Positions 1 to 64,000 of a DNA stretch of 64,000 nucleotides are shown one piece after another; position 1 is the first letter of the stretch, and each line of letters opens with the position of its first letter. The notes beneath the pieces are model-generated. The model had not been told where the DNA came from and searched no databases. It was given only the letters and a program-made list of their open reading frames with translations. The position numbers and the translations under genes were made by a program. The DNA comes from Salipiger bermudensis (GTDB lineage: Bacteria > Pseudomonadota > Alphaproteobacteria > Rhodobacterales > Rhodobacteraceae), in NCBI RefSeq assembly GCF_019801965.1, contig NZ_JAHVIA010000008.1, positions 124,001-188,000 on the forward strand, given 5' to 3'.

Positions 1-952
1 GCCGGGCGCCGAGCCTCAGGGTCAGGTCGAGCGCGATCAGGTGGTAGAGATAGATGCCATAGCTCACCTGGCCGATGCGGATCAGCGGCCGTCGCGCCAG
101 CAGATCCTGCAGCGCGCCGTGCTCGCGCACCACCAACGCCATCAGCACCAGCGTCATCAGCAGGTGGATCGCAAGATTTTGCAGACCTCGCACGTCTTCC
201 GGGCCGAATTGCAGCAAGAGCGCCAGCGCCGCAAACCCCGCCAGCGGCGTCGCGGGGTGCGCGCAGAGCGGCCGCAGCCGGGCGTAGCTGATGGGCCGGT
301 GCAGCAGGATCGCGGCGAGCGAGCCGAGGATGATCGGCGCGTAGGTGGCGTTGGGCAGGCGGAAGACCAGCGGCCCGGCGGCGAGCGGCGGATCGGCGGG
401 CGGCATCATTGCCAGCCCGACATTCAGCGCCACCAGTCCGAGCGCCACCGGCCCCCAGAGCCGGCTCGGCAGCAGCATCAGCAAGAGCGGCCAGATCAGG
501 TAATATTGCTCCTCGACCGAGAGCGACCAGGTGATCGACAGCGTCGGCACGTGCTCGATGAGGAAATTCGACAGGAAGAGGTAGTAGAAGGGCACCGCCT
601 CGAGATACTGCGTCTGGCCCTTGATCCCGATGTAATAGACGCAGAGCGCCGTCACCACGAAGCCATAGACCGGCAGGATGCGCAGCGCGCGGCGAATGTA
701 GAAGTTCTTCAGCGAGAAGCGCCCGCGCCGGTCACGCTCGCGCAGGAGCAGCGTGGTGATCAGGAAACCGCTGAGCACGAAGAAGAAGTCGACCCCGAGG
801 AAACCGCGGTCGAGGATCTGAAGCGCGGGGCTGCGCACCGGCTGGGCGTGATGCCACAGCACCATGGCGATGCAGAGAAAGCGGAGCCCGTCGAGGCAGC
901 GGAAATGGCTGCGGGCGCGGTAGGCGGCAAAACTGGTGGCGTCACTCGTCAC
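1..952 (-). CDS. acyltransferase-3 family membrane protein, partial
   Basis: Predicted integral-membrane acyltransferase of the acyltransferase-3 (OafA/WecH-like) family, which transfers acyl groups to surface or exported glycans; the substrate cannot be told from sequence. About 317 residues are present and the frame runs off the left edge, so the C-terminus is missing. The start is a GTG at 952-950 with AGGGG about 12 bases upstream. Family marks are clear: RCLDGLRFLCIAMVLWHH near the N-terminus, then GVDFFFVLSGFLITTLL, RRALRILPVY and the SITWSLSVEEQYYLIWPL block. Several hydrophobic helices follow. The neighbour at 1079-1750 lies in the same direction 126 bases upstream but is an unrelated regulator. 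Family assignment is firm; the specific role is open. Confidence 0.85.
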   Translation of the reverse strand, partial: MTSDATSFAAYRARSHFRCLDGLRFLCIAMVLWHHAQPVRSPALQILDRGFLGVDFFFVLSGFLITTLLLRERDRRGRFSLKNFYIRRALRILPVYGFVVTALCVYYIGIKGQTQYLEAVPFYYLFLSNFLIEHVPTLSITWSLSVEEQYYLIWPLLLMLLPSRLWGPVALGLVALNVGLAMMPPADPPLAAGPLVFRLPNATYAPIILGSLAAILLHRPISYARLRPLCAHPATPLAGFAALALLLQFGPEDVRGLQNLAIHLLMTLVLMALVVREHGALQDLLARRPLIRIGQVSYGIYLYHLIALDLTLRLGAR

Positions 953-1078
953 GGTGGTCGATCGTCCCCTTGCGGGCCCGGAAGGGCGCGGTTGCGCCTT
1001 GCTTAGCAGCGCAATCGGGCGCCTGTCATGGCAGAGCTGCGGCAAGAGCCGGGAATTTCCCGGCCCGTGCGGCCCGCG

Positions 1079-1750
1079 TCACGGCTTGGCGCGCTGGTAG
1101 TCGGCCAACCGCTTGCCCGGCTCGTCGACGAACAGGCCGGGCAGGGGGGTGAGCGCCTCGATGCGGTCGAGCCGGAGGCTGTCGAAGGCACCGGTGGTTT
1201 CGTTCCAGGCGATGCAGGTCCAGATCCGGCCCCAGTAATCGAGCTTGAGCGGGCGGATCTCGCAGGGCTCTCCGGCGCCGCGCAGGGTGATGCGCAGGCG
1301 CTGGCGGGCGCGGATCGCGGCGCGCACCGGCGGCATGTGGCGAAACCCCTCGGCGGCCTCGTGGAACGGGTAGCTGGCGAAGCCGAAGGCGCCGGGCTCG
1401 GGCGCGCCCTCTTCGGGCAGCACCGCGTCGATCTTGGCCGAGAGGCTCCGCGCCGCCTCTGCCAGCTCCGGCATCTCGCCGGCACCCGCGCCGATGGCCG
1501 CAAGCCCCAGATGCAGCACCTCGAGCTCGGTCTCGGTCAGGGTCAGCGGCGGCAGGGTGAAGCCGCCGCGCGCGCTGTAGCCGCGCCCGCGTTCGCCCTC
1601 GATCGGCACGCCGGAGGCCATCAGCACATCCATGTCGCGATAGATCGTGCGCACCGAGACGCCGAAACGCCCGGCCAGCGCCTCGGCGGTGTGTAGGCGT
1701 CCGTCCTTGAGCTGCTCCATCAGGGCATAGAGCCTGTCGGTCTTCTTCAT
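1079..1750 (-). CDS. YafY-type HTH/WYL transcriptional regulator
   Basis: DNA-binding regulator of the YafY/DeoR-like group. Residues about 3-55 form an HTH_11 winged helix (recognition region GVSVRTIYRDMDVL), and the C-terminal half from about residue 130 is a WYL-type sensor domain, recognisable by LKLDYWGRIW and LRLDRIEAL. The core W-Y-L triplet is replaced here by W-T-C. At 223 residues it has the normal family length. Start is ATG 1750-1748. It faces tatA divergently across about 200 bases, where a perfect TGACA-N6-TGTCA palindrome (1801-1816) is a likely operator for itself. Members often control a linked glyoxalase or small-molecule gene; none is next to it here, so the target is unknown. 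Confidence 0.85.
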   Translation of the reverse strand: MKKTDRLYALMEQLKDGRLHTAEALAGRFGVSVRTIYRDMDVLMASGVPIEGERGRGYSARGGFTLPPLTLTETELEVLHLGLAAIGAGAGEMPELAEAARSLSAKIDAVLPEEGAPEPGAFGFASYPFHEAAEGFRHMPPVRAAIRARQRLRITLRGAGEPCEIRPLKLDYWGRIWTCIAWNETTGAFDSLRLDRIEALTPLPGLFVDEPGKRLADYQRAKP

Positions 1751-1800
1751 CTCTGGTCTCCGGTCGGCACAGGGCCTCGAACGGAGCCAGACTGAACTCC

Positions 1801-1816
1801 TGACAGAATAGTGTCA
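1801..1816. promoter_or_regulatory. palindromic operator TGACA-N6-TGTCA
   Basis: Perfect inverted repeat TGACA-GAATAG-TGTCA, about 50 bases upstream of the YafY-type regulator start and about 140 bases before tatA. The position fits an autoregulatory site. That the regulator binds here is inference from position and symmetry only. Confidence 0.45.
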
Positions 1817-1954
1817 AAGTCTTATGCAAATTTCCGGCTCCGGGGCGCGAAGGGGGCCCGCATCCGCTTTCGGCCCGCGTCGCTTCGCCGTAGAGATCGG
1901 AGACAGAGAGATTCACGGGCCGCCCGCGTGCTGCCCGCCCAAGGAGAGAAGACA

Positions 1955-2173
1955 ATGCTCAACAATATCGGCCTTCCCGGCCTCCTTCTGATCGCAGTCG
2001 TCGTGCTCGTGCTGTTCGGCCGCGGCAAGATTTCCAGCCTGATGGGCGAGGTCGGCAAGGGCATCACCGCTTTCAAGAAGGGCGTCGACGACGGCAAGAA
2101 GGAGCTCGAGGACGAAAAGGCCGAGAGCGCCAAGGACGTCACGCCCGCCGAAGACGAAAAAGACAAGGTGTAA
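1955..2173 (+). CDS. tatA: Sec-independent translocase subunit TatA
   Basis: Small membrane protein that oligomerises to form the twin-arginine pore for folded proteins. It has 72 residues, typical for TatA. The N-terminal hydrophobic helix ([20 protein letters not shown]) is followed by an amphipathic helix and a charged, Lys/Glu/Asp-rich tail. The FG pair that ends the membrane helix is conserved in the family. The ATG at 1955 is chosen over longer in-frame starts because AAGGAG lies eight bases upstream and the hydrophobic segment begins at once. First gene of tatA-tatB-tatC-DUF815; tatB starts six bases after its stop. Confidence 0.95.
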
Positions 2174-2179
2174 GCCCAG

Positions 2180-2662
2180 ATGCTGGATCTTGGTTGGTCC
2201 GAGCTTCTGGTCATCGGCATCGTGGCGCTGATCGTGGTGGGTCCGAAGGACCTGCCGGTGCTGTTCCGCAACGTGGGCCGCTTCATGGGCAAGGCCCGCG
2301 GCATGGCGCGCGAGTTCACCCGCGCGATGAACGATGCCGCCGATGAAAGCGGCGTGCGCGATGTCGCGAAGACCTTCAAGACCGCGACCAACCCGATCGG
2401 CTCGGCGATGGACGGGGTCAAGGATGCGGCGCGCGCGATGACCGACCCGACGCCGGACACGAAAAAGGCGGGGCTCAAGGAAGACCCGAACGCGCTCGAT
2501 CCCGAGCGGCTCGAGGCGAAGAAGCGCATCGAGGCCAGCGCTGCTCGCAGCGCCGCCGACCGCCAGCGCCGCGAGGCCGAGGCGGCGCAGAAGCGCGCCG
2601 AGGAGGCTGCCGCCAAGGCGGCCGAGCTCGAAGCGTCTCTCAAGAAAGACGGTGAAGAATGA
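2180..2662 (+). CDS. tatB: Sec-independent translocase subunit TatB
   Basis: Partner of TatC in the receptor complex that recognises twin-arginine signal peptides at the inner membrane. The 160-residue protein opens with one membrane helix (LGWSELLVIGIVALIVVGPK), then the TatB-typical GPKDLP turn and an amphipathic helix (FRNVGRFMGKARGMAREF). The long C-terminal half is Ala/Glu/Lys-rich and probably helical or coiled (about 110-158). It overlaps tatC by four bases (ATGA), implying translational coupling. The position between tatA and tatC and the GPKDLP motif separate it from TatA. Confidence 0.95.
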   Translation: MLDLGWSELLVIGIVALIVVGPKDLPVLFRNVGRFMGKARGMAREFTRAMNDAADESGVRDVAKTFKTATNPIGSAMDGVKDAARAMTDPTPDTKKAGLKEDPNALDPERLEAKKRIEASAARSAADRQRREAEAAQKRAEEAAAKAAELEASLKKDGEE

Positions 2663-3660
2663 GTCACACGGATCATGACGAGATCGAGGACAGCTCGGCG
2701 CCGCTGATCGAGCACCTTGCGGAGCTGCGCACGCGGCTGATCCGCTCGGTGATCGCCTTCATCATCGGCATCGTGCTGGCCTTCACCGTGGCCGAGCCGA
2801 TCCTGCAGTTCCTGCTCGGTCCCATCGAGGCAACGCTGCGCCAGCTCGGCGACCCGTCGCCGACGATGCAATACACCAGCCCGCAGGAATACCTGTTCAC
2901 GCTGTTCCGCATCTCGATGGTGTTCGGCTTCGGGCTGGCCTTCCCGGTGATCTCCTACCAGCTCTGGCGCTTCGTGGCGCCCGGGCTCTACAAGTCGGAG
3001 AAGGGCGCCTTCCTGCCCTTCCTCGTGGCCTCGCCGGTGATGTTCCTGCTGGGCGCGAGCTTCGCGCATTTCGTCGTCACGCCGCTCGCGATGGCCTTCT
3101 TCCTGGGCTTCGCCGACGTGTCGTCGATCTTCGCCAACCTGCTGTCGAACGCCGCCAGCAGCGTCAGCGACGGGGTGGCGGGTGTGCCCGCGGCCTCCGA
3201 GCCGGCGGTGGTCCCCGAGACCGCCGAGGGCATCCGCATCACCTTCTTCGGCAAGGTCAACGAGAGCCTCGACATCACGCTGAAGTTCATCATCGCCTTC
3301 GGGCTCTGCTTCCAGCTGCCGGTGCTGCTGACCCTGATGGGCAAGGCCGGGCTGGTCTCGGCACAGGGCCTCGGCAGCGTGCGCAAATACGCCATGGTGG
3401 CGATCCTCGTGCTCGCCGCGCTGGTGACCCCGCCGGACGTGACCACGCAGATCATCCTCTTCACGGTGGTCTACGGGCTCTACGAGGTCTCGATCTTCCT
3501 CGTGCGCCTCGTCGAGCGTAAGCGCGAGAAGGAGCTCAAGGCGCAGGGTCTGTGGTTCGAGGACGAGCCGGACACCGAGAACGATCCGATGTTCAAGGAG
3601 TTCGACGAGGACGACGACGAGCCCGAGGACGACGCGTCGAAGGACAAGGACAAGACGTGA
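2659..3660 (+). CDS. tatC: Sec-independent translocase subunit TatC
   Basis: Six-helix inner-membrane core of the Tat translocase, the signal-peptide receptor. The cytoplasmic N-terminal motif IEHLAELRTRLIRS is present, and hydrophobic helices follow through residue about 280. Two features are unusual. A periplasmic insertion rich in Ala/Ser/Val/Pro (about residues 160-195) sits before the penultimate helices. The C-terminus is a strongly acidic tail of about 40 residues (repeated DED and EDD). At 333 residues it is longer than the roughly 260-290 common for bacterial TatC. The start overlaps tatB by ATGA, and the stop overlaps the GTG of the next gene. Confidence 0.95.
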   Translation: MSHTDHDEIEDSSAPLIEHLAELRTRLIRSVIAFIIGIVLAFTVAEPILQFLLGPIEATLRQLGDPSPTMQYTSPQEYLFTLFRISMVFGFGLAFPVISYQLWRFVAPGLYKSEKGAFLPFLVASPVMFLLGASFAHFVVTPLAMAFFLGFADVSSIFANLLSNAASSVSDGVAGVPAASEPAVVPETAEGIRITFFGKVNESLDITLKFIIAFGLCFQLPVLLTLMGKAGLVSAQGLGSVRKYAMVAILVLAALVTPPDVTTQIILFTVVYGLYEVSIFLVRLVERKREKELKAQGLWFEDEPDTENDPMFKEFDEDDDEPEDDASKDKDKT

Positions 3661-4499
3661 CCGATACGGACCTTTCCCGCATCGCGGCGGCGCTGGAGCG
3701 CATGGCTCCGGCGCCGCTCGCCGCCCCGGATTTCGAGAGTGCCGAGGCCTATGTCTGGCATGTCGATCCCGACCGGCTCGAGCCGGTGGCCCGGGTCAAC
3801 CGCGTGCCGCTCGACCTGCTCTTGGGCATCGAGCGCACCCGCGACACGCTGCTCGCCAACACGCTGCAATTCGCCAAGGGCCTGCCGGCCAACAACGCGC
3901 TGCTCTGGGGCGCCCGCGGCATGGGCAAGTCGAGCCTCGTCAAGGCGGTCTGCGCCGCCGTGCGCGAGAGCGGCGGCCAGGATCTCAAGCTGGTGGAACT
4001 GCAGCGCGAGGATCTGGGCTCGGTGGCGCGGCTGCTGAACCTGCTGCGCGCCTCCGACAAGCGCTTCGTGCTGTTCTGCGACGACCTGTCGTTCAGCCAT
4101 GACGACCAGCACTACAAGAGCCTCAAGGCGGTGCTCGACGGTGGCATCGAGGGGCGGCCCGAGAACGTCCTGTTCTACGCCACCTCCAACCGGCGCCACC
4201 TGATGCCGCGCGACATGATTGAGAACGAGCGCGGCTCGGCGATCAACCCGTCGGAGGCAGTTGAGGAGAAGGTCTCGCTCTCGGACCGGTTCGGCCTCTG
4301 GCTGGGCTTCCACCCGTGTTCGCAGGACGAGTATCTCGCGATGATCCGCAGCTATTGCGACGCCTATGGCGTGGCGGTCGAGGAGGCCGAGCTGCGCGCC
4401 GAGGCGATCGAATGGCAGGCCACGCGCGGCGCGCGCTCGGGCCGGGTGGCGTGGCAGTTCTTCACCGATCTGGCAGGCCGCCGGGGCGTAGCGCTCTAG
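3657..4499 (+). CDS. DUF815-family AAA+ ATPase
   Basis: Predicted P-loop ATPase of the DUF815 family (280 residues). The Walker A motif GARGMGKSS is at about 85-93 and the Walker B FVLFCDDLSF at about 137-146. The region YATSNRRHLMPRDM is characteristic of the family. Start is GTG 3657, whose last bases overlap the tatC stop (GTGA), so translation is probably coupled to the tat genes. The cellular role is not established; the tat linkage suggests, without proving, a membrane-protein or translocation link. A hairpin begins at its stop codon. Confidence 0.85.
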   Translation: MTDTDLSRIAAALERMAPAPLAAPDFESAEAYVWHVDPDRLEPVARVNRVPLDLLLGIERTRDTLLANTLQFAKGLPANNALLWGARGMGKSSLVKAVCAAVRESGGQDLKLVELQREDLGSVARLLNLLRASDKRFVLFCDDLSFSHDDQHYKSLKAVLDGGIEGRPENVLFYATSNRRHLMPRDMIENERGSAINPSEAVEEKVSLSDRFGLWLGFHPCSQDEYLAMIRSYCDAYGVAVEEAELRAEAIEWQATRGARSGRVAWQFFTDLAGRRGVAL

Positions 4500-4524
4500 A
4501 AGATTTTTCCTGCGAAAAATCTTC
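4499..4524 (+). terminator. hairpin after tat-DUF815 operon
   Basis: Perfect 10-bp stem (4499-4508 with 4515-4524) and a six-base loop, beginning at the stop codon of the DUF815 gene. The stem carries a T5/A5 pair rather than a free U-tail, so it could stop transcription weakly in either direction or protect the mRNA end. Confidence 0.5.
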
Positions 4525-4540
4525 CCGGCGGGAGCGGAAG

Positions 4541-4578
4541 AAAAAAGGCGAAGACGTTTCGGAGGAAAGGTCTTCGCC
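4541..4578 (-). terminator. Rho-independent terminator of the nlpD transcript
   Basis: On the minus strand a perfect 9-bp stem (4570-4578 with 4547-4555) is followed by six T (complement of A at 4541-4546). It lies about 45 bases beyond the nlpD stop, as expected for the surE-pcm-nlpD operon. Confidence 0.8.
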
Positions 4579-4583
4579 CTTTG

Positions 4584-4615
4584 TCGTTTCAGGGTCGTTT
4601 CAGGGTCGTTTCAGG
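4584..4615. repeat. three tandem copies of an 11-bp unit
   Basis: TCGTTTCAGGG repeats at 4584-4594 and 4595-4605, with a third copy of ten bases at 4606-4615, between the nlpD stop and its terminator. It is probably a slippage product with no evident function. Confidence 0.8.
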
Positions 4616-4621
4616 CGCGGT

Positions 4622-5854
4622 TCAGCGCAGGTACTGCATCGGGTCGACGCTGTCGAAGCCCTTGCGCACCTCGAAATGCAGGAAGCTCGGATCGCCCGGA
4701 CGTACCTTGCCGATGCTCTGGCCACGGCTCACCGCATCGCCCTTCTTGACGCTGAGGCTGTCGAGATGGGTGTAGATCGAGAGCAGCTCGTCGGGATGGC
4801 GGATCACCACGATCTGCACGTTGTCGGTATTGGTGGTGATCGCCGCCACGGTGCCGCTGGCCGCGGCCTTCACCGCGCTGCCCACCGGGGCCGAGATGTC
4901 GATGCCCTGGTTGTTGGCAGAGTACTCGCGGATGATGCTGCCGCTCACCGGCATCTGCATGGCGGCGGAGGCGCTGGCGCTGGCCGACGCCTGGCTCTGG
5001 CCGATATCGGCCACCGGCTTCGGCGCGGCGGCCGCGGCAGTGGCGGGCGCGCTTGCGGCCCCGGCGACATTGCTCGCGGCGAGCGAGGGCTCGTCATCGG
5101 GCAGCGGCTGAACTGCCGAGGGCGGCTGCGGCGTGGGCGAGCCGGTCCCCGGAGCGGTGGTGACGCTGGTGCTCGACGGCGCGGCGCTCTGCTCGACCAC
5201 GGGGATCAGCAGGTACTGGCCTTCGCGCAAGGTGTAGTTGCTGTCGAGCCCGTTCCAGTCCGCCAGGGTGCGCGGGGTGACGTTGTAGAGCCGTGCCACG
5301 GTATAGGCGGTCTCGCCGCGCTCGACCTTGTGGCGGATCGGCTCGACCCCGGAGCTCGCGGGCGCAGCGCTCTGCGTCGTCGTGGGCCGGGAGGAGGCCG
5401 GTGCGTTGTCGATGGCGCTGCTGGCCAGCGTGGTGATGTCGACCTCTCCCACCGGCCGGATCGGGCCCGTGGTCGCGGCCCCGGTGGCCGGCGACGGCTC
5501 CGAGACCCGGCGGGGCAGGGCGATGACTTCGCCGGCGCGCAGCGGGTCGTTGATCTCGATGCCGTTGTAGCGGGCGAGCTCGCCCGCGGGCAGGCCGACC
5601 CGGTTGGCGACATCGGCCAGCCGATCGCCGCTGCGGGCCACCGCGACCTGGTAATTGGGGTAGGAGATCACGCCGCGATTGTCGGCCTGCGGTCGCGAGC
5701 CGACTGCGGCGAGCGCCGCTTCGCTGGTGTCGATCGGGCCGCCCATGCGGCCGCGCATGTCGTAGTCGAGCGGTTGCGAGCAGGCGCCGAGCGCGGCCAG
5801 GAGCGCAAGCGGCGCGGCAAGCCGGATCTGCGGGAAGCGGAGGGTGCTGTCCAT
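4622..5854 (-). CDS. nlpD: NlpD-like LysM/LytM-factor lipoprotein
   Basis: Predicted outer-membrane-anchored activator of cell-wall amidases at the division septum. A lipoprotein signal ends in ALGAC with Cys25. Two LysM domains (about 68-114 and 174-218) bind peptidoglycan, linked by Ala/Ser/Pro/Thr-rich spacers, and a LytM/M23 fold fills 306-410. The zinc site is degenerate: the first His of the usual HxGxD is replaced (NNQGID, Asp319 kept), and the HxH near the end is FLHFEV with Phe391 in place of the first His. E. coli NlpD shows the same kind of loss, so this is likely a non-enzymatic activator. The order surE-pcm-nlpD matches that in enterobacteria. Confidence 0.9.
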   Translation of the reverse strand: MDSTLRFPQIRLAAPLALLAALGACSQPLDYDMRGRMGGPIDTSEAALAAVGSRPQADNRGVISYPNYQVAVARSGDRLADVANRVGLPAGELARYNGIEINDPLRAGEVIALPRRVSEPSPATGAATTGPIRPVGEVDITTLASSAIDNAPASSRPTTTQSAAPASSGVEPIRHKVERGETAYTVARLYNVTPRTLADWNGLDSNYTLREGQYLLIPVVEQSAAPSSTSVTTAPGTGSPTPQPPSAVQPLPDDEPSLAASNVAGAASAPATAAAAAPKPVADIGQSQASASASASAAMQMPVSGSIIREYSANNQGIDISAPVGSAVKAAASGTVAAITTNTDNVQIVVIRHPDELLSIYTHLDSLSVKKGDAVSRGQSIGKVRPGDPSFLHFEVRKGFDSVDPMQYLR

Positions 5855-5914
5855 CTCGATGTCCTCATATGCGCCCCTTGTCGCCGGGACGTCATGGATG
5901 TGAAGCCGGGCGGC

Positions 5915-6559
5915 CTAGCTTTCCTTCGCCAGACCTTCCACCAGCGGTACAAAGCGCACGGGGCGCAACTCGTCATAATCGTAGCCCTGCTCGGTCCGGG
6001 TGACGCGGATCAGGTGCTGCACGGTATCCGACTGGCCCACGGGCAATACCATGATACCGCCAATCCGCAACTGGGCCAAGAGCGGGCCGGGCGGATCCTC
6101 GGCGGCGGCGGTCACGAGAATGCGTTCGAACGGCGCCTGATCGGGCAGGCCGAAGCTGCCATCGGCGGTAAAGGCGGTGATGTTCGACAGGTCGAGCGCC
6201 TCGAAGACCTTGCGCGCGTCGGCGACCAGCCGCCGATGCCGGTCGACGGTGTAGACCCGGCGCGCCAGCTGGCTCAGCACCGCCGCCTGATATCCCGAGC
6301 CGGTGCCGACCTCGAGCACCTTCTCGCGGCCCGTCAGCCGCAGCGCCTGGGTCATCAGCCCGACCACGGAGGGCTGCGAGATGGTCTGCCCGCAGGGGAT
6401 CGGCAGCGGCATGTCCTCGTAGGCGCGCTCGTTGAAATAGCCCTTCACGAAGGCGCCGCGGTCGATCTTCTCCATCGCCTGCAGCACGCTCTGATCGGTG
6501 ACACCGTGCGAGCGCAGCGCGAAGAGGAACTGCATCTTGGCCTCGGCGTCGAAGCTCAT
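5915..6559 (-). CDS. pcm: protein-L-isoaspartate O-methyltransferase
   Basis: SAM-dependent repair enzyme that methylates isoaspartyl residues in aged proteins (214 residues, normal length). The SAM-binding motif [16 protein letters not shown] and the substrate-side motif [14 protein letters not shown] are both present. The post-motif I acidic region ([10 protein letters not shown]) and [16 protein letters not shown] are also typical. The ATG at 6559 overlaps the surE stop (ATGA), so pcm is coupled to surE; nlpD follows after a 60-base gap. Confidence 0.95.
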
Positions 6560-7341
6560 GCGAAATCGCCTTCGAGCCCCGCGAGCGCGGCGTGATCGGT
6601 GAGATCGGCGCGCATCGGCGTGACCGAGATGTAGCCTGCGAGATTGGCGTCGGCATCGCTGCCGGGCGTCGCCGGCACGCGCTGGTCGCCGCCGCGGATC
6701 CACAGGAAGCGCCGCCCCGAGGGCGACAGGTGCGGCTCGGTCGAGAAGCCGGTCCCCGCGCGCCGGCCCTGCGCCGCGAGGCGCACGCCCTTCACGCCGG
6801 CCGCCGGCACGGGCGGAAAGTTGACGTTCCAGAACAGCCTGTAATCGGCCTCAGCGGCCTCCCGCGTCGCCAGGATCTGCCGGACCACCGCGGCACCGTG
6901 GGTCGCTGCCGCCTCGAACGGGTTTTCCAGGTCGCGGGTCTCGGGGCCGAGATACTGCGACAGGGCAATCGCCGGCAGCCCCTGCAGGGAGGCTTCGAGC
7001 GCCCCGCCGATGGTGCCGGAATAGAGCACGTTCTCGGCCGAGTTGTTGCCGCGGTTGACGCCGGAGAGCACGAGATCGGGCGGGCTGTCCTTGAGCACGT
7101 CATGTACGCCCGCGAGCACGCAATCGGCCGGGCTGCCCTCGGCGGCGAAGCGGCGCGGTCCCATCTCGGCAATCATCATCGGGTGGGTGTAGCTGATACA
7201 ATGGGCCACGCCCGATTGCTCGAAGGCCGGCGCCACGACCCAGACCTCGCCACCGGGACCCGCGATCTCCGCCGCGATGGTCTCGAGCACGGCAAGCCCG
7301 GGCGCGTTGATGCCGTCGTCATTGGTGATGAGAATGCGCAT
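6556..7341 (-). CDS. surE: 5'/3'-nucleotidase SurE
   Basis: Metal-dependent nucleotidase/polyphosphatase of the stationary-phase survival family, acting on nucleoside monophosphates. It has 261 residues. The start [15 protein letters not shown] carries the metal-binding Asp pair (Asp8-Asp9), and [20 protein letters not shown] is the conserved core. An in-frame upstream extension exists, but ATG 7341 gives the family's exact N-terminus, so the extension is rejected. First gene of surE-pcm-nlpD. Confidence 0.95.
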
Positions 7342-7467
7342 GGAAACCCCTGTCTTTCGGCCTGAATAGGCAATGTGACATGGTGGAGCAAGCGTGCGCG
7401 GGCGTTCCCTGGCGGAGTGTGGGGCTGTTGCCGCGCCCCGAACGCGCGTGCGCGGTTGCAGGCGTGG

Positions 7468-7598
7468 CAGGGGGCGCTGCCCCCTCTTGGCGCTCTGCGC
7501 CAATTCACCCCCGAGGTATTTGGAAACCAGAGAAGGCAGGAGCGCTGCGCCCCAGGCTTCTCTTCGTCGAAAATACTCCCGCCGGAGGCGTCCGGCAG
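7468..7598 (+). repeat. dispersed intergenic hairpin repeat, family 1 copy A
   Basis: Two modules. The first is a GC hairpin AGGGGGC-GCT-GCCCCCT (7469-7485). The second is a long imperfect inverted repeat whose left arm reads CCGAGGTATTTGGAAACCAG and continues AGAAG, and whose right arm is CTTCTCT...AATACTCCCGCCGG. Near-identical sequence occurs at 23731, 27623 and 57384, with half copies at 22461 and 37629. Here it lies just downstream of the SDR gene. Confidence 0.9.
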
Positions 7599-7624
7599 GA
7601 AACACTGGCGCAGGTCGCGGAACG

Positions 7625-8272
7625 TCAGGCGATCCCGGCCTCGCCAAGCAGGCGGGCGGCCTCGGCATAAGGGGTGGCCAGCGCGTCCTTGTCCTCGCCG
7701 GGGTGGAAGCGCATCCGGGTGGTGGTGTTCATCGGGCGCGGCTCCAGGATCCGCACCTGCGGGCCGGTCTTAGCGCTTTCGGCCTGCCAGGAGCGCGCCA
7801 GAGCGATCTGGGCGGCCTTGGTGGCGCCGTAATTGCCGTAGAAGCGCTCTCCGGCATGGGCATCGTCGAAGAACAGCGCCTGGCCGGTCTCGCCCAGAAG
7901 CGGCGCCATGAACGGCACCAGGTAGCCCATCGGTGCGACATTGATGTCGAGCGCCTTCTGGAAATCCTTCGGCTCCATGTGGCTCGCCGGCGCCAGCGGC
8001 GCGGCGTGGATCGCCGTGTGGACCCAGAGCGCGGCGCCGCCCCAGCGGTCATAGACCGAGCGGCAGAGCTGCGCCATGGCGTCTTGCTTGGTGATGTCCA
8101 TGGGCGCCAGCGTGGCGCTGCCGCCGCGGGCCTTGATGCGGTCGTCGAGATCCTCGAGCCCGCCCACGGTGCGGGCGACGGCGACGACGTGGTAGCGGGG
8201 CGCGAGCGCCTCGGCGAGGGCGAAGCCCAGGCCGCGCGAGGCGCCGGTGACGATGGCAATCTGGTCGGTCAT
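7625..8272 (-). CDS. short-chain dehydrogenase/reductase-like protein
   Basis: Rossmann-fold SDR family member, 215 residues. The N-terminal nucleotide motif VTGASRGLG (8-16) and the YxxxK pair (Tyr148, Lys152 in YGATK) are present. Two usual features are missing: the NNAG segment reads VHTAIHA, and the catalytic Ser about 13 residues before the Tyr is replaced by Phe/Asp (FFDD). Activity may therefore be altered, or the protein may act as a binding protein. ATG 8272 is preferred over a 12-residue longer start because it places the glycine motif at the normal position. The substrate is unknown. Confidence 0.8.
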
Positions 8273-8304
8273 GCCTGCCCCATTGGCCCGCGCGGCGGGG
8301 ATTG

Positions 8305-8568
8305 TCAACGTCCGCCGAGTTGCTCGAGCCAGGTCGCCTTGCCGCCGCGCGCCAGCGCGATGCGGCCATCGTCGATCGCCACCACCTCGCGGCCATCGAC
8401 GCGATCGCCGAGCGCCACGGTGTCGAGCCGGCCGCTGCGCAGCCGCACCAGCGCCTCCGGCGCGCGCGCGTCGCCGAACACGCCGAGCAGCATCGGGCCG
8501 TTGCGCGGCAGGTCAACCGATTGGGTGGCGCGTTCTGCGACCTGTCTGGGGGTCTGTTGCTGAGCCAT
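8305..8568 (-). CDS. small PilP/GspC-like domain protein
   Basis: Short protein of 87 residues. The C-terminal part (GRLDTVALGDRVDGREVV followed by AIDDGRIALARGG) resembles the beta-rich inner-membrane-linker domain of PilP and GspC, which join pilus or secretin machinery. There is no signal peptide and no neighbouring pilus gene, so the role is unclear. The start is decided by the ribosome site: AGGAGG at 8578-8583 abuts an ATG at 8577 but stands nine bases before ATG 8568, which is therefore chosen. It sits 32 bases upstream of the SDR gene on the same strand. Confidence 0.6.
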   Translation of the reverse strand: MAQQQTPRQVAERATQSVDLPRNGPMLLGVFGDARAPEALVRLRSGRLDTVALGDRVDGREVVAIDDGRIALARGGKATWLEQLGGR

Positions 8569-8734
8569 TCTGGCCATCCTCCTGTATGGTCCCCTTAGAA
8601 TGGGCGGCTCAATAAGGCCCGAGGCAGAGACAGGAAAGATGGGGCACCGTCACGCCGCCGTGAGCGCAGGGATCACCGGCGGCGGATCGGCGGGAAGGAG
8701 CCGGCGCGCCGGCAGGGGCGCGCCGATGCGACGC

Positions 8735-10201
8735 TTATTGCGCCGCCTTGAGCTTGAAGCCCTTCTCGATCATGTCTGCGGGCTCGACCGGGTATTCGCC
8801 GGAGAAGCAGGCATCGCAATACTGCGGACAGCTGTTGTTGCGGCCCTCGGCCTCGCCCGCGGCGCGGTAGAGGCCGTCGAGCGAGATGAACTTCAGCGAG
8901 TCGACGCCCAGATGATCGCGCATCTCGTCCTCGGACATGGTCGCGGCCAGTAGCTTCTCGCGCTGGGGCGTGTCGACGCCGTAGAAGCAGGGCCATGCGG
9001 TCGGCGGGGAGGCGATGCGGAAATGCACCTCCGCGGCGCCGGCATCGAGGATCATCTCCTTGATCTTGCGCGAGGTGGTGCCGCGCACCACCGAGTCGTC
9101 GACCAGCACCACGCGCTTGCCGCGGATCAGGGCGCGGTTGACGTTGAGCTTGAGGCGCACGCCCATGTTGCGGATCTGCTCGGTCGGCTCGATGAAGGTC
9201 CGGCCCATGTACTGGTTGCGGATGATCCCCATGCCGTAGGGGATGCCGCTCTCGTGGGCGTAGCCGATCGCCGCCGGGGTGCCGCTGTCGGGGACGGGAC
9301 AGACGAGATCAGCCTCGATCGGCGCCTCGCGGGCCAGCTCGACGCCGATCTGGCGGCGGGTCTCGTAGACCGAGCGGCCGCCGATGATCGAATCGGGGCG
9401 CGAGAAATAGACATGCTCGAAGATGCAGAAACGCGAGTTGCGGCTGCGGAAGGGGTGCGTGCTCTCGACGCCCTTCTCGGTGATCACCACCATCTCGCCG
9501 GGCTCGATCTCGCGCACGTATTCGGCGCCGATGATGTCGAGCGCACAGGTCTCCGACGACAGGCACCAGCCGTCGCCGACCTTGCCGAGCACGAGCGGGC
9601 GGACGCCGAGCGCGTCGCGCACGCCGATCAGCTTGGTGCGGGTCATGGCGACGACCGAGAAGGCGCCCTCGACGCGGCGCAGCGCGTCTTCCATGCGGGC
9701 CGGGATGTCGCGCTGCAGCGAGCGCGCCATCAGGTGGATGATGCATTCGCTGTCCGAAGAGCTCTGGAAGATCGAGCCGCGCTCGATCAGCTCGCGGCGC
9801 AGGGCCTCGGCATTGGTGATGTTGCCATTATGGGCTATCGCCGCGCCGCCCATCGAGAACTCGCCGAAGAACGGCTGCACGTCGCGGATCTGCGCGCCCT
9901 TGGAGCCGGCGGTCGAGTAGCGGACATGGCCGATGGCCAGCGCCCCGGGCAGGGTCTCCATCAGCGATTGCTTGGTGAAGTTGTCGCGGACATAGCCGAA
10001 GCGGCGGGCGGAGTTGAAGCCGTGCTCGGGATGGTAGGAGACGATGCCGCCGGCCTCCTGGCCGCGGTGTTGCAGCGCATGCAGGCCGAGGGCAACGAAA
10101 TTGGCGGCGTCAGTGACGCCGATCATTCCGAAGACCCCGCATTCCTCATGCAGCTTGTCGCCATCTACGGCATCGAAATCGAAGGGATGGGCGGGGGGCA
10201 T
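8735..10201 (-). CDS. purF: amidophosphoribosyltransferase
   Basis: First committed enzyme of purine synthesis: PRPP plus glutamine gives 5-phosphoribosylamine. The glutaminase nucleophile is Cys21 in EECGVFGMIG, exposed after removal of a 20-residue propeptide. The PRPP loop VVLVDDSVVRGTTSRKI is intact. The clustered cysteines near the C-terminus (SCPQYCDACFSG) mark the Bacillus-type enzyme with an oxygen-sensitive 4Fe-4S cluster. ATG 10201 gives 488 residues; a 57-residue longer frame lacks family similarity and is rejected. It is divergent from cydA across 222 bases. No strong ribosome site is visible at this ATG. Confidence 0.92.
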   Translation of the reverse strand: MPPAHPFDFDAVDGDKLHEECGVFGMIGVTDAANFVALGLHALQHRGQEAGGIVSYHPEHGFNSARRFGYVRDNFTKQSLMETLPGALAIGHVRYSTAGSKGAQIRDVQPFFGEFSMGGAAIAHNGNITNAEALRRELIERGSIFQSSSDSECIIHLMARSLQRDIPARMEDALRRVEGAFSVVAMTRTKLIGVRDALGVRPLVLGKVGDGWCLSSETCALDIIGAEYVREIEPGEMVVITEKGVESTHPFRSRNSRFCIFEHVYFSRPDSIIGGRSVYETRRQIGVELAREAPIEADLVCPVPDSGTPAAIGYAHESGIPYGMGIIRNQYMGRTFIEPTEQIRNMGVRLKLNVNRALIRGKRVVLVDDSVVRGTTSRKIKEMILDAGAAEVHFRIASPPTAWPCFYGVDTPQREKLLAATMSEDEMRDHLGVDSLKFISLDGLYRAAGEAEGRNNSCPQYCDACFSGEYPVEPADMIEKGFKLKAAQ

Positions 10202-10423
10202 ATGGCGCTCGGACAAGGGCAGCTCCGAATCCGGTATTGGGAGAGATGGCCCCCACATAATCGCATCCGCGATGCATGTCACGGAAGGATCATAAAACTC
10301 TGGTCGCGCGCAATCATGAGGAGAGTATACGACCGCTAAACGCGACCACATGCCGCGATCTGCCTCTGGCACGGGCGGCGAACCGGTCTAGGTGGTGGGC
10401 CAAGCAACCACGGAGACCCCGGC

Positions 10424-11851
10424 ATGGACACATTCCTCGGCCTCGACGCAACGCTGCTGGCCCGCATCCAGTTCGGCTTCACGGTGTCGTTCCACTTCAT
10501 CTTCCCGTCGATCAGCATCGGCCTTGCGAGCTATCTCGCGGTGCTTAACGGGTTGTATCTCTGGACGCGCGACGGGGTTTACCTCCGGGTGTTCAATTTC
10601 TGGGTCAAGATCTTCGCCATCGCCTTCGGCATGGGCGTGGTCTCGGGCATCGTGATGTCCTACCAGTTCGGGACCAACTGGTCGGTGTTCTCGGATCTCG
10701 CGGGGCCGGTGGTCGGCCCGCTGATGGCCTACGAGGTGCTGACCGCCTTCTTCCTCGAGGCGGGGTTCCTCGGCATCATGCTCTTCGGGCGCGACAAGGT
10801 GGGGCCGGGGCTGCACATGTTCGCCACAGCGATGGTGGCCGTGGGCACGGCGATCTCGGCCACCTGGATCCTGTCGGTGAACTCGTGGATGCAGACGCCA
10901 CAGGGCTTCGGCATCAACGCCGACGGGCAGTTCATCCCCGAGGACTGGTGGGCCATCGTCTTCACGCCGTCCTTCCCCTATCGCCTCGCGCATACGCTGA
11001 CCGCGGCCTATCTCACCACCGCCTTCATCGTAGGCGGCGTTGGCGGCTGGCAGCTGCTGCGCGGCCGGGCGCACAACCCGGCGGCGCGGCGGATGTTCTC
11101 GATGGCAATGTGGATGATCGTGGTCACCGCGCCGCTGCAGGTGATGGTGGGCCACGAGCACGGGCTCAACACGCTCGAGCACCAGCCGGTGAAGATCGCA
11201 GCGATGGAGGGGCATTTCCACAGCCACGAGGACGGCGCGCCTCTGATCCTCTTCGGCCTGCCGGATCAAGCGGCCGGAGAGATGCGCTACGAGCTGTCGA
11301 TCCCGCACCTCAGCTCGGTGATCTTCGGGCTGGGCTGGAACGGCGCGATGGAGGGGCTCGACGTGGTGCCCGACGAGGAGGAGCCGCCGGTGGCGGTGAT
11401 CTTCTGGTCGTTCCGGGTCATGGTGGGGCTCGGCTTCCTGATGGTGGGCGCCGGTCTCTGGGGGCTCTGGGCCCGCTGGCGCGGCCATCTCTACGCCTCG
11501 CCTTGGCTCTGGCGCGCGATGGTGGCGATGGGGCCCTCGGGGCTGGTGGCGGTGATCGCCGGCTGGATCACCACCGAGGTCGGACGGCAGCCCTACGTGG
11601 TCTACAACCAGCTGCGCACCGCCGACGCGGTCTCGCCGCTCGGGGCGAGCGCGGTGGGCTGGTCGCTCATCGCCTTCATCGTGATCTATTTCGCGGTCTT
11701 CGGGGCAGGGGTGCTGTACATCCTGCGGCTGATGCATCGCGAGCCCGACATGGGCGAGGACGATGCCGATGCCGAGCCCGGACCGACCCGCGCCGCCGGC
11801 ATCACGCCGCAGCAGCAGATGGATCGGGGCCGCGCGGCCCCGGCGGAATGA
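10424..11851 (+). CDS. cydA: cytochrome bd-type (cyanide-insensitive) ubiquinol oxidase subunit I
   Basis: Haem-bearing subunit of the terminal quinol oxidase in the inner membrane. It has 475 residues and about nine membrane helices. Conserved features include RIQFGFTVSFHF (axial His24 of haem b595), a second haem His in RLAHTLTAAY, the quinol-loop Lys/Glu in VKIAAMEGHF, and GRQPY. The Q-loop is short, as in the CioA branch. ATG 10424 has GGAGA upstream. It is followed by cydB and a DUF2474 gene. Confidence 0.93.
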   Translation: MDTFLGLDATLLARIQFGFTVSFHFIFPSISIGLASYLAVLNGLYLWTRDGVYLRVFNFWVKIFAIAFGMGVVSGIVMSYQFGTNWSVFSDLAGPVVGPLMAYEVLTAFFLEAGFLGIMLFGRDKVGPGLHMFATAMVAVGTAISATWILSVNSWMQTPQGFGINADGQFIPEDWWAIVFTPSFPYRLAHTLTAAYLTTAFIVGGVGGWQLLRGRAHNPAARRMFSMAMWMIVVTAPLQVMVGHEHGLNTLEHQPVKIAAMEGHFHSHEDGAPLILFGLPDQAAGEMRYELSIPHLSSVIFGLGWNGAMEGLDVVPDEEEPPVAVIFWSFRVMVGLGFLMVGAGLWGLWARWRGHLYASPWLWRAMVAMGPSGLVAVIAGWITTEVGRQPYVVYNQLRTADAVSPLGASAVGWSLIAFIVIYFAVFGAGVLYILRLMHREPDMGEDDADAEPGPTRAAGITPQQQMDRGRAAPAE

Positions 11852-11867
11852 GCCGGAGGGAAGCGCA

Positions 11868-12884
11868 ATGGCACTCGACCTGACAACCGCATGGGCGCTT
11901 CTGCTGGCCTTCGCCGTCTTCGTCTACGTCGTGCTCGACGGCTTTGACCTCGGGCTCGGCATCCTCTACCCGTTCTTTCCCAGCAAGCATGACCGCGACC
12001 TGATGATGAACACCGTCGCCCCGGTCTGGGACGGCAACGAGACCTGGCTGGTGCTGGGCGGCGGCGGGCTCTTCGCCGCCTTCCCGCTGGCCTACGCGAT
12101 CATCCTGCCGGCGACCTACCCGCTGATCATCGCCATGCTGCTGGCGCTGGTGTTCCGCGGCGTGGCCTTCGAGTTCCGCTGGCGCTCGACCAGCCGTTTC
12201 TCGCGCTGGAGTTGGGACATGGCCTTCATGGGCGGTTCGACCGTGGCGGCGCTGGCGCAGGGCATGACGCTCGGCACGCTGCTGCAGGGCATCACCGTCG
12301 AGGGCCGCGCCTATGCCGGCGGCTGGTGGGACTGGCTGACGCCCTTCACGCTGCTCTGCGGGGTCGCCGTTGTGGCGGGCTACGCGCTTCTGGGCGCCTG
12401 CTGGCTCAATCTCAAGACCGATGGCCCGCTGCAGGAGCGCGCCCGCTGGCTGGCCCGCATCGCGGGGCTGGTGACGGTGGGCGGCATCGTCGCGGTAAGC
12501 GCCGCGACGCCCTTTCTCGAGACCGCCTATTTCGAGCGCTGGCTGGCCTGGCCGGGCATCCTCGAGGTCGCCATCGTGCCGGTGCTGGTGGGCGTGCTGA
12601 CGCTCTGGCTGGCGCGGTCGCTGACCTCGGGCAAGGGGCCGGACTGGCTGCCCTTCGTGCTGGCGCTGGGGCTGTTCCTGCTGTGCTTCGCGGGGCTCGG
12701 CGTGTCGATGTGGCCCTACGTGATCCCACCCTCGGTGACGCTGCAGCAGGCGGCGGCGCCGGAAAGCTCGCAGCTCTTCATGTTCGCGGGCGCGGTGGTT
12801 CTGGTGCCGATCATCCTGGCCTACACCGCCTATGCCTACTGGGTGTTCCGCGGCAAGCTGAAGCCGGGTGAGGGCTATCACTGA
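11868..12884 (+). CDS. cydB: cytochrome bd-type ubiquinol oxidase subunit II
   Basis: Structural partner of CydA, 338 residues with about eight to nine membrane helices. The N-terminus is family-typical (VYVVLDGFDLGLGILYPF), as is VWDGNETWLVLGGGGLFAAF. ATG 11868 is chosen because GGAGGG stands eight bases upstream; an upstream in-frame extension lies inside cydA. It is separated from cydA by 16 bases, and its stop overlaps the ATG of the next small gene. Confidence 0.95.
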   Translation: MALDLTTAWALLLAFAVFVYVVLDGFDLGLGILYPFFPSKHDRDLMMNTVAPVWDGNETWLVLGGGGLFAAFPLAYAIILPATYPLIIAMLLALVFRGVAFEFRWRSTSRFSRWSWDMAFMGGSTVAALAQGMTLGTLLQGITVEGRAYAGGWWDWLTPFTLLCGVAVVAGYALLGACWLNLKTDGPLQERARWLARIAGLVTVGGIVAVSAATPFLETAYFERWLAWPGILEVAIVPVLVGVLTLWLARSLTSGKGPDWLPFVLALGLFLLCFAGLGVSMWPYVIPPSVTLQQAAAPESSQLFMFAGAVVLVPIILAYTAYAYWVFRGKLKPGEGYH

Positions 12885-12988
12885 TGGCCGCGCGGCTGCG
12901 CAAGCTCGGGTGGTTCGTGGCGCTTTACTTGTGCGGTCTCGCAGCGGTCGGGGCGGTAGCCTACGCGATCCGGGCGGTGCTGCTGTAG
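12884..12988 (+). CDS. DUF2474-type small subunit of the bd oxidase
   Basis: A 34-residue single-helix membrane protein too short for most gene finders. The sequence RLRKLGWFVALYLCG, then a hydrophobic run and a final Arg, matches the DUF2474 pattern found after cyanide-insensitive cydAB genes. Its ATG shares a base with the cydB stop (TGATG), so it is translationally coupled. By analogy with CydX it probably stabilises the oxidase; that role is inference. The coding frame, length and position are seen directly. Confidence 0.8.
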   Translation: MAARLRKLGWFVALYLCGLAAVGAVAYAIRAVLL

Positions 12989-13140
12989 CGGCGGGCAATC
13001 GGGTGCGCGCTCTGCGGGGCGAGGAGCTGACGCTGGAGCTTTCGGGCGGCGGATCGCTCAAAGCACGCGCAGGATCGGCGCCAAGGGCCCTTCAGATCGC
13101 CGGAGTCAGTCGTTTGCGGCGCGGCCCGAGCGATGCGAAG

Positions 13141-13304
13141 CGCGGAATCAAGGCCGCAGGCCGCCGCGCATCGCCGGTCCGCGCCCCGGGCCGGCGATCT
13201 GGTGGGGCTGGGCCCTCAGCTTCGAGGTCCTTCGGATGTGGCAGCGATAAATCGAGGGATTCCAAGGGTGGATCGCCATCCCGCGGACCGGCGATGCGCG
13301 GCGG
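13141..13304 (+). repeat. dispersed palindromic repeat, family 2 copy 1
   Basis: Shares three ordered blocks with 49144-49395: GCGGAATCAAGGCC, CGCCCCGGGC...CGATCTGGTG, and TCGAGGTC-TTCGGA followed by ATCGAG and a CGCGG...GGCGATG end. It is bounded by a perfect 23-bp inverted repeat (13161-13183 with 13282-13304). It occupies the space between the converging DUF2474 and cvpA genes, just beyond the cvpA terminator. The rest of 12989-13404 holds nothing else I recognise. Confidence 0.8.
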
Positions 13305-13350
13305 GCGGTGAGGGTGTGATGACCTCTGGCGTCGGGCGTCTCTGGAACCG

Positions 13351-13379
13351 AAAACGCGCGGCCGAGAGGGCCGCGCGTT
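13351..13379 (-). terminator. Rho-independent terminator after cvpA
   Basis: Perfect 11-bp stem (13353-13363 with 13369-13379) with loop GAGAG; on the minus strand it ends in TTTT. It lies 26 bases past the cvpA stop. Confidence 0.85.
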
Positions 13380-13404
13380 CTGCATTCCGAAACTTTGAAC
13401 AGGC

Positions 13405-13977
13405 TCAGGCGTCGTTTGCACCCGGGGCCTGGCAGACCGCGACCAGCTCTTCGTACTGGCGGGTGACCCAGCCGAGCGCCGCTTCGGGGTTCTGTTCCTC
13501 GATGCGGTCGGTGAACTGGGCGAACACCGCCGCCGAGCGCGAGTCGTCGATCATCGGGATGCCCTGCGCGGTGATCACCGTCTGGTAGACGAAGAAGGCG
13601 ATCGCCACGAGCAGGATGCCGCGTGCCACGCCGAACAGGAAGCCGAGCCCCTGGTCGAGCCCGCCAAGCGCCGAGCGCTGCACGACGCTCGAGAACACCG
13701 GGGTGAACAGCGAGATGATCACCAGCGCCAGCGCCAGCACCGCGGCGAAGGCGGCGATCAGCGACAGCTCGCAGCTGTCGGTGAGGAACTCGCCGATCAC
13801 CGGCACTTCCTGCACCAGCGGCTGCACCTGCGGCGCGAACATGTAGGCGAGGACGGCGGCGGCGATCCAGCCGGCGATCGCCAGCGCCTCGCGGACCAGG
13901 CCGCGGGAATAGGCCAGCAGCGCCGACAGCACGATGACGACGGCAACGACGCCATCAACTACAGTGAAACCTTCCAT
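13405..13977 (-). CDS. cvpA: CvpA family membrane protein
   Basis: Inner-membrane protein of the colicin V production family, 190 residues with about four helices. The N-terminus MEGFTVVDGVVAVVIVLSAL followed by YSRGLVREAL is the family signature, and GGLDQGLGFLFGVARG is conserved. ATG 13977 fits the family start; a 22-residue longer frame is hydrophilic and overlaps the radA side. Its function in cell-envelope homeostasis is not precisely known. It follows radA on the same strand after 40 bases, and a strong terminator closes the unit. Confidence 0.9.
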   Translation of the reverse strand: MEGFTVVDGVVAVVIVLSALLAYSRGLVREALAIAGWIAAAVLAYMFAPQVQPLVQEVPVIGEFLTDSCELSLIAAFAAVLALALVIISLFTPVFSSVVQRSALGGLDQGLGFLFGVARGILLVAIAFFVYQTVITAQGIPMIDDSRSAAVFAQFTDRIEEQNPEAALGWVTRQYEELVAVCQAPGANDA

Positions 13978-14017
13978 CCGATCCTGTCCCTTGTCGTCCC
14001 GGTCTGTGCGGGCCCTC

Positions 14018-15382
14018 TTAACCGGCGCCGAAGACCTCGCCAACCACGCTGGCGAGATCCGCCATTTCGGTCAGCTCCATCCCGGAACCCTTGGCCTTGC
14101 CGCCGCGCGGCAGAATGGCTGTGGAGAAACCAAGTTTCTGCGCCTCTTTCAACCGGTTTTCGGTCTGACCCACCGGCCGCAGCGCGCCGGAGAGGCTGAT
14201 TTCGCCAAAAACCACCGTTTCGGGCGGCACCGCCACGTCTTCGCGCGCCGACAGAAGCGCCGCGGCGACGGCGAGATCGGCGGCGGGTTCGCTCACCTTC
14301 ATGCCGCCGGCGACGTTGAGATAGACATCGAGCCCGGTGAAGGGGATGCCGCAGCGCGCCTCGAGCACTGCGAGGATCATCGCCAGCCGGCTGCCGTCCC
14401 AGCCCACCACGGTGCGGCGCGGGTTGGCCTGCGGCGTGGGCGCGACCAGCGCCTGGAACTCGACCAGCACCGGGCGGGTGCCCTCGATGCCTGAAAACAC
14501 CACCGAGCCGGGCGCCGGCTTGCCGCGCTCCGACAGGAACAGCGCCGAGGGGTTGGCGACCTCCGACAGCCCCGCGCCGGTCATCTCGAAGACGCCGATC
14601 TCGTCGGCCGGGCCGAAGCGGTTCTTGACGCTGCGCAGGATGCGGAACTGGTGGCCGCGCTCACCCTCGAAATAGAGCACCGTGTCGACCATGTGCTCCA
14701 CCACGCGGGGGCCGGCGATCTGGCCGTCCTTGGTGACGTGGCCCACCATGATCACGCTGGTGTTCCGGCTCTTGGCGAAGGTCGTCAGCTCATGCGCCGC
14801 GGCGCGCACCTGCGCCACCGAGCCCGGGGCAGAGCCCACGTTGTCGGCCCACATGGTCTGGATCGAATCGATGATCGCCAGCGTCGGCCGCTCTTCCTCG
14901 AGCGTGGTCAGGATGTCGCGCAGGTTGGTCTCGGCGGCGAGCTTGACCGGGGCTTTCTCAAGCCCAAGCCGCTGCGCCCGCATCCGCACCTGGGCGCTGG
15001 CCTCCTCGCCGCTGGCATAGATCACCTTGAGCCCGGCCTGCGCAAAGGCCGCGGCGGCCTGCAGCAGCAGGGTCGACTTGCCGATGCCGGGATCGCCGCC
15101 CACCAGAATTGCCGAGCCGGGCACCAGCCCGCCGCCCAGGACGCGGTCGAGCTCGCCGATGGCGCAGGCGGTGCGCGGCGGCGGGGCCTCGGGATGCGAC
15201 AGGTCGGTGAGCTTGGCGGCTCGGCCGCGGGCGTTGCCCAAGGTCTTGCCGGAGGGCCCGCTCGACAGCGGCGCCTCCTCGACGATGGTGTTCCATTCGC
15301 CGCAGGCCTCACACCGCCCCGACCATTTCGAGGTGGTGTTGCCGCAGGACTGACAGACAAAATTCGTGGATGCGCGCGCCAT
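14018..15382 (-). CDS. radA: DNA repair protein RadA
   Basis: RecA-like branch-migration helicase used in recombinational repair, 454 residues as expected. Domains in order: a C4 zinc finger (Cys10, Cys13, Cys24, Cys27), the RecA-type ATPase with Walker A GGDPGIGKST, the RadA-specific VKNRFG motif, and a Lon-protease-like C-terminal domain that lacks a protease role. ATG 15382 (MARASTNF) is preferred over an eight-residue extension because family members start right before the zinc finger. Transcribed with cvpA. Confidence 0.96.
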   Translation of the reverse strand: MARASTNFVCQSCGNTTSKWSGRCEACGEWNTIVEEAPLSSGPSGKTLGNARGRAAKLTDLSHPEAPPPRTACAIGELDRVLGGGLVPGSAILVGGDPGIGKSTLLLQAAAAFAQAGLKVIYASGEEASAQVRMRAQRLGLEKAPVKLAAETNLRDILTTLEEERPTLAIIDSIQTMWADNVGSAPGSVAQVRAAAHELTTFAKSRNTSVIMVGHVTKDGQIAGPRVVEHMVDTVLYFEGERGHQFRILRSVKNRFGPADEIGVFEMTGAGLSEVANPSALFLSERGKPAPGSVVFSGIEGTRPVLVEFQALVAPTPQANPRRTVVGWDGSRLAMILAVLEARCGIPFTGLDVYLNVAGGMKVSEPAADLAVAAALLSAREDVAVPPETVVFGEISLSGALRPVGQTENRLKEAQKLGFSTAILPRGGKAKGSGMELTEMADLASVVGEVFGAG

Positions 15383-15439
15383 GCCGCCTGTTTGGCGCAG
15401 CGGCATGGCAGGTGCAAGCGCCTCGAAAGGCGCAGGGAG

Positions 15440-16297
15440 TTATTCCGCCGCGCGGCGAGACAGCATCGCCACCACCGGCTCCGGGCGGGCGGTCTCGTGC
15501 TCGTCGTCCTCGTAATGCTCGGGGCCCCCGACCCAGCCGGAATGCACGTTGCTCAGGGTGGCGATGTGCTGCGGCGGCTGCTGCGGCTCGGAAACGCGGA
15601 TCTCGGGCAGGATCGCCTCGAGCTGGTCGCAGAGCCGGGCGAGCTGCGACTCGGCCACGTCTTCTTCCAGCTCGACGCGCATGTGCCAGCTCTGGATCTC
15701 GTTGGCGACGCGCTTGGCTTCCTCGAGGCGGATGTTGAAATCCTCGATCTCCTGCTGGCGGGCGGTGAGGAAATCGCGGGCGCGCTGCACCTTGCTGTCG
15801 GAATAGACCTCGGCCAGCTCGTGCGAGACATGGCTCATCTGCGCCGCGACCTCGAGCACCGAGGGCTCCAGATCGCCGAGATCGGGGTGATCGCGGAGGA
15901 AGGCGATGCGCTCGCGCACCGAGTCGAACTCAGACGACATGCGGAACACGCCCTCGCGGTCGGCGCGATGCGAGGCGGCATAGGCACGGGCGACATCGCG
16001 CATCGTCATGTGAAAGCGCCGGTGCGAGTTTTCCAGCGTCATTATGCGGGCATTGGAGGGCAGGAAGAACATCAGACCCAGCGCCAGCGCGGTCAGGCCG
16101 AGCTGGATGTAGATGCCGGCCTGGGGCACCACCTGGTCACCGAAGGTGAGCGGCATGGTGAGCCAGTCGACAAGCCCGAACGCGGCAGCGGCGGAATAGG
16201 CGCCGAGCCCGAGACCGAGGGACAGGATCAGCAGGAACGCGACCCGCTGCATGAGATACTGGACGAGAAAAGCCGTTGCACGCATCTGCGACATCAT
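15440..16297 (-). CDS. membrane coiled-coil protein, function unknown
   Basis: I do not recognise a characterised family. The 285-residue protein has two N-terminal membrane helices (about 17-42 and 62-80), a long helical and charged middle (about 85-235, rich in Glu/Arg/Gln and probably coiled coil), and a Pro/Glu/His-rich tail. Closely placed Met codons (16297, 16294, 16285) leave the exact start uncertain, and no clear ribosome site is visible. It lies directly upstream of radA, which suggests co-expression. Confidence 0.7.
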   Translation of the reverse strand: MMSQMRATAFLVQYLMQRVAFLLILSLGLGLGAYSAAAAFGLVDWLTMPLTFGDQVVPQAGIYIQLGLTALALGLMFFLPSNARIMTLENSHRRFHMTMRDVARAYAASHRADREGVFRMSSEFDSVRERIAFLRDHPDLGDLEPSVLEVAAQMSHVSHELAEVYSDSKVQRARDFLTARQQEIEDFNIRLEEAKRVANEIQSWHMRVELEEDVAESQLARLCDQLEAILPEIRVSEPQQPPQHIATLSNVHSGWVGGPEHYEDDEHETARPEPVVAMLSRRAAE

Positions 16298-16459
16298 GGG
16301 TCTATGCCCCCGGAAAAAATATGAATTGCATAAATCGACAACGGCAAGAATACGCCGAAGGTTGCAATTTCGCCTAGAATTTTTTTGAGCAGCATGTCAG
16401 CGCCCCGGTCTGGATTAGGGAATCCTTAACCGAATCGCGGAATTGTTTCCGGATTTGCA

Positions 16460-16939
16460 TCAGCCCGCGCGGCTGTCGGCGCCCGTTTCTGCGCTGGATT
16501 CCGCCAAGGAAATCAGAAGCGAGGCCAGGATGCAGCCACTGAACAGGTAGAGCCCCCAGGCCGTCTCGATCCGGCCGACGCCGATGCCTTTGGCGAGTGT
16601 TATATAGACCGCGATCAAGAAAATATCGGCCATCGCCAGCTTGCCGAGAAGGTTGACGGCCCTAAGCGCGCGCCTGTCGAGAAGGCCGAACTGAATCAGG
16701 GCAAGGCCCAGGGTTTTCAGCCACGGCGCGAACAGCGCAAAGATCGTGACGATCAAGGCGAGAAAGATGTCGCTGCTCCAGAGCGCCTGCAGCCCGGAGA
16801 GCACGCTGATCTCCTGCAGGCCGAAGAGCGGCAGCACGCCGGCCCGCATCAGCGGCGCGACCCACGCCACCGGATAGAGCAACAGAAGCGCGAGGTTGGC
16901 GCCCTTGAGCACCGGTCCGGGCAGGTGCAGGGCGGCCAA
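16460..16939 (-). CDS. PqiA-like single-domain membrane protein
   Basis: Paraquat-inducible protein A family domain, 159 residues with four predicted helices. The pattern LQALWSSDIFLALIVTIFAL followed by LFAPWLKTLGLALI is typical of PqiA/YebS membrane domains, but the cysteine zinc ribbons of full-length PqiA are absent. PqiA/YebS proteins work with MCE proteins in lipid transport, which fits the Mla-type ABC genes upstream on the same strand. The start appears to be TTG 16939, four bases after the preceding stop; a GTG at 16912 is the alternative. Confidence 0.7.
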   Translation of the reverse strand: MAALHLPGPVLKGANLALLLLYPVAWVAPLMRAGVLPLFGLQEISVLSGLQALWSSDIFLALIVTIFALFAPWLKTLGLALIQFGLLDRRALRAVNLLGKLAMADIFLIAVYITLAKGIGVGRIETAWGLYLFSGCILASLLISLAESSAETGADSRAG

Positions 16940-16943
16940 GGGG

Positions 16944-17327
16944 TCAGACCAGCCGGGCGGCGAGCCAGAGGCCGAAGAGCACGATCAGCAGAACCACGTG
17001 GGCGATGTCGAGCCCGCGGCCGCGGCTTCCGGGGAGGTAGGCGCTGGCGGCGAGCACCAGCGAGGGCAGCAGGAGCGGCAGTAGGCCGCTGCCCATGTTC
17101 ATGAACCGCGCCGCCGCGGCGGCCACCGCGCCGCCGGTGAGCCCGGCCACCGGGGCCAGCAGCACGATGCAGCCGATCACCGCGAGCACCAGCGCCACCA
17201 CCGCCGCGCCGCGCGCGGGGCCCGCGGCCCGCATCGCCCGGGCCAGCGCCAGCGCGGCGACGAGCTCGAGGAAGATGAAGCGCTTGAAGATCAGGAAGGC
17301 AAGCAGGATGGGGGTGGGCTCTAGCAT
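16944..17327 (-). CDS. four-helix membrane protein, function unknown
   Basis: A 127-residue, very hydrophobic protein with about four membrane helices separated by short Arg/Gly loops. No family is recognised. It starts at ATG 17327, three bases after the stop of the ABC ATPase gene, and ends four bases before the PqiA-like gene, so it is tightly packed into the Mla-type operon. A part in envelope lipid handling is inferred from context only. Confidence 0.7.
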   Translation of the reverse strand: MLEPTPILLAFLIFKRFIFLELVAALALARAMRAAGPARGAAVVALVLAVIGCIVLLAPVAGLTGGAVAAAAARFMNMGSGLLPLLLPSLVLAASAYLPGSRGRGLDIAHVVLLIVLFGLWLAARLV

Positions 17328-17330
17328 GGT

Positions 17331-18107
17331 CTACCTCACGGCCTCGATCGGGCCCTCGGCGCGCCCGTGGATGAATTGTTGCAAATAGGGATCGGCGGCG
17401 CGGTCCATCTCGGCCACCGGGCCGGTCCACTTGATGACACCGTCATGCAGCATCGCCACGTCGTCGGCGATGGCCCGGACCGAGCTCATGTCATGGGTGA
17501 TGGTCATCGCGGTGGCGCCCATCTCGGTGACGATCTCGCGGATCAGATCGTTGATCACGCCGGCCATGATGGGATCGAGCCCGGTGGTGGGCTCGTCGAA
17601 GAAGATGATCTCGGGATCGGCGGCGATGGCGCGGGCCAGGCCGACGCGCTTCTGCATGCCGCCCGAAAGCTCCGCCGGGAAGGCATCGGCGACATCCGGC
17701 GTCAGCCCGACGCGGCGCAGCTTCTCGATGGCGATCTCGCGCGCCTCGCGCTTCGGGCGCCTGAGGGCGCCGCGCAGCAGCCGGAAGGCGACGTTCTGCC
17801 AGACCGGCAGCGAGTCGAAGAGCGCGCCGCCCTGGAACAGCATGCCGAAGCGGGCGAGGAAGGCGTCGCGGTCGCCCTCGTGCATGTCGTGGCCATCGAC
17901 GAAGATCTGCCCGGCATCGGGTTCGATCAGGCCGAGCACGCATTTCAGCGTCACCGATTTGCCGGTGCCAGAGCCGCCGATGATCACCATCGAGGTGCCG
18001 CGCGGGATGCTCATGTGCACGTCGCGCAGCACCGGCTTGGTGCCGAAGGATTTAGCGACGTGGCGCAGCTCGATCATCGGGGGCAGGGGCGTCGGGGTGT
18101 CGGTCAT
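17331..18107 (-). CDS. MlaF-type ABC transporter ATP-binding protein
   Basis: ATPase of an MCE/Mla-class lipid transporter, 258 residues. Walker A GGSGTGKS, the signature LSGGMQKRVGLARA and Walker B IIFFDEPTTGLDP are intact, and the Q-loop region reads MLFQGGALFDSL, a wording typical of MlaF. It overlaps the permease gene by four bases (ATGA). No MCE-domain substrate protein (MlaD-like) lies in this operon, so the partner must be encoded elsewhere or replaced by the PqiA-like neighbour. Confidence 0.9.
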   Translation of the reverse strand: MTDTPTPLPPMIELRHVAKSFGTKPVLRDVHMSIPRGTSMVIIGGSGTGKSVTLKCVLGLIEPDAGQIFVDGHDMHEGDRDAFLARFGMLFQGGALFDSLPVWQNVAFRLLRGALRRPKREAREIAIEKLRRVGLTPDVADAFPAELSGGMQKRVGLARAIAADPEIIFFDEPTTGLDPIMAGVINDLIREIVTEMGATAMTITHDMSSVRAIADDVAMLHDGVIKWTGPVAEMDRAADPYLQQFIHGRAEGPIEAVR

Positions 18108-18886
18108 ATCGAGAAGAACACCCCGGTGAGCAGGAAGTTGGCGGCCAGGATCAGCACCGCCGCCGCCTCGACCGAGCCCTTGGTGGCGCGGCCGACGCCC
18201 TGCGCGCCGCGGCCCGACTGCATGCCGTAATAGCAGCCCATCAGCGCCGCGATGCCGCCGAAGGCGCAGCCCTTGACCAGCGAGGAGACGATGTCGAGCG
18301 GCTCGAGGAAATCGACTGTGTTCTCGAGATAGGCCGCCGGGTTGAAGCCGAGCGAGCCGGTGGCGACGAAATAGCCGCCGAAGATGCCGATCACGTCGCC
18401 CACCGCCACCAGGAGCGGCACCACGATCAGCGCCGCCAGCAGCCGCGGCGCGACGAGGTATTTCATCGGGTGGGTCGAGAGCGTCACCAGAGCGTCGATC
18501 TGCTCGGTCACCTTCATGGTGGCGATCTCGGCGGCGATGCTCGAGGTCACCCGCGCGGCGATCATCAGACCCACCAGCACCGGCCCCAGCTCGCGCACCA
18601 TGCCGATGGCGACGATCTGCGGCACCACCGCCTCGGCGTTGAACCGGGCGCCGCCGGAATAGATCTGCAGCGCCAGCGCGCCGCCGGTGAACACCGCCGT
18701 CAGCCCGACCACTGGCAGCGAGAGCCAGCCGATCTGCAGCAGCGCGTTAAGGAATTCGCGGGCATAGAAGGGCGGGCGAACCAGGTGGCTGATCGCCGCG
18801 CCGGCAAAGATCGCCACCCGCCCGATGGCGGCGAGGACCCGAAGAACCGTGCGGCCGATCAGCGCCAGTGGCGTGGCGAGGCTCAT
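18104..18886 (-). CDS. MlaE-type ABC transporter permease
   Basis: Integral-membrane permease of the MlaE/TTG2B family, 260 residues with about five to six helices. Family marks: [55 protein letters not shown] and the [16 protein letters not shown] loop near the end. It overlaps alr upstream (ATGA) and mlaF downstream (ATGA). It probably moves phospholipid between the inner and outer membranes; the direction is not inferable from sequence. Confidence 0.92.
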
Positions 18887-19920
18887 GCCCCGGTATAGGT
18901 CCGGGCGTAGCGGTTGCCGAGCGAGGTCAGCACCTCGTAGCCGATGGTGCCGATGGCGTCGGCGACGGTGTCGACACCCTGCTTCTGGCCCAGGAGCTCG
19001 ACCTGCTCTGGCACCTCCTTGAGCGCGGTGACGTCGATGGTGATGAGATCCATCGAAACCCGGCCGAGGATCTTGCAGCGGATGTTGCCGGCCCAGACAT
19101 AGCCCTTCTTGGCGAGCGCCCGGTGGATGCCGTCGGCGTAGCCGGCGGCGATGGTCGCCACCTTGGTGGGCACGCGCGCCACCCAGCTGTTGCCATAGCC
19201 CACCGCCTCGCCGGGGGTGACCTCGCGGGTCTGGATGACCGGCAGCAGCAGTTCGACAACGGGCTTCGCATCCGCGAAGGGCAGGCCGCCATAGATGCCG
19301 ATGCCCGGCCGCGTGACCTCGAAATGATAGTTCGGCCCCAGCAGGATGCCGCCGGTGGCCGAGAGCGAGCGCGGCGCCTCGATATCATCGGTCATCTCGC
19401 GGAAGGTGCGCAGCTGCAGCGCGTTCATGCCGTGCTCGGGCTCGTCGGCGCAGGCCAGGTGCGACATGACAAGCCGCGGCTTCTGGGCCAGCGCGATCTC
19501 GCGCAGGGCCGACCATTCCGACGGCTCCATGCCGAGCCGGTTCATGCCGCTGTCGAGCTGGATGCCGAACGCATGGCCGGGCAGGGCCTCGACATGGCGC
19601 AGCATCTGGTCGATCGAGTTGATCATCGGCACGAGGCGGGCCTCGCGCAGCACCTCGGCATCGCCCTTCATGTGGCCCGAGAACACGCAGATCTCGGGAT
19701 CCGGCCCGAGCGCGCGGCGCACCGCGAGCCCTTCCGAAGCCTCGGCCACGAAGAAGCGCGTCGCGCCCTCGGCGGCCAGCGCCGGGGCGACCTTGTCGAC
19801 CCCGAGCCCGTAGGCATTCGCCTTGACGACGGCGCCGGCCTCGCCGGTGGTAAGATCGGCGAGCGCGCGCCAGTTTGCGCGGATCGCGGCGAGGTCGATA
19901 GAAAGCTGTGCCTGTGCCAT
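18883..19920 (-). CDS. alr: alanine racemase
   Basis: PLP enzyme that makes D-alanine for peptidoglycan, 345 residues. The PLP lysine is Lys33 in [11 protein letters not shown], the second catalytic base is the Tyr of [10 protein letters not shown], and [11 protein letters not shown] is conserved. ATG 19920 ([10 protein letters not shown]) is chosen; the longer frame begins with TTG and adds six residues. Its stop overlaps the start of the lipid-transporter permease gene, and dnaB ends 60 bases upstream, so the cell-wall and lipid genes share one transcript. Confidence 0.95.
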
Positions 19921-19980
19921 GCCTTGCTTGAAATCCAACCCCGCAGGGCCGTCAAGTGGGAAAGCGGTCGCGGGCCGGGC

Positions 19981-21465
19981 CTAGAAGCCGTCGCCGTCCT
20001 GCTGCCACGGTTTGACGAGGTTTCCGAAGCGGGTGAACTGGCTCTCGAAGGACAGCTCGACCGTGCCGATGGGGCCGTGACGCTGCTTGCCGATGATCAC
20101 CTCGGCCTTGGCGTGCAGCCGGCTCATGCGCTCCTGCCAGGCGGCCATCTCGTCGAGACGGTCGTCCGAGGGCTTTTCCCGCTCGACATAGTATTCCTCG
20201 CGGAACACGAACATCACCACGTCGGCATCCTGCTCGATCGAGCCCGATTCGCGCAGGTCCGAGAGCTGCGGCCGCTTGTCGTCGCGGCTTTCCACCTGGC
20301 GCGACAGCTGCGACAGCGCGATCACGGGGATGTTGAGCTCCTTGGCGATGGCCTTGAGGCCCATGGAGATCTCGGCGATCTCCTGCACCCGGTTGTCGGC
20401 GGTGCCGCGCAGCAGCTGCAGGTAGTCGACGATGATCAGGTCGAGCCCGTGGGTCCGCTTCAGGCGGCGCGAACGGGCCGCCACCTGGCTGATCGGCAGG
20501 GCGGGCGTGTCGTCGATGAAGAGCGGGCAGGCCTCGAGCTCCTTGGCGGCCTCGACGAAGCGGCGGAATTCCTTCTCGTCCATGTCGCCCTGGCGGATCT
20601 TGTGGCTCGAGATCTCCGAGGCCTCGGCGAGGATACGTCCTGCCAGCTGCTCGGCGCTCATTTCGAGGCTGAAGAAGCCCACAACGCCGCCGTCGATGGC
20701 GCCCTCGGTGCCATCATGCTTCTGGCCGCGCTTGTAGGCCTTGGCGATGTTGAAGGCGATGTTGGTGGCCAGCGACGTCTTGCCCATCGAGGGGCGGCCG
20801 GCGAGGATCAGAAGGTCCGACGGGTGCAGACCGCCGAGTTTCTTGTCCATGTCGATGAGCCCGGTGGAGATGCCGGCGAGCCCGCCCTCGCGCTGGTAGG
20901 CGGCGTTGGCCACGTTGACCGCTTCGGTCACGGCACGCAGGAAGGACTGAAAGCCGCCCTCGGTCTGGCCCTGCTCGGCGAGCTTGTAGAGCGCCTGCTC
21001 GGCCTCGACGATCTGCTCCTTGGGCTCGGATTTCACGTCGACCTTGGCGGCCTTCGAGGCGATGTCGCGGCCGAGCTGGATCAGGTCGCGGCGCACCGCG
21101 AGATCATAGATCATCTGCGCATAGTCGCGCACCGCGAAGCTCGACACCGCGGCGCCGGCGAGACGCGCGAGATAGGCCGGGCCGCCCAGCTCCTTGAGCC
21201 CCTCGTCATCCTCCATGAAGGCCTTCAGCGTCACCGGGGAGGCGAGGTTGTTCTTGGCGATGCGCGCGGCGGCGATCTCGTAGATGCGGGCATGCACCGG
21301 CTCGAAGAAATGGTGCGAGCTGAGGATCGCCGCGACCCGGTCATAGATGTCGTTGTTGGTCAGGATCGCGCCCAGGAGCTGCTGCTCGGCCTCGATCGAA
21401 TGCGGCATCGTCTCCGGCTGTTCCACCTCGACGCCGGTCGGATTGAACACGCTGTGGTCGTTCAT
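19981..21465 (-). CDS. dnaB: replicative DNA helicase DnaB
   Basis: Hexameric fork helicase, 494 residues. The N-terminal primase-interacting domain (PHSIEAEQQLLGAIL) is followed by the RecA-like motor with Walker A GRPSMGKTSLATNIA, Walker B LIIVDYLQLL and the SQLSRQVESR segment. No intein is present. Start is ATG 21465. Heads the run dnaB-alr-mlaEF. Confidence 0.97.
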   Translation of the reverse strand: MNDHSVFNPTGVEVEQPETMPHSIEAEQQLLGAILTNNDIYDRVAAILSSHHFFEPVHARIYEIAAARIAKNNLASPVTLKAFMEDDEGLKELGGPAYLARLAGAAVSSFAVRDYAQMIYDLAVRRDLIQLGRDIASKAAKVDVKSEPKEQIVEAEQALYKLAEQGQTEGGFQSFLRAVTEAVNVANAAYQREGGLAGISTGLIDMDKKLGGLHPSDLLILAGRPSMGKTSLATNIAFNIAKAYKRGQKHDGTEGAIDGGVVGFFSLEMSAEQLAGRILAEASEISSHKIRQGDMDEKEFRRFVEAAKELEACPLFIDDTPALPISQVAARSRRLKRTHGLDLIIVDYLQLLRGTADNRVQEIAEISMGLKAIAKELNIPVIALSQLSRQVESRDDKRPQLSDLRESGSIEQDADVVMFVFREEYYVEREKPSDDRLDEMAAWQERMSRLHAKAEVIIGKQRHGPIGTVELSFESQFTRFGNLVKPWQQDGDGF

Positions 21466-21626
21466 TGCTCTGCCCTGTCCTTGCCTGTCTCTGCCCCGTT
21501 ATCCCACTGCCCAGGTGGTTCGTGCGTGATAGCCAATGACGGCGCAAACACCAATCGGGATATGTTTGTGGACAACCGGCGGATAAACCGGTGGAGATCG
21601 CGGGGCACGCCCGCGACCGTCTTGAT

Positions 21627-21654
21627 ATCGTATCACGACTTTCAAATGCCGCAA
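21627..21654 (-). promoter_or_regulatory. possible dnaB promoter
   Basis: On the minus strand TTGCGG (21654-21649) is followed by 16 bases and TACGAT (21632-21627), about 160 bases before the dnaB start. This is a consensus-like match only. Confidence 0.3.
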
Positions 21655-21710
21655 CATTTAGGGGAATTCTCGCGATTCTCCCCAATGCGAAGGATGGCGT
21701 GAAAAACCGC

Positions 21711-22391
21711 TTATGCGCCGTTTTCCGCCTGCCATTTACGCGGATCGGCAAGGAAGGCCTCGACCTGCGCGAGGGTGTCTTCATCGAAGCCGCCGCGTGC
21801 CTTGGCCTCGGCCAGCACGTCGTGCCAGGTGCAGAGGTAGTGCAGATCGACGCCGTGATCGCCGAGCGTCTTGGTGGTCTCGGGGAAGATGCCGTAATAG
21901 AAGATGACGGCGGTGTGGGCGCAGCTGGCGCCGGTCTCGCGGATCGCGTCGACGAAGCTCAGCTTCGAGCCGCCATCGGTGGTCAGATCCTCGACCAGAA
22001 GCACCCGCTGGCCCTCGGTCATCACGCCCTCGATGCGGGCGTTGCGGCCGTAGCCCTTGGGCTTCTTGCGCACATAGGTCATCGGCAGCGCCATGCGCTC
22101 GGCGACCATGGCGGCGAAGGGGATGCCCGCGGTCTCGCCGCCGGCGATGTTGTCGAAGGCCTCGAAGCCGGCGTTGCGCATCACGGTGACGGTGAGGAAA
22201 TCCATCAGCGTCGCGCGCACCCGCGGGAAGGAGTTGGGCTTGCGGCAGTCGATATAGACCGGCGAGGGCAGGCCGGAGGCGAGCTTGAAGGGCTCACCGT
22301 TCTCCATGAAATGCACCGCGCCGATCTCCCACAGCATGCGCGCGGTGAGGCGGGCCATTTCTTCGGACGAGGGATAGGACGAGGGGATCAT
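21711..22391 (-). CDS. pyrE: orotate phosphoribosyltransferase
   Basis: Converts orotate plus PRPP to OMP in pyrimidine synthesis. It has 226 residues. The PRPP-binding motif [14 protein letters not shown] and the [11 protein letters not shown] segment are present. ATG 22391 is chosen over the in-frame GTG 22400 because GGAG stands eight bases before this ATG and would overlap the GTG start. It lies downstream of pyrC on the same strand, separated by 197 bases containing a half copy of repeat family 1. Confidence 0.93.
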
Positions 22392-22460
22392 CGGGCGCAC
22401 TCCAAGCTGACAGACGCCGCCCCTCTAGCCCGAAACCGCCCCCACAGGGAAGGCCCCGCA

Positions 22461-22530
22461 TCTTCTCTGGTTCGACAAATACCTCGGGGTGAATGCCGCG
22501 CCTCGCGCGGCAGAGGGGCAGAGCCCCTTG
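22461..22530 (-). repeat. dispersed hairpin repeat family 1, half copy E
   Basis: On the minus strand: AGGGGCTCTGCCCCT hairpin, then ACCCCGAGGTATTTG...AACCAGAGAAGA, which is the left half of the element. The right arm (CTTCTCT...AATACTCCCGCC) is missing. It lies between pyrC and pyrE. Confidence 0.8.
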
Positions 22531-22588
22531 CACCGGCCCGGGGGCCGGTGCAGCGCATCTCGGATCGCCCCGTCTCGGGGGATCCGCC

Positions 22589-23623
22589 TCAGAGCACCCG
22601 CCAGTGCAGCGGGAAGCCCGGCTCGAAGACGGTGACCGGTCCGTCGCCGGTCTCGATCTTGGCGGGGTAGCTCACTGGCGCACCCTTCTCGAGCGTGATC
22701 CGGTCCTCGTTGGGCGCGAGGCCATAGAAGGCCGGACCGTTGAGCGAGGTGAAGCCCTCCAGCCGGTCGAGCGCGCCGGCCTGCTCGAACACCTCCGCCA
22801 GCACCGACATGGTGTTGGTGGCGGTGAAGCAGCCGGCGCAGCCGCAGGCGCTTTCCTTGTTCGGGTCGGTATGCGGCGCGCTGTCGGTGCCGAGGAAGAA
22901 GCTCGCATCACCGCTTGTCGCCGCCTCCAGCAGCGCCTGGCGATGGCTCTCGCGCTTGGCCACCGGCAGGCAGTAGTAATGCGGCTTGATGCCGCCGACG
23001 AGGATGTGGTTGCGGTTGATCACCAGGTGATGCGTGGTGATCGTGGCGCCCAGATCGTCGCCGCCCGCGCGCGCATACTCGACACCGTCCTTGGTGGTGA
23101 TGTGCTCCATCACCACCCGCAGCCCCGGGGTGGCGCGGCGGACCGGGTCGAGGACCCGCTCGATGAACACCGCCTCGCGGTCGAAGATGTCGACATTGCC
23201 ATCGACCACCTCGCCATGCACGCAGAGCGGAATGCCGTGCTCGGCCATGGTCTCGAGCACCGGCCGGACCTTGTCGAAATCCCGCACGCCCGAGGCCGAG
23301 TTGGTGGTGGCGCCCGCCGGGTAGAGCTTGACCGCGGTGATGATGCCTTCGGCCTTGGCGCGGGCGACATCCGCCGGATCGGTCTCCTCGGTGAGGTAGA
23401 GCGTCATCAGCGGGATGAAGCCGATGCCCTCTGGGATGGCGGCGCGGATGCGCTCGCGATAGGCCGCCGCCTCGGCGCCGGTCACGACCGGAGGCACGAG
23501 GTTGGGCATGATGATGGCGCGGCCGAAATGGCGCGCGGTCTCGGGGGTCACGGCGCGCAGCATCGCGCCATCGCGCAGATGAAGGTGCCAGTCGTCGGGG
23601 CGTCGCAGGGTGATCTGGGTCAT
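22589..23623 (-). CDS. pyrC: dihydroorotase
   Basis: Zinc amidohydrolase closing carbamoyl-aspartate to dihydroorotate. At 344 residues it belongs to the class II (E. coli-type) enzymes. Metal ligands are visible in WHLHLRDG near the N-terminus, and the conserved [16 protein letters not shown] and [10 protein letters not shown] segments are present. ATG 23623 fits the family; an upstream extension translates repeat DNA and is rejected. Paired with pyrE downstream. Confidence 0.95.
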
Positions 23624-23730
23624 GGCGGAGCCGATAGCACGCGCCGAGCAACTGGGCCAGTGGCAAGCGTGGGCGGGCCACCCGTCGAGGCCGCGCTGCC
23701 GCATCCGATGTGTCGCCTGGCGACGAGGCG

Positions 23731-23853
23731 GCAGGGGGCGCTGCCCCCTCTTGGCGCCGTGCGCCAATTCACCCCCGAGGTATTTTGAAACCAGAGAAGA
23801 CAGGAGCGCCCGTGTCTTCTCTTCGTCAAAAATACTCCCGCCGGAGGCAGGCC
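23731..23853 (+). repeat. dispersed hairpin repeat family 1, copy B
   Basis: Full copy: GC hairpin (CAGGGGGCGCTGCCCCCT), then CCCCCGAGGTATTTTGAAAC, CAGAGAAG and the right arm CTTCTCTTCG-TCAAAAATACTCCCGCCGGAGG. The first 60 bases are almost identical to copy A. It lies just past the stop of the b561-YceI gene. Confidence 0.9.
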
Positions 23854-23876
23854 GGGCGGCGGGGCCGGGCGCGGCC

Positions 23877-25076
23877 TCAGGCGTCGCCGCTGCGGGTGGC
23901 GGTCAACTCGATCAGCACCTCGACCTCGAAGCCGAGCTGGCCGGGATCGCCCATGTTGTCGCCGATGCCGTAGTTGCGGCGGTCGAGCGTGGTGCGGCCT
24001 TCCATGCGGGCGGTGTCGCCGTCGAGGGTCAGCTGGAAGGGCAGGGTGACCGGGACTTCGGCGCCCTTGAGCGTCAGCCTGCCCTGCGCCTCGTAGCCAT
24101 CGGCGACATTGAGGATGTCGGCGTTGAAGCTGGCGGTGGGGAAGTCGTTCGCGGCGAAGAAATCCGCACCGAGCGCCTGGCTGGTGACCGAGCCGAGCGT
24201 CAGTGAGGGGATGGAGATGGTCACCTCGACCTCGCCGGCCTTTCCGGGCGCGTCCTGCGGCTCGAAGGCGATCGCCGCGGTCCAGTCGGCGAAGCTGCCG
24301 GTGACCTCGGAGCCCATCTGAACCAGGCTGATCGAGAGCGTGCCCTCCTGCACCTGCCAGTCCGAGGCGGCTTGTTCCAGCGCCGGCGCGTCGCCACGCT
24401 CTTCGTTGCTGAAATACCCCGCCGCTGCGCCGCCGCCGAGCACCGCGATCCAGGCCGCAAGCGCCAGCACCGCCGGCGCCGCGCCGGCATGGCGCGCACC
24501 GGGCTGGCCCGCCGCTGCGCCGTGGGCCATGCGGCGCAGGGTGGCGTCGCGGTCGACCGCGGCGTGCTTGATGGCGCCGGCCACGTGCAGCACCAGCGCG
24601 CCCACCAGCAGCCATTGCGCCAGGAAATGCACCGTCGCCATGGTCTCGGCCAACTCCGGCGAATTGGGCACGAAGGGAAGGTTCTGTCCGAAGGGCCACC
24701 AGATCGGCGCGAAACCGTCGGTCGCGGCGTGTTCGATCCAGCCCGAGAGCGGCACGATCACCAGCGCCGCGTAGAGCGCCCAGTGCACCGTGTCGGCCAG
24801 CGTGGTCTCGGCGCGGCGCTCGGGGTGCAGCGGCACCGGGCGCGGCTGCACGATGGCCCAGACAATCCGCCCCAGCGCCAGCAGGAAGACCGCCACGCCC
24901 AGAGTCTTGTGGGCCGAGAACAGCGTCGTCTTCAGCGCGATCTGGTCGGCATCCTGCATCGGCGCCAGGTGGGCGAGCCAGCCCAGCGGGATCATCAGGA
25001 GGATTCCGAGCGCGATCAGCCAGTGAAAGAGACGCGCGAGGCTGCCGTAAGAGGTGGCGGTGTTGGCGAGGGGCAT
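23877..25076 (-). CDS. cytochrome b561-YceI fusion protein
   Basis: Two-domain protein of 399 residues. Residues about 8-180 form a cytochrome b561 of the prokaryotic type: four helices with candidate haem His in [27 protein letters not shown] and [12 protein letters not shown] linker with one more helix ([20 protein letters not shown]) leads to a YceI lipocalin-like domain (about 235-395; [19 protein letters not shown] and [12 protein letters not shown]). b561 can pass electrons across the membrane; YceI domains bind polyprenoids such as quinones. Joined, they suggest periplasmic quinone-linked electron transfer. ATG 25076 has AGGAG upstream. No operon partner is evident. Confidence 0.88.
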
Positions 25077-25255
25077 CCGGGGCTCCTGTCGGGGTGTGTG
25101 CTTCCCCCTAACTAGCCTCGCTGCGCCGCGGCGCAATTGCGGAGCCGCGCACAGCGCTCGTGCGTGAGCGTTGCGAAGCCGCGGCAACGGCGCTAAGGGA
25201 GGCCCCCAACGGCACGGCAGACGTGCGCAAACCGCAACCTTTGGGAGGACCGCAG

Positions 25256-26197
25256 ATGTCCCGAGCATTCATTTTCCCCGGCCAGGGCGCACAGGCGATC
25301 GGCATGGGCAAGGCGCTGGCCGAGGCCTACCCGGCGGCGCGCGCGGTGTTCGACGAGGTCGACGCGGCGCTCGGCGAGAAGCTCTCGACGCTGATCTGGG
25401 AGGGCGAGGCCGAGACGCTGACCCTGACCGAGAACGCCCAGCCGGCGCTGATGGCGACCTCGCTGGCGGCGATGCGCGCGCTCGAGGCCGAGGGCGTCTC
25501 GGTTGGCACGGCCAGCTTCGTGGCCGGGCACTCGCTCGGGGAATACTCTGCACTCACCGCCGCCGGCGCGCTCAGCGTCGCCGACGCGGCGCGGCTCCTG
25601 CGCACCCGTGGGCGCGCCATGCAGCAGGCAGTGCCGGTCGGCGAGGGCGCCATGGCGGCGCTGCTCGGGCTCGACCTCGCCACTGCACAGGCGGTGGCCT
25701 CTGAGGCCGCGCAGGGCGGCGGCGTTTGCGCCGCGGCCAATGACAACGACCCCGCGCAGGTGGTGATCTCGGGCAGCAAGGACGCGGTCGAGCGCGCCGT
25801 GGAGATCGCCAAGGCGAAGGGCGCGAAGCGCGCGGTGATGCTGCCGGTGAGCGCGCCGTTCCATTGCGCGCTGATGGCGCCCGCCGCCGAGGTCATGGCC
25901 GAGGCGCTGGCGGCGGTCGAGATCGCCGCGCCGAGCGTGCCGCTGGTCGCCAACGTGCGCGCCAGCGCCGTCACCGAGCCGGCCGAGATCCGCGCGCTGC
26001 TGGTCGAGCAGGTCACCGGCTCGGTGCGCTGGCGCGAGTCGGTGGAATACATGGTGGCGCAGGGCGTCACCGAGTTCTGGGAGATCGGCGCAGGCAAGGC
26101 GCTGACCGGCATGGTGCGCCGCATCCACCGACCTGCGGGCGTCCAGACCGTGGGCACGCCCGAGGATGTCGCCAAGGTGCTGGAAGCGGCCGAGTAA
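25256..26197 (+). CDS. fabD: malonyl-CoA:ACP transacylase
   Basis: Loads malonate from CoA onto ACP for fatty-acid synthesis. It has 313 residues. The nucleophile Ser is in VAGHSLGEYSAL; FIFPGQGAQAIGMG at the start and VSAPFHCALM (catalytic His) are conserved. ATG 25256 has a strong GGGAGG site; the longer frame is spurious. First gene of fabD-fabG-acpP. Confidence 0.96.
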   Translation: MSRAFIFPGQGAQAIGMGKALAEAYPAARAVFDEVDAALGEKLSTLIWEGEAETLTLTENAQPALMATSLAAMRALEAEGVSVGTASFVAGHSLGEYSALTAAGALSVADAARLLRTRGRAMQQAVPVGEGAMAALLGLDLATAQAVASEAAQGGGVCAAANDNDPAQVVISGSKDAVERAVEIAKAKGAKRAVMLPVSAPFHCALMAPAAEVMAEALAAVEIAAPSVPLVANVRASAVTEPAEIRALLVEQVTGSVRWRESVEYMVAQGVTEFWEIGAGKALTGMVRRIHRPAGVQTVGTPEDVAKVLEAAE

Positions 26198-26327
26198 GCC
26201 GCGCCCTGCAGCGCGAGGGAGAGCGCCGCGCGGTGCTCTCGCCCTTGCCCTGCGCGCGGGCCGGTGCGATACGCGATCGCAAGCAATGCGAAATGACGGA
26301 ACTGAGAAGAGAGAGGCAAGCCGAGCC

Positions 26328-27065
26328 ATGTTCGATCTGACTGGAAAATGCGCGCTGATCACCGGGGCCTCCGGCGGCATCGGCGGTGCCATCGCCAAGG
26401 CGCTGCACGAGGCCGGCGCCACGGTGGGGCTCTCGGGCACCCGCGAGGCGCCGCTGCAGGCGCTGGCCGAGGAACTGGGCGAGCGGGCGTTCGTGCTGCC
26501 CTGCAACCTCTCCGACCCGGAGGCCGTCGCGGCGCTGCCGAAGCAGGCAGCGGAAGCCATGGGCAGCGTCGACATCCTCGTCAACAACGCCGGCATCACC
26601 CGCGACAACCTCTTCATGCGGATGTCGGACGAGGAGTGGCAGTCGGTGCTCGACGTCAACCTCACCGCCACCTTCAAGCTCTGCAAGGGCGTGCTGCGCG
26701 GCATGATGAAGGCGCGCTGGGGCCGCATCGTCAACATCTCCTCGGTGGTCGGCGCGACCGGCAACCCGGGGCAGGGCAACTACGCCGCCGCCAAGGCCGG
26801 CATGGTGGGCATGTCGAAATCGCTGGCCTACGAAGTCGCGTCGCGCGGCATCACCGTCAACGCGGTGGCACCGGGCTTCATCGAGACCGCGATGACCGAC
26901 AAGCTCAACGATGACCAGAAGGCCGGTATCCTCGGCCAGATCCCCTCGGGCCGCATGGGCAGTGCCGACGAGATCGCCTCGGCGGTGCTCTATCTGGCGA
27001 GCCCCGAGGCGGGCTACGTGACCGGCGCGACGCTGCACGTCAACGGCGGCATGGCGATGCTGTAA
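26328..27065 (+). CDS. fabG: 3-oxoacyl-ACP reductase
   Basis: NADPH-dependent SDR that reduces beta-ketoacyl-ACP. It has 245 residues. The glycine motif TGASGGIG (12-19), the NNAG motif, and the catalytic Ser139, Tyr152 and Lys156 are all in place. The C-terminal HVNGGMAML is typical. It starts 130 bases after fabD, and its place between fabD and acpP makes the fatty-acid role secure. Confidence 0.96.
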   Translation: MFDLTGKCALITGASGGIGGAIAKALHEAGATVGLSGTREAPLQALAEELGERAFVLPCNLSDPEAVAALPKQAAEAMGSVDILVNNAGITRDNLFMRMSDEEWQSVLDVNLTATFKLCKGVLRGMMKARWGRIVNISSVVGATGNPGQGNYAAAKAGMVGMSKSLAYEVASRGITVNAVAPGFIETAMTDKLNDDQKAGILGQIPSGRMGSADEIASAVLYLASPEAGYVTGATLHVNGGMAML

Positions 27066-27094
27066 ACGCCGCTTTCATGAGGGGCGGAAAGCAT

Positions 27095-27122
27095 TTGCCA
27101 ACCCGGCCCCTTATGATATAGG
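27095..27122 (+). promoter_or_regulatory. predicted acpP promoter
   Basis: TTGCCA (27095-27100), 16-base spacer, TATAGG (27117-27122) in the fabG-acpP gap. The roughly 160-base leader that would follow contains several short hairpins (for example GTGCGA-TCCG-TCGCAC at 27146-27161 and CGCCC-GTCAC-GGGCG at 27196-27210). A separate acpP promoter would explain the high expression usual for this gene. Confidence 0.45.
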
Positions 27123-27283
27123 CGCGCAAGGAATGAGGCCCGGGGGTGCGATCCGTCGCACCGCAAGGCCGGACCCGGACCATCCGGGGATGAGGCGCCC
27201 GTCACGGGCGAAAATGAGCCACCACCCCGGTGGGGCAAGGGCAGAGAGGGCCGCAGGGCCCGGACAAATGTGAGGACGGAAAC

Positions 27284-27517
27284 ATGAGCGATATCCCTGA
27301 TCGCGTGCGCAAGATCGTTGTCGAGCATCTCGGCGTTGAAGAAGACAAGGTGACCGAGAGCGCCTCGTTCATCGACGATCTGGGCGCAGACAGCCTCGAC
27401 ACCGTCGAGCTGGTCATGGCCTTCGAAGAAGAGTTCGGCATCGAGATCCCGGACGACGCCGCCGAGACCATCCAGACCTTCGGCGACGCGGTCAAGTTCA
27501 TCAAGGAAGCGTCGTAA
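27284..27517 (+). CDS. acpP: acyl carrier protein
   Basis: Small acidic carrier of acyl chains in fatty-acid and lipid A synthesis, 77 residues. The phosphopantetheine Ser is in [11 protein letters not shown]; the four-helix pattern and acidity are typical. ATG 27284 has GAGGA upstream. A strong terminator follows. Confidence 0.98.
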
Positions 27518-27550
27518 GCGACGCCTCCGGACCGACCGGAAGTCATCGAG

Positions 27551-27579
27551 CGGCGTCCCCCGGGGCGCCGTTTTCTTTT
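27551..27579 (+). terminator. Rho-independent terminator after acpP
   Basis: CGGCGTCCCC-CGGGGCGCCG hairpin (27551-27570) followed by TTTTCTTTT, 33 bases past the acpP stop. Confidence 0.85.
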
Positions 27580-27622
27580 GCGCGGTGCTGCCATTCGGGA
27601 TGCGGCGCGAGACCCGGCGGCA

Positions 27623-27744
27623 ATGGGGGCGCTGCCCCCGCCCGCGCGATGCGCGGACTCCCCCGAGGTATTTGGAAACCAGAGAAGGCAAGGGCACGGC
27701 GCCCCTGTTTCTCTTCGTCAAAAATACTCCCGCCGGAGGCAGGC
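27623..27744 (+). repeat. dispersed hairpin repeat family 1, copy C
   Basis: Full copy between the converging acpP and iron-binding protein genes: TGGGGGCGCTGCCCCCG, CCCCCGAGGTATTTGGAAAC, CAGAGAAG, then CTCTTCGTCAAAAATACTCC and CGCCGGAGG. Confidence 0.9.
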
Positions 27745-27860
27745 CGTCGATCGCGGCCGGGTGCCGGTCAGGGGCAAAAGCGCGAAGGGCGGGCATGAAA
27801 AAGGCGCGGGCCCCGGAGAGCGCCGCGCCTGAGATCGGTCCGTCAGAGGACGGCGGGTCG

Positions 27861-28862
27861 TCAGCCGTCGAAATCGACCTCTTCGATGATCCGCAGCGCG
27901 TCGGCGCGCAGGTCGGCCAGCTCCATCAGGTTGACGTCGTCGGCCTCGAAGCTGCCCCAGCCGGTAACCAGCGCGTCGGCCTCGGTGCCGGGCGCGATCG
28001 GGTACTCGTAATTGGCGTGGGCATAGATTTCCTGCGCCTCGGGCTGGGTCAGGAATTCCATCATCTTCAGCGCGTTCTCGCGGTTCGGGGCGGATTTGGT
28101 CATCGCCACGCCGGAGATGTTCACATGGGTGCCGGCGCCCTCGAATTCGGGGAACAGCACGTTGACCGAGTCGGCCCAGGCCTTCTGCTCGTCATCGTTG
28201 ACCATCTGGCCCATGTAGTAGGTGTTGCCCAGCGAGATGTCGCATTCGCCGGACCAGATCGCCTTGACCTGGGCGCGGTCGTTGCCCTGCGGCTTGCGCG
28301 CGAGGTTGGATTTCACCCCCTCGAGCCAGGCCTTGGTCTCTTCCTCGCCGTGGTGGTGCAGCATCGCCGAGACCAGCGCGACATTGTAGGGGTGGGTGCC
28401 GGAGCGGGTGCAGATGCGGCCCTGCCACTTGGGATCGGCGAGATCCTCGTAGGTGGTGACCTCGGACGGGTCGACCCGGTCCTTGGAGGCGTAGACGATG
28501 CGCGCCCGCGTGGTCAGGCCGAACCAGTGGCCCTCGGGATCGCGGTACTGCTCGGGGACGTTGGCATTCAGCACGTCGCTTTCCACCGCCTGGGTCACGC
28601 CGGCATTCACGATCGCCGAAAGGCGCGAGATGTCCACGGTGAAGACCAGGTCGGCGGGCGAGCGGTCGCCCTCGGCCTGAAGGCGTTCGACCATGCCCTT
28701 GTCGAGGAAGGCCACGTTGACGTCGATGCCGGTGGCCTCGGTGAAGGCATCGGTCAGCGGCGCCAGCAGTTCCGGCTGGCGATAGGAATAGAGGTTCACC
28801 TCTTCGGCCAGTGCCGGGCTCGTCGCGGCGATCAGGGCAAGGGCGGTGGTTGCAAGGCGCAT
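27861..28862 (-). CDS. ferric-iron ABC transporter substrate-binding protein (FbpA/FutA-like)
   Basis: Periplasmic binding protein for Fe(3+), 333 residues. A Sec signal (MRLATTALALIAATSPALA) is followed by EEVNLYSYRQPELL, typical of the FbpA/FutA2 branch. The adjacent tyrosines in LGNTYYMGQM are the expected iron ligands. ATG 28862 is preferred over 28877 because GGGAGA lies seven to eight bases upstream and the signal peptide starts at once. The permease and ATPase genes are not adjacent, so they must lie elsewhere. Confidence 0.88.
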   Translation of the reverse strand: MRLATTALALIAATSPALAEEVNLYSYRQPELLAPLTDAFTEATGIDVNVAFLDKGMVERLQAEGDRSPADLVFTVDISRLSAIVNAGVTQAVESDVLNANVPEQYRDPEGHWFGLTTRARIVYASKDRVDPSEVTTYEDLADPKWQGRICTRSGTHPYNVALVSAMLHHHGEEETKAWLEGVKSNLARKPQGNDRAQVKAIWSGECDISLGNTYYMGQMVNDDEQKAWADSVNVLFPEFEGAGTHVNISGVAMTKSAPNRENALKMMEFLTQPEAQEIYAHANYEYPIAPGTEADALVTGWGSFEADDVNLMELADLRADALRIIEEVDFDG

Positions 28863-28946
28863 ATATCGGTCTCCCATGAGTGCGGATTGCAGGTGGCGCG
28901 CACTTAATCTGATCGTTTTGGTCGGGTCAATGGCCGACTCTTCCTC

Positions 28947-29783
28947 TCAGGTTTTTTCCGCCTTCTCGCGCGCCTTGGCCGCGTCCCAGAGCGAGTCCAT
29001 CTCGGCGAGATCGCTGTCTTCTGGGCGCTTGCCTTGCTCGGCCAGCGCCGCCTCGATGGACGCGAAGCGCCGGGTGAACTTGGCATTGGCGGAGCGCAGC
29101 GCGGCCTCGGGGTCGATCTCGAGGTGTCGCGCGAGGTTGGCCATGACGAAGAGCAGGTCGCCGAACTCTTCCTCCACGTGGTCGGGATCGCTGGCCTCGC
29201 GCAGCTCCTGCGCCTCCTCGACGATCTTGTCGATGACCTCGTCGGTGGAGGGCCAGTCAAACCCCACCCGGGCGGCGCGCTTCTGCAGCTTCACCGCGCG
29301 CAGCAGCGCCGGAAGTCCCAGCGCCACACCGTCGAGCACGCCCTTCTCGGCGCGGGCGGCGCGCTCCTCGGCCTTGATCGCCTCCCAGTCGGAGACCTGC
29401 TGCTCGGGCGACTTGGCGTTCGACTCGTCGCCGAACACATGCGGGTGCCGTGCCACCATCTTGTCCGACATGGTGTCGGCCACCTCGTCGAAGGTGAAGA
29501 GGCCGCGCTCGCTCGCCATCTGGGCGTGGAACACCGACTGGAACAGCAGGTCGCCCAGCTCGCCCTTGAGCTCGCCCCAGGCCTCGCGCTCGATGGCGTC
29601 GGCGACCTCGTAGGCTTCCTCGATGGTGTAGGGCGCGATGGTGGCGAAATCCTGCGCGACGTCCCACGGGCAGCCGGTCTCGGGATCGCGCAGCCGGCGC
29701 ATGATCTCCAAGAGGCGCGGCATGCCGCCCTTGGGATCGTGGATCAGGTCATGCGCCGCTGCGTCGCTCTGCGTGTCGCTCAT
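28947..29783 (-). CDS. mazG: nucleoside triphosphate pyrophosphohydrolase MazG
   Basis: House-cleaning enzyme that hydrolyses NTPs to NMPs plus pyrophosphate. The 278-residue protein has two MazG domains, each with the EExxE...ExxD helix pairs (EEAYEVADAIE with GELGDLLFQSVFHA; EEAQELREA with EEEFGDLLFVMANLAR). CPWDVAQDFATIAPYTIEE is typical of the full-length form. ATG 29783 matches the family; a much longer frame through the opposite-strand gene is an artefact. The iron-binding protein gene lies 84 bases downstream. Confidence 0.94.
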   Translation of the reverse strand: MSDTQSDAAAHDLIHDPKGGMPRLLEIMRRLRDPETGCPWDVAQDFATIAPYTIEEAYEVADAIEREAWGELKGELGDLLFQSVFHAQMASERGLFTFDEVADTMSDKMVARHPHVFGDESNAKSPEQQVSDWEAIKAEERAARAEKGVLDGVALGLPALLRAVKLQKRAARVGFDWPSTDEVIDKIVEEAQELREASDPDHVEEEFGDLLFVMANLARHLEIDPEAALRSANAKFTRRFASIEAALAEQGKRPEDSDLAEMDSLWDAAKAREKAEKT

Positions 29784-29846
29784 GGACTTCCCCTGCGTTT
29801 CGGTATTGGGTGCAGTCCTGCGCCAAGGAAGCCCCGGAGTCCACCC

Positions 29847-31007
29847 ATGCCCATCGTCAACCGCATCGCCGATTACGCCGAGGAGATGAAGACCTGGCGG
29901 CGGCACCTGCACCGCAACCCCGAGCTCAGCCTCGATTGCCACCAGACTGCGGCTTTCGTGGTCGAGCGCCTGCGCGAGTTCGGCATCACCGAGATCCACG
30001 AGGGCATCGCGGAGAGCGGCGTGGTGGCGATCGTCGAGGGGCAGGGCGACGGGCCGGTGACCGGCCTGCGCGCCGACATGGACGCGCTGCCGATGGACGA
30101 GGAGACTGGCGCGGAATACGCTTCGGAGGTGCCGGGCAAGATGCATGCCTGTGGCCATGACGGCCACACCGCGATGCTGCTCGGGGCCGCGAAATACCTT
30201 GCCGAGACGCGCAACTTCGCCGGAAAGGTGGCGCTGATCTTCCAGCCGGCGGAAGAGACCATCGGCGGCGGCCGCATCATGGTCGAGGAAGGCATCATGG
30301 AGCGCTTCGGGATCGAGCAGGTCTACGCGCTGCACACCGATCCCTCGCGCCCGCTGGGCGAGATCGCCACGCGGCCCGGCCCGCTGATGGCGGCGGTCGA
30401 CGATTTCGAGCTGCGGCTGACCGGGCGCGGCGGCCACGCCGCCCATCCCGACACCTGCATCGATCCCATTCCCTGTGCGCTGGCCATCGGGCAGGCGCTG
30501 CAGACCGTGCCGTCGCGCAACACCGATCCGCTGGAATCGCTCGTGGTCTCGCTGACCGTGGTGCAGACCGGATCGGCCACCAACGTGATCCCCGAGACCG
30601 CCTATCTGGCGGGGACCGTGCGCAGCTTCGATCCCGGCATCCGCGACATGGCGGAGAAACGCATTCGTGAGATCGTTGCCGGTCAGGCGATGGCCTACGG
30701 GCTGCGGGCCGAGCTCGACTACCAGCGCAACTACCCGCCGACCATCAACCACGCCGAGCAGACCGCCTTTGCTGTCGAGGTCGCCCGCGAGGTGGTGGCC
30801 GAGGTGGTCGACGACAGCGTGCCCTCGATGGGGGCCGAGGATTTCTCCTACATGCTCGAGGCGCGCCCCGGCGCGTTCCTCTATCTCGGGCAGGGCGAGG
30901 GGCCGTTCTGCCACCATCCGAAATTCGATTTCAACGACGAGGCGGCGCCAATCGGGGCGAGCTTTTTCGTCAAGCTGGTCGAGGCGCGGCAGCCCTTGAA
31001 GCGCTGA
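29847..31007 (+). CDS. M20-family amidohydrolase (hippurate hydrolase-like)
   Basis: Metal-dependent amidohydrolase/peptidase of the M20D group, 386 residues, probably cleaving N-acyl amino acids. Seen: RADMDALPMDEETG, the metal motif HACGHDGHTAML, the catalytic Glu in FQPAEET, and a C-terminal GAEDFSYML. The usual HNxPG ligand segment reads LHTDPSRPLG, a variant that keeps the His. First of two tandem paralogues (next at 31066) followed by agmatinase, suggesting catabolism of acylated amino compounds. The substrate is not known. Confidence 0.88.
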   Translation: MPIVNRIADYAEEMKTWRRHLHRNPELSLDCHQTAAFVVERLREFGITEIHEGIAESGVVAIVEGQGDGPVTGLRADMDALPMDEETGAEYASEVPGKMHACGHDGHTAMLLGAAKYLAETRNFAGKVALIFQPAEETIGGGRIMVEEGIMERFGIEQVYALHTDPSRPLGEIATRPGPLMAAVDDFELRLTGRGGHAAHPDTCIDPIPCALAIGQALQTVPSRNTDPLESLVVSLTVVQTGSATNVIPETAYLAGTVRSFDPGIRDMAEKRIREIVAGQAMAYGLRAELDYQRNYPPTINHAEQTAFAVEVAREVVAEVVDDSVPSMGAEDFSYMLEARPGAFLYLGQGEGPFCHHPKFDFNDEAAPIGASFFVKLVEARQPLKR

Positions 31008-31065
31008 GCGCTTTGAGGTTCGATGACCAAAAGCGGGATCGGGGGACCCCGCGAAGGAGGGCGAC

Positions 31066-32232
31066 ATGCCAGTGATCAATTCCATCGCCGCCGAGGCCGA
31101 GACGCTGAAGGCGTGGCGCCGGCACCTGCATCAGCATCCGGAGCTGCTTTTCGATTGCGTCAAGACCGCCGGTTTCGTGGTCGAGCAGCTCGAGAGCTTC
31201 GGCATCGACGAGATCCATACCGGCATCGCCCAGACCGGCGTGGTGGCGATCATCGAGGGGCGCGAGCCCGGGCGCACCATCGGCCTGCGCGCTGACATGG
31301 ACGCGCTGCCGATGGAGGATCTCTCGGGCACCGCGCACGCCTCCAAAGTGCCCGGCATGGCGCATACCTGCGGCCATGACGGCCACACCACCATGCTGCT
31401 GGGCGCCGCCAAGTATCTCGCGGAGACCCGCAACTTCGCCGGCCGCGTGGCGCTGCTGTTCCAGCCCGCCGAAGAGGGCGGCGGCGGCGGCAGGGTGATG
31501 GTCGAGGAGGGCATCATGGACCGCTTCGACATCGAGGAGGTCTACGGCATCCACAATGCGCCGGGCGAGCCCGAGGGCCATCTCGTCACCGCGCCGGGCC
31601 CGCTGATGGCCTCGGCCGACGAGTTCCGCATCGATATCGAGGGCGTCGGCGGCCACGGCGCCGAGCCGCAGGAGAGCAGCGATCCCATCCCGGCGGCCTC
31701 GGCCATGGTGATGGCGTTGCAGAGCATCGTCAGCCGCAATGTCTCGGCCATCGACAAGCTTGTGGTCTCGGTGACGCAGATCCACGCTGGCACCGCGCAT
31801 AACATCATCCCCGGCACCGCGTTCCTCGCTGGCACCGTGCGCAGTTTCCGCCCCGAGATCCGCGACCTCGCCGAGAAGCGCCTGCGCGAGATCGCCGAGA
31901 TGCAGGCGCAGGTCTTTGGCTGCACCGCGACCGTCACCTACGAGCGCGGCTACCCGCCGACGGTGAACCATGCCGCGCAGACCCGCTTCGCGGCCGAGGT
32001 GGCGCGCGAGGTTGTGGGGCCCGAGAACGTGCGCGACGATATCGACCCGATCATGCCGGCGGAGGATTTCGCCTACATGCTCGAGGCGCGCCCCGGTGCC
32101 TACCTGTTCCTCGGACAGGGCGACACGCCGAACTGCCATCACCCGAAATACGATTTCAACGACGCCATCGCCCCGATCGGCGCGAGCTTCTTCGCGCGGC
32201 TGATCGAGACCGCGCTGCCGCTCAAGAGCTGA
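31066..32232 (+). CDS. M20-family amidohydrolase, tandem paralogue
   Basis: Second M20D amidohydrolase, 388 residues, clearly a duplicate of the upstream gene along its whole length. Motifs: RADMDALPMEDLSG, HTCGHDGHTTML, FQPAEEGGGGG, the canonical HNAPGEPEG and PAEDFAYML. Start is ATG 31066 with AAGGAGGG upstream. It is 58 bases from its paralogue and 34 bases from agmatinase, so the three are probably one transcript. Confidence 0.9.
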   Translation: MPVINSIAAEAETLKAWRRHLHQHPELLFDCVKTAGFVVEQLESFGIDEIHTGIAQTGVVAIIEGREPGRTIGLRADMDALPMEDLSGTAHASKVPGMAHTCGHDGHTTMLLGAAKYLAETRNFAGRVALLFQPAEEGGGGGRVMVEEGIMDRFDIEEVYGIHNAPGEPEGHLVTAPGPLMASADEFRIDIEGVGGHGAEPQESSDPIPAASAMVMALQSIVSRNVSAIDKLVVSVTQIHAGTAHNIIPGTAFLAGTVRSFRPEIRDLAEKRLREIAEMQAQVFGCTATVTYERGYPPTVNHAAQTRFAAEVAREVVGPENVRDDIDPIMPAEDFAYMLEARPGAYLFLGQGDTPNCHHPKYDFNDAIAPIGASFFARLIETALPLKS

Positions 32233-32266
32233 CTGACGAGCCGACAAGGGAAAGCCGAGGACCATC

Positions 32267-33226
32267 ATGGCGCTGGAAGACGCAAAGACCCAGATCGATC
32301 ACGCCTTCACCCGCGAGGAGCTGAAGGGGGCGAGCTTCGAGAACGTGTTCGGCGGCGCCGCCTCGTTCCTGCGGCGCAAGTACACCAAGGACCTGCACGG
32401 CGTCGATATCGCGGTGACCGGCGTGCCCTTCGATCAGGCGGTGACCAACCGCAGCGGAACGCGGCTGGGGCCGCGGGCGATCCGCGAGGCCTCGCTCCTG
32501 CAGCCCTGCGATGCGCCCTATGGCTGGGGCTATGACGTGCTCAGCGAATTCGCCATCGCCGATTACGGCGATCTGGCCTTTGACTATGCCAATGTCCCGG
32601 CCTTTCCGGCGACGCTGGAGGCGCACGCGACGGGCATCCTCGAGCAGGGCGCGGCGATGATCACGCTGGGCGGCGATCACTCGATCACCCTGCCGCTCCT
32701 GAAGGCGCACGCGGCCAAGTACGGCCCGCTCAGCGTCATCCAGTTCGACGCCCATACCGACACCTGGGCCGATGACGATTTCGACCGCATCGATCACGGC
32801 ACCTTCATGTACAAGGCCGTCAAGCTCGGGCTGGTGGATCCGAAGCGCTCGGTGCAGATCGGCATCCGCACCGACAATCCCGATCCGCTGGGCTTTCACA
32901 TCCTCGATGCGCGCGCGGTGCACGGGCAGGGGCACGAGGCCATCGTGGCGCAGGCCAAGGCCATCGTCGGCGACAACCCGGTCTATCTCACCTTCGACAT
33001 CGACGCGCTCGACCCGGCCTTTGCGCCGGGCACCGGCACGCCGGTCTGGGGCGGACTGACCAGCCATCAGGCGGCGGTGATGCTGCGCGGGCTGGCAGGG
33101 ATCGACCTGAAGGGCGGCGACGTGGTCGAGGTCTCTCCGCCCTTCGACACCACCGGCGCCACCGCCATCGCAGGCGCGCATGTGGCGACCGAGTTGCTCT
33201 GCCTCTGGGGCTGGACGCGGCGCTGA
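32267..33226 (+). CDS. speB: agmatinase (ureohydrolase family)
   Basis: Binuclear-manganese enzyme cleaving agmatine to putrescine and urea, 319 residues. All metal motifs are present: GGDHSITLPL, FDAHTDTW and TFDIDALDPAFAPGTGTP. Related guanidino hydrolases (guanidinobutyrase, guanidinopropionase) share these residues, so the exact substrate is inferred. Downstream of two amidohydrolases, it would deal with amino compounds those enzymes release. Confidence 0.88.
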   Translation: MALEDAKTQIDHAFTREELKGASFENVFGGAASFLRRKYTKDLHGVDIAVTGVPFDQAVTNRSGTRLGPRAIREASLLQPCDAPYGWGYDVLSEFAIADYGDLAFDYANVPAFPATLEAHATGILEQGAAMITLGGDHSITLPLLKAHAAKYGPLSVIQFDAHTDTWADDDFDRIDHGTFMYKAVKLGLVDPKRSVQIGIRTDNPDPLGFHILDARAVHGQGHEAIVAQAKAIVGDNPVYLTFDIDALDPAFAPGTGTPVWGGLTSHQAAVMLRGLAGIDLKGGDVVEVSPPFDTTGATAIAGAHVATELLCLWGWTRR

Positions 33227-33397
33227 GCCGTGCGCGACATACCGCGAACGTGAGCCCGCCGGCCTTTTCCTGCCGGCGGAATCATGGGAACAGGAGGCCG
33301 CCCGTGTGTTGGGCGGTCCGTGCCGAGTGTGCCGGACGCCAGCCGCGGTCCGGGATCTGTTCCGACCCACCCGCAAGACCCGAAAGGACCGGTCTCC

Positions 33398-33808
33398 GTG
33401 CGTAAGATATTCTGGCTCATCGTGCTTGTCGTCATCGGCGGTCTGGCCTGGATCCGGCTCGCCCCCTCCGACCCCGAGGTCTGGCATGTGGATCCCAAGG
33501 TCTCGGCCGACCAGGATCTCGCCCACGGCGTCCGCCGCCGGGTGCCGGGCGACGAGGCGATGTTCTCCGCGCTGCACCGCGCCATCCTCGAGACCCCGCG
33601 CACCGAGGTGCTCTCGGGCAGCCCCGACGAGGGCCGCGTGACCTATCTCACGCGCTCGCAATGGATGGGCTTTCCCGATTACACCACCGTGCAGCTGAAT
33701 GACGGCTTCCTCGAGCTTTACGGCCGCCAGCGCTTTGGTCAGTCCGACATGGGCGTCAACAAGGCCCGCGTCGACGGCTGGCTGGCGCAGCTCGACACCG
33801 GGGAGTGA
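33398..33808 (+). CDS. DUF1499 family protein
   Basis: Protein of 136 residues with one N-terminal membrane helix or uncleaved signal (IFWLIVLVVIGGLAWIRL), then a soluble domain containing RSQWMGFPDYTTVQL and YGRQRFGQSDMGVNKARVDGW split across its core, which is the DUF1499 pattern. Function is not established. Start is GTG 33398 with AAGGA upstream; a longer frame from 33284 is unsupported. It lies 171 bases after speB, across a GC hairpin (33256-33279), and 89 bases before prfA. Confidence 0.75.
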   Translation: MRKIFWLIVLVVIGGLAWIRLAPSDPEVWHVDPKVSADQDLAHGVRRRVPGDEAMFSALHRAILETPRTEVLSGSPDEGRVTYLTRSQWMGFPDYTTVQLNDGFLELYGRQRFGQSDMGVNKARVDGWLAQLDTGE

Positions 33809-33897
33809 GCCGGGGCCACGGAGGCCAGACGGAAATCTCGCCCGGCACGATCTGCCGCCCTTGACCCGCCGATGGTTTCGGGGAAGACAGTTGCGCC

Positions 33898-34947
33898 ATG
33901 ATCCCCTCTGACCGTCTTCAGCAAATTCGTGAACGTTTCGAGTATCTCGAGGCCCGCATGGCCGAGGGATCGGGCGACATCGCCGCCCTTGGCCGGGAAT
34001 ATGCCGAGCTCAAGCCCGTGGTCGACCAGATCCATGACTGGACCAGCCTGCAGGCCGATCTCGCCGAGGCCGAGGCGATGCTCGACGATCCCGAGATGAA
34101 GGAGCTGGCCGAGGAGGAGCTTCCCGCCCTGCGCGCCCGGCTGCCCGAGGCCGAGAAGGCGCTGCAGCTGGCGCTTTTGCCCAAGGATGCCGCCGACGCC
34201 CGCCCCGCAATGCTCGAGATCCGCCCCGGCACCGGCGGCGAGGAGGCGGCGCTCTTCGCCGGCGATCTGGCGCGCATGTATCAGCGCTACGCCGAGGCGC
34301 GCGGCTGGCGCTGGGAGGTGATCGAGGAGCAGCCCACCGAGCTTGGCGGTTTGCGCGAGCTGGTGGTTCGGATCGAGGGCGACAACGTCTTCGCGCGGCT
34401 GAAATACGAATCCGGCGTGCACCGCGTCCAGCGCGTCCCCGAGACCGAGAGCGGCGGCCGTATCCACACCTCCGCCGCCACCGTGGCGGTGCTGCCCGAG
34501 GCCGAGGCGGTGGATATCGACATCGCCGCGAACGACATCCGCATCGACACCATGCGCGCGTCCGGTGCCGGCGGCCAGCACGTCAACACCACCGACTCGG
34601 CGGTGCGCATCACCCACATTCCCACGGGTATCGTGGTGACCAGCTCGGAGAAATCCCAGCACCGCAACCGCGAGATCGCGATGAACGTGCTGCGCACGCG
34701 GCTCTTCGACCTCGAGCGCCAGAAGGCCGCCGATGCCCGCGCCTCCGACCGCAAGGCGCAGGTCGGCTCCGGCGACCGCTCGGAGCGCATCCGCACCTAC
34801 AACTTCCCGCAGGGAAGGATGACCGATCACCGCATCGGCCTGACGCTCTACCGGCTCGAGCAAATCCTCGCCGGCGACATCGACGAGATCATTGACGCGC
34901 TCACCGCCGACGCCCAGGCCGCCCAGCTCGCCGAGATGGGCACGTGA
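33898..34947 (+). CDS. prfA: peptide chain release factor 1
   Basis: Recognises UAA and UAG stop codons and triggers peptide release. The 349 residues include the catalytic GGQ in [16 protein letters not shown]. The stop-codon tripeptide region reads [14 protein letters not shown], with PET where E. coli RF1 has PAT. The N-terminal coiled coil is slightly short. The stop overlaps the GTG of prmC, whose product methylates the GGQ glutamine. Confidence 0.95.
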
Positions 34948-35792
34948 CCGGCTCCGCGCTGCTGGCGGCGGCCACGCGGCGTCTGGCCGAGGCCGGCATT
35001 CCCGATCCCGGCCGCGACGCGCGCCGCCTGCTGGCGCATGTGCTCAAGGTGCCGCCGGGGCGGCTTACGCTGTTCCTGCCCGACCCGGTCGAAAGCGAGC
35101 ATGAGCTGCTCTTCAATGCGGTGATCGAGAGCCGCGCGGCGCGCGTCCCGGTTTCGCATCTCACCGGACGGCGCCAGTTCTACGGCCGCGAGTTCCTCGT
35201 CACCCCCGAGGTGCTCGACCCGCGCCCCGAGACCGAGATACTGATCGAGGCGGCGCTGGCCGGCCCGTTCTCCCGGGTGCTCGATCTCGGCACCGGCTCG
35301 GGCTGCATCCTGCTGACCCTGCTGGCCGAACGCGAGGGCGCCACCGGCATCGGCACGGATCTGTCGCAGGAGGCGCTCGAAGTGGCATTCTGGAACCGCA
35401 ACGCGCTCAGGCTCGAGGCGCGCGCGGCGCTGGCCCGCGGTGACTGGTTCGGCGCGCTGGGAGAGGATGACCGCGAGCGCTTCGACCTGATCGTGTCGAA
35501 CCCGCCCTATATCGCGCTCGACGAGATGACGGGGCTGTCGCCGGAGGTCCGTGATCACGAGCCGCGCATGGCGCTGACCGACGAGGGCGACGGGCTCACC
35601 GCCTATCGCCGCATTGCCGCCGGCGCGCCGGCGCATCTGCTGCCGGGCGGGCGGCTGATGGTCGAGATCGGCCCCAGCCAGGGGGGCGCCGTGGCCGACC
35701 TGTTCCGCGATGTCGGGCTGTCGGAGGTGGCGGTGATCGCCGATCTCGACGGGCGCGACCGCGTCGTCGTCGGCCGGACCGCGGCGGTCTGA
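34944..35792 (+). CDS. prmC: release factor glutamine methyltransferase
   Basis: SAM-dependent enzyme that N5-methylates the GGQ glutamine of release factors. The 282-residue protein has an N-terminal helical domain, the SAM motif [13 protein letters not shown] and the catalytic NPPY (SNPPYIAL). Start is GTG 34944 overlapping the prfA stop (GTGA), so it is coupled to its substrate's gene. Confidence 0.96.
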
Positions 35793-35896
35793 CCCCCGGA
35801 TAAGAGCAACTTTCAGCGGTTTTCTTTGCGGTTTCGAGATTTTCCCTTGTTTCCGCAGCCCTGACATGGTTAGCAGGTGGGGTCGGTCCGGTGGAT

Positions 35897-35976
35897 GCCT
35901 CTGGCGGTCCCGCCCGACGTCAACCCAACATTGATGTGACCCCGCACACGATGGCGCCAGAGGCGCCGCAGGGTCA
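35897..35976 (+). promoter_or_regulatory. structured leader of DUF4167 gene with competing stems
   Basis: Stem I pairs GCCTCTGGCG (35897-35906) with CGCCAGAGGC (35955-35964). Stem II pairs TGACCC (35937-35942) with GGGTCA (35971-35976) and GGCGCC (35953-35958) with GGCGCC (35962-35967). The two share 35955-35964 and cannot form together, an attenuator-like arrangement 37-116 bases before the start codon. No known riboswitch is recognised. Confidence 0.4.
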
Positions 35977-36012
35977 CAGGGACAGTCAGACACAAGGCTG
36001 ATAGCAGAACAG

Positions 36013-36690
36013 ATGCGATCCTCGAAATCCCGTTCGCGGTCGAAGAACAACCGCAACCGCAACTCGCTGGGCAACGTCGTCAACCGTGTGTTCGACAGCA
36101 ACGGCCCCGAGGGCAAGGTGCGCGGCACGCCGCAGCAGATCATCGACAAGTACAACCAGCTGGCCCGCGACGCGGCGCTCGGCAATGACCGGGTCGCGGC
36201 GGAGAATTTCCAGCAGCACGCCGAGCATTACCTGCGCATGCTCTCGGAAGCGCAGCGCGAGGTCGAGGCCAAGCGCGAGCAGCAGGAGCGCGAGAACCGC
36301 GAGCGCCAGGCGCAACGCGACAAGGACCGCGCCGAGCGTGACGCCCAGAAGCGCGACGACCGTGACGAGCGCGAGGGCAGCCAGCAGGAGAGCGGCCAGG
36401 GCGAGCAGCCGCAGCCGCGCGCGGAGCAGCGCTCCGAGCCGCAGCCCGCCGCGCAGGACGATGTCATCGACATGAGCGAGGGCGAGGAGTCCGGCCTGGT
36501 CGAGACCCCGGAGAACCGTTCGGCCCCGCAGCCGGCACCCGCCGAGGAAAAGCCCAAGCGCACCCGCCGCAGCCCGCGCAAGAAGGCCGAGCCGGCCGCC
36601 GAGGGCGAGGGTGGCGAGAAGCCCGAGAAGAAGCCGCGCAGCCGCAAGCCGGCCAGCGACGAGGCTCCGACGCCCGACGCCGCCGAGTAA
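36013..36690 (+). CDS. DUF4167 domain protein (putative RNA-binding)
   Basis: Alphaproteobacterial protein of 225 residues. The N-terminal 75 residues are the DUF4167 domain: a basic, Asn/Arg/Ser-rich start (RSRSKNNRNRNSLGNVV), then FDSNGPEGKVRGTPQQI and DRVAAENFQQHAEHYLRML. The remainder is low complexity: a highly charged Glu/Arg/Gln/Asp helix (about 75-120) and a Lys/Pro/Ala-rich tail. The basic head suggests nucleic-acid binding. The order prfA-prmC-DUF4167 is conserved in alphaproteobacteria. Start is ATG 36013. Its 220-base upstream region contains competing hairpins. Confidence 0.85.
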   Translation: MRSSKSRSRSKNNRNRNSLGNVVNRVFDSNGPEGKVRGTPQQIIDKYNQLARDAALGNDRVAAENFQQHAEHYLRMLSEAQREVEAKREQQERENRERQAQRDKDRAERDAQKRDDRDEREGSQQESGQGEQPQPRAEQRSEPQPAAQDDVIDMSEGEESGLVETPENRSAPQPAPAEEKPKRTRRSPRKKAEPAAEGEGGEKPEKKPRSRKPASDEAPTPDAAE

Positions 36691-36711
36691 GCCGCGCTCC
36701 GCTTGAAAATG

Positions 36712-36750
36712 AAAAAGACGCCATGTCCGAGCCCGGGCATGGCGTCTTTT
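36712..36750. terminator. bidirectional terminator between DUF4167 and rsmA
   Basis: Perfect 13-bp stem (36713-36725 with 36738-36750) that begins with A5 and ends with T4, so it can serve both converging transcripts. Confidence 0.9.
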
Positions 36751-36790
36751 GTTGTGCGTTGAGCAAGCGGCCCGCCGCTGTCGGGCCAAC

Positions 36791-37627
36791 TCAGGCCAGG
36801 GCGCGGGCCAGGGCGCAGAACTGCTCGAGCGAGACCTGTTCGGCGCGCTCGGTGGGGGCGATGCCGGCCGCTTCGAGCCGGTCCTCGATATCCGGCGCCA
36901 GCCCCTTCAGCGCGGCGCGCAGCATCTTGCGGCGTTGGTTGAAGGCGGCGGCCACCACGCGTTCGAGCACCGCGCGCTCGGCCGGGAAGCGCGGCTCGGG
37001 CAGGGCGCGCAGATGCACCACCGCCGACGAGACCTTGGGGGGCGGGGTGAAGGCGCCCGGCGGCAGGCTGAGCACGATGCGCGCCTCGGCGCGCCACTGC
37101 GCCAGCACCGCGAGTCGGCCATAGGCCTTGGATCCCGGCTGCGCCACGATGCGCTCGGCGACCTCGCGCTGGAACATCAGCGTCAGGGTCTGCCAGAACG
37201 GCGGCCAGCCCTCCGGGGTCAGCCAGCGCACCAGCAGCTCGGTGCCGACATTGTAGGGCAGGTTGGCGCAGACCGCGATCGGCGGCGTCAGATGCGCCAG
37301 CGGGTCGATTTGCAGCGCGTCGCCCGAGATCACCTCGAGCTTGCCGGGATAGGCCTCGGCCACCTCCTGCAGCGCCGGCAGGCAGCGCGTGTCCTTCTCG
37401 ATCGCCAGCACCTTGCGCGCGCCCTCGGCCAGGAGACCGCGGGTAAGCCCGCCCGGGCCCGGCCCGATCTCGAGCACGTCCATGCCCGACAGATCCCCGG
37501 CCTGCCGCGCGATCTTGGCGGTCAGGTTGAGATCGAGCAGGAAGTTCTGCCCCAGCGATTTCTTCGCCGAAAGCCCGTGCGAGGCGATTACCTCGCGCAG
37601 CGGAGGAAGCCCGTCGATGGCGCTCAT
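36791..37627 (-). CDS. rsmA: 16S rRNA dimethyladenosine transferase
   Basis: Dimethylates two adjacent adenosines in the 3' helix of 16S rRNA (KsgA). The 278-residue protein carries [10 protein letters not shown], the SAM motif [12 protein letters not shown], and the catalytic NLPYNV. ATG 37627. It is last in lptF-lptG-lptD-surA-pdxA-rsmA, an order also known in enterobacteria for surA-pdxA-rsmA; a half copy of repeat family 1 separates it from pdxA. Confidence 0.96.
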
Positions 37628-37628
37628 G

Positions 37629-37690
37629 TCTTCTCTGGTTCCAAAATACCTCGGAGGAGTCCGCCCCCGGCGGACGGGGGCAGCGCCCCC
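37629..37690 (-). repeat. dispersed hairpin repeat family 1, half copy F
   Basis: On the minus strand: GGGGGCGCTGCCCCCG, a GTCCGCC spacer hairpin, then CTCCGAGGTATTTTGGAACC and AGAGAAGA. Only the left half is present, ending against the rsmA start codon. Confidence 0.8.
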
Positions 37691-37706
37691 GATGTGACCG
37701 CGCCGC

Positions 37707-38720
37707 TCACGCCGCGCCCCCGGTCTCTGTCCCGATCCCGGTCCCGCTCTCGCCCCCGGCCATCCGCCACGCCATGCGCAGCGCCTCGATGGTCGAGGTC
37801 GGGTTGGCCACCCCCTTGCCGGCGATGCCGAAGGCGGTGCCGTGATCGGGCGAGGTGCGTATGAAGGGCAGGCCGAGCGTGACGTTGACGCCGCGGTCGA
37901 AGGCCAGGGTCTTGATCGGGATCAGCGCCTGGTCGTGATACATCGCCACCGCCGCGTCATAGCCCGCCCGCGCCTCGGCGTGAAACATCGTGTCGGCGGG
38001 CAGCGGGCCGATGAGCTGCATCCCCTCGGCGCGCAGCCTGTCGAGCAGCGGCGAGATCAGCTCGATTTCCTCGCGCCCCATGCGGCCGCCTTCGCCCGCA
38101 TGCGGGTTGAGCCCGGCCACCGCGATGCGCGGCGCGTTGATGCCGAAGCGCTCGATCAGCGCCCGATGGGTGATGCGCAGGCGCTTCTCCAGCAGCGCGG
38201 CGGTGAGGGCCGAGGGCACCTCGGAGACGGGGATGTGGATGGTGGCGGGCACCACGCGCAGCTCGTCGCTGGCCAGCATCATCACCACCTCGTCCGCGCC
38301 GCCGAGCGCGGCGAGATACTCGGTATGGCCGGGATAGGCGAAACCCGCCCCCTCGGCCAGCGCCTGCTTGGAGATCGGCAGGGTGCAGAGCGCCGAGCAG
38401 GCGCCCTCCTGGACCAGACCCACGCCGCGGGCGATCGAGGCGATGACGCCTGCCGCCTGCATCGGCTGCGGCGTGCCGGGAACGCGCGGGCCGGGGATGT
38501 CGAGCGCCAGCACCGGCAGGCCCTCCTCGGCCGCTTGCGCCGCCTCCTCGGCACGCCCCACCACGACGTGGGGCACGCTGCCCGGCAGGTGCTCCGGCGC
38601 GCCGAGATAGACGAAGGGCAACGCGGCCCCGAGCGCCTGCCACGCCGCTTCTGCCAGTTCCGGGCCGATGCCCGAGGGCTCCCCGCAGCTCATCGCCACG
38701 GGGGCGGGGACGCGGCTCAT
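37707..38720 (-). CDS. pdxA: 4-hydroxythreonine-4-phosphate dehydrogenase
   Basis: Enzyme of the DXP-dependent vitamin B6 pathway, NAD-dependent and metal-requiring. It has 337 residues. Seen: [11 protein letters not shown] at the start, metal-ligand regions YPGHTEYLA and [14 protein letters not shown], and [19 protein letters not shown] 38720 overlaps the surA stop (ATGA). A longer frame through surA is spurious. The C-terminal tail is Gly/Thr-rich. Confidence 0.95.
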
Positions 38721-39949
38721 CTCTCGACGATGCGCGCGTTGGCGCGCAGCTGCGCAAGGTAGCTGTCGGAGACCTCTGTGAGGCGGCGATTGCGCAGGCC
38801 GATCTCGACCTGGCTGCGGTCGGCATCCTCGGCCACCGCGGCGGTGCGGCCACACAGCATCAGGAAGACCAACGTCTGGCCATCGGCGCGGGTCAGCGCC
38901 GTCGAGACCTCGCCGGGATCGAGCTTGGAGAGCTCGTAGGCGATGTCGGTCGGGATCTCGGCGGGCGGCAGCGCGCCACGGTCGAGAACCTCCTCGGGCT
39001 GCCCCTTGGCAACGGCGTAGAGATCGTCGCAGCGGTCGACCCGCCCGGCCAGAACCCGCGCCTTGGCAAGGGTCTCGGGAGAGCGGCCGCCGGCCATGTA
39101 ATAGGCGGCGTAATCGATGGCGGCATATTCGGGCCCGGTATAGCCGGTCTCCTCGATGTCGCGCAGCTGGAACAGCGCCACGGCGCCCTGGATCGGCAGC
39201 GGGTCGGTGACCTCGCCGGGCGCCAGCCCGAGCACCAGCGAACGGATCTGCGGTGGCAGTTCGGTGAGGTCGCGCCACGGCAGCCGGCCGCCATTGTCGC
39301 GCGTCGCGGTGGCCGAATACTGCCGCGCCTGCGCCGAGAATTCGGAGGTCGAGGTCATCTGCGAGATGCGCTCGGCGCGGGCCCGCACCGCCTCGGCGTT
39401 CTGGGCGTTGATCGGCATGATGATCTCAGAGAGCAACACCCGCACGTCGGAGCCACCGCCACCGCTGGCCAGCGCCCGGTCGACCTCTTCCGGGGTGATC
39501 TGGGTGCGCGAGGAGAACCGCGCCCGCACAAGATCCCGCCAGGCGGTGCCGGCGCGCACGAAATCGCGGAAGGTCTCCTCGTCGACGCCTCCCTGGGCCA
39601 GCAGGGCCACGAATTGCTCGCGGCTGAGATCGGCGCGGCCGGCGAATTCCTCCATGCCGTCGATCACGTCCTGCTCGCTGGGCTCGATGCCCGCGTCGCG
39701 CGCCGCCTTGAGGCGCAGCCGGTCGTCGATCAGCTGCTCGCGCGACAGCTCGTTCACGTTGCCCGGCGCGTTCAGCAGGGTCATCATGCGGCGACGCTGC
39801 TCGATCTCGTAGCCGGTGATCACCATCTCGTCGACGGTGATGGCGGGGGCGAAGAGGTTCTGCGCCGGCGCCACGCCCGGCGTCAGGGTCAGCGCCAGCC
39901 CCGCCGACAGGGTGAGGGCGCGAAGAAGGCGGGCAGGGGTCAGTTGCAT
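38717..39949 (-). CDS. surA: periplasmic chaperone/peptidyl-prolyl isomerase SurA
   Basis: Outer-membrane protein chaperone. The 410 residues comprise a Sec signal (ALTLSAGLALTLTPGVAPAQ), a SurA N-terminal chaperone domain (ELSREQLIDDRLRLKAARD), and one parvulin-like rotamase region (about 165-270: LLSEIIMPINAQNAE, GGRLPWRDLTELPPQI). E. coli SurA has two parvulin domains; only one is evident here, as is common in alphaproteobacteria. ATG 39949 lies inside the lptD 3' end (10-base overlap), tying it to LptD, a SurA client. Confidence 0.9.
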   Translation of the reverse strand: MQLTPARLLRALTLSAGLALTLTPGVAPAQNLFAPAITVDEMVITGYEIEQRRRMMTLLNAPGNVNELSREQLIDDRLRLKAARDAGIEPSEQDVIDGMEEFAGRADLSREQFVALLAQGGVDEETFRDFVRAGTAWRDLVRARFSSRTQITPEEVDRALASGGGGSDVRVLLSEIIMPINAQNAEAVRARAERISQMTSTSEFSAQARQYSATATRDNGGRLPWRDLTELPPQIRSLVLGLAPGEVTDPLPIQGAVALFQLRDIEETGYTGPEYAAIDYAAYYMAGGRSPETLAKARVLAGRVDRCDDLYAVAKGQPEEVLDRGALPPAEIPTDIAYELSKLDPGEVSTALTRADGQTLVFLMLCGRTAAVAEDADRSQVEIGLRNRRLTEVSDSYLAQLRANARIVER

Positions 39950-42123
39950 GTGCGTCGATACTCCTTGTCGCTTGCGGCAGTGCCGAAGCCTGTCAGGGCG
40001 ACCGTGAGGTCGAACTCCGTGGACGGTTCGAGGTTGGTCGAGGAAGCGAAACGGCGCAAGACCGACGCCCCCACCTGAACGCATTCGTTGCGGTATTGCA
40101 GCCCCAGACCGGCGCGGTCAACCCGCCGGTCGGCGAGGTCGTAGCGCCACTCGCCGGAGCCGGTCCAGTGGCGGCTGATGCGGTAGCTGCCCTCGAAGCG
40201 CCATTCGGCCTGGCTCTCGTCGCGGTCCTCGAGCGGATCGGCGAGCAGCAGCAGGTAGGTCGCGTCGAGCTCGATGCGGTCGTTGAACCAGTTGGCCCGC
40301 GCCTCGGCCTTGTCGAACTCGCCATTGCCGTCGAGCAGGCCGCGGGCCGAGATGCTGAGCCCGAGCGGGTTGGCGAAGCCACCGGAGACCAGCCAGTCGG
40401 AGGCGGGATTGTCGAGCCCCGAGGAGCGGCTCAGATCGTCATCTTCGATGGCCCGCCAGACCCGGCCGAAGGTCAGGCCGGCGGTCCAGCCGGTCGGCGA
40501 TTCATGGCGCCAGCGCAGGCCGGCGGCGGCGAGACGGCCGCGCTCGTGGCGGTCGCTGGCCGGGAAGCGCGACAGCGCCAGCAGGTTGGCCTCGTCAAAC
40601 TCGACCCGGGTGCTCTCGTCGTTGGGGATGTTGGGGCGGTCGCCGCCGACCCAGCCATATTGCAGCACCGGCTCGAGCAGCGAGCGGCCGCCGAAGGCGT
40701 CGCGGTTGACCAGCGGCCAGCGCAGCTCGACCGAGACGCCCGGCGTCAGCTGGGAGGCCTCGGCATCGGCGGTGGCATCGTCCCAGACGCTGAAGCGATC
40801 GGCCCAGAGCTGGCCGAGCATGCCGGCGCGGATGCCGCCGGGCAGGGTCCAGCGGCGGCGCCAGCTGGCCTCGGCGCTGAGCCGCGCCATGTCGCGCCCG
40901 TCGACGACGCTGTCCTCGTCATCGCTGTCGTAGTCGAGCTCGGAGCGCCGGTAATGGCCATGCACCATGGCGCCGAGCCGGAACTCGCCGCCGATGCGGG
41001 AGGGGAAGAAGCGGCGCTCGTATTCGCTGTTGAAAATCACCGCGGGCTGGGTCTCGTCATCCTCGGCGGCGCGCAGAGTCTCGTAGTAGATCAGGTCGGT
41101 CGAGAAGAAATCGTCGCGCCGCGCGCGGCTCAGGGTGAAGGCGCTGTCGAGGCGCTCGTTCTCGGCGTAGTCGTACTCGTTGAAATAGGCGTCGTCCGAG
41201 ACCGTCTCGATATCGAACTCGAAACGGAAGCCGTTGCGCAGCAGGAACTCGCCATAGGCGAAGAGGTAGCCGCGGGTCTCGTCGGGCTGCAGCGAGTCGC
41301 GGCTGATCGCGCCCTCGATCTCGATATCGCCATAGGCGAAGGCGCGGCGATAGCGGCCTTCGAGGGTGCGGGTCTCGCTGGAGAGATAGGGCGTCAGAGT
41401 CAGGTCCTGGTGATCGCCCATCGGGATGAAATAGGGGATGCGCAGGCCGGTGCCGAGCAGCGAGGTGCTGCGGATCGTCGGTGTCAGGAAGCCGCGGGCG
41501 CGCTCGAGGCTGGGATCGGGCAGGCGCATCTGCGGCACCCAGAGGATCGGCACGTCGAGCACGCGCAGCTGGGCGCCCTCGAAATAGAGCTGGCGCGCGT
41601 CCTGGTCGTGGATCACCCGGTCGGCACGGATCTGCCAGAGCGGTGTCTGGTTGCGGCCGCAGACCTGGCACGAGGTCACTGCGACGCGGCTGAGCTGGGT
41701 GTAGCGCCCGCCGACCCGCTGCGCTTCGACGGCGGCAAGCTGGAGCTGGTCGTCCATCACCATGCGCGCGCCCTTGAGCAGCCCGTTGCGCAGGCCTTCC
41801 TCCATCTCGGCGGCATCGGCGAGCAGCAGGTTGCCGGTCTCGTCGGTGATCCGGATCGGCCCCTCGATGGTGAGCTCGCCGGCCTCCTGGTCGAAGAGGA
41901 TGCGCGTTGCGCTCAGCCGCAGCCCGTCATGCAGCGCCTCGACATTGCCGGTGGCGATAAGACGCGAGCCATCCTCGACGAAAACCTGGTCGGCGACCAG
42001 CAGCGCCGGGGCGGAGTCCGCGTCGGTGGCATCGGCGGGGATTGTGACGGTCTGCGCCAGAAGCGACGCAGGGGTGGCCAGCGCCAGAAGGGCGGCAAGC
42101 CACGCGGAGCGGGCGATCTGCAT
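39940..42123 (-). CDS. lptD: LPS-assembly protein LptD
   Basis: Outer-membrane beta-barrel that inserts lipopolysaccharide into the outer leaflet with LptE. It has 727 residues: a signal peptide (IARSAWLAALLALATPASLLA), an N-terminal OstA/LptA-like jellyroll (about 35-150), then the barrel with alternating aromatic strands. The Cys pair TSCQVCGRNQTPLW and Cys near the C-terminus (ECVQ, RTCN) probably form the essential disulphides. ATG 42123 shares a base with the lptG stop (TGATG). Confidence 0.94.
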   Translation of the reverse strand: MQIARSAWLAALLALATPASLLAQTVTIPADATDADSAPALLVADQVFVEDGSRLIATGNVEALHDGLRLSATRILFDQEAGELTIEGPIRITDETGNLLLADAAEMEEGLRNGLLKGARMVMDDQLQLAAVEAQRVGGRYTQLSRVAVTSCQVCGRNQTPLWQIRADRVIHDQDARQLYFEGAQLRVLDVPILWVPQMRLPDPSLERARGFLTPTIRSTSLLGTGLRIPYFIPMGDHQDLTLTPYLSSETRTLEGRYRRAFAYGDIEIEGAISRDSLQPDETRGYLFAYGEFLLRNGFRFEFDIETVSDDAYFNEYDYAENERLDSAFTLSRARRDDFFSTDLIYYETLRAAEDDETQPAVIFNSEYERRFFPSRIGGEFRLGAMVHGHYRRSELDYDSDDEDSVVDGRDMARLSAEASWRRRWTLPGGIRAGMLGQLWADRFSVWDDATADAEASQLTPGVSVELRWPLVNRDAFGGRSLLEPVLQYGWVGGDRPNIPNDESTRVEFDEANLLALSRFPASDRHERGRLAAAGLRWRHESPTGWTAGLTFGRVWRAIEDDDLSRSSGLDNPASDWLVSGGFANPLGLSISARGLLDGNGEFDKAEARANWFNDRIELDATYLLLLADPLEDRDESQAEWRFEGSYRISRHWTGSGEWRYDLADRRVDRAGLGLQYRNECVQVGASVLRRFASSTNLEPSTEFDLTVALTGFGTAASDKEYRRTCN

Positions 42124-43217
42124 CAGCCGTCCTCCATGTGCAGGACAAGCCCCAGCGCAAGCAGCAGAGAGGCAATCGGGGGAATCCACGCGGCGAGGAG
42201 CGGCGGCAGCTGGCCGTTCTCTCCCATGATCTGCGCGAAGTTCCGGACGTAGTAAAGGCCGAAGCCCAGCAGCACCGCGGCCAGCACGTGCAGGCCGGTG
42301 CGGCCGAGCCGGGCGGGGCGCATGGTGAAGCCGGCGGCGACCAGCACCATGGCGATGAGGAAGACCGGGCGGGCCAGCTCCATCTGCAGCCAGACGATGT
42401 GACGCCGGGCCGAGAAGCCGGCCATCTCGAGCCCGGCGATGAACTCGGGAAGATCCCAGATCGCCACCGAGGCGGGCTTGCCGAAGCGGTCGCGGATGCC
42501 GTCCTGGGTCAGGTCCGAGGGCAGCTCGAGCCGGTCGTGGCGCTCGGCGAGGCTCTCCGGCGAGCGCCCGCTCTGCAGTGGCCAGACCTTGGCATCGCGC
42601 AGCACCCAGGCGCCGTCCTGCAGCGTGGCTTCCTCGGCCTCGATGCGCCGCATGGGGCCGCTTTCAGCCTCGTATTCGACGAAGCTCACCTCGTAGAGCA
42701 CGGTGGCGTCGGGATTGGCGCGGGCGGCGCGGATCACCGTGTCGCCCGCGCTGCCGCCCTGGCGCAGCCAGAGCCCTTCGCGGCCGATCGAGATCGTCGA
42801 GGCGCCGTCGCTCTTGTAGCTCTCGGTGAGATCCGAGGCCTGTCGCGAGGTGGCGGCGACCAGCGGGTTCAGCATGGCCAGCGACACGCCGCTGATCACC
42901 AGCGCGACCGCCACCGGCCCGGCCAGCGCGGTGAGGCCCGAGCGTCCGGCGGCGCGCACCACGACGAGCTCGGAGCTGCGCGCCATCATCAGGAACAGCG
43001 CTGCAGTGGCGAGGATCATCACCAGCGGCAGGATCTCGTAAAGCCCGGCGGGCAGGTTGAGCAGGGTGAGGTGGACGACCTGTCCGAAGCGCACGCTCTC
43101 GTCGAAGCGGCGCAGCTGGTCGACCAGGTCGAGCAGCGCAAGGAATAGCGCGAAGACGGTCAGGATCGACAGGAAGACGCTCAGGAAGCGGCGCGCGAAA
43201 TAGCGGTGCAGGATCAT
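42123..43217 (-). CDS. lptG: LPS export ABC transporter permease LptG
   Basis: Inner-membrane permease of the LptB2FG machine that extracts LPS. It has 364 residues, with three N-terminal helices, a periplasmic jellyroll (about 130-265), and three C-terminal helices, the LptF/G fold. The start MILHRYFARRFLSVFLSILT is typical. ATG 43217 overlaps the lptF stop (ATGA). Its ATPase LptB is not in the window. Confidence 0.94.
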   Translation of the reverse strand: MILHRYFARRFLSVFLSILTVFALFLALLDLVDQLRRFDESVRFGQVVHLTLLNLPAGLYEILPLVMILATAALFLMMARSSELVVVRAAGRSGLTALAGPVAVALVISGVSLAMLNPLVAATSRQASDLTESYKSDGASTISIGREGLWLRQGGSAGDTVIRAARANPDATVLYEVSFVEYEAESGPMRRIEAEEATLQDGAWVLRDAKVWPLQSGRSPESLAERHDRLELPSDLTQDGIRDRFGKPASVAIWDLPEFIAGLEMAGFSARRHIVWLQMELARPVFLIAMVLVAAGFTMRPARLGRTGLHVLAAVLLGFGLYYVRNFAQIMGENGQLPPLLAAWIPPIASLLLALGLVLHMEDG

Positions 43218-44350
43218 GCGGCCACCTCGTCGCCTTGCTTGCGCCGGCGCTCGGGCCGGAACGGCCGCGAAGCGCGCCAAAGCAGCGCCGCGGCAATGGC
43301 GAAGCCCACCAGGCTGGGCAGGTAGACCAGCGGCCAGAGCTCCGGCGTCGAGCGCACCGGATCGGTGATCGCGCTCTCAACCAGCTTGACGAAGACCAGC
43401 AGGAAGATCGCGCCCACGATCTGCCGGGTGACCCCGAAGCGCGAAAACGTGCCGGTCATCAGCGCGGCATAGCCGATCAGCGCCGCGACGATGCAGAGCA
43501 GCGGCATCTGGAAGCGGTTATGGGCCTCCTCGAGCACCTCGCCGATGCTGTCATTGACCTCTTCGGCCACCGCCTCGGTCTGGGTCAGCAGCTCGAAGGT
43601 CGAGATCTGGCGGGCACGGCGGCGGGTCGAGCCGCCTTGCGTGATGAGGCCGCTGATGTCGTAGGTGAGATCGCTGAAATTGGTCGTCGACAGGGTCTCG
43701 GCCTCGCGGTTCAGCTCCTGCGCCAGCCCGCTGCGCATGGTCAGCTTCGGCCCTTCCTCGTCGCGCGTCACATAGGCGGTGCGGGCGGTGTAGGTCACCG
43801 TGCGCGCGTCGCTGCGGCGGTCGCTGAGGTAGACGTCGCGCAGCTCGCCATCGTCGGTGATCTCTCGGATGTAGAAGGTCACGCCGCGGGTCGGGTGCAG
43901 GAAGGTGCCGTCATGCAGCAGCCGTGCCGCCACCGATTCGGAGACCTCGCGCTCGCGCTCGCGCAGCTGCGCGACCGAGGCCGGCACCAGCGCATGGGTC
44001 AGCACCATCATCATCAGCGCGATCAGCACCCCGAAGACCAGCACCGGCCGGCCGAGGCGCCAGGGCGACAGCCCGCCGGCCTGCAGCACGGTGATCTCGG
44101 ACTCGTTCGACATCCGGTTGGTCACGTAGACCGCGGCGCCGAAGGCGGCCATCGGCAGCACCAGCGCGATCACCGCGGGCAGGCTGAGCAGGCTGAACTC
44201 GAGGAAGATGCGGGCCGAGTGGCCATCGGTGATCAGCTCGTCGAACAGGCTGACCGACGCGTTGACCCAATAGACCATGACAAGCACCAGGGCGAAAAAC
44301 CCAAACACCACCATGAGTTGCGACAGCATGTATCTGTCGAATCTCTGCAC
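43214..44350 (-). CDS. lptF: LPS export ABC transporter permease LptF
   Basis: Partner of LptG, 378 residues with the same 3+3 helix layout and a periplasmic domain (about 130-265). RFDRYMLSQLMVVFGFFALV and LMMMVLTHALVPASVAQL are typical. The start is GTG 44350 with GGAGGG nine bases upstream; longer in-frame starts lack a ribosome site. First gene of the six-gene envelope operon, divergent from pepA across 127 bases. Confidence 0.93.
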   Translation of the reverse strand: MQRFDRYMLSQLMVVFGFFALVLVMVYWVNASVSLFDELITDGHSARIFLEFSLLSLPAVIALVLPMAAFGAAVYVTNRMSNESEITVLQAGGLSPWRLGRPVLVFGVLIALMMMVLTHALVPASVAQLREREREVSESVAARLLHDGTFLHPTRGVTFYIREITDDGELRDVYLSDRRSDARTVTYTARTAYVTRDEEGPKLTMRSGLAQELNREAETLSTTNFSDLTYDISGLITQGGSTRRRARQISTFELLTQTEAVAEEVNDSIGEVLEEAHNRFQMPLLCIVAALIGYAALMTGTFSRFGVTRQIVGAIFLLVFVKLVESAITDPVRSTPELWPLVYLPSLVGFAIAAALLWRASRPFRPERRRKQGDEVAA

Positions 44351-44477
44351 GCGTATGTGCCCTCCAGATCCTGCGCTGCGCTCTAGGCTAACGGATCGGT
44401 ATGTGCTGGAAAAGCTGCCTCTGGTCAATGCCGTCACGCGGCTCTACGACTCTGGGCAAAGCCAACAGGAGAGCATG

Positions 44478-45950
44478 ATGACCGATCTGCGCGAGTTCAC
44501 CTTTGCCGAAACCGATCTCGACGCCCTGGCGGGCGCGGAAGGCCGCGTTGCCGTCTTCATCGACAGCGAGGGCAAGCTCGGGCGCGGTGCGCGGCGGCTG
44601 AACCGGCTGACCAAGGGCGCGGTGGCCCGCGCGGTGGCCGACGAGGGCTGGGCCAAGAAGCCCGCCGGCAGCGTGGTGAGCCTGTCCTATCCCTCGGGGA
44701 TGGCTGCCGACGCGGTGGATATCGTGAAGCTCGAGCGCCGGCCGGATGTTGCCGATGCGCGCAAGGCGGGCGCCGCCATCGCCAAGGCGGCGGGCTCGGG
44801 CGCGGTGACGGTGCTGGGCGAGAGCCAGATCTGGCTGGTGCAGGTGGTGCTTGGCCTGGCGCTGCGCGGCTACGGCTTTACCGATCACAAGAGCGACAAG
44901 GGCAAGCCGCTGGCTGCGGCCAAGGTGTTTTGCACCAAGCCCGACGAGATCGAGGCCGCCGCGGCGCCCTTGCTGGCGGTGGCGGGCGGGGTGTTCTTCA
45001 CCCGCGACCTCGTCAACGAGCCCGCCAATGTGCTGACGACCACCGAGTTCGCGGCGCGGCTCGAGGGGCTGCGCGAGCTTGGTGTCGAGGTCGAGGTGAT
45101 CGAGGAAGACCGCATGGAAGAGCTCGGCATGGGCGCGCTGCTCTGCGTCGGGCAGGGCTCTGTCTCGCCCTCGAAGCTGGCGATCATGCGCTGGAAGGGC
45201 GGCGAGGGCGCGCCGCTGGCGCTGGTCGGCAAGGGCGTGGTCTTCGACACCGGCGGCATCTCGCTGAAGCCCGCCGGCGGCATGGAAGACATGACGATGG
45301 ACATGGGCGGCGCCGGCGTCGTCTCGGGCGTGATGAAGGCGCTGGCCCTGCGCAAGGCCAAGGCCAACGTCACCGGGCTCGTGGGGCTGGTCGAGAACAT
45401 GCCCTCGGGCAACGCGGTGCGGCCGGGCGATGTCGTCACTTCGATGAAGGGTGACACCATCGAGGTCATCAACACCGACGCCGAGGGCCGCCTCGTGCTG
45501 AGCGACGTGCTGTGGTACGCGCAGGAATTCGAGAAGCCCGCCGCCATGGTCGATCTCGCCACCCTGACCGGCGCCTGCATCGTGGCGCTGGGGCATGAGA
45601 ATGCCGCAGTCTATTCCAACGACGAGCGCTTCGCCGCGGGCTTCCTCAAGGCCGCCGAGAGCGAGGGCGAGGGCGCATGGCGGATGCCGCTGGGCAAGGC
45701 CTATGACGACATGCTGAAATCGCCCATCGCCGACATGAAGAACGTCGGCGGCCGCCCCGGCGGCTCGATCACCGCGGCGCAGTTCCTCAAGCGCTTCGTC
45801 AAGGACGAGATGCCGTGGATCCACCTCGACATCGCCGGCGTCGCCTCGCTGAAGGCGGAGAGCACGCTGGCGCCGAAGGGCGCCACCGGCTGGGGCGTCA
45901 TGGCGCTCGACCGGCTGGTGCGGGACGGTTTCGAAAGCGAGGGGAGCTGA
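44478..45950 (+). CDS. pepA: leucyl aminopeptidase (M17)
   Basis: Hexameric two-metal aminopeptidase, 490 residues. The M17 signature NTDAEGRLVLSD and the catalytic Lys region VGKGVVFDTGGISLKP are present. Two adjacent ATG codons occur (44475, 44478); AGGAG at 44467-44471 stands three bases from the first and six from the second, so 44478 is chosen. holC follows after 59 bases, the same pairing seen in enterobacteria, where lptF is also divergent from pepA. Confidence 0.95.
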   Translation: MTDLREFTFAETDLDALAGAEGRVAVFIDSEGKLGRGARRLNRLTKGAVARAVADEGWAKKPAGSVVSLSYPSGMAADAVDIVKLERRPDVADARKAGAAIAKAAGSGAVTVLGESQIWLVQVVLGLALRGYGFTDHKSDKGKPLAAAKVFCTKPDEIEAAAAPLLAVAGGVFFTRDLVNEPANVLTTTEFAARLEGLRELGVEVEVIEEDRMEELGMGALLCVGQGSVSPSKLAIMRWKGGEGAPLALVGKGVVFDTGGISLKPAGGMEDMTMDMGGAGVVSGVMKALALRKAKANVTGLVGLVENMPSGNAVRPGDVVTSMKGDTIEVINTDAEGRLVLSDVLWYAQEFEKPAAMVDLATLTGACIVALGHENAAVYSNDERFAAGFLKAAESEGEGAWRMPLGKAYDDMLKSPIADMKNVGGRPGGSITAAQFLKRFVKDEMPWIHLDIAGVASLKAESTLAPKGATGWGVMALDRLVRDGFESEGS

Positions 45951-46009
45951 GCCGATGACCGCGGTTCCGGCGCGCCGCGCGCCGCACCCCCCGGTTGCGG
46001 GGGGCTGAC

Positions 46010-46468
46010 ATGGGCGCGGCCTATTTCTACCACCTGACCCAGCGTCCGCTCGAGGCGACGCTGCCGGTGCTTCTCGAGAAGTCGCTGGCGGCGGGCTGGC
46101 GGGTGGCGGTCCGCGGGACGGATCCCGGGCGCATGGACTGGCTCGACCAGCGGCTCTGGATGGGGCCTGAGGAGAGCTTCCTGCCGCATGGACAGGCGGG
46201 CGGGAAGCACGACGCGCTGCAGCCGGTGCTGCTGACGGTGCAGGAGGCCCTGCCCAACGATCCCGCCTGCCTGATGGCGGTGGACGGGGCCGGTGTGGAG
46301 CCCGAGGAGGTCAACCGGCTCGAGCGGGTCTGCATCCTCTTCGACGGCCACGACCCGATGGCGCTCGACGCGGCGCGCGGCCAATGGCGGGCGCTCACCG
46401 GCGCGGGCTGCAAGGCGCAGTACTGGTCGGAAGAAAGCGGCCGTTGGGAGAAGAAAGCGGAAGCCTGA
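46010..46468 (+). CDS. holC: DNA polymerase III chi subunit
   Basis: Clamp-loader accessory protein that binds SSB through the psi-chi bridge. The 152-residue protein starts MGAAYFYHLTQRPLEATL, and RVCILFDGHDPMALDAARGQW is conserved. ATG 46010 is chosen over an upstream in-frame start. Just before it is a possible 17-residue frame (45955-46008) with a CCCCC...GGGGG hairpin (45988-46004). Confidence 0.93.
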   Translation: MGAAYFYHLTQRPLEATLPVLLEKSLAAGWRVAVRGTDPGRMDWLDQRLWMGPEESFLPHGQAGGKHDALQPVLLTVQEALPNDPACLMAVDGAGVEPEEVNRLERVCILFDGHDPMALDAARGQWRALTGAGCKAQYWSEESGRWEKKAEA

Positions 46469-46810
46469 GGGCTTTCTGCCGGCGGCCGGGGCTTGGCGCT
46501 CCGGCCTGCCATGGTGCCGTCCCGGGCAAGACATGCGGCGCGCTGTTCCTATCGGCACCCAAGATCGCGATTTCACGATCCCCCCGACATAGCGATCCCA
46601 CCGGCAAAGAGGCCCGCCGCGACCGTGCCTCTTGCAAGGTTTCGCCACGTGACCGGCGCCTGAGGCTCTCGGTTCAAAGGCCGCGCGTGCGGGGGCTGCG
46701 TCTGAGAGGAGCGTTTGTTGCGGGACGGGCGTCGTGGCGCCCGCCGCAAGCGGAGCACGGTTTTAAAGCGAAGGTTGGCGGCCTTTAGACGATGGCGGCC
46801 CTTAAGACGC
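46469..46810. other. intergenic region without recognised gene
   Basis: Between the converging holC and gap genes. It contains a hairpin AAGAGGC...GCCTCTT (about 46606-46632) and GC-rich inverted segments near 46720-46750, but no family-like reading frame, RNA gene or mobile element that I can recognise. Confidence 0.6.
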
Positions 46811-46844
46811 AAAAAGGGGCGGCGGTCTCCCCTCCGCCGCCCCT
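46811..46844 (-). terminator. Rho-independent terminator after gap
   Basis: Perfect 11-bp stem (46834-46844 with 46815-46825) followed on the minus strand by TTTTT, 31 bases past the gap stop. Confidence 0.9.
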
Positions 46845-46874
46845 CGATGTGGGGTCAGGACCGAGGCCGCTCCA

Positions 46875-47882
46875 TCAGTGATGAAGGCGACCCATTGCTG
46901 CGGCCACATCCGCCATACGGGCGGAAAAGCCCCACTCGTTGTCATACCACGCGAGCACACGCACGGTGCGCTTGCCGACGACCTTGGTCTGCTCGGGTGC
47001 AAAGATCGAGCTGGCCGTCGTGTGGTTGAAATCAATCGAGACCTTCGGCTCCGGGTCATAGGACAGGACCATTCCCATCCGACCGGAGGCTGCTTCACGC
47101 ACGATCTCGTTCACATCCTCGACGGTCACGTCCTTGGACGCCTGGAAAGTCAGGTCCACGGCCGAGACGTTAGGAGTTGGCACACGAATGGCCGATCCGT
47201 CAAGCTTTCCCTTCAAATTTGGCAATACTTCTCCGAGTGCCTTCGCGGCACCGGTGGAGGTCGGGATCATTGCCATGGCCGCGGCGCGGGCGCGGTAGAG
47301 ATCGTTGTGGCGGCGATCCAGCGTCGGCTGGTCGCCGGTATAGCTGTGGATCGTGGTCATCACGCCGCTCTCGATGCCGATCGCCTCGTCGAGCACCTTG
47401 GCCAGCGGCGCGAGGCCGTTGGTGGTGCAGGAGCCGTTCGAGATCATCACGTCGCCCTGCACGAGCTCGCGGTGGTTGACGCCGTAGACGATGGTCTTCT
47501 GCACGTTCTTGGCCGGGGCCGAGATCAGCACCGACTTGGCGCCCTGGTGGATGTGCTGCACCGCCTTGTTGCCGTCGTTGAACTTGCCGGTGCACTCGAG
47601 CACCACGTCGCAGCCGGTCCAGTCGAGCTCGCCCATCTCGTAGGTCGACATGACGTCGATCGGGCCGCGGCCGAGATCCAGCGCGTTGCCGTTGACCACC
47701 TTCACGTCGCCGCCGAAGCGCCCGTGCACGCTGTCGTAGCGCAGCAGGTGGGCCGAGGTCTCGATCGGGCCGGTGGCGTTGATCTTCACCACCTGCACAT
47801 CGTTGCGGGCGCTTTCGGCGATATGGGCCAGCGTGCAGCGGCCGATGCGGCCGAAGCCGTTGATCCCGACAGTGACGGTCAT
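46875..47882 (-). CDS. gap: type I glyceraldehyde-3-phosphate dehydrogenase
   Basis: Glycolytic/gluconeogenic enzyme, 335 residues. Catalytic Cys152 (SNGSCTTN) and His179 (TTIHSYTGDQ) are present. Two deviations: the usual CTTNC has Gly156 instead of the second Cys, and the Asp that holds the NAD ribose (IND) is Ala36 (KINATGP). ETSAHLLRYDSVHGRF resembles the NADP-tolerant chloroplast/cyanobacterial branch, so dual or NADP use is possible. ATG 47882. Its promoter region carries a GTTAGCG operator-like site. Confidence 0.95.
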   Translation of the reverse strand: MTVTVGINGFGRIGRCTLAHIAESARNDVQVVKINATGPIETSAHLLRYDSVHGRFGGDVKVVNGNALDLGRGPIDVMSTYEMGELDWTGCDVVLECTGKFNDGNKAVQHIHQGAKSVLISAPAKNVQKTIVYGVNHRELVQGDVMISNGSCTTNGLAPLAKVLDEAIGIESGVMTTIHSYTGDQPTLDRRHNDLYRARAAAMAMIPTSTGAAKALGEVLPNLKGKLDGSAIRVPTPNVSAVDLTFQASKDVTVEDVNEIVREAASGRMGMVLSYDPEPKVSIDFNHTTASSIFAPEQTKVVGKRTVRVLAWYDNEWGFSARMADVAAAMGRLHH

Positions 47883-47926
47883 GGGGAGATGTCCTCTTGG
47901 CTGTGGCAGCGAATTTTCCGAAAGTG

Positions 47927-48011
47927 TGTATACGGACGTACACCGAAATCTCAACGTGAAAAGTTGAGAAAAGACAGTATGTTAGCGATAAACATGTGGG
48001 TTGCGCTAACA
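47927..48011 (-). promoter_or_regulatory. gap promoter with LacI-type operator-like sites
   Basis: Minus strand -35 TTGAGA (47954-47949), 16-base spacer, -10 TATACA (47932-47927). Upstream lie TGTTAGCGATAAACA (47980-47994) and GCGCTAACA (48003-48011); TGTTAGCG and CGCTAACA form a perfect 8-bp inverted pair 16 bases apart. Similar motifs precede tkt and eno. Confidence 0.55.
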
Positions 48012-48151
48012 TTTGCGAGCCATTTCAAACGGGCCTCCGGCCGGTTGCGGTAACGGCGTGCGCGGGCCGCTTCGGCCGGTTCATCGCGGACGGTGCTTGA
48101 ACCGGGCAGGGCGTCGGCTAGGTTGTGCGAGACGCAGGAACGGAGACAGAC

Positions 48152-49120
48152 ATGAGCGGGCTTCTGGCGCTACTCGATGACGTGGCGGGCATCGCCAAGA
48201 TCGCGGCGGCTTCCGTCGACGACATTTCGGCCCACGCCGCCAAGGCCGGCTCCAAGGCGGTGGGCGTTGTGATCGACGATGCCGCGGTGACGCCGAAATA
48301 CGTGCACGGCTTCGAGGCCTCGCGCGAGTTGCCGATCATCTGGAGGATCGCCCGCGGCTCGATCTTCAACAAGCTGATCATCCTGCTGCCCGCGGCATTG
48401 CTGATGGCGGCGTTCGCGCCGTGGCTGGTACCGTATCTCCTGGTGCTGGGCGGGTCCTACCTGTGCTTCGAGGGGGCCGAGAAGGTGGTTCATGTGGTGA
48501 TGCCGCATGACGAGCATTCCGGCGGGCCGGATGGCAGCCACGATGTCGGCGACCCGGCGCATCTCGAAGAGACCAAGGTGAAGGGCGCGATCAAAACCGA
48601 CTTCATCCTCTCCGCCGAGATCATGACGCTGGCGCTCTCGACCATCGAGGCCCCCGAGGTCTGGATCCAAGCGGTGGTGCTGGCGCTGGTCGCGGTGGGC
48701 ATCACGGCGCTGGTCTATGGCGCGGTGGCGCTGATCGTGAAGATGGACGACGTCGGTCTGTGGCTGACGCAGGTGGGCAAGCTCTCGGTCACCCGCGCGG
48801 TGGGGCGCGGCATCGTCAAGGGCATGCCCTACGTAATGAAGCTGCTCTCCATCGTCGGTACCGCGGCGATGCTCTGGGTCGGCGGCTCGATCATCATCCA
48901 CTCGCTGGCGCAGATCGGCTGGCACGCGCCCGAGGAGTTCATCCACCATTACGCGGTGATCGCCGAGCAGGCGGTAAGCGAGCAGTGGCAGGGGGCGGTG
49001 CTGTGGCTGGCAACGGCTGCGATGGACTTTGTCGTAGGACTGGCCTGGGGGCTGGTGCTGGTGCCGGTCGTCACCAAGCTGGTGATGCCGCTCTTCGGGG
49101 GCGCAAAAGAGGCGCATTGA
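48152..49120 (+). CDS. DUF808 (YedI-like) inner-membrane protein
   Basis: Integral-membrane protein of 322 residues with several helices and the family's start MSGLLALLDDVAGIAKIAA, then DDISAHAAKAGSKAVGVVID and KVKGAIKTDFILSAEIMTLA. Function is unknown. ATG 48152 has GGAGAC upstream and removes a nine-residue extension. It is divergent from gap across 269 bases and converges on tkt across repeat family 2. Confidence 0.85.
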   Translation: MSGLLALLDDVAGIAKIAAASVDDISAHAAKAGSKAVGVVIDDAAVTPKYVHGFEASRELPIIWRIARGSIFNKLIILLPAALLMAAFAPWLVPYLLVLGGSYLCFEGAEKVVHVVMPHDEHSGGPDGSHDVGDPAHLEETKVKGAIKTDFILSAEIMTLALSTIEAPEVWIQAVVLALVAVGITALVYGAVALIVKMDDVGLWLTQVGKLSVTRAVGRGIVKGMPYVMKLLSIVGTAAMLWVGGSIIIHSLAQIGWHAPEEFIHHYAVIAEQAVSEQWQGAVLWLATAAMDFVVGLAWGLVLVPVVTKLVMPLFGGAKEAH

Positions 49121-49143
49121 GGAGGATCCCAGCGGGTTACTGA

Positions 49144-49395
49144 CGCGGAATCAAGGCCGTAGACCGCCTCTCACACATCGCGTTTTTGCGTTGTGTCGCC
49201 GGCAGGCGTTTGCAAGCAAACGCCCGGAGGCGCGCAATCGGTAATGCCAGAGGCAAGCCTTCGGCATGACCCGCCCCGGGCTGACGATCTGGTGACGCCC
49301 GCGCGTCGTGTCGAGGTCTTTCGGACTTGGCTGGGATGAATCGAGAGGATCAAGAGTCGTTTCGCCACCCCGCGGGCAGGCGATGACGCGGCGGC
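49144..49395 (+). repeat. dispersed palindromic repeat, family 2 copy 2
   Basis: Shares the ordered blocks of 13141-13304 but is about 90 bases longer. The extra part holds new hairpins: ACACATCGC/GCGTTGTGT (49173-49196), a perfect GGCGTTTGC/GCAAACGCC (49205-49224), and ATGCC...GGCAT. Like copy 1 it lies between converging genes, beside the terminator of the minus-strand gene (tkt). Confidence 0.8.
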
Positions 49396-49426
49396 GCCTT
49401 TTGCTCGTGAGAGAGGGACGAAGACG

Positions 49427-49454
49427 AAAAAAAACGCGCCGCAGATGCGGCGCG
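49427..49454 (-). terminator. Rho-independent terminator after tkt
   Basis: Perfect 8-bp GC stem (49447-49454 with 49435-49442), then eight T on the minus strand (A-run 49427-49434), 30 bases past the tkt stop. Confidence 0.9.
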
Positions 49455-49483
49455 CTTTCCTGTTTCATGAGAGAGCGCAGGGC

Positions 49484-51502
49484 TCAGAGCAGCGACTTGG
49501 CTTTCGCGGCCACGCCCTCGGCGGTGATGCCGAACTGCTCGTAGAGGGTTTCGGCCGGGGCCGACGCGCCGAAGCCGTCCATGCCCACGAAGCCCGCCTT
49601 GGCCTCGCGGCCGCGCTCGCCCAGCAGCCACTTGTCCCAGCCGAAGCGGGTCGCGGCTTCCACGGCCACGCGCACCGGTCCACCCGGCAGCACGCGCTTG
49701 CGGTAGGCCTCGTCCTGCGCCTCGAAGAGCTCGAAGCAGGGCATGGAGACCACGCGCGTGCCGATACCCTCGGCCTGCAGCAGATCGCGCGCCTCGAGCG
49801 CGATGGCGACCTCGGAGCCGGTGGCCATCAGGATGACCTGGCGCTTGCCCTCGGCATCGGCGAGCACGTAGGCGCCCTTTTCGACGAGGTTGTTGGTCTT
49901 GTGCTGGTGGCGCACAGTCGGCACGTTCTGACGCGTCAGCGAGAGCACCGAGGGGGTGCTCTTCTGGGTCAGCGCGATCTCCCAGGCCTCGGCGGTCTCG
50001 ACCACGTCGGCGGGGCGGAACACCAGGGTGTTCGGCGTCGCGCGCGAGATCGCCAGGTGCTCGATCGGCTGGTGGGTCGGGCCGTCTTCGCCAAGGCCGA
50101 TGCTGTCATGGGTCATGACGAAGACCGTCGGCGTCTGCTGCAGCGCGGCCAGGCGCATCGCCGGGCGGGCATAGTCGGTGAAGGCCATGAATGTGCCGCC
50201 ATAGGGGCGGATGCCGCCATGCAGGCCCATGCCGTTCATCGCCGAGGCCATGCCGTGCTCGCGGATGCCCCAGTAGACGTAGCGGCCACCGCGGCTGTCG
50301 GTGTCGAACACGCCCATGTCGCCGGTCTTGGTGTTGTTCGAGCCGGTGAGGTCGGCGGAGCCGCCCACGGTCTCGGGCATCACCGGGTTGATCACCTCGA
50401 GCACCATCTCCGAGGCCTTGCGGGTCGCGACCTTGGGGCCGTTCTCGGAGCTCTGCTTCTTCAGCGCGCGGACGACGGAGGAGAGCTTCTTGGGCGCCTC
50501 GCCGGCCATGGTGCGGGCGAACTCGGCCTGCTTGCGGTCGGACATGGCGGCGATGCGGCCGTCCCAGGCCTCGCGCTCGGCGGCACCGCGGCTGCCGATC
50601 TCTTCCCACCAGCTCTTGATCTCGGCCGGGACCTCGAACGGGCCGGTGGTCCAGCCCCAGCCCGCCTTGGCGTCGGCGTTCTGCTCGGCATTGGTCAGCG
50701 CGCCGTGGCCCTTGGAGGTGTCCTGCGCGGCGTGACCCAGCGCGATGTGGGTCTTGCAGGCGATCATCGACGGCTTGTCGGTGACCTTCTTGGCGGCGGT
50801 GATGGCGGCGTCGATGGCCTCGGGATCGTGGCCGTCGATCTCCTGCACGTGCCAGCCCGACGCCTTGAAGCGCGCCACCTGGTCGGTGCGGTCCGACAGC
50901 GAGACCTTGCCGTCGATGGTGATGTCGTTGTTGTCCCACATCACGATCAGGCGGCCGAGCTCGTAGCGGCCGGCGAGGCCGAGGGCCTCCTGGCTCACGC
51001 CTTCCATCAGGCAGCCGTCACCGGCGATGACATAGGTGTGGTGGTTGATCGCGGCCTTGCCGAAGCGGGCGCGCAGGATCTCTTCCGCCATGGCGAAGCC
51101 GACCGAATGCGCGATGCCCTGGCCGAGCGGGCCGGTGGTCATCTCGATGGCGTCGGCGTGGAAGTTCTCCGGGTGGCCCGCAGTGCGCGAGCCCCACTGG
51201 CGGAAGTTCTTCACCTGATCGAGGGTGATCTGCTCGTCGCCGCTGAGATAGAGCAGCGCATAGAGCAGCATCGAGCCGTGGCCTGCCGACAGGATGAAGC
51301 GGTCGCGATCCGGCCAGGTCGGGTTCTTCGCGTCGAATTTCAGGTGCTTCGACCACAGCACGGTCGCCACGTCGGCCATGCCGATGGGCATGCCGGAATG
51401 GCCCGAATTGGCCGCGGCGACCGCGTCGAGCGTCAGTGCGCGGATGGCAGTGGCACGCATCCAGTGATCCGGATGTGCATCTCGAAGGGCATTGATATCC
51501 AC
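49484..51502 (-). CDS. tkt: transketolase
   Basis: TPP enzyme of the pentose phosphate and Calvin-type carbon shuffling, 672 residues. The TPP motif [18 protein letters not shown] ending in NN ([10 protein letters not shown]) and the conserved [14 protein letters not shown] and [14 protein letters not shown] segments are present. The start is GTG 51502 with GAGGAG about seven bases upstream. In rhizobia tkt lies beside a coiled-coil gene, zapA and gap; here they are also neighbours, with tkt divergent from the coiled-coil gene. Confidence 0.96.
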
Positions 51503-51536
51503 GGGAACTCCTCTCTATCCCAGAGCCGTTTCGGGG

Positions 51537-51579
51537 CTAATAGCAGCGTTGGGCCGAAGATCAAGCGTTAGCGCCGTCA
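51537..51579 (-). promoter_or_regulatory. tkt promoter with LacI-type operator-like site
   Basis: Minus strand -35 TTGATC (51564-51559), 16-base spacer, -10 TATTAG (51542-51537). CGTTAGCGCCGTCA (51566-51579) abuts the -35 box and matches about 10 of 14 positions of TGTTAGCGCTAACA. Confidence 0.5.
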
Positions 51580-51733
51580 AGGCGGCGCCGGTGGGTGAAT
51601 TCCCGCCCGTAACCACTTGGGACATATGGGGCGCAATTTCCCCCGGCGCTTGATAAACTGTTCCGAAACGGGGCGGGTTCGATTCGCAACGATCGACGCG
51701 ACAGGCCTCGAAGGCAGATCGAGAGAGGGCAAG

Positions 51734-52276
51734 ATGAGCCAGATTGACGAGTTGCAGTCACGGATGACGCGGGCGCTCGACCGCATCTCAAAGGGCGTCG
51801 AGGCGCTCGAGGCGCCGCAGCCGGCGCTCGAGCCGGTGGATGACGGCTCCGCCGAGGAGATCGCGCGGCTGAACGCGGCGCTCGAGGATGAGAAGATGGC
51901 CAACGCCCAGCTCGAGGCGCGGGTCAGGTCGCTGCACGACCAGCTCGAGGCGCAGCCCGAGGCCCCAGAGCCTGCCGAGCCCGACGCCGCGCTGCAGGAG
52001 CAGATCGCGGCGCAGCGCGAGGGCATGCAGGCGCTCGACGGCGAGCTCCAGCGCCTGCGCCAGGCCAATGACGCGCTGCTCAAGAGCTGCACCGAGATGC
52101 GCGAGGCGCTGGCCGAGAACCTCGGCGAGCCGCATCTGATCAACCAGGCGATGCTGGCCGAGCTCGAGGCGCTACGCGCTGCCCGCGCCGCCGAGGCGGC
52201 CGAGGCCCGCGCGGTGCTCGGCGCACTGGAGCCGATGCTGGCGCAGGCCGCCGGCGAAGAGGAGGCGGCGCAATGA
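51734..52276 (+). CDS. coiled-coil protein upstream of zapA
   Basis: A 180-residue acidic, Ala/Glu/Gln/Leu-rich protein that is almost entirely predicted coiled coil. No membrane segment or known catalytic motif is seen. It starts MSQIDELQSRMTRALDRISK and overlaps zapA by ATGA. In other alphaproteobacteria a DUF4164-type coiled-coil gene occupies this spot. A ZapB-like partner role for ZapA is inferred from position and shape. Confidence 0.75.
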   Translation: MSQIDELQSRMTRALDRISKGVEALEAPQPALEPVDDGSAEEIARLNAALEDEKMANAQLEARVRSLHDQLEAQPEAPEPAEPDAALQEQIAAQREGMQALDGELQRLRQANDALLKSCTEMREALAENLGEPHLINQAMLAELEALRAARAAEAAEARAVLGALEPMLAQAAGEEEAAQ

Positions 52277-52677
52277 GCCAGCAGATCGAAGTTCAGATCA
52301 ACATCGGCGGCCGGACCTTCGACGTCGCCTGCCAGCAGGGCGAGGAGCAATACCTGCTCACCGCCGCGCGCATGCTCGACACCGAGGCCTCGGTGCTGGT
52401 CGACCAGATCGGCCGGATGCCCGAGGCGCGGATGCTGCTGATGTCGGGGCTGATGCTGGCCGACAAGACCGCCGGTCTCGAGGACCGTCTGCGCGAGGCC
52501 GAGGACAAGCTGGGCGAGATGGCCGAGGAACTGCGCGAGCTCCGCGAGCGGCCCTTGCCGGCGCCGGAGAAGGTCGAGGTCCCGGTGATCCCGGCGAGCG
52601 TGTCGGACACCCTGGCCGAGCTTGCCGCGCGCGCCGAGGCGGTGGCCGAGGAGATCGAGGCCAAGGCAGCGGGCTGA
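52273..52677 (+). CDS. zapA: cell division protein ZapA
   Basis: FtsZ-ring stabiliser, 134 residues. The N-terminal ZapA pattern IEVQINIGGRTFDVACQQGE, then EQYLLTAARMLD, is followed by a long helix (coiled coil to about 95) and an acidic Ala-rich tail that is longer than in E. coli ZapA. ATG 52273 overlaps the coiled-coil gene. A terminator follows at once; no 6S RNA was found directly downstream. Confidence 0.92.
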   Translation: MSQQIEVQINIGGRTFDVACQQGEEQYLLTAARMLDTEASVLVDQIGRMPEARMLLMSGLMLADKTAGLEDRLREAEDKLGEMAEELRELRERPLPAPEKVEVPVIPASVSDTLAELAARAEAVAEEIEAKAAG

Positions 52678-52691
52678 GGGCTCTTTCGGGC

Positions 52692-52734
52692 TTGAGATTG
52701 GGGAGGGGCGGTGACCGGTGGTCGCCGCCTTTTT
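52692..52734 (+). terminator. zapA terminator, left member of an inverted pair
   Basis: GGCGGTGACC-GGT-GGTCGCCGCC hairpin (52707-52729, one G-U pair) followed by TTTTT. The 40-odd bases from GAGATTGGGGAGG onward are nearly identical to the inverted sequence at 54651-54690. Confidence 0.9.
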
Positions 52735-53044
52735 CGTGGGTCGCATTTTTGAAGGCTTGGCTTTGAGAGCGCGCTCGGGTCTATAGCGCGAGCGCACAGT
52801 TCCGTGCTAGTTCGATAAATAAATGACCGTTTTGCGAAAGTTCCGACCCTTTCAAGGTCGATGGAAGCCGTTTCGGACAATGTGCCCTATCGGCCCAAAG
52901 CGGCCGCTCATGAAGCTCTCGGCCGATGGCCGCTTTCATCCGCCAAGATGATATGTCAGTTCGCATATCCTTGGGAAGCCTTAAACGCTGGTAGCACCTC
53001 CGAAAGGTGCATCCTATGCTTGTAAGTACACCCACATGAAAAAT
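52735..53044. other. spacer left of the KAP gene
   Basis: Transitional composition, A+T-rich toward the right. Contains AAAGCGGCC...GGCCGCTTT (about 52897-52937), GCGCTCG...CGAGCGC (about 52774-52795) and a small hairpin near 52997. No coding frame with family similarity, tRNA or obvious attachment site is seen. Confidence 0.5.
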
Positions 53045-54400
53045 CTAAACCCTAAATATTTCGACCCAATCTTTCTGGATTCCGGGGGCTATTGATTTCC
53101 TATCCCGCACTCCAAATCGGTCAAACCGCTCCCCAAGGTTCTCAGACCAAGAAGGTAAGCCTTCAACATTTTCTATATCTTCTCTCCCACAACAAAAAAT
53201 GATTGTCGCGAGCCAAGTCGTAACCTCGTGATTGTAGGCGGAATTGTAAGTATCATCGATTCTTTCTATTGTTTTTTCTTTGGGCGCTGCGAGATAATCT
53301 CGGAGTTCCGACGTCTGGGCATCTCCAGAGACAAGTTTCGCGTGAAGCTGAGGGTCTACAACCGAAGTGACAATAAGTGCGCAGAGGATATCTATATATC
53401 CGTCCTTGAAGTTTTTCTTGTGAACCTCATCAGGAACCAAAGCAACCTTGGAAAAGACCTTTCCTATATCTCTAAGTGAGACATCACGGCTATCAACGAC
53501 GCACTTTAGCAGGCTTACACAACGGTCTGAAACACGCTGAGGAAGCTCCATGTCGGAAATAAGTTTGGATGCATATTTTGAAAATACACTTACTTCGCCG
53601 CGGCCACCGATCGCACGAGGGAGGGAGAACGATACATTTATGAATTTTCGGAGGTAACTTTCTGCGTCAATGTCTGCGCCGTACCTTGCTTTGACACTGT
53701 TCTCCAATGCTTTACCATTGACACCGAGTATAAAGTGGACTTTTGGCACCGAGAAAAAGTGCTTAATAACTTCCAGAACGGTAAGGGCATAGTCTGGTCG
53801 GCAACGGTCTAACTCGTCTACTACAATAACGATCGGTGCAGCTGATTTCTGGGTTAGTTCTGACAGCAAGTTTCGAAAATCATGCATCGCATCTTTTCGG
53901 ACTCTTTCAACCTCCCATAGGTCTTGAACCGCATTTTTGGCTTCGCCGCTCGCTGCGTCCGCGATCACATCTCCCATTTCATCTAAATACTGTTTCGCAC
54001 CAAACGTCGCCACCGAAAGAGCAATACCCAATGCTGGCTTTGCAAGTTTTGTCGCAACGGTCTTCCATTTTTTTACTGTTTCGGCTTGCTCATCTGGGAG
54101 GCGCGCGCTTACCGCAGTGATGATGGAAACGAGAGGATCGGTGAGATAATCGTTTTCAAATGCATCAAAATATATAGTTGTGGCCGTGCCGTTGTTTTCT
54201 GCAGTATGTGCTGCAACCCACCTTTTGAGAAAGAATGTTTTTCCAGATCCCCACTTGTCATCGAGCGCAAGGACAACCGGATTTTCTATTCGCTCAACAA
54301 GTTCAGACAGCTGGTTTGAAATGGACTTTCGCTCAAGAACATCATCTTCGAACCCAGTTTCATATAAGACGACGTCATCATCCTGCGGAAATAGTTTCAT
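53045..54400 (-). CDS. KAP-family P-loop NTPase (PifA-like), orphan
   Basis: Predicted STAND-like NTPase of the KAP family, named after Kidins220/ARMS and PifA, the plasmid F protein that excludes phage T7. It has 451 residues. Walker A is KWGSGKTFFLKRW (Lys54, Thr55) and Walker B is VIVVDELDRCRP (Asp195, Glu196); SYLRKFINVSFSLP (248-261) is the typical post-sensor block. A weakly hydrophobic stretch (119-138) replaces the usual paired membrane helices. The C-terminal 170 residues match nothing I know and may hold the effector. Base use differs sharply from the neighbours: 24 of 60 bases at 53041-53100 are G or C, against 42 of 60 at 52321-52380 in zapA. ATG 54400 has AGAAGG upstream; a longer GC-rich frame is rejected. 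Probably acquired by transfer; an antiphage role is inferred. Confidence 0.85.
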   Translation of the reverse strand: MKLFPQDDDVVLYETGFEDDVLERKSISNQLSELVERIENPVVLALDDKWGSGKTFFLKRWVAAHTAENNGTATTIYFDAFENDYLTDPLVSIITAVSARLPDEQAETVKKWKTVATKLAKPALGIALSVATFGAKQYLDEMGDVIADAASGEAKNAVQDLWEVERVRKDAMHDFRNLLSELTQKSAAPIVIVVDELDRCRPDYALTVLEVIKHFFSVPKVHFILGVNGKALENSVKARYGADIDAESYLRKFINVSFSLPRAIGGRGEVSVFSKYASKLISDMELPQRVSDRCVSLLKCVVDSRDVSLRDIGKVFSKVALVPDEVHKKNFKDGYIDILCALIVTSVVDPQLHAKLVSGDAQTSELRDYLAAPKEKTIERIDDTYNSAYNHEVTTWLATIIFCCGREDIENVEGLPSWSENLGERFDRFGVRDRKSIAPGIQKDWVEIFRV

Positions 54401-54650
54401 TTGTGGCCTTCTCAAAGCATTGGTTTCATCAAGTAGTGCCGGAGAAGATGAACCTCGTCGACCCATGTCAGACACTTTGCAGCGATGGATGTACTTCGCA
54501 TAGCTGTCTTTGGTGCGGATTGCAGCGAATGCACACTTCCCCGCCCTTCCTGCCAAGACAGGCGACCTGTGCCAAGCCGAGCGCGAACGTCGTGAACGGG
54601 CTGTAAGCTGACATTTTTCTGACGACCGACAAGCTCCAGCCCCGAAAGTT
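54401..54650. other. spacer right of the KAP gene, probable promoter region
   Basis: Lies between the KAP start and the eno terminator. It should hold the KAP promoter, but no convincing -35/-10 pair stands out. A 66-codon minus-strand frame at 54468-54668 runs into the eno terminator and is not believed. Confidence 0.45.
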
Positions 54651-54690
54651 AAAAAGGGCGGCAACCACAGGTCACCGCCCCTCCACAATC
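54651..54690 (-). terminator. eno terminator, right member of an inverted pair
   Basis: Minus-strand GGGCGGTGACC-TGT-GGTTGCCGCCC hairpin (54680-54656, two or three wobble pairs) followed by TTTTT, about 35 bases past the eno stop. It is the inverted near-copy of 52692-52734. Confidence 0.9.
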
Positions 54691-54723
54691 TCTATCAAAC
54701 GCCCCCGCTGGAGCGTCCAGCCC

Positions 54724-56107
<1,384 letters not shown>

Positions 56108-56229
56108 TTTTCTTTCGCGGCGCCTCGGTTTTGCCAAATGCCGCGGCGCAGCTATTGTTTGTGGAGACAGGGAGGCAACAGGCAACGAACGCGGGCGCGA
56201 GAGGAGGCGTGCACCGGCAGGGAGCACGC

Positions 56230-57378
56230 ATGGAAGACGAACTGGATCAGATCGAGCAGCAGGTCGCCGAGATCACCACCGATATCGAGGCGGTGATCCC
56301 TGTGCTGCCACATTGGGTGATGCCGGTGTCGGTGGTTGTGGCGTTCTTCGTGCTGGGCGTGCTGGTGTTCCGGCTGGTCTACGCGATCCTCAACCGCACG
56401 GTCGCCGGGAAGGATCTGTTCTGGCGCAGCCTCGTCGCCCGGACCCGCCGCCCGCTGCGGTTGGCGCTGGTGGTGGCGGCGCTCTTCGTGGGCGTCGCGG
56501 TGGCGCCGCTGAGCCCGGAGCAGACCGATTTCGGCCAGCACGCGCTGCTCATCGCGTTCATGGTGCTGGTGGCCTGGGCGCTGCACACGGCGCTGCACAT
56601 CTGGACCACGGTGCACCTGCGCAAGTTCACCCTGGACTCCGAGGACAACTACCTCGCCCGCAAGCACGTCACCCAGAGCCGCATCATGGTGCGGCTGGCG
56701 GGCTGGGTGATCGTCATCGTGGCCACCGCGGCGATCCTGATGACCTTCGAGGGCGTGCGGCAATGGGGCGTGTCGCTGCTGGCGGCGGGCGGCGCTGCGG
56801 GCATCGTGGTGGGCTTTGCCTTCCAGCCGGTGCTGAAGAACCTCATCGCCGGCATCCAACTCGCGGTCACCCAGCCGATCCGCATCGACGACGCGGTGAT
56901 CGTCGAGGGCGAGTGGGGCTGGGTCGAGGAGATCACCGGCACATACGTGGTGATCAAGATCTGGGACTGGCGCCGGCTGGTGGTGCCGCTGAGCTATTTC
57001 ATCGAGCAGCCGTTCCAGAACTGGACCCGCGACAGCTCCTCGCTGATCGGCGGCGTGCTGCTCTACCTCGACCACTGCGCCGATATCAAACGCCTGCGCG
57101 CCAAGACCGAGGAGGTCTGCCGCAACTCGGCGCTCTGGGACGGCAATGTCTGCCACGTGCAGGTCAACGACTTCCGCGAGAGGGTGATGGAGGTGCGGGT
57201 GCTGGCCTCGGCCCGCAACGCGCCGCGGACCTATGATCTGCGCTGCGAAATCCGTGAGGAGCTGATCACCTGGATCCAGAAGGAGATGCCCGAGGCCCTG
57301 CCGCGCACCCGCGAGACGGTGTCGGTGGACGGCGGCAACCGGCCGCTGCCGGCGGGGATCGAGGTGCTGGGCGGATAG
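56230..57378 (+). CDS. MscS-family mechanosensitive ion channel
   Basis: Membrane channel-type protein of 382 residues, likely releasing solutes on osmotic downshock. A coiled N-terminus is followed by four to five helices, a pore-like Gly/Ala-rich segment (SLLAAGGAAGIVVGFAFQP) and the cytoplasmic beta domain (QPIRIDDAVIVEGEWGWVEE). It belongs to the larger YbdG/MscM-like variants rather than minimal MscS. ATG 56230 starts just before the coiled N-terminus; a 50-residue longer frame is unsupported. Confidence 0.88.
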   Translation: MEDELDQIEQQVAEITTDIEAVIPVLPHWVMPVSVVVAFFVLGVLVFRLVYAILNRTVAGKDLFWRSLVARTRRPLRLALVVAALFVGVAVAPLSPEQTDFGQHALLIAFMVLVAWALHTALHIWTTVHLRKFTLDSEDNYLARKHVTQSRIMVRLAGWVIVIVATAAILMTFEGVRQWGVSLLAAGGAAGIVVGFAFQPVLKNLIAGIQLAVTQPIRIDDAVIVEGEWGWVEEITGTYVVIKIWDWRRLVVPLSYFIEQPFQNWTRDSSSLIGGVLLYLDHCADIKRLRAKTEEVCRNSALWDGNVCHVQVNDFRERVMEVRVLASARNAPRTYDLRCEIREELITWIQKEMPEALPRTRETVSVDGGNRPLPAGIEVLGG

Positions 57379-57383
57379 GGTGG

Positions 57384-57508
57384 TTGGGGGCGCTGCCCCC
57401 GCCGCGGCTGCGCCACGACTCCCCCGAGGTACTTGGAAACCAGAGAAGACGAGGGCGCAGCGCCCATGTCTTCTTCTGGCCAGAAATATCCCCGCCGGAG
57501 GCAGGCCG
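57384..57508 (+). repeat. dispersed hairpin repeat family 1, copy D
   Basis: Full copy between the converging MscS and EamA genes: TTGGGGGCGCTGCCCCCG, CCCCCGAGGTACTTGGAAAC, CAGAGAAG, then TCTTCTTCTGGCCAGAAATA and TCCCCGCCGGAG. It is the most diverged full copy. Confidence 0.85.
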
Positions 57509-57531
57509 GACCCTGCGGCCGGGAGCGGATG

Positions 57532-58416
57532 TCAGGGACGGAGCACCGCGGTCTGGAGCCTAGCCAGGCGGTGCTCGCGGACGAAGCTGTAGAGCCCGGC
57601 GGCGAGGATCAGCGCGGCGCCGGCCCAGGTCCAGCCGTCGGGGCGTTCGCCGAAGATCGCCATCCCGAGCCCGGCGGTGAAGACGAGGCGCGTGTAGCGG
57701 AAGGGCGCCACCGCCGAGACCGGGGCCATGCGCATCGCCATGGTCACCGCGAGATAGCCCGCCGCCGTCACCGCCACCGCGCCCGCCATGTAGGCGAAGG
57801 TCGGCGCAGCACCCGAGAGCGGCGCGCCGGTGATCAGCAGCACCGCCAGGCCCACCGGAAAGATCGCCGCGAAGCCGTAAGCCGAGACCGAGAGCGAGGG
57901 GATCTGCGGTGGCAGCAGGCGGGTGACCAGGTCGCGCGCCGCGAGGCCTGTGACGCCGACCACAGGGAAGATCTCCCAGCCGGTGAAGGCGGCGCCGCCG
58001 GGACGGATCACCATCAGCATGCCGACGAGCCCCACGCCGATCGCCAGCCAGCGCCGCCAGCCCACCGGCTCGCGCAGGAACACCGCCGCGCCCAGAGTGA
58101 CCACCAGCGGTGCCGTCTGCATGATCGCAGCCATCAGCGAGAGCGGGATCTTCGACAGGCCCACGATCATGCCGAGCGCGCCGATCATCTCAAAGACGTT
58201 GCGCAGCATGACCTTCGGCGCGAAGGCGTCGGTCAGCCGCAGCGGCACGCGGCGAAACAGCGCGATCGCAACGAGGAGCGCGCTGCAGCCAAGGCTCAGC
58301 ATGACCATGACCTGACCCACGGGCGCGGTCTGCGAGGCGAGCTTCAGGAAGGCGTCGCTGGCGGCCAGCAACGCCATCGAAGCCACCATCAGCGCGATGG
58401 CGCGAAGCGTGTCCAC
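57532..58416 (-). CDS. EamA-type (DMT) permease
   Basis: Drug/metabolite transporter superfamily protein, 294 residues with ten helices in two EamA repeats (about 5-135 and 150-285). GALGMIVGLSKIPLSLMAAI and the second-half APFRYTRLVFTAGLG are family-like. The start is GTG 58416, six bases after the pgm stop and without a ribosome site, so it probably relies on coupling to pgm. The substrate is unknown; no link to glycogen is implied by sequence. Confidence 0.85.
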   Translation of the reverse strand: MDTLRAIALMVASMALLAASDAFLKLASQTAPVGQVMVMLSLGCSALLVAIALFRRVPLRLTDAFAPKVMLRNVFEMIGALGMIVGLSKIPLSLMAAIMQTAPLVVTLGAAVFLREPVGWRRWLAIGVGLVGMLMVIRPGGAAFTGWEIFPVVGVTGLAARDLVTRLLPPQIPSLSVSAYGFAAIFPVGLAVLLITGAPLSGAAPTFAYMAGAVAVTAAGYLAVTMAMRMAPVSAVAPFRYTRLVFTAGLGMAIFGERPDGWTWAGAALILAAGLYSFVREHRLARLQTAVLRP

Positions 58417-58422
58417 GTGCGA

Positions 58423-60069
<1,647 letters not shown>

Positions 60070-61926
60070 CTATCGCCCGGCACGTTTCATGATCCGGGCG
60101 GCGTTTGCAAGCACGGGGCTCGCCGCGATCTCGTCGACGCCGGCGGGCAGCCGCTGACGCCAGTTCGGGTATTCCCACACCGTTCCCGGCATGTTGGGCT
60201 GGTTTTCCATCTCGAGCATATCCTCGACCTGTAACGCCACCATGCAAGAGGCGGTCTCCGCCAGCAGCGCGGCCATCGCCTCGGGGCTCTCGGCGGCATG
60301 GTCACCGCGATAGGGCGCGGTGGCGCCGTCCATGCCTTCGACCTCGCGGCCGCGGAAGCCCATCATGCCCTCGGTATGCTCGGCCGGGATGATGCCCATG
60401 TCACGGCGCAGGGCGATCTCGCGGCCCTGGCGCCAGCCCTTCCAGGTCGGCAGGTCATGCGAGGAGAAGCTGGCGATGACGCCCACGTCATAGTCCTGCG
60501 GCGCCTTGTACCAGGGCGGATCGCCGCTGTGCTCGAAGCACATCAGTCGGCAGCCAAGGATGCCGCTGTCCTTCAGCGCGTGCTGAAGCCCGTCGGGGAT
60601 CACGCCCAGATCCTCGCCGACGATCACCGCGCCGGCCCGCGCAGCCTCCATCCGGGCCACCGCCAGCATGGCATCGCGGGGCATGGTGACATAGGCGCCC
60701 GGCAGGTCGCCGTCGGGCACCCAGTAGGCGCGCTCGAAGCCGAGGATGTGATCGATGCGCAGCGCGCCGGAGAAGCGCAGCTGCTGGCGCAGGGTCGCGG
60801 CCAGCGCCTCGAAGCCGGTGTTGATCAGGTGCACCGGGTTGAACGGCGCGAGGTGCCAGTTCTGGCCCTGCGGCGCGAAGGCATCGGGCGGCGCGCCGAG
60901 GCTGGCACCGAAGGCAAAGCTCTCGCGGTCTTCCCAGGTCTCAGCGCCATGCGGGTGGGTGCCCACGGCGAGGTCGAGGTAGAGCCCGAGCTCGAGCCCC
61001 GCGGCCTGCGCCCGCCTCTGGGTCTCGGAGAGCGCGCCCTCGGAGGCGTATTGCAGCCATGCGTGTAAGCGCACCCGGTCCGAGAGATCATGCGCCGCCT
61101 GCGCCACCTCGGCGCTGTCGGGATCGTGGTAGGCCGCAGGCCAGCTGTCCCAGTAGGCGCCGAACCTCTCCGACAGCGCCTGGTGGGTCGCAAATCGGTG
61201 CAGCGAGGCGCCCTCATGGCGCAGATATTCGTCGAAGCCGGGGCCCGGCGGCGCGGCGCGGAACTCCGCCTCGAGCGCTGCCATCCGCGCCGGCAGTTCC
61301 TCGGGCAGGATCAGGATCGGACCGGGCGCCTCTGCCTTCGCGGCGGTCGGCAGGTAGAGCGGCGCGACACGGCGGCGATGCGAGGGGGTGTAGGGGCTGA
61401 ACCCGCCGGGATCGGTGAGGAAGCCCGCGTGGATCGGGTTGATGCCGAGGAAGGCGGCGCCGGTGGGGCCGATGCCCTCGGCGAGCCGTGCCAGATCCTC
61501 GTAGCTGCCGAGCCCGCCCTCGGCCTCGCTGCGCAGGCAGGCCAGCGGCGCCATCAGGCCCCAGAGCTTGCGCGGCAGCGGCAGGCGCGCGGGCGCGCAG
61601 AGCAGCCAGCAACGCTCGCCATCGCTCTCGAGCAGGTGCCGGCCCAGCGGCAGCTCCAGCAACGCGCCGCGGCCCTCGGTCTGGCTGCCATCCTCGCGGG
61701 TCAGCTGCCAGGCGCCGGCGGGCACCACGCCGACCGGCTCTCCCGGCTCGCAGACATGCCAGCGCGGCAGCTCGGGCTCTGTGCGCTCAGGCGCATCCTC
61801 GAGCCCCATGGCGGCCAGAAGCGCTGCCTTGCTCTCTTCGCTCGCCACTTGCGTTTCGCCGTGCAAATCCCTGAATTCAGCAATGATACCTGCCTTCAGT
61901 GCGCGGTCGTGGATCGTGTCGCTCAT
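60070..61926 (-). CDS. malQ: 4-alpha-glucanotransferase (amylomaltase)
   Basis: GH77 enzyme that transfers glucan segments between maltodextrins, 618 residues. Catalytic regions are visible: LRIDHILGFERAYWVP (nucleophile Asp), IVGEDLGVIPDGL (acid/base Glu) and SSHDLPTWKGWRQG. The N-terminal 130 residues form an extra beta-rich domain as in enterobacterial MalQ. ATG 61926 overlaps the glgX stop (ATGA). Confidence 0.94.
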   Translation of the reverse strand: MSDTIHDRALKAGIIAEFRDLHGETQVASEESKAALLAAMGLEDAPERTEPELPRWHVCEPGEPVGVVPAGAWQLTREDGSQTEGRGALLELPLGRHLLESDGERCWLLCAPARLPLPRKLWGLMAPLACLRSEAEGGLGSYEDLARLAEGIGPTGAAFLGINPIHAGFLTDPGGFSPYTPSHRRRVAPLYLPTAAKAEAPGPILILPEELPARMAALEAEFRAAPPGPGFDEYLRHEGASLHRFATHQALSERFGAYWDSWPAAYHDPDSAEVAQAAHDLSDRVRLHAWLQYASEGALSETQRRAQAAGLELGLYLDLAVGTHPHGAETWEDRESFAFGASLGAPPDAFAPQGQNWHLAPFNPVHLINTGFEALAATLRQQLRFSGALRIDHILGFERAYWVPDGDLPGAYVTMPRDAMLAVARMEAARAGAVIVGEDLGVIPDGLQHALKDSGILGCRLMCFEHSGDPPWYKAPQDYDVGVIASFSSHDLPTWKGWRQGREIALRRDMGIIPAEHTEGMMGFRGREVEGMDGATAPYRGDHAAESPEAMAALLAETASCMVALQVEDMLEMENQPNMPGTVWEYPNWRQRLPAGVDEIAASPVLANAARIMKRAGR

Positions 61927-63980
61927 ACCGGTTCCTCCACGAGGGCAAGCACCGAATTGGCGGCCATCTGGATGGTGTCTCCGACCCGCTCGGCGATGAA
62001 ATCGGGGTTCGCCGTGTCGACATGGCGCACCCAGCAGAAGCCGTCGGGCAATTTGGGAAGAGTCAGCGCGGTGGCATCGCCGGAATTGAAGGCGAGATAG
62101 ATCGCCTCCTCGCGCTGCGCGTATTTCGGGGTGCCGCTGGCCATGCGGAACTCGGCGCAAAGCACCCGCATGTGGCCGTTGGTCCAGTCGGCGCGGCTCA
62201 TCTCGTCGCCGTCGGGGCGCCACCAGAACAGGTCGGTCACGCCGTCGACCTTGCGCGGGATCGAGTGCAGGAAGCGCTTCTGGCGCAGGATCGGGTGGGC
62301 CTTGCGGAAGTTGATGAGCCAGCGCGTGAAGGCAAGGAAATCCTCGTCTGCGGCCTCCCAGTCGATCCAGGCGGTCTCATTGTCCTGCGCGTAGGCGTTG
62401 TTGTTGCCGTTCTGAGAATTGCCGAGCTCGTCGCCGGCGAGGATCATCGGCGTGCCCTGGCTGAGCAGCAGCGTCGCCATCATGTTGCGCCGGCGCTGTG
62501 CGCGCTTCTCGTTGATCTCCGTGTCGCCGGTGGGGCCCTCGACGCCGAAATTGTCGGAATAGTTCTCGCCGTGGCCGTCGCGGTTGTTCTCGCCGTTGGC
62601 CTCGTTGTGACGCTCGGTATAGCTCACCACGTCCATCAGGGTGAAGCCGTCATGGGCGGTGAGCAGGTTGACCGAGGAGGTCGCCCGGCGGCCGGAATGA
62701 TCGAACAGGCCGGCCGAGCCGGTGATCCGGTCGGCCATCACCGGCACATGGCCAAGATCGCCGCGCCAGAACCGCCGGACGCCATCGCGATACTGGTCGT
62801 TCCACTCGGCGAAGGGCGGCGGATAGTTGCCAAGCTGATAGCCGCCCGGGCCGATGTCCCAAGGCTCCGCGATAAGCTTTTTCGTCGCAAGAACAGGATC
62901 TTGCCGGATTGCCTTGAAGAAGGCGCCATTCGGGTCAAAGCCGGTTTCGGTGCGCCCCAGCGTCGAGCAGAGATCGAAGCGGAAGCCGTCGACCCCCATG
63001 GTGGTCGACCAGTAGCGCAGCGAGTCGAGCACCATGCGCAGCACCATCGGGTGCTCGATATTCACCGTGTTTCCGGTGCCTGTATCATTGATATAAAAGC
63101 GTTTATCTTCGTGCAGGCGATAGTAGGAGCGGTTGTCGAGCCCGCGGAAGGCGAAGGTCGGCCCGTTCTCGTCGCCCTCGCAGGTGTGGTTGTAGACCAC
63201 GTCGAGGATGACCTCGATGCCGACCGAGTGCAGCCGGGCAACCATGTACTGGAACTCCCAGAGCCGGCCGTGGCTGAGGTAGCGCGGCTCGGGCGCGAAA
63301 AAACCCAAAGTCTGGTAACCCCAATAGTTTACGAGGCCTTTCTTAACCAGAAAGCGATCATTGAGGAAGGCCTGCACCGGCAGCAGTTCGACGGCGGTGA
63401 TGCCGAGCTTGATCAGGTGTTCGAGCACCGGGTCGGAGGCCAGTGCGAGGAAATGCCCCGGGTGGTCGGCGCCGGGAAACTGCTTCGTGAGACCCTTCAC
63501 ATGGGCCTCGTAGATGATGCTTTCCTCGAGCGGCGTGTTGGGCGCCTCATGGCGGCCCCAGTCATAGCTGGTGTCCTCGACGACGCATTTCGGCATGTAG
63601 CGGGCGCTGTCATGCGGGTCGGGCGCCTCGGCGCCGCCATAGAGCGCCGCGTGCCAGGTTGGATGGCCGGTGAGGCGGCGCGCATAGGGGTCGATCAGCA
63701 GCTTGGCGGGGTTGAAGCGATGGCCCTCGCGCGGCGCAAACGGCCCCTCGACGCGGTATCCGTAGAGCTGGCCCGGCATCAGCCCGGGCACGCGGCCATA
63801 CCAGATATCGCCATCGCGCTCGGGCATCGGCAGCCGCGCGGTCTCGGTGCCGTGCTCGTCGAAGAGGCAGAGATGGACGGCCTCGGCATGCTCCGAGAAC
63901 ACGGCGAAATTGACGCCGTCGCCGTCGAAGCTCGCCCCGAGCGGCGCGGCGCATCCTGCCAGCATTTCCGGTCCGCTCAT
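61923..63980 (-). CDS. glgX: glycogen debranching enzyme GlgX
   Basis: GH13 isoamylase-type debranching enzyme, 685 residues. An N-terminal CBM48-like domain (about 10-100) precedes the (beta/alpha)8 barrel with VILDVVYNHTCEG, DGFRFDLCSTLG (nucleophile Asp), LIAEPWDIGPGGYQLG (acid Glu) and LTAHDGFTLMD. ATG 63980 overlaps the stop of a gene that enters from the right edge. It works upstream of malQ and pgm. Confidence 0.96.
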   Translation of the reverse strand: MSGPEMLAGCAAPLGASFDGDGVNFAVFSEHAEAVHLCLFDEHGTETARLPMPERDGDIWYGRVPGLMPGQLYGYRVEGPFAPREGHRFNPAKLLIDPYARRLTGHPTWHAALYGGAEAPDPHDSARYMPKCVVEDTSYDWGRHEAPNTPLEESIIYEAHVKGLTKQFPGADHPGHFLALASDPVLEHLIKLGITAVELLPVQAFLNDRFLVKKGLVNYWGYQTLGFFAPEPRYLSHGRLWEFQYMVARLHSVGIEVILDVVYNHTCEGDENGPTFAFRGLDNRSYYRLHEDKRFYINDTGTGNTVNIEHPMVLRMVLDSLRYWSTTMGVDGFRFDLCSTLGRTETGFDPNGAFFKAIRQDPVLATKKLIAEPWDIGPGGYQLGNYPPPFAEWNDQYRDGVRRFWRGDLGHVPVMADRITGSAGLFDHSGRRATSSVNLLTAHDGFTLMDVVSYTERHNEANGENNRDGHGENYSDNFGVEGPTGDTEINEKRAQRRRNMMATLLLSQGTPMILAGDELGNSQNGNNNAYAQDNETAWIDWEAADEDFLAFTRWLINFRKAHPILRQKRFLHSIPRKVDGVTDLFWWRPDGDEMSRADWTNGHMRVLCAEFRMASGTPKYAQREEAIYLAFNSGDATALTLPKLPDGFCWVRHVDTANPDFIAERVGDTIQMAANSVLALVEEPV

Positions 63981-64000
63981 GCGGGGCGGACCATCTCTGC
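63977..64000 (-). CDS. 3' end of an upstream gene, probably glycogen operon
   Basis: Only seven codons plus TGA are visible (reading ...AEMVRPA), overlapping the glgX start by ATGA. Operon context suggests a glycogen gene such as glgA, but the fragment is too short to identify. Confidence 0.4.
   Translation of the reverse strand, partial: AEMVRPA

What the first reader, a model, noticed from the sequence alone, without database searches (positions are those of the whole stretch)
52735..54650. A+T-rich orphan KAP-family NTPase between zapA and eno: candidate single-gene defence system
The sequence shows a 451-residue P-loop protein with KWGSGKTFFLKRW and VIVVDELDRCRP in a stretch far poorer in G+C than its neighbours (24/60 and 28/60 in sampled lines against 42/60 in zapA). 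KAP NTPases include PifA, which excludes phage T7. This copy is short, lacks the clear paired membrane helices, and has an unassigned C-terminal domain of about 170 residues. With no mobile genes nearby it looks like cargo in a safe site between two core-gene terminators.
Basis: partly seen in the sequence, partly recalled or inferred. Interest (0 to 1): 0.75.

Follow-up and report, generated by a model that had tools for sequence, protein, structure and literature searches.

The report
Single-gene KAP ATPase, likely phage defence
A foreign, A+T-rich gene for an ATPase of a catalogued candidate phage-defence family sits between two core genes, at a spot where the two closest relatives each carry a different insert; it is a good but untested example of a known kind of thing.

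Summary
A 451-residue KAP-family ATPase gene lies at 53045-54400 (minus strand) between zapA and eno. Its G+C is 46% (neighbours 67-70%), and it lies between two terminator hairpins that form a 41-nt inverted repeat seen only here in the genome. The protein matches a catalogued phage-defence candidate family (PADLOC PDC-S20, E 1e-86); PifA and QatA align with its ATPase domain only.

In about 27-31 kb of aligned sequence this is the only break above 300 bp where all three differ. The junction was found only in this genus, so it is no family-wide hot spot, and one cargo is no known defence gene.

Relatives of the protein occur beside PARIS, in a prophage, or alone among ordinary genes. The model is AAA+-like, with a helical hairpin between Walker A and B, no membrane-grade segment there, and a C-terminal domain without a significant match among solved structures. 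Defence itself is untested.

The parts
52273..52677 (+). zapA, left flanking core gene (convergent with eno)
   Evidence: ORF 134 aa; Pfam ZapA E 1.5e-16; a match in 20 of 20 genus genomes
52694..52734 (+). hairpin with T-run = likely terminator of zapA; left arm of the 41-nt inverted repeat
   Evidence: the hairpin pattern occurs only at this pair in the own genome; shared with G005, not recognisable in G004
52890..53044 (.). 3' flank of the KAP gene that travels with it (77.5% identity with Limimaricola litoreus L006 over 52890-54529)
53045..54400 (-). KAP-family P-loop ATPase, PADLOC PDC-S20, 451 aa
   Evidence: PF07693 E 1.1e-37; PDC-S20 E 1.2e-86; phrog_8614 E 3.2e-77; purifying selection
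54236..54256 (-). Walker A, KWGSGKT, residues 49-55 (G51, G53, K54 invariant in 40 of 40 aligned sequences)
53843..54094 (-). helical hairpin insert, residues 103-186, with a low-confidence, mildly hydrophobic tip (within 123-155) holding G134, invariant in 40 of 40 aligned sequences
53795..53830 (-). Walker B, VIVVDELDRCRP, residues 191-202
53048..53617 (-). C-terminal part, residues 262-451: helices with R310 (SLRD, invariant in 40 of 40), then a clade-specific tail (371-451); no significant match to a solved structure
54401..54529 (-). 5' flank shared with L006 (and with L004 up to 54506); presumed to hold the promoter, though the sigma-70 consensus scan found no site there
54652..54692 (-). 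hairpin with T-run = likely terminator of eno; right arm of the inverted repeat; kept in own, G004 and G005
54724..56019 (-). eno, right flanking core gene
   Evidence: ORF 431 aa (a TTG start was chosen mechanically); Pfam Enolase_C E 4e-130; 89-99.8% identical in the 19 other genus genomes
52682..54651 (.). segment replaced as a block in relatives (52682-54651 against G004; 52770-54598 against G005)

Best explanation
The gene is a horizontally acquired, single-gene phage-defence candidate of the PDC-S20 branch of KAP ATPases. Shown: it is intact, under purifying selection, foreign in composition, present in only part of its relatives, and placed as a self-contained block between the terminators of zapA and eno, where two sister species carry other blocks. 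Inferred: the protein is an AAA+/STAND-like switch that assembles into a ring (solved RdrA is a heptamer, and the KAP protein QatA is reported as a heptamer or octamer that binds DNA). It would sense a phage component or phage DNA through its C-terminal helical domain and act through ATP-driven rearrangement of the ring, with the helical hairpin, at the place where other KAPs have membrane helices (recalled), as the working or contacting part. Blocks at this site are probably exchanged by homologous recombination through the conserved flanks, since I saw no integrase, tRNA or target duplication there. My estimates: defence role 0.75, ring 0.55, hairpin as the active element 0.3.
For: PADLOC PDC-S20 E 1.2e-86 over residues 14-402; phrog_8614. 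In Limimaricola litoreus a protein 81% identical is separated by one gene (DUF1643) from AriAB of PARIS (E 3e-138), and is followed by an HNH protein and further on a DpdF/helicase-like protein. Other relatives lie in a prophage-like stretch with a baseplate-hub gene (L008), in a Vibrio phage with three genes between it and the integrase, in 12 viral contigs at 29-33% identity, in 162 of 72,556 plasmid records, all below 60% identity, and near a type IIG restriction enzyme (L010). Neighbours of 21 homologue loci gave PADLOC hits at E <= 1e-25 in at least five loci, against two dGTPase-family hits in 137 control ORFs. Patchy: 40 of 394 family genomes (own included; many matches distant or partial), and one full-length copy in 20 genus genomes. 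Gene G+C is below that of its flanks in 53 of 54 loci. Site: 17 short intervals; two other cargoes; only break above 300 bp where all three differ, in 27-31 kb aligned. Fold: best solved match RdrA of RADAR, E 1e-5, then ORC/Cdc6. QatA ring and DNA binding: passages of PMC13279940.
Against: I found no phage test of this branch. PDC-S20 is only a candidate label. Close relatives L004, L005 and L007 stand among ordinary genes: ten of their neighbours gave no PADLOC hit at E <= 1e-10, and those that Pfam names are RimO-like, AsmA, LGT, VirJ-domain, YbjN, P5C reductase, Ppx/GppA and TrkH proteins. One of the two alternative cargoes (DUF4214/RTX) is not a known defence gene, and the Panacea pair has no PADLOC match. 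No enzymatic effector domain is recognisable. Foldseek TM-scores to RdrA are at most 0.44 on the query length, so ring assembly rests on analogy. QatA could be removed from qatABCD without loss of protection against some phages, so a KAP protein need not be the decisive part. Some neighbour hits (UvrD-like helicase, prophage methyltransferase) are not strictly defence genes, and the gene caller for that test was crude.
Confidence: 0.7

Rival explanations
1. A mobile-element accessory protein that serves the element (DNA handling, plasmid or prophage maintenance, superinfection exclusion) rather than the host, stranded here when the carrier was lost.
For: Relatives in prophage-like stretches, viral contigs and plasmids; KAP proteins are often plasmid- or phage-borne (recalled). 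Superinfection exclusion by a prophage would itself be a form of phage defence.
Against: The closest relatives (80-84%) lie on contigs of 61 kb to 1.5 Mb where I recognised no phage genes in the translations (by eye; partly checked), and one is in a defence island. I saw no remnant of a carrier element at this site; the nearest integrase match is about 62 kb away.
Confidence: 0.18
2. A housekeeping or stress-related KAP ATPase of the host with no role in conflict, A+T-rich only because it was recently acquired.
For: No neighbour in the block, no operon, no defence gene at this site in this genome; the C-terminal domain has no known effector. Over the wider family gene G+C does rise with flank G+C (slope 0.54, r 0.68, 47 loci), so some lineages do adapt to their hosts.
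Against: No full-length copy in 19 of 20 genus genomes and no match in 354 of 394 family genomes; composition constant at 45.5-45.8% in the four closest hosts with flanks of 53-68%; defence and prophage context of relatives.
Confidence: 0.07
3. The inverted repeat marks a mobile element (terminal inverted repeats) and the gene is its cargo or its mobilisation protein.
For: 41-nt, 90% inverted repeat exactly around the block, unique to this pair in the genome.
Against: The repeat is two terminators in convergent orientation; the right arm stays with eno when the cargo differs (G004, G005), the left arm stays in G005 and is not recognisable in G004. The nearest relatives of the gene elsewhere share 1.4-1.6 kb with it but not the hairpins. 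No target duplication was seen by eye. The repeat belongs to the site, not to the cargo.
Confidence: 0.05

Closest known systems
PDC-S20 (PADLOC-DB 2.0.0 phage defence candidate, models PDLC04956-04959)
   Same: Single-gene KAP protein; four models hit, best E 1.2e-86 over residues 14-402 of 451
   Different: The first 13 and last 49 residues lie outside the matched stretch; no experimental test of the family was found
PifA of plasmid F
   Same: KAP ATPase domain, E 1.9e-20, residues 25-262
QatA of qatABCD
   Same: KAP ATPase domain, E 2e-18 (PADLOC) and 5e-20 (NCBIfam); [quoted passage not shown]
   Different: 71.7 bits against a curated cut-off of 600; QatA works beside QatB, QatC and QatD, and no further gene lies between zapA and eno; 451 aa against models of 593-646 positions
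Tmn (transmembrane NTPase)
   Same: KAP family NTPase with anti-phage activity (passages of PMC11846954)
   Different: Tmn has two transmembrane segments; here the insert is a helical hairpin in which no 19-residue window reaches 1.6 in any of 40 aligned sequences (highest 1.59, L062)
RdrA of RADAR
   Same: Best solved-structure match of the model, E 1.1e-5, heptameric ring ATPase
   Different: Low TM-score (at most 0.44 on the query length), 12-15% identity; no RdrB-like partner gene in the block
Core defence hotspots (Pseudomonas aeruginosa cDHS1 and cDHS2)
   Same: Variable cargo between two conserved core genes, not obviously part of a mobile element; exchange by recombination through the flanks is proposed (passages of PMC10250203)
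   Different: Here only 3 of 20 genomes are occupied, blocks are 1.5-2.7 kb, the junction was found only in this genus, and one cargo is no known defence gene

Membership tests
KAP P-loop NTPases (PF07693) | Score above the Pfam gathering cut-off over the P-loop domain | tested here: met
   130.3 bits against a cut-off of 20, residues 24-289
KAP P-loop NTPases (PF07693) | Membrane-spanning segments inserted in the P-loop domain (named in the title of Aravind 2004, seen in a reference list; the paper is not held; that only part of the family has them is recalled) | tested here: not met
   In the insert no 19-residue window reaches 1.6 in any of 40 aligned sequences (highest 1.59, L062). Elsewhere in the protein 5 of 40 do (L005, L008, L025, L026, L066), the own protein not. 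By recall a feature of part of the family, so it does not remove membership.
PDC-S20 | Match to the PADLOC models over most of their length | tested here: met
   E 1.2e-86, model positions 13-395 of 464; PADLOC's own score and coverage rules were not available
PDC-S20 | Protects against phage | not testable with these tools
   Needs plating assays
PifA | Full-length similarity to PifA (720 positions) | tested here: not met
   Only positions 22-255 of 720 align
QatA / qatABCD | NCBIfam equivalog cut-off 600 bits; adjacent qatB, qatC, qatD | tested here: not met
   71.7 bits; no further gene of comparable size between zapA and eno
Tmn | KAP NTPase with two transmembrane segments | tested here: not met
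   no Tmn model appears among the ten PADLOC hits, though I do not know whether that library holds one
RADAR RdrA | RdrA-type ATPase with an RdrB deaminase partner | tested here: not met
   Fold similarity only; no RdrA model among the ten PADLOC hits; no second gene in the block
Core-gene-flanked defence hot spot | Same flanks, different inserts, empty in some relatives | tested here: met
   17 of 20 short, 3 of 20 occupied by three different cargoes
Core-gene-flanked defence hot spot | Cargo mainly defence systems | tested here: inconclusive
   One PDC-S20, one Panacea-antitoxin pair without a PADLOC match, one DUF4214/RTX-repeat protein

The most novel reading that the evidence does not exclude
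PDC-S20 is a one-gene, ring-forming immune machine in which the paired membrane helices of Tmn-like KAPs have been reduced to a conditional spike: the hairpin 103-186, whose tip carries a mildly hydrophobic stretch and an A-T-x-G motif with a glycine invariant in 40 of 40 aligned sequences, is released on sensing and contacts or perforates the membrane, so sensor, switch and effector are one 451-residue chain.
Probability: 0.1. Interest if true: 0.65.

Novelty: new member of a known kind. Interest (0 to 1): 0.4.

Why it matters
It gives a compact candidate (one gene of 1.36 kb; the block shared with its relative in L. litoreus has about 130 bp upstream and 155 bp downstream) for testing whether the soluble KAP branch defends against phage at all, for which I found no report. 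The comparison of three sister species at one site, between two terminators, is a convenient natural example of how single defence-type genes may be swapped without an integrase. The predicted hairpin in place of membrane helices makes a direct question testable: whether the membrane part of KAP defence proteins is dispensable.

Tried and rejected
Rejected: (1) an RNA element in the interval: Rfam, 0 matches at E <= 1 over 51400-56300. (2) A housekeeping fold for the C-terminus: no convincing sequence match in Pfam (best E 0.14) or the PDB (best E 0.43) and no Foldseek match below E 1.9. (3) A family-wide zapA-eno hot spot: of 60 other genomes searched 57 had a zapA match; the regions of 40 were fetched and none had a convergent eno. 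Limits: L082 held only about 2.1 kb downstream of zapA, L085 and L099 about 6 kb; L088 has an eno on the same strand 7.9 kb away. (4) A dispersed terminator repeat as the cause of the inverted repeat: the hairpin pattern occurs once on each strand of the genome, here only. (5) Plasmid origin by near-identical DNA: no megablast match. (6) A Tmn-type membrane protein. (7) Two papers as possible tests of this branch: PMC12724215 concerns a ParA-like ATPase and PMC13092281 does not contain the word KAP or PifA (passages).

Weak or dropped: neighbour statistics used a crude ORF caller; one ORF (L006:11374-16902) was left out of the pooled scan for the size limit and had been scanned apart, and the control used 137 of 157 ORFs listed. 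The pooled list shows 25 of 34 families; hits named RTasSbcB and SoFic were not traced to a locus. Ten of the 138 were then scanned singly; 4 of the 10 had hits. Alignment A1 holds 39 of the 53 homologues extracted; partial or very distant ones were left out. In one search the regression used 47 of 54 loci (flank at least 2 kb); among the 7 dropped, L069 is the only locus whose gene is not below its flank (0.540 against 0.537). In one search only matches of 200 bases or more were kept and only breaks above 300 bases listed; the part of the window before 34426 (G004) or 30684 (G005) was not compared. One search failed on a file name and was repeated.

Full report
What is there. An ORF of 451 codons runs from 54400 to 53045 on the minus strand. 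The region is at 44-49% G+C in the 500-base windows from 52750 to 54499, between flanks of 62-74%. The gene itself has 45.8% G+C and 43% at third positions, against 93-94% at third positions in zapA and eno. Against its three closest relatives the gene shows dN/dS 0.107-0.193 with 145-190 third-position changes among 451 codons, so it has been kept as a protein.

The brackets. zapA (plus) and eno (minus), both confirmed by Pfam, converge. Each is followed by a strong hairpin with a T-run. The two hairpins are a 41-nt inverted repeat with 90% complementarity, and the hairpin pattern occurs once on each strand in the whole genome, here only. In the 17 genus genomes with short intervals I see, by eye, mostly one hairpin rather than two. 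In the own genome and G005 both arms are present, in G004 only the right one is recognisable. The repeat thus belongs to the site and looks like a duplicated terminator; how it was duplicated is open.

The site in relatives. The genus sample has 20 genomes. In 17 the zapA-eno interval is 90-348 bp. In the own genome and the two relatives with the most similar ZapA (G004 99%, G005 97%; next 87%) it is about 2.0, 2.8 and 1.7 kb. G004 carries a 652-residue protein with DUF4214 and RTX repeats; G005 carries a 196-residue SocA/Panacea-type antitoxin (Pfam E 3e-16) with a 127-residue partner whose reading frame overlaps it by 8 nt, stop codon included, and which matches no Pfam or PADLOC family at E <= 0.01. 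Panacea antitoxins pair with many toxins and occur in phages (abstract of PMC8832971). The antitoxin was absent from the four other genomes searched. The KAP gene is found full-length in the own genome only; two further genus genomes have distant matches to the ATPase domain (23-26% identity). Over about 27 kb (G004) and 31 kb (G005) aligned at 89-90% identity, breaks of more than 300 bp are few: the zapA-eno block, a 37-kb segment present in both relatives and missing from the own window at 46469-46804, and, for G005, one stretch of nearly equal length (295 against 313 bp). Only at zapA-eno do all three differ. Outside the genus the junction was not found: none of 40 fetched zapA regions (of 57 other genomes with a match) has a convergent eno next to it within the fetched stretch.

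The protein family. Pfam: KAP_NTPase, E 1.1e-37, residues 24-289. PADLOC: four PDC-S20 models, best E 1.2e-86 over 14-402; PifA and QatA align only with the ATPase domain. PHROGs: phrog_8614, unknown function, E 3.2e-77. 'PDC' stands for phage defence candidate (passages of PMC11514479). The name PDC-S20 occurs in no paper of the searched library, and searches for KAP proteins in defence listed Tmn and QatA work but no test of this branch that I could see in titles, abstracts or the passages read.

Where relatives live. One scan of species genomes gave 24 loci, the closest 80-84% identical in Litoreibacter arenae, Limimaricola litoreus and an uncultured Rhodobacteraceae bacterium. The family sample had a match in 40 of 394 genomes, the own included and many of them distant or partial. 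The L. litoreus copy is separated by one gene from a fused AriAB of PARIS (E 3e-138), followed by an HNH protein, with a DpdF/helicase-like protein further on. The KLH11 copy lies near phage-type genes including a baseplate hub. A Tabrizicola copy is near a type IIG restriction enzyme. The L. arenae, L005 and Paracoccus (L007) copies stand among ordinary genes: RimO-like and AsmA; LGT, VirJ-domain, YbjN and P5C reductase; Ppx/GppA and TrkH, and ten of their neighbours gave no PADLOC hit at E <= 1e-10. Phage collection: 5 of 50,697 records (one of them a 582-kb Salmonella contig); plasmids: 162 of 72,556, of which 2 cover at least 80% of the query; viral contigs: 12 loci at 29-33% identity. In a Vibrio phage three genes lie between it and the integrase. 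PADLOC hits at E <= 1e-25 among 138 neighbour ORFs were found in at least five of 21 loci (L006, L008, L010, L022, L025), against 2 dGTPase-family members among 137 control ORFs around zapA; the UvrD-like helicase and the prophage methyltransferase in that list are not proof of defence. The DNA shared with L006 runs from 52890 to 54529, so about 130 bp upstream and 155 bp downstream travelled with the gene. No sigma-70-like site was found in that upstream part.

Composition. The four closest copies have 45.5-45.8% G+C although their flanks range from 53 to 68%, while their synonymous sites have diverged (dS 0.63-1.17). Across 54 loci the gene is below its flank in 53. This fits a gene that keeps moving and has not adapted to its hosts. 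Against a strict form of that reading, gene G+C does rise with flank G+C over the wider family (slope 0.54, r 0.68, 47 loci), and selection for low G+C is not excluded.

Structure. The AlphaFold2 model from 40 sequences has mean pLDDT 83 and pTM 0.78. The core is P-loop/AAA+-like. Between Walker A and B two long helices (103-138 and 146-186) form a hairpin; its tip (123-155) is below pLDDT 50, yet carries a glycine (G134) invariant in 40 of 40 sequences and a T at 85%. This is the place of the membrane helices in other KAP proteins (recalled), but no segment of the insert reaches a Kyte-Doolittle mean of 1.6 over 19 residues in any of 40 sequences (highest 1.59 in L062); elsewhere in the chain 5 of 40 do, the own protein not. 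R310 in SLRD is invariant in 40 of 40; I read it as a sensor-2-like or finger arginine (inference). The last 81 residues are poorly conserved (mean top-residue frequency 0.24), though most of them are confidently modelled in the closest group (C-terminal model: pLDDT 89, pTM 0.87). Foldseek against the PDB puts RdrA of RADAR first (E 1.1e-5), followed by ORC/Cdc6 and FtsH AAA+ domains; the C-terminal model alone has no match below E 1.9. Among viral predicted structures the best is a KAP protein of a Megaviridae sample.

How it most likely works. Shown by others: the KAP protein QatA binds single- and double-stranded DNA and appears as a heptamer or octamer, but qatABCD without QatA still protects against some phages (passages of PMC13279940); Tmn, a KAP with two membrane segments, blocks several phages by an unknown mechanism (passages of PMC11846954). 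Inferred for this protein: an ATP-driven ring whose variable C-terminal helices sense a phage cue and whose hairpin makes the decisive contact. Because the C-terminal tail varies most, and the core most resists change (top-residue frequency 0.60-0.69, hairpin tip 0.48, hairpin arms 0.39-0.41), I place sensing in the tail and action in the core and hairpin tip. The fate of the cell (abortive or not) cannot be told from sequence.

Verdict. The gene is a new member of a catalogued candidate family, at a small exchange site found only in this genus and not restricted to defence genes. Function and mechanism remain to be tested.

Noticed in passing
window 46469-46804: Both closest relatives carry about 37 kb between sequences that are 0.33 kb apart in the own genome: a large deletion here or a shared insertion there; content not examined.
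   Followed up: no
L081 16094-17057 (G005, zapA-eno site): A SocA/Panacea-type antitoxin gene with an overlapping 127-residue partner that matches no Pfam or PADLOC family at E <= 0.01: a candidate toxin-antitoxin pair with an unassigned partner.
   Followed up: partly
L080 2606-4561 (G004, zapA-eno site): A 652-residue DUF4214/RTX-repeat protein as the alternative cargo.
   Followed up: no
L007 about 15690-15786 and 8001-9359: In an uncultured Paracoccus the KAP gene (62%) lies roughly 6 kb from a stretch similar to the 3' end of zapA, although the immediate neighbours differ; coincidence or a recurrent neighbourhood.
   Followed up: no
window 52859-52960 and 54530-54640: The non-coding parts beside the block look like imperfect palindromes of a kind I recall from intergenic regions of this group; no close copies in the own genome.
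   Followed up: no
L006 2590-16902: Limimaricola litoreus defence island: AriAB (PARIS), DUF1643 protein, the KAP homologue, an HNH protein and a 1843-residue protein with DpdF-like and UvrD/GajB-like helicase parts. The last looks like an unusual helicase fusion.
   Followed up: partly
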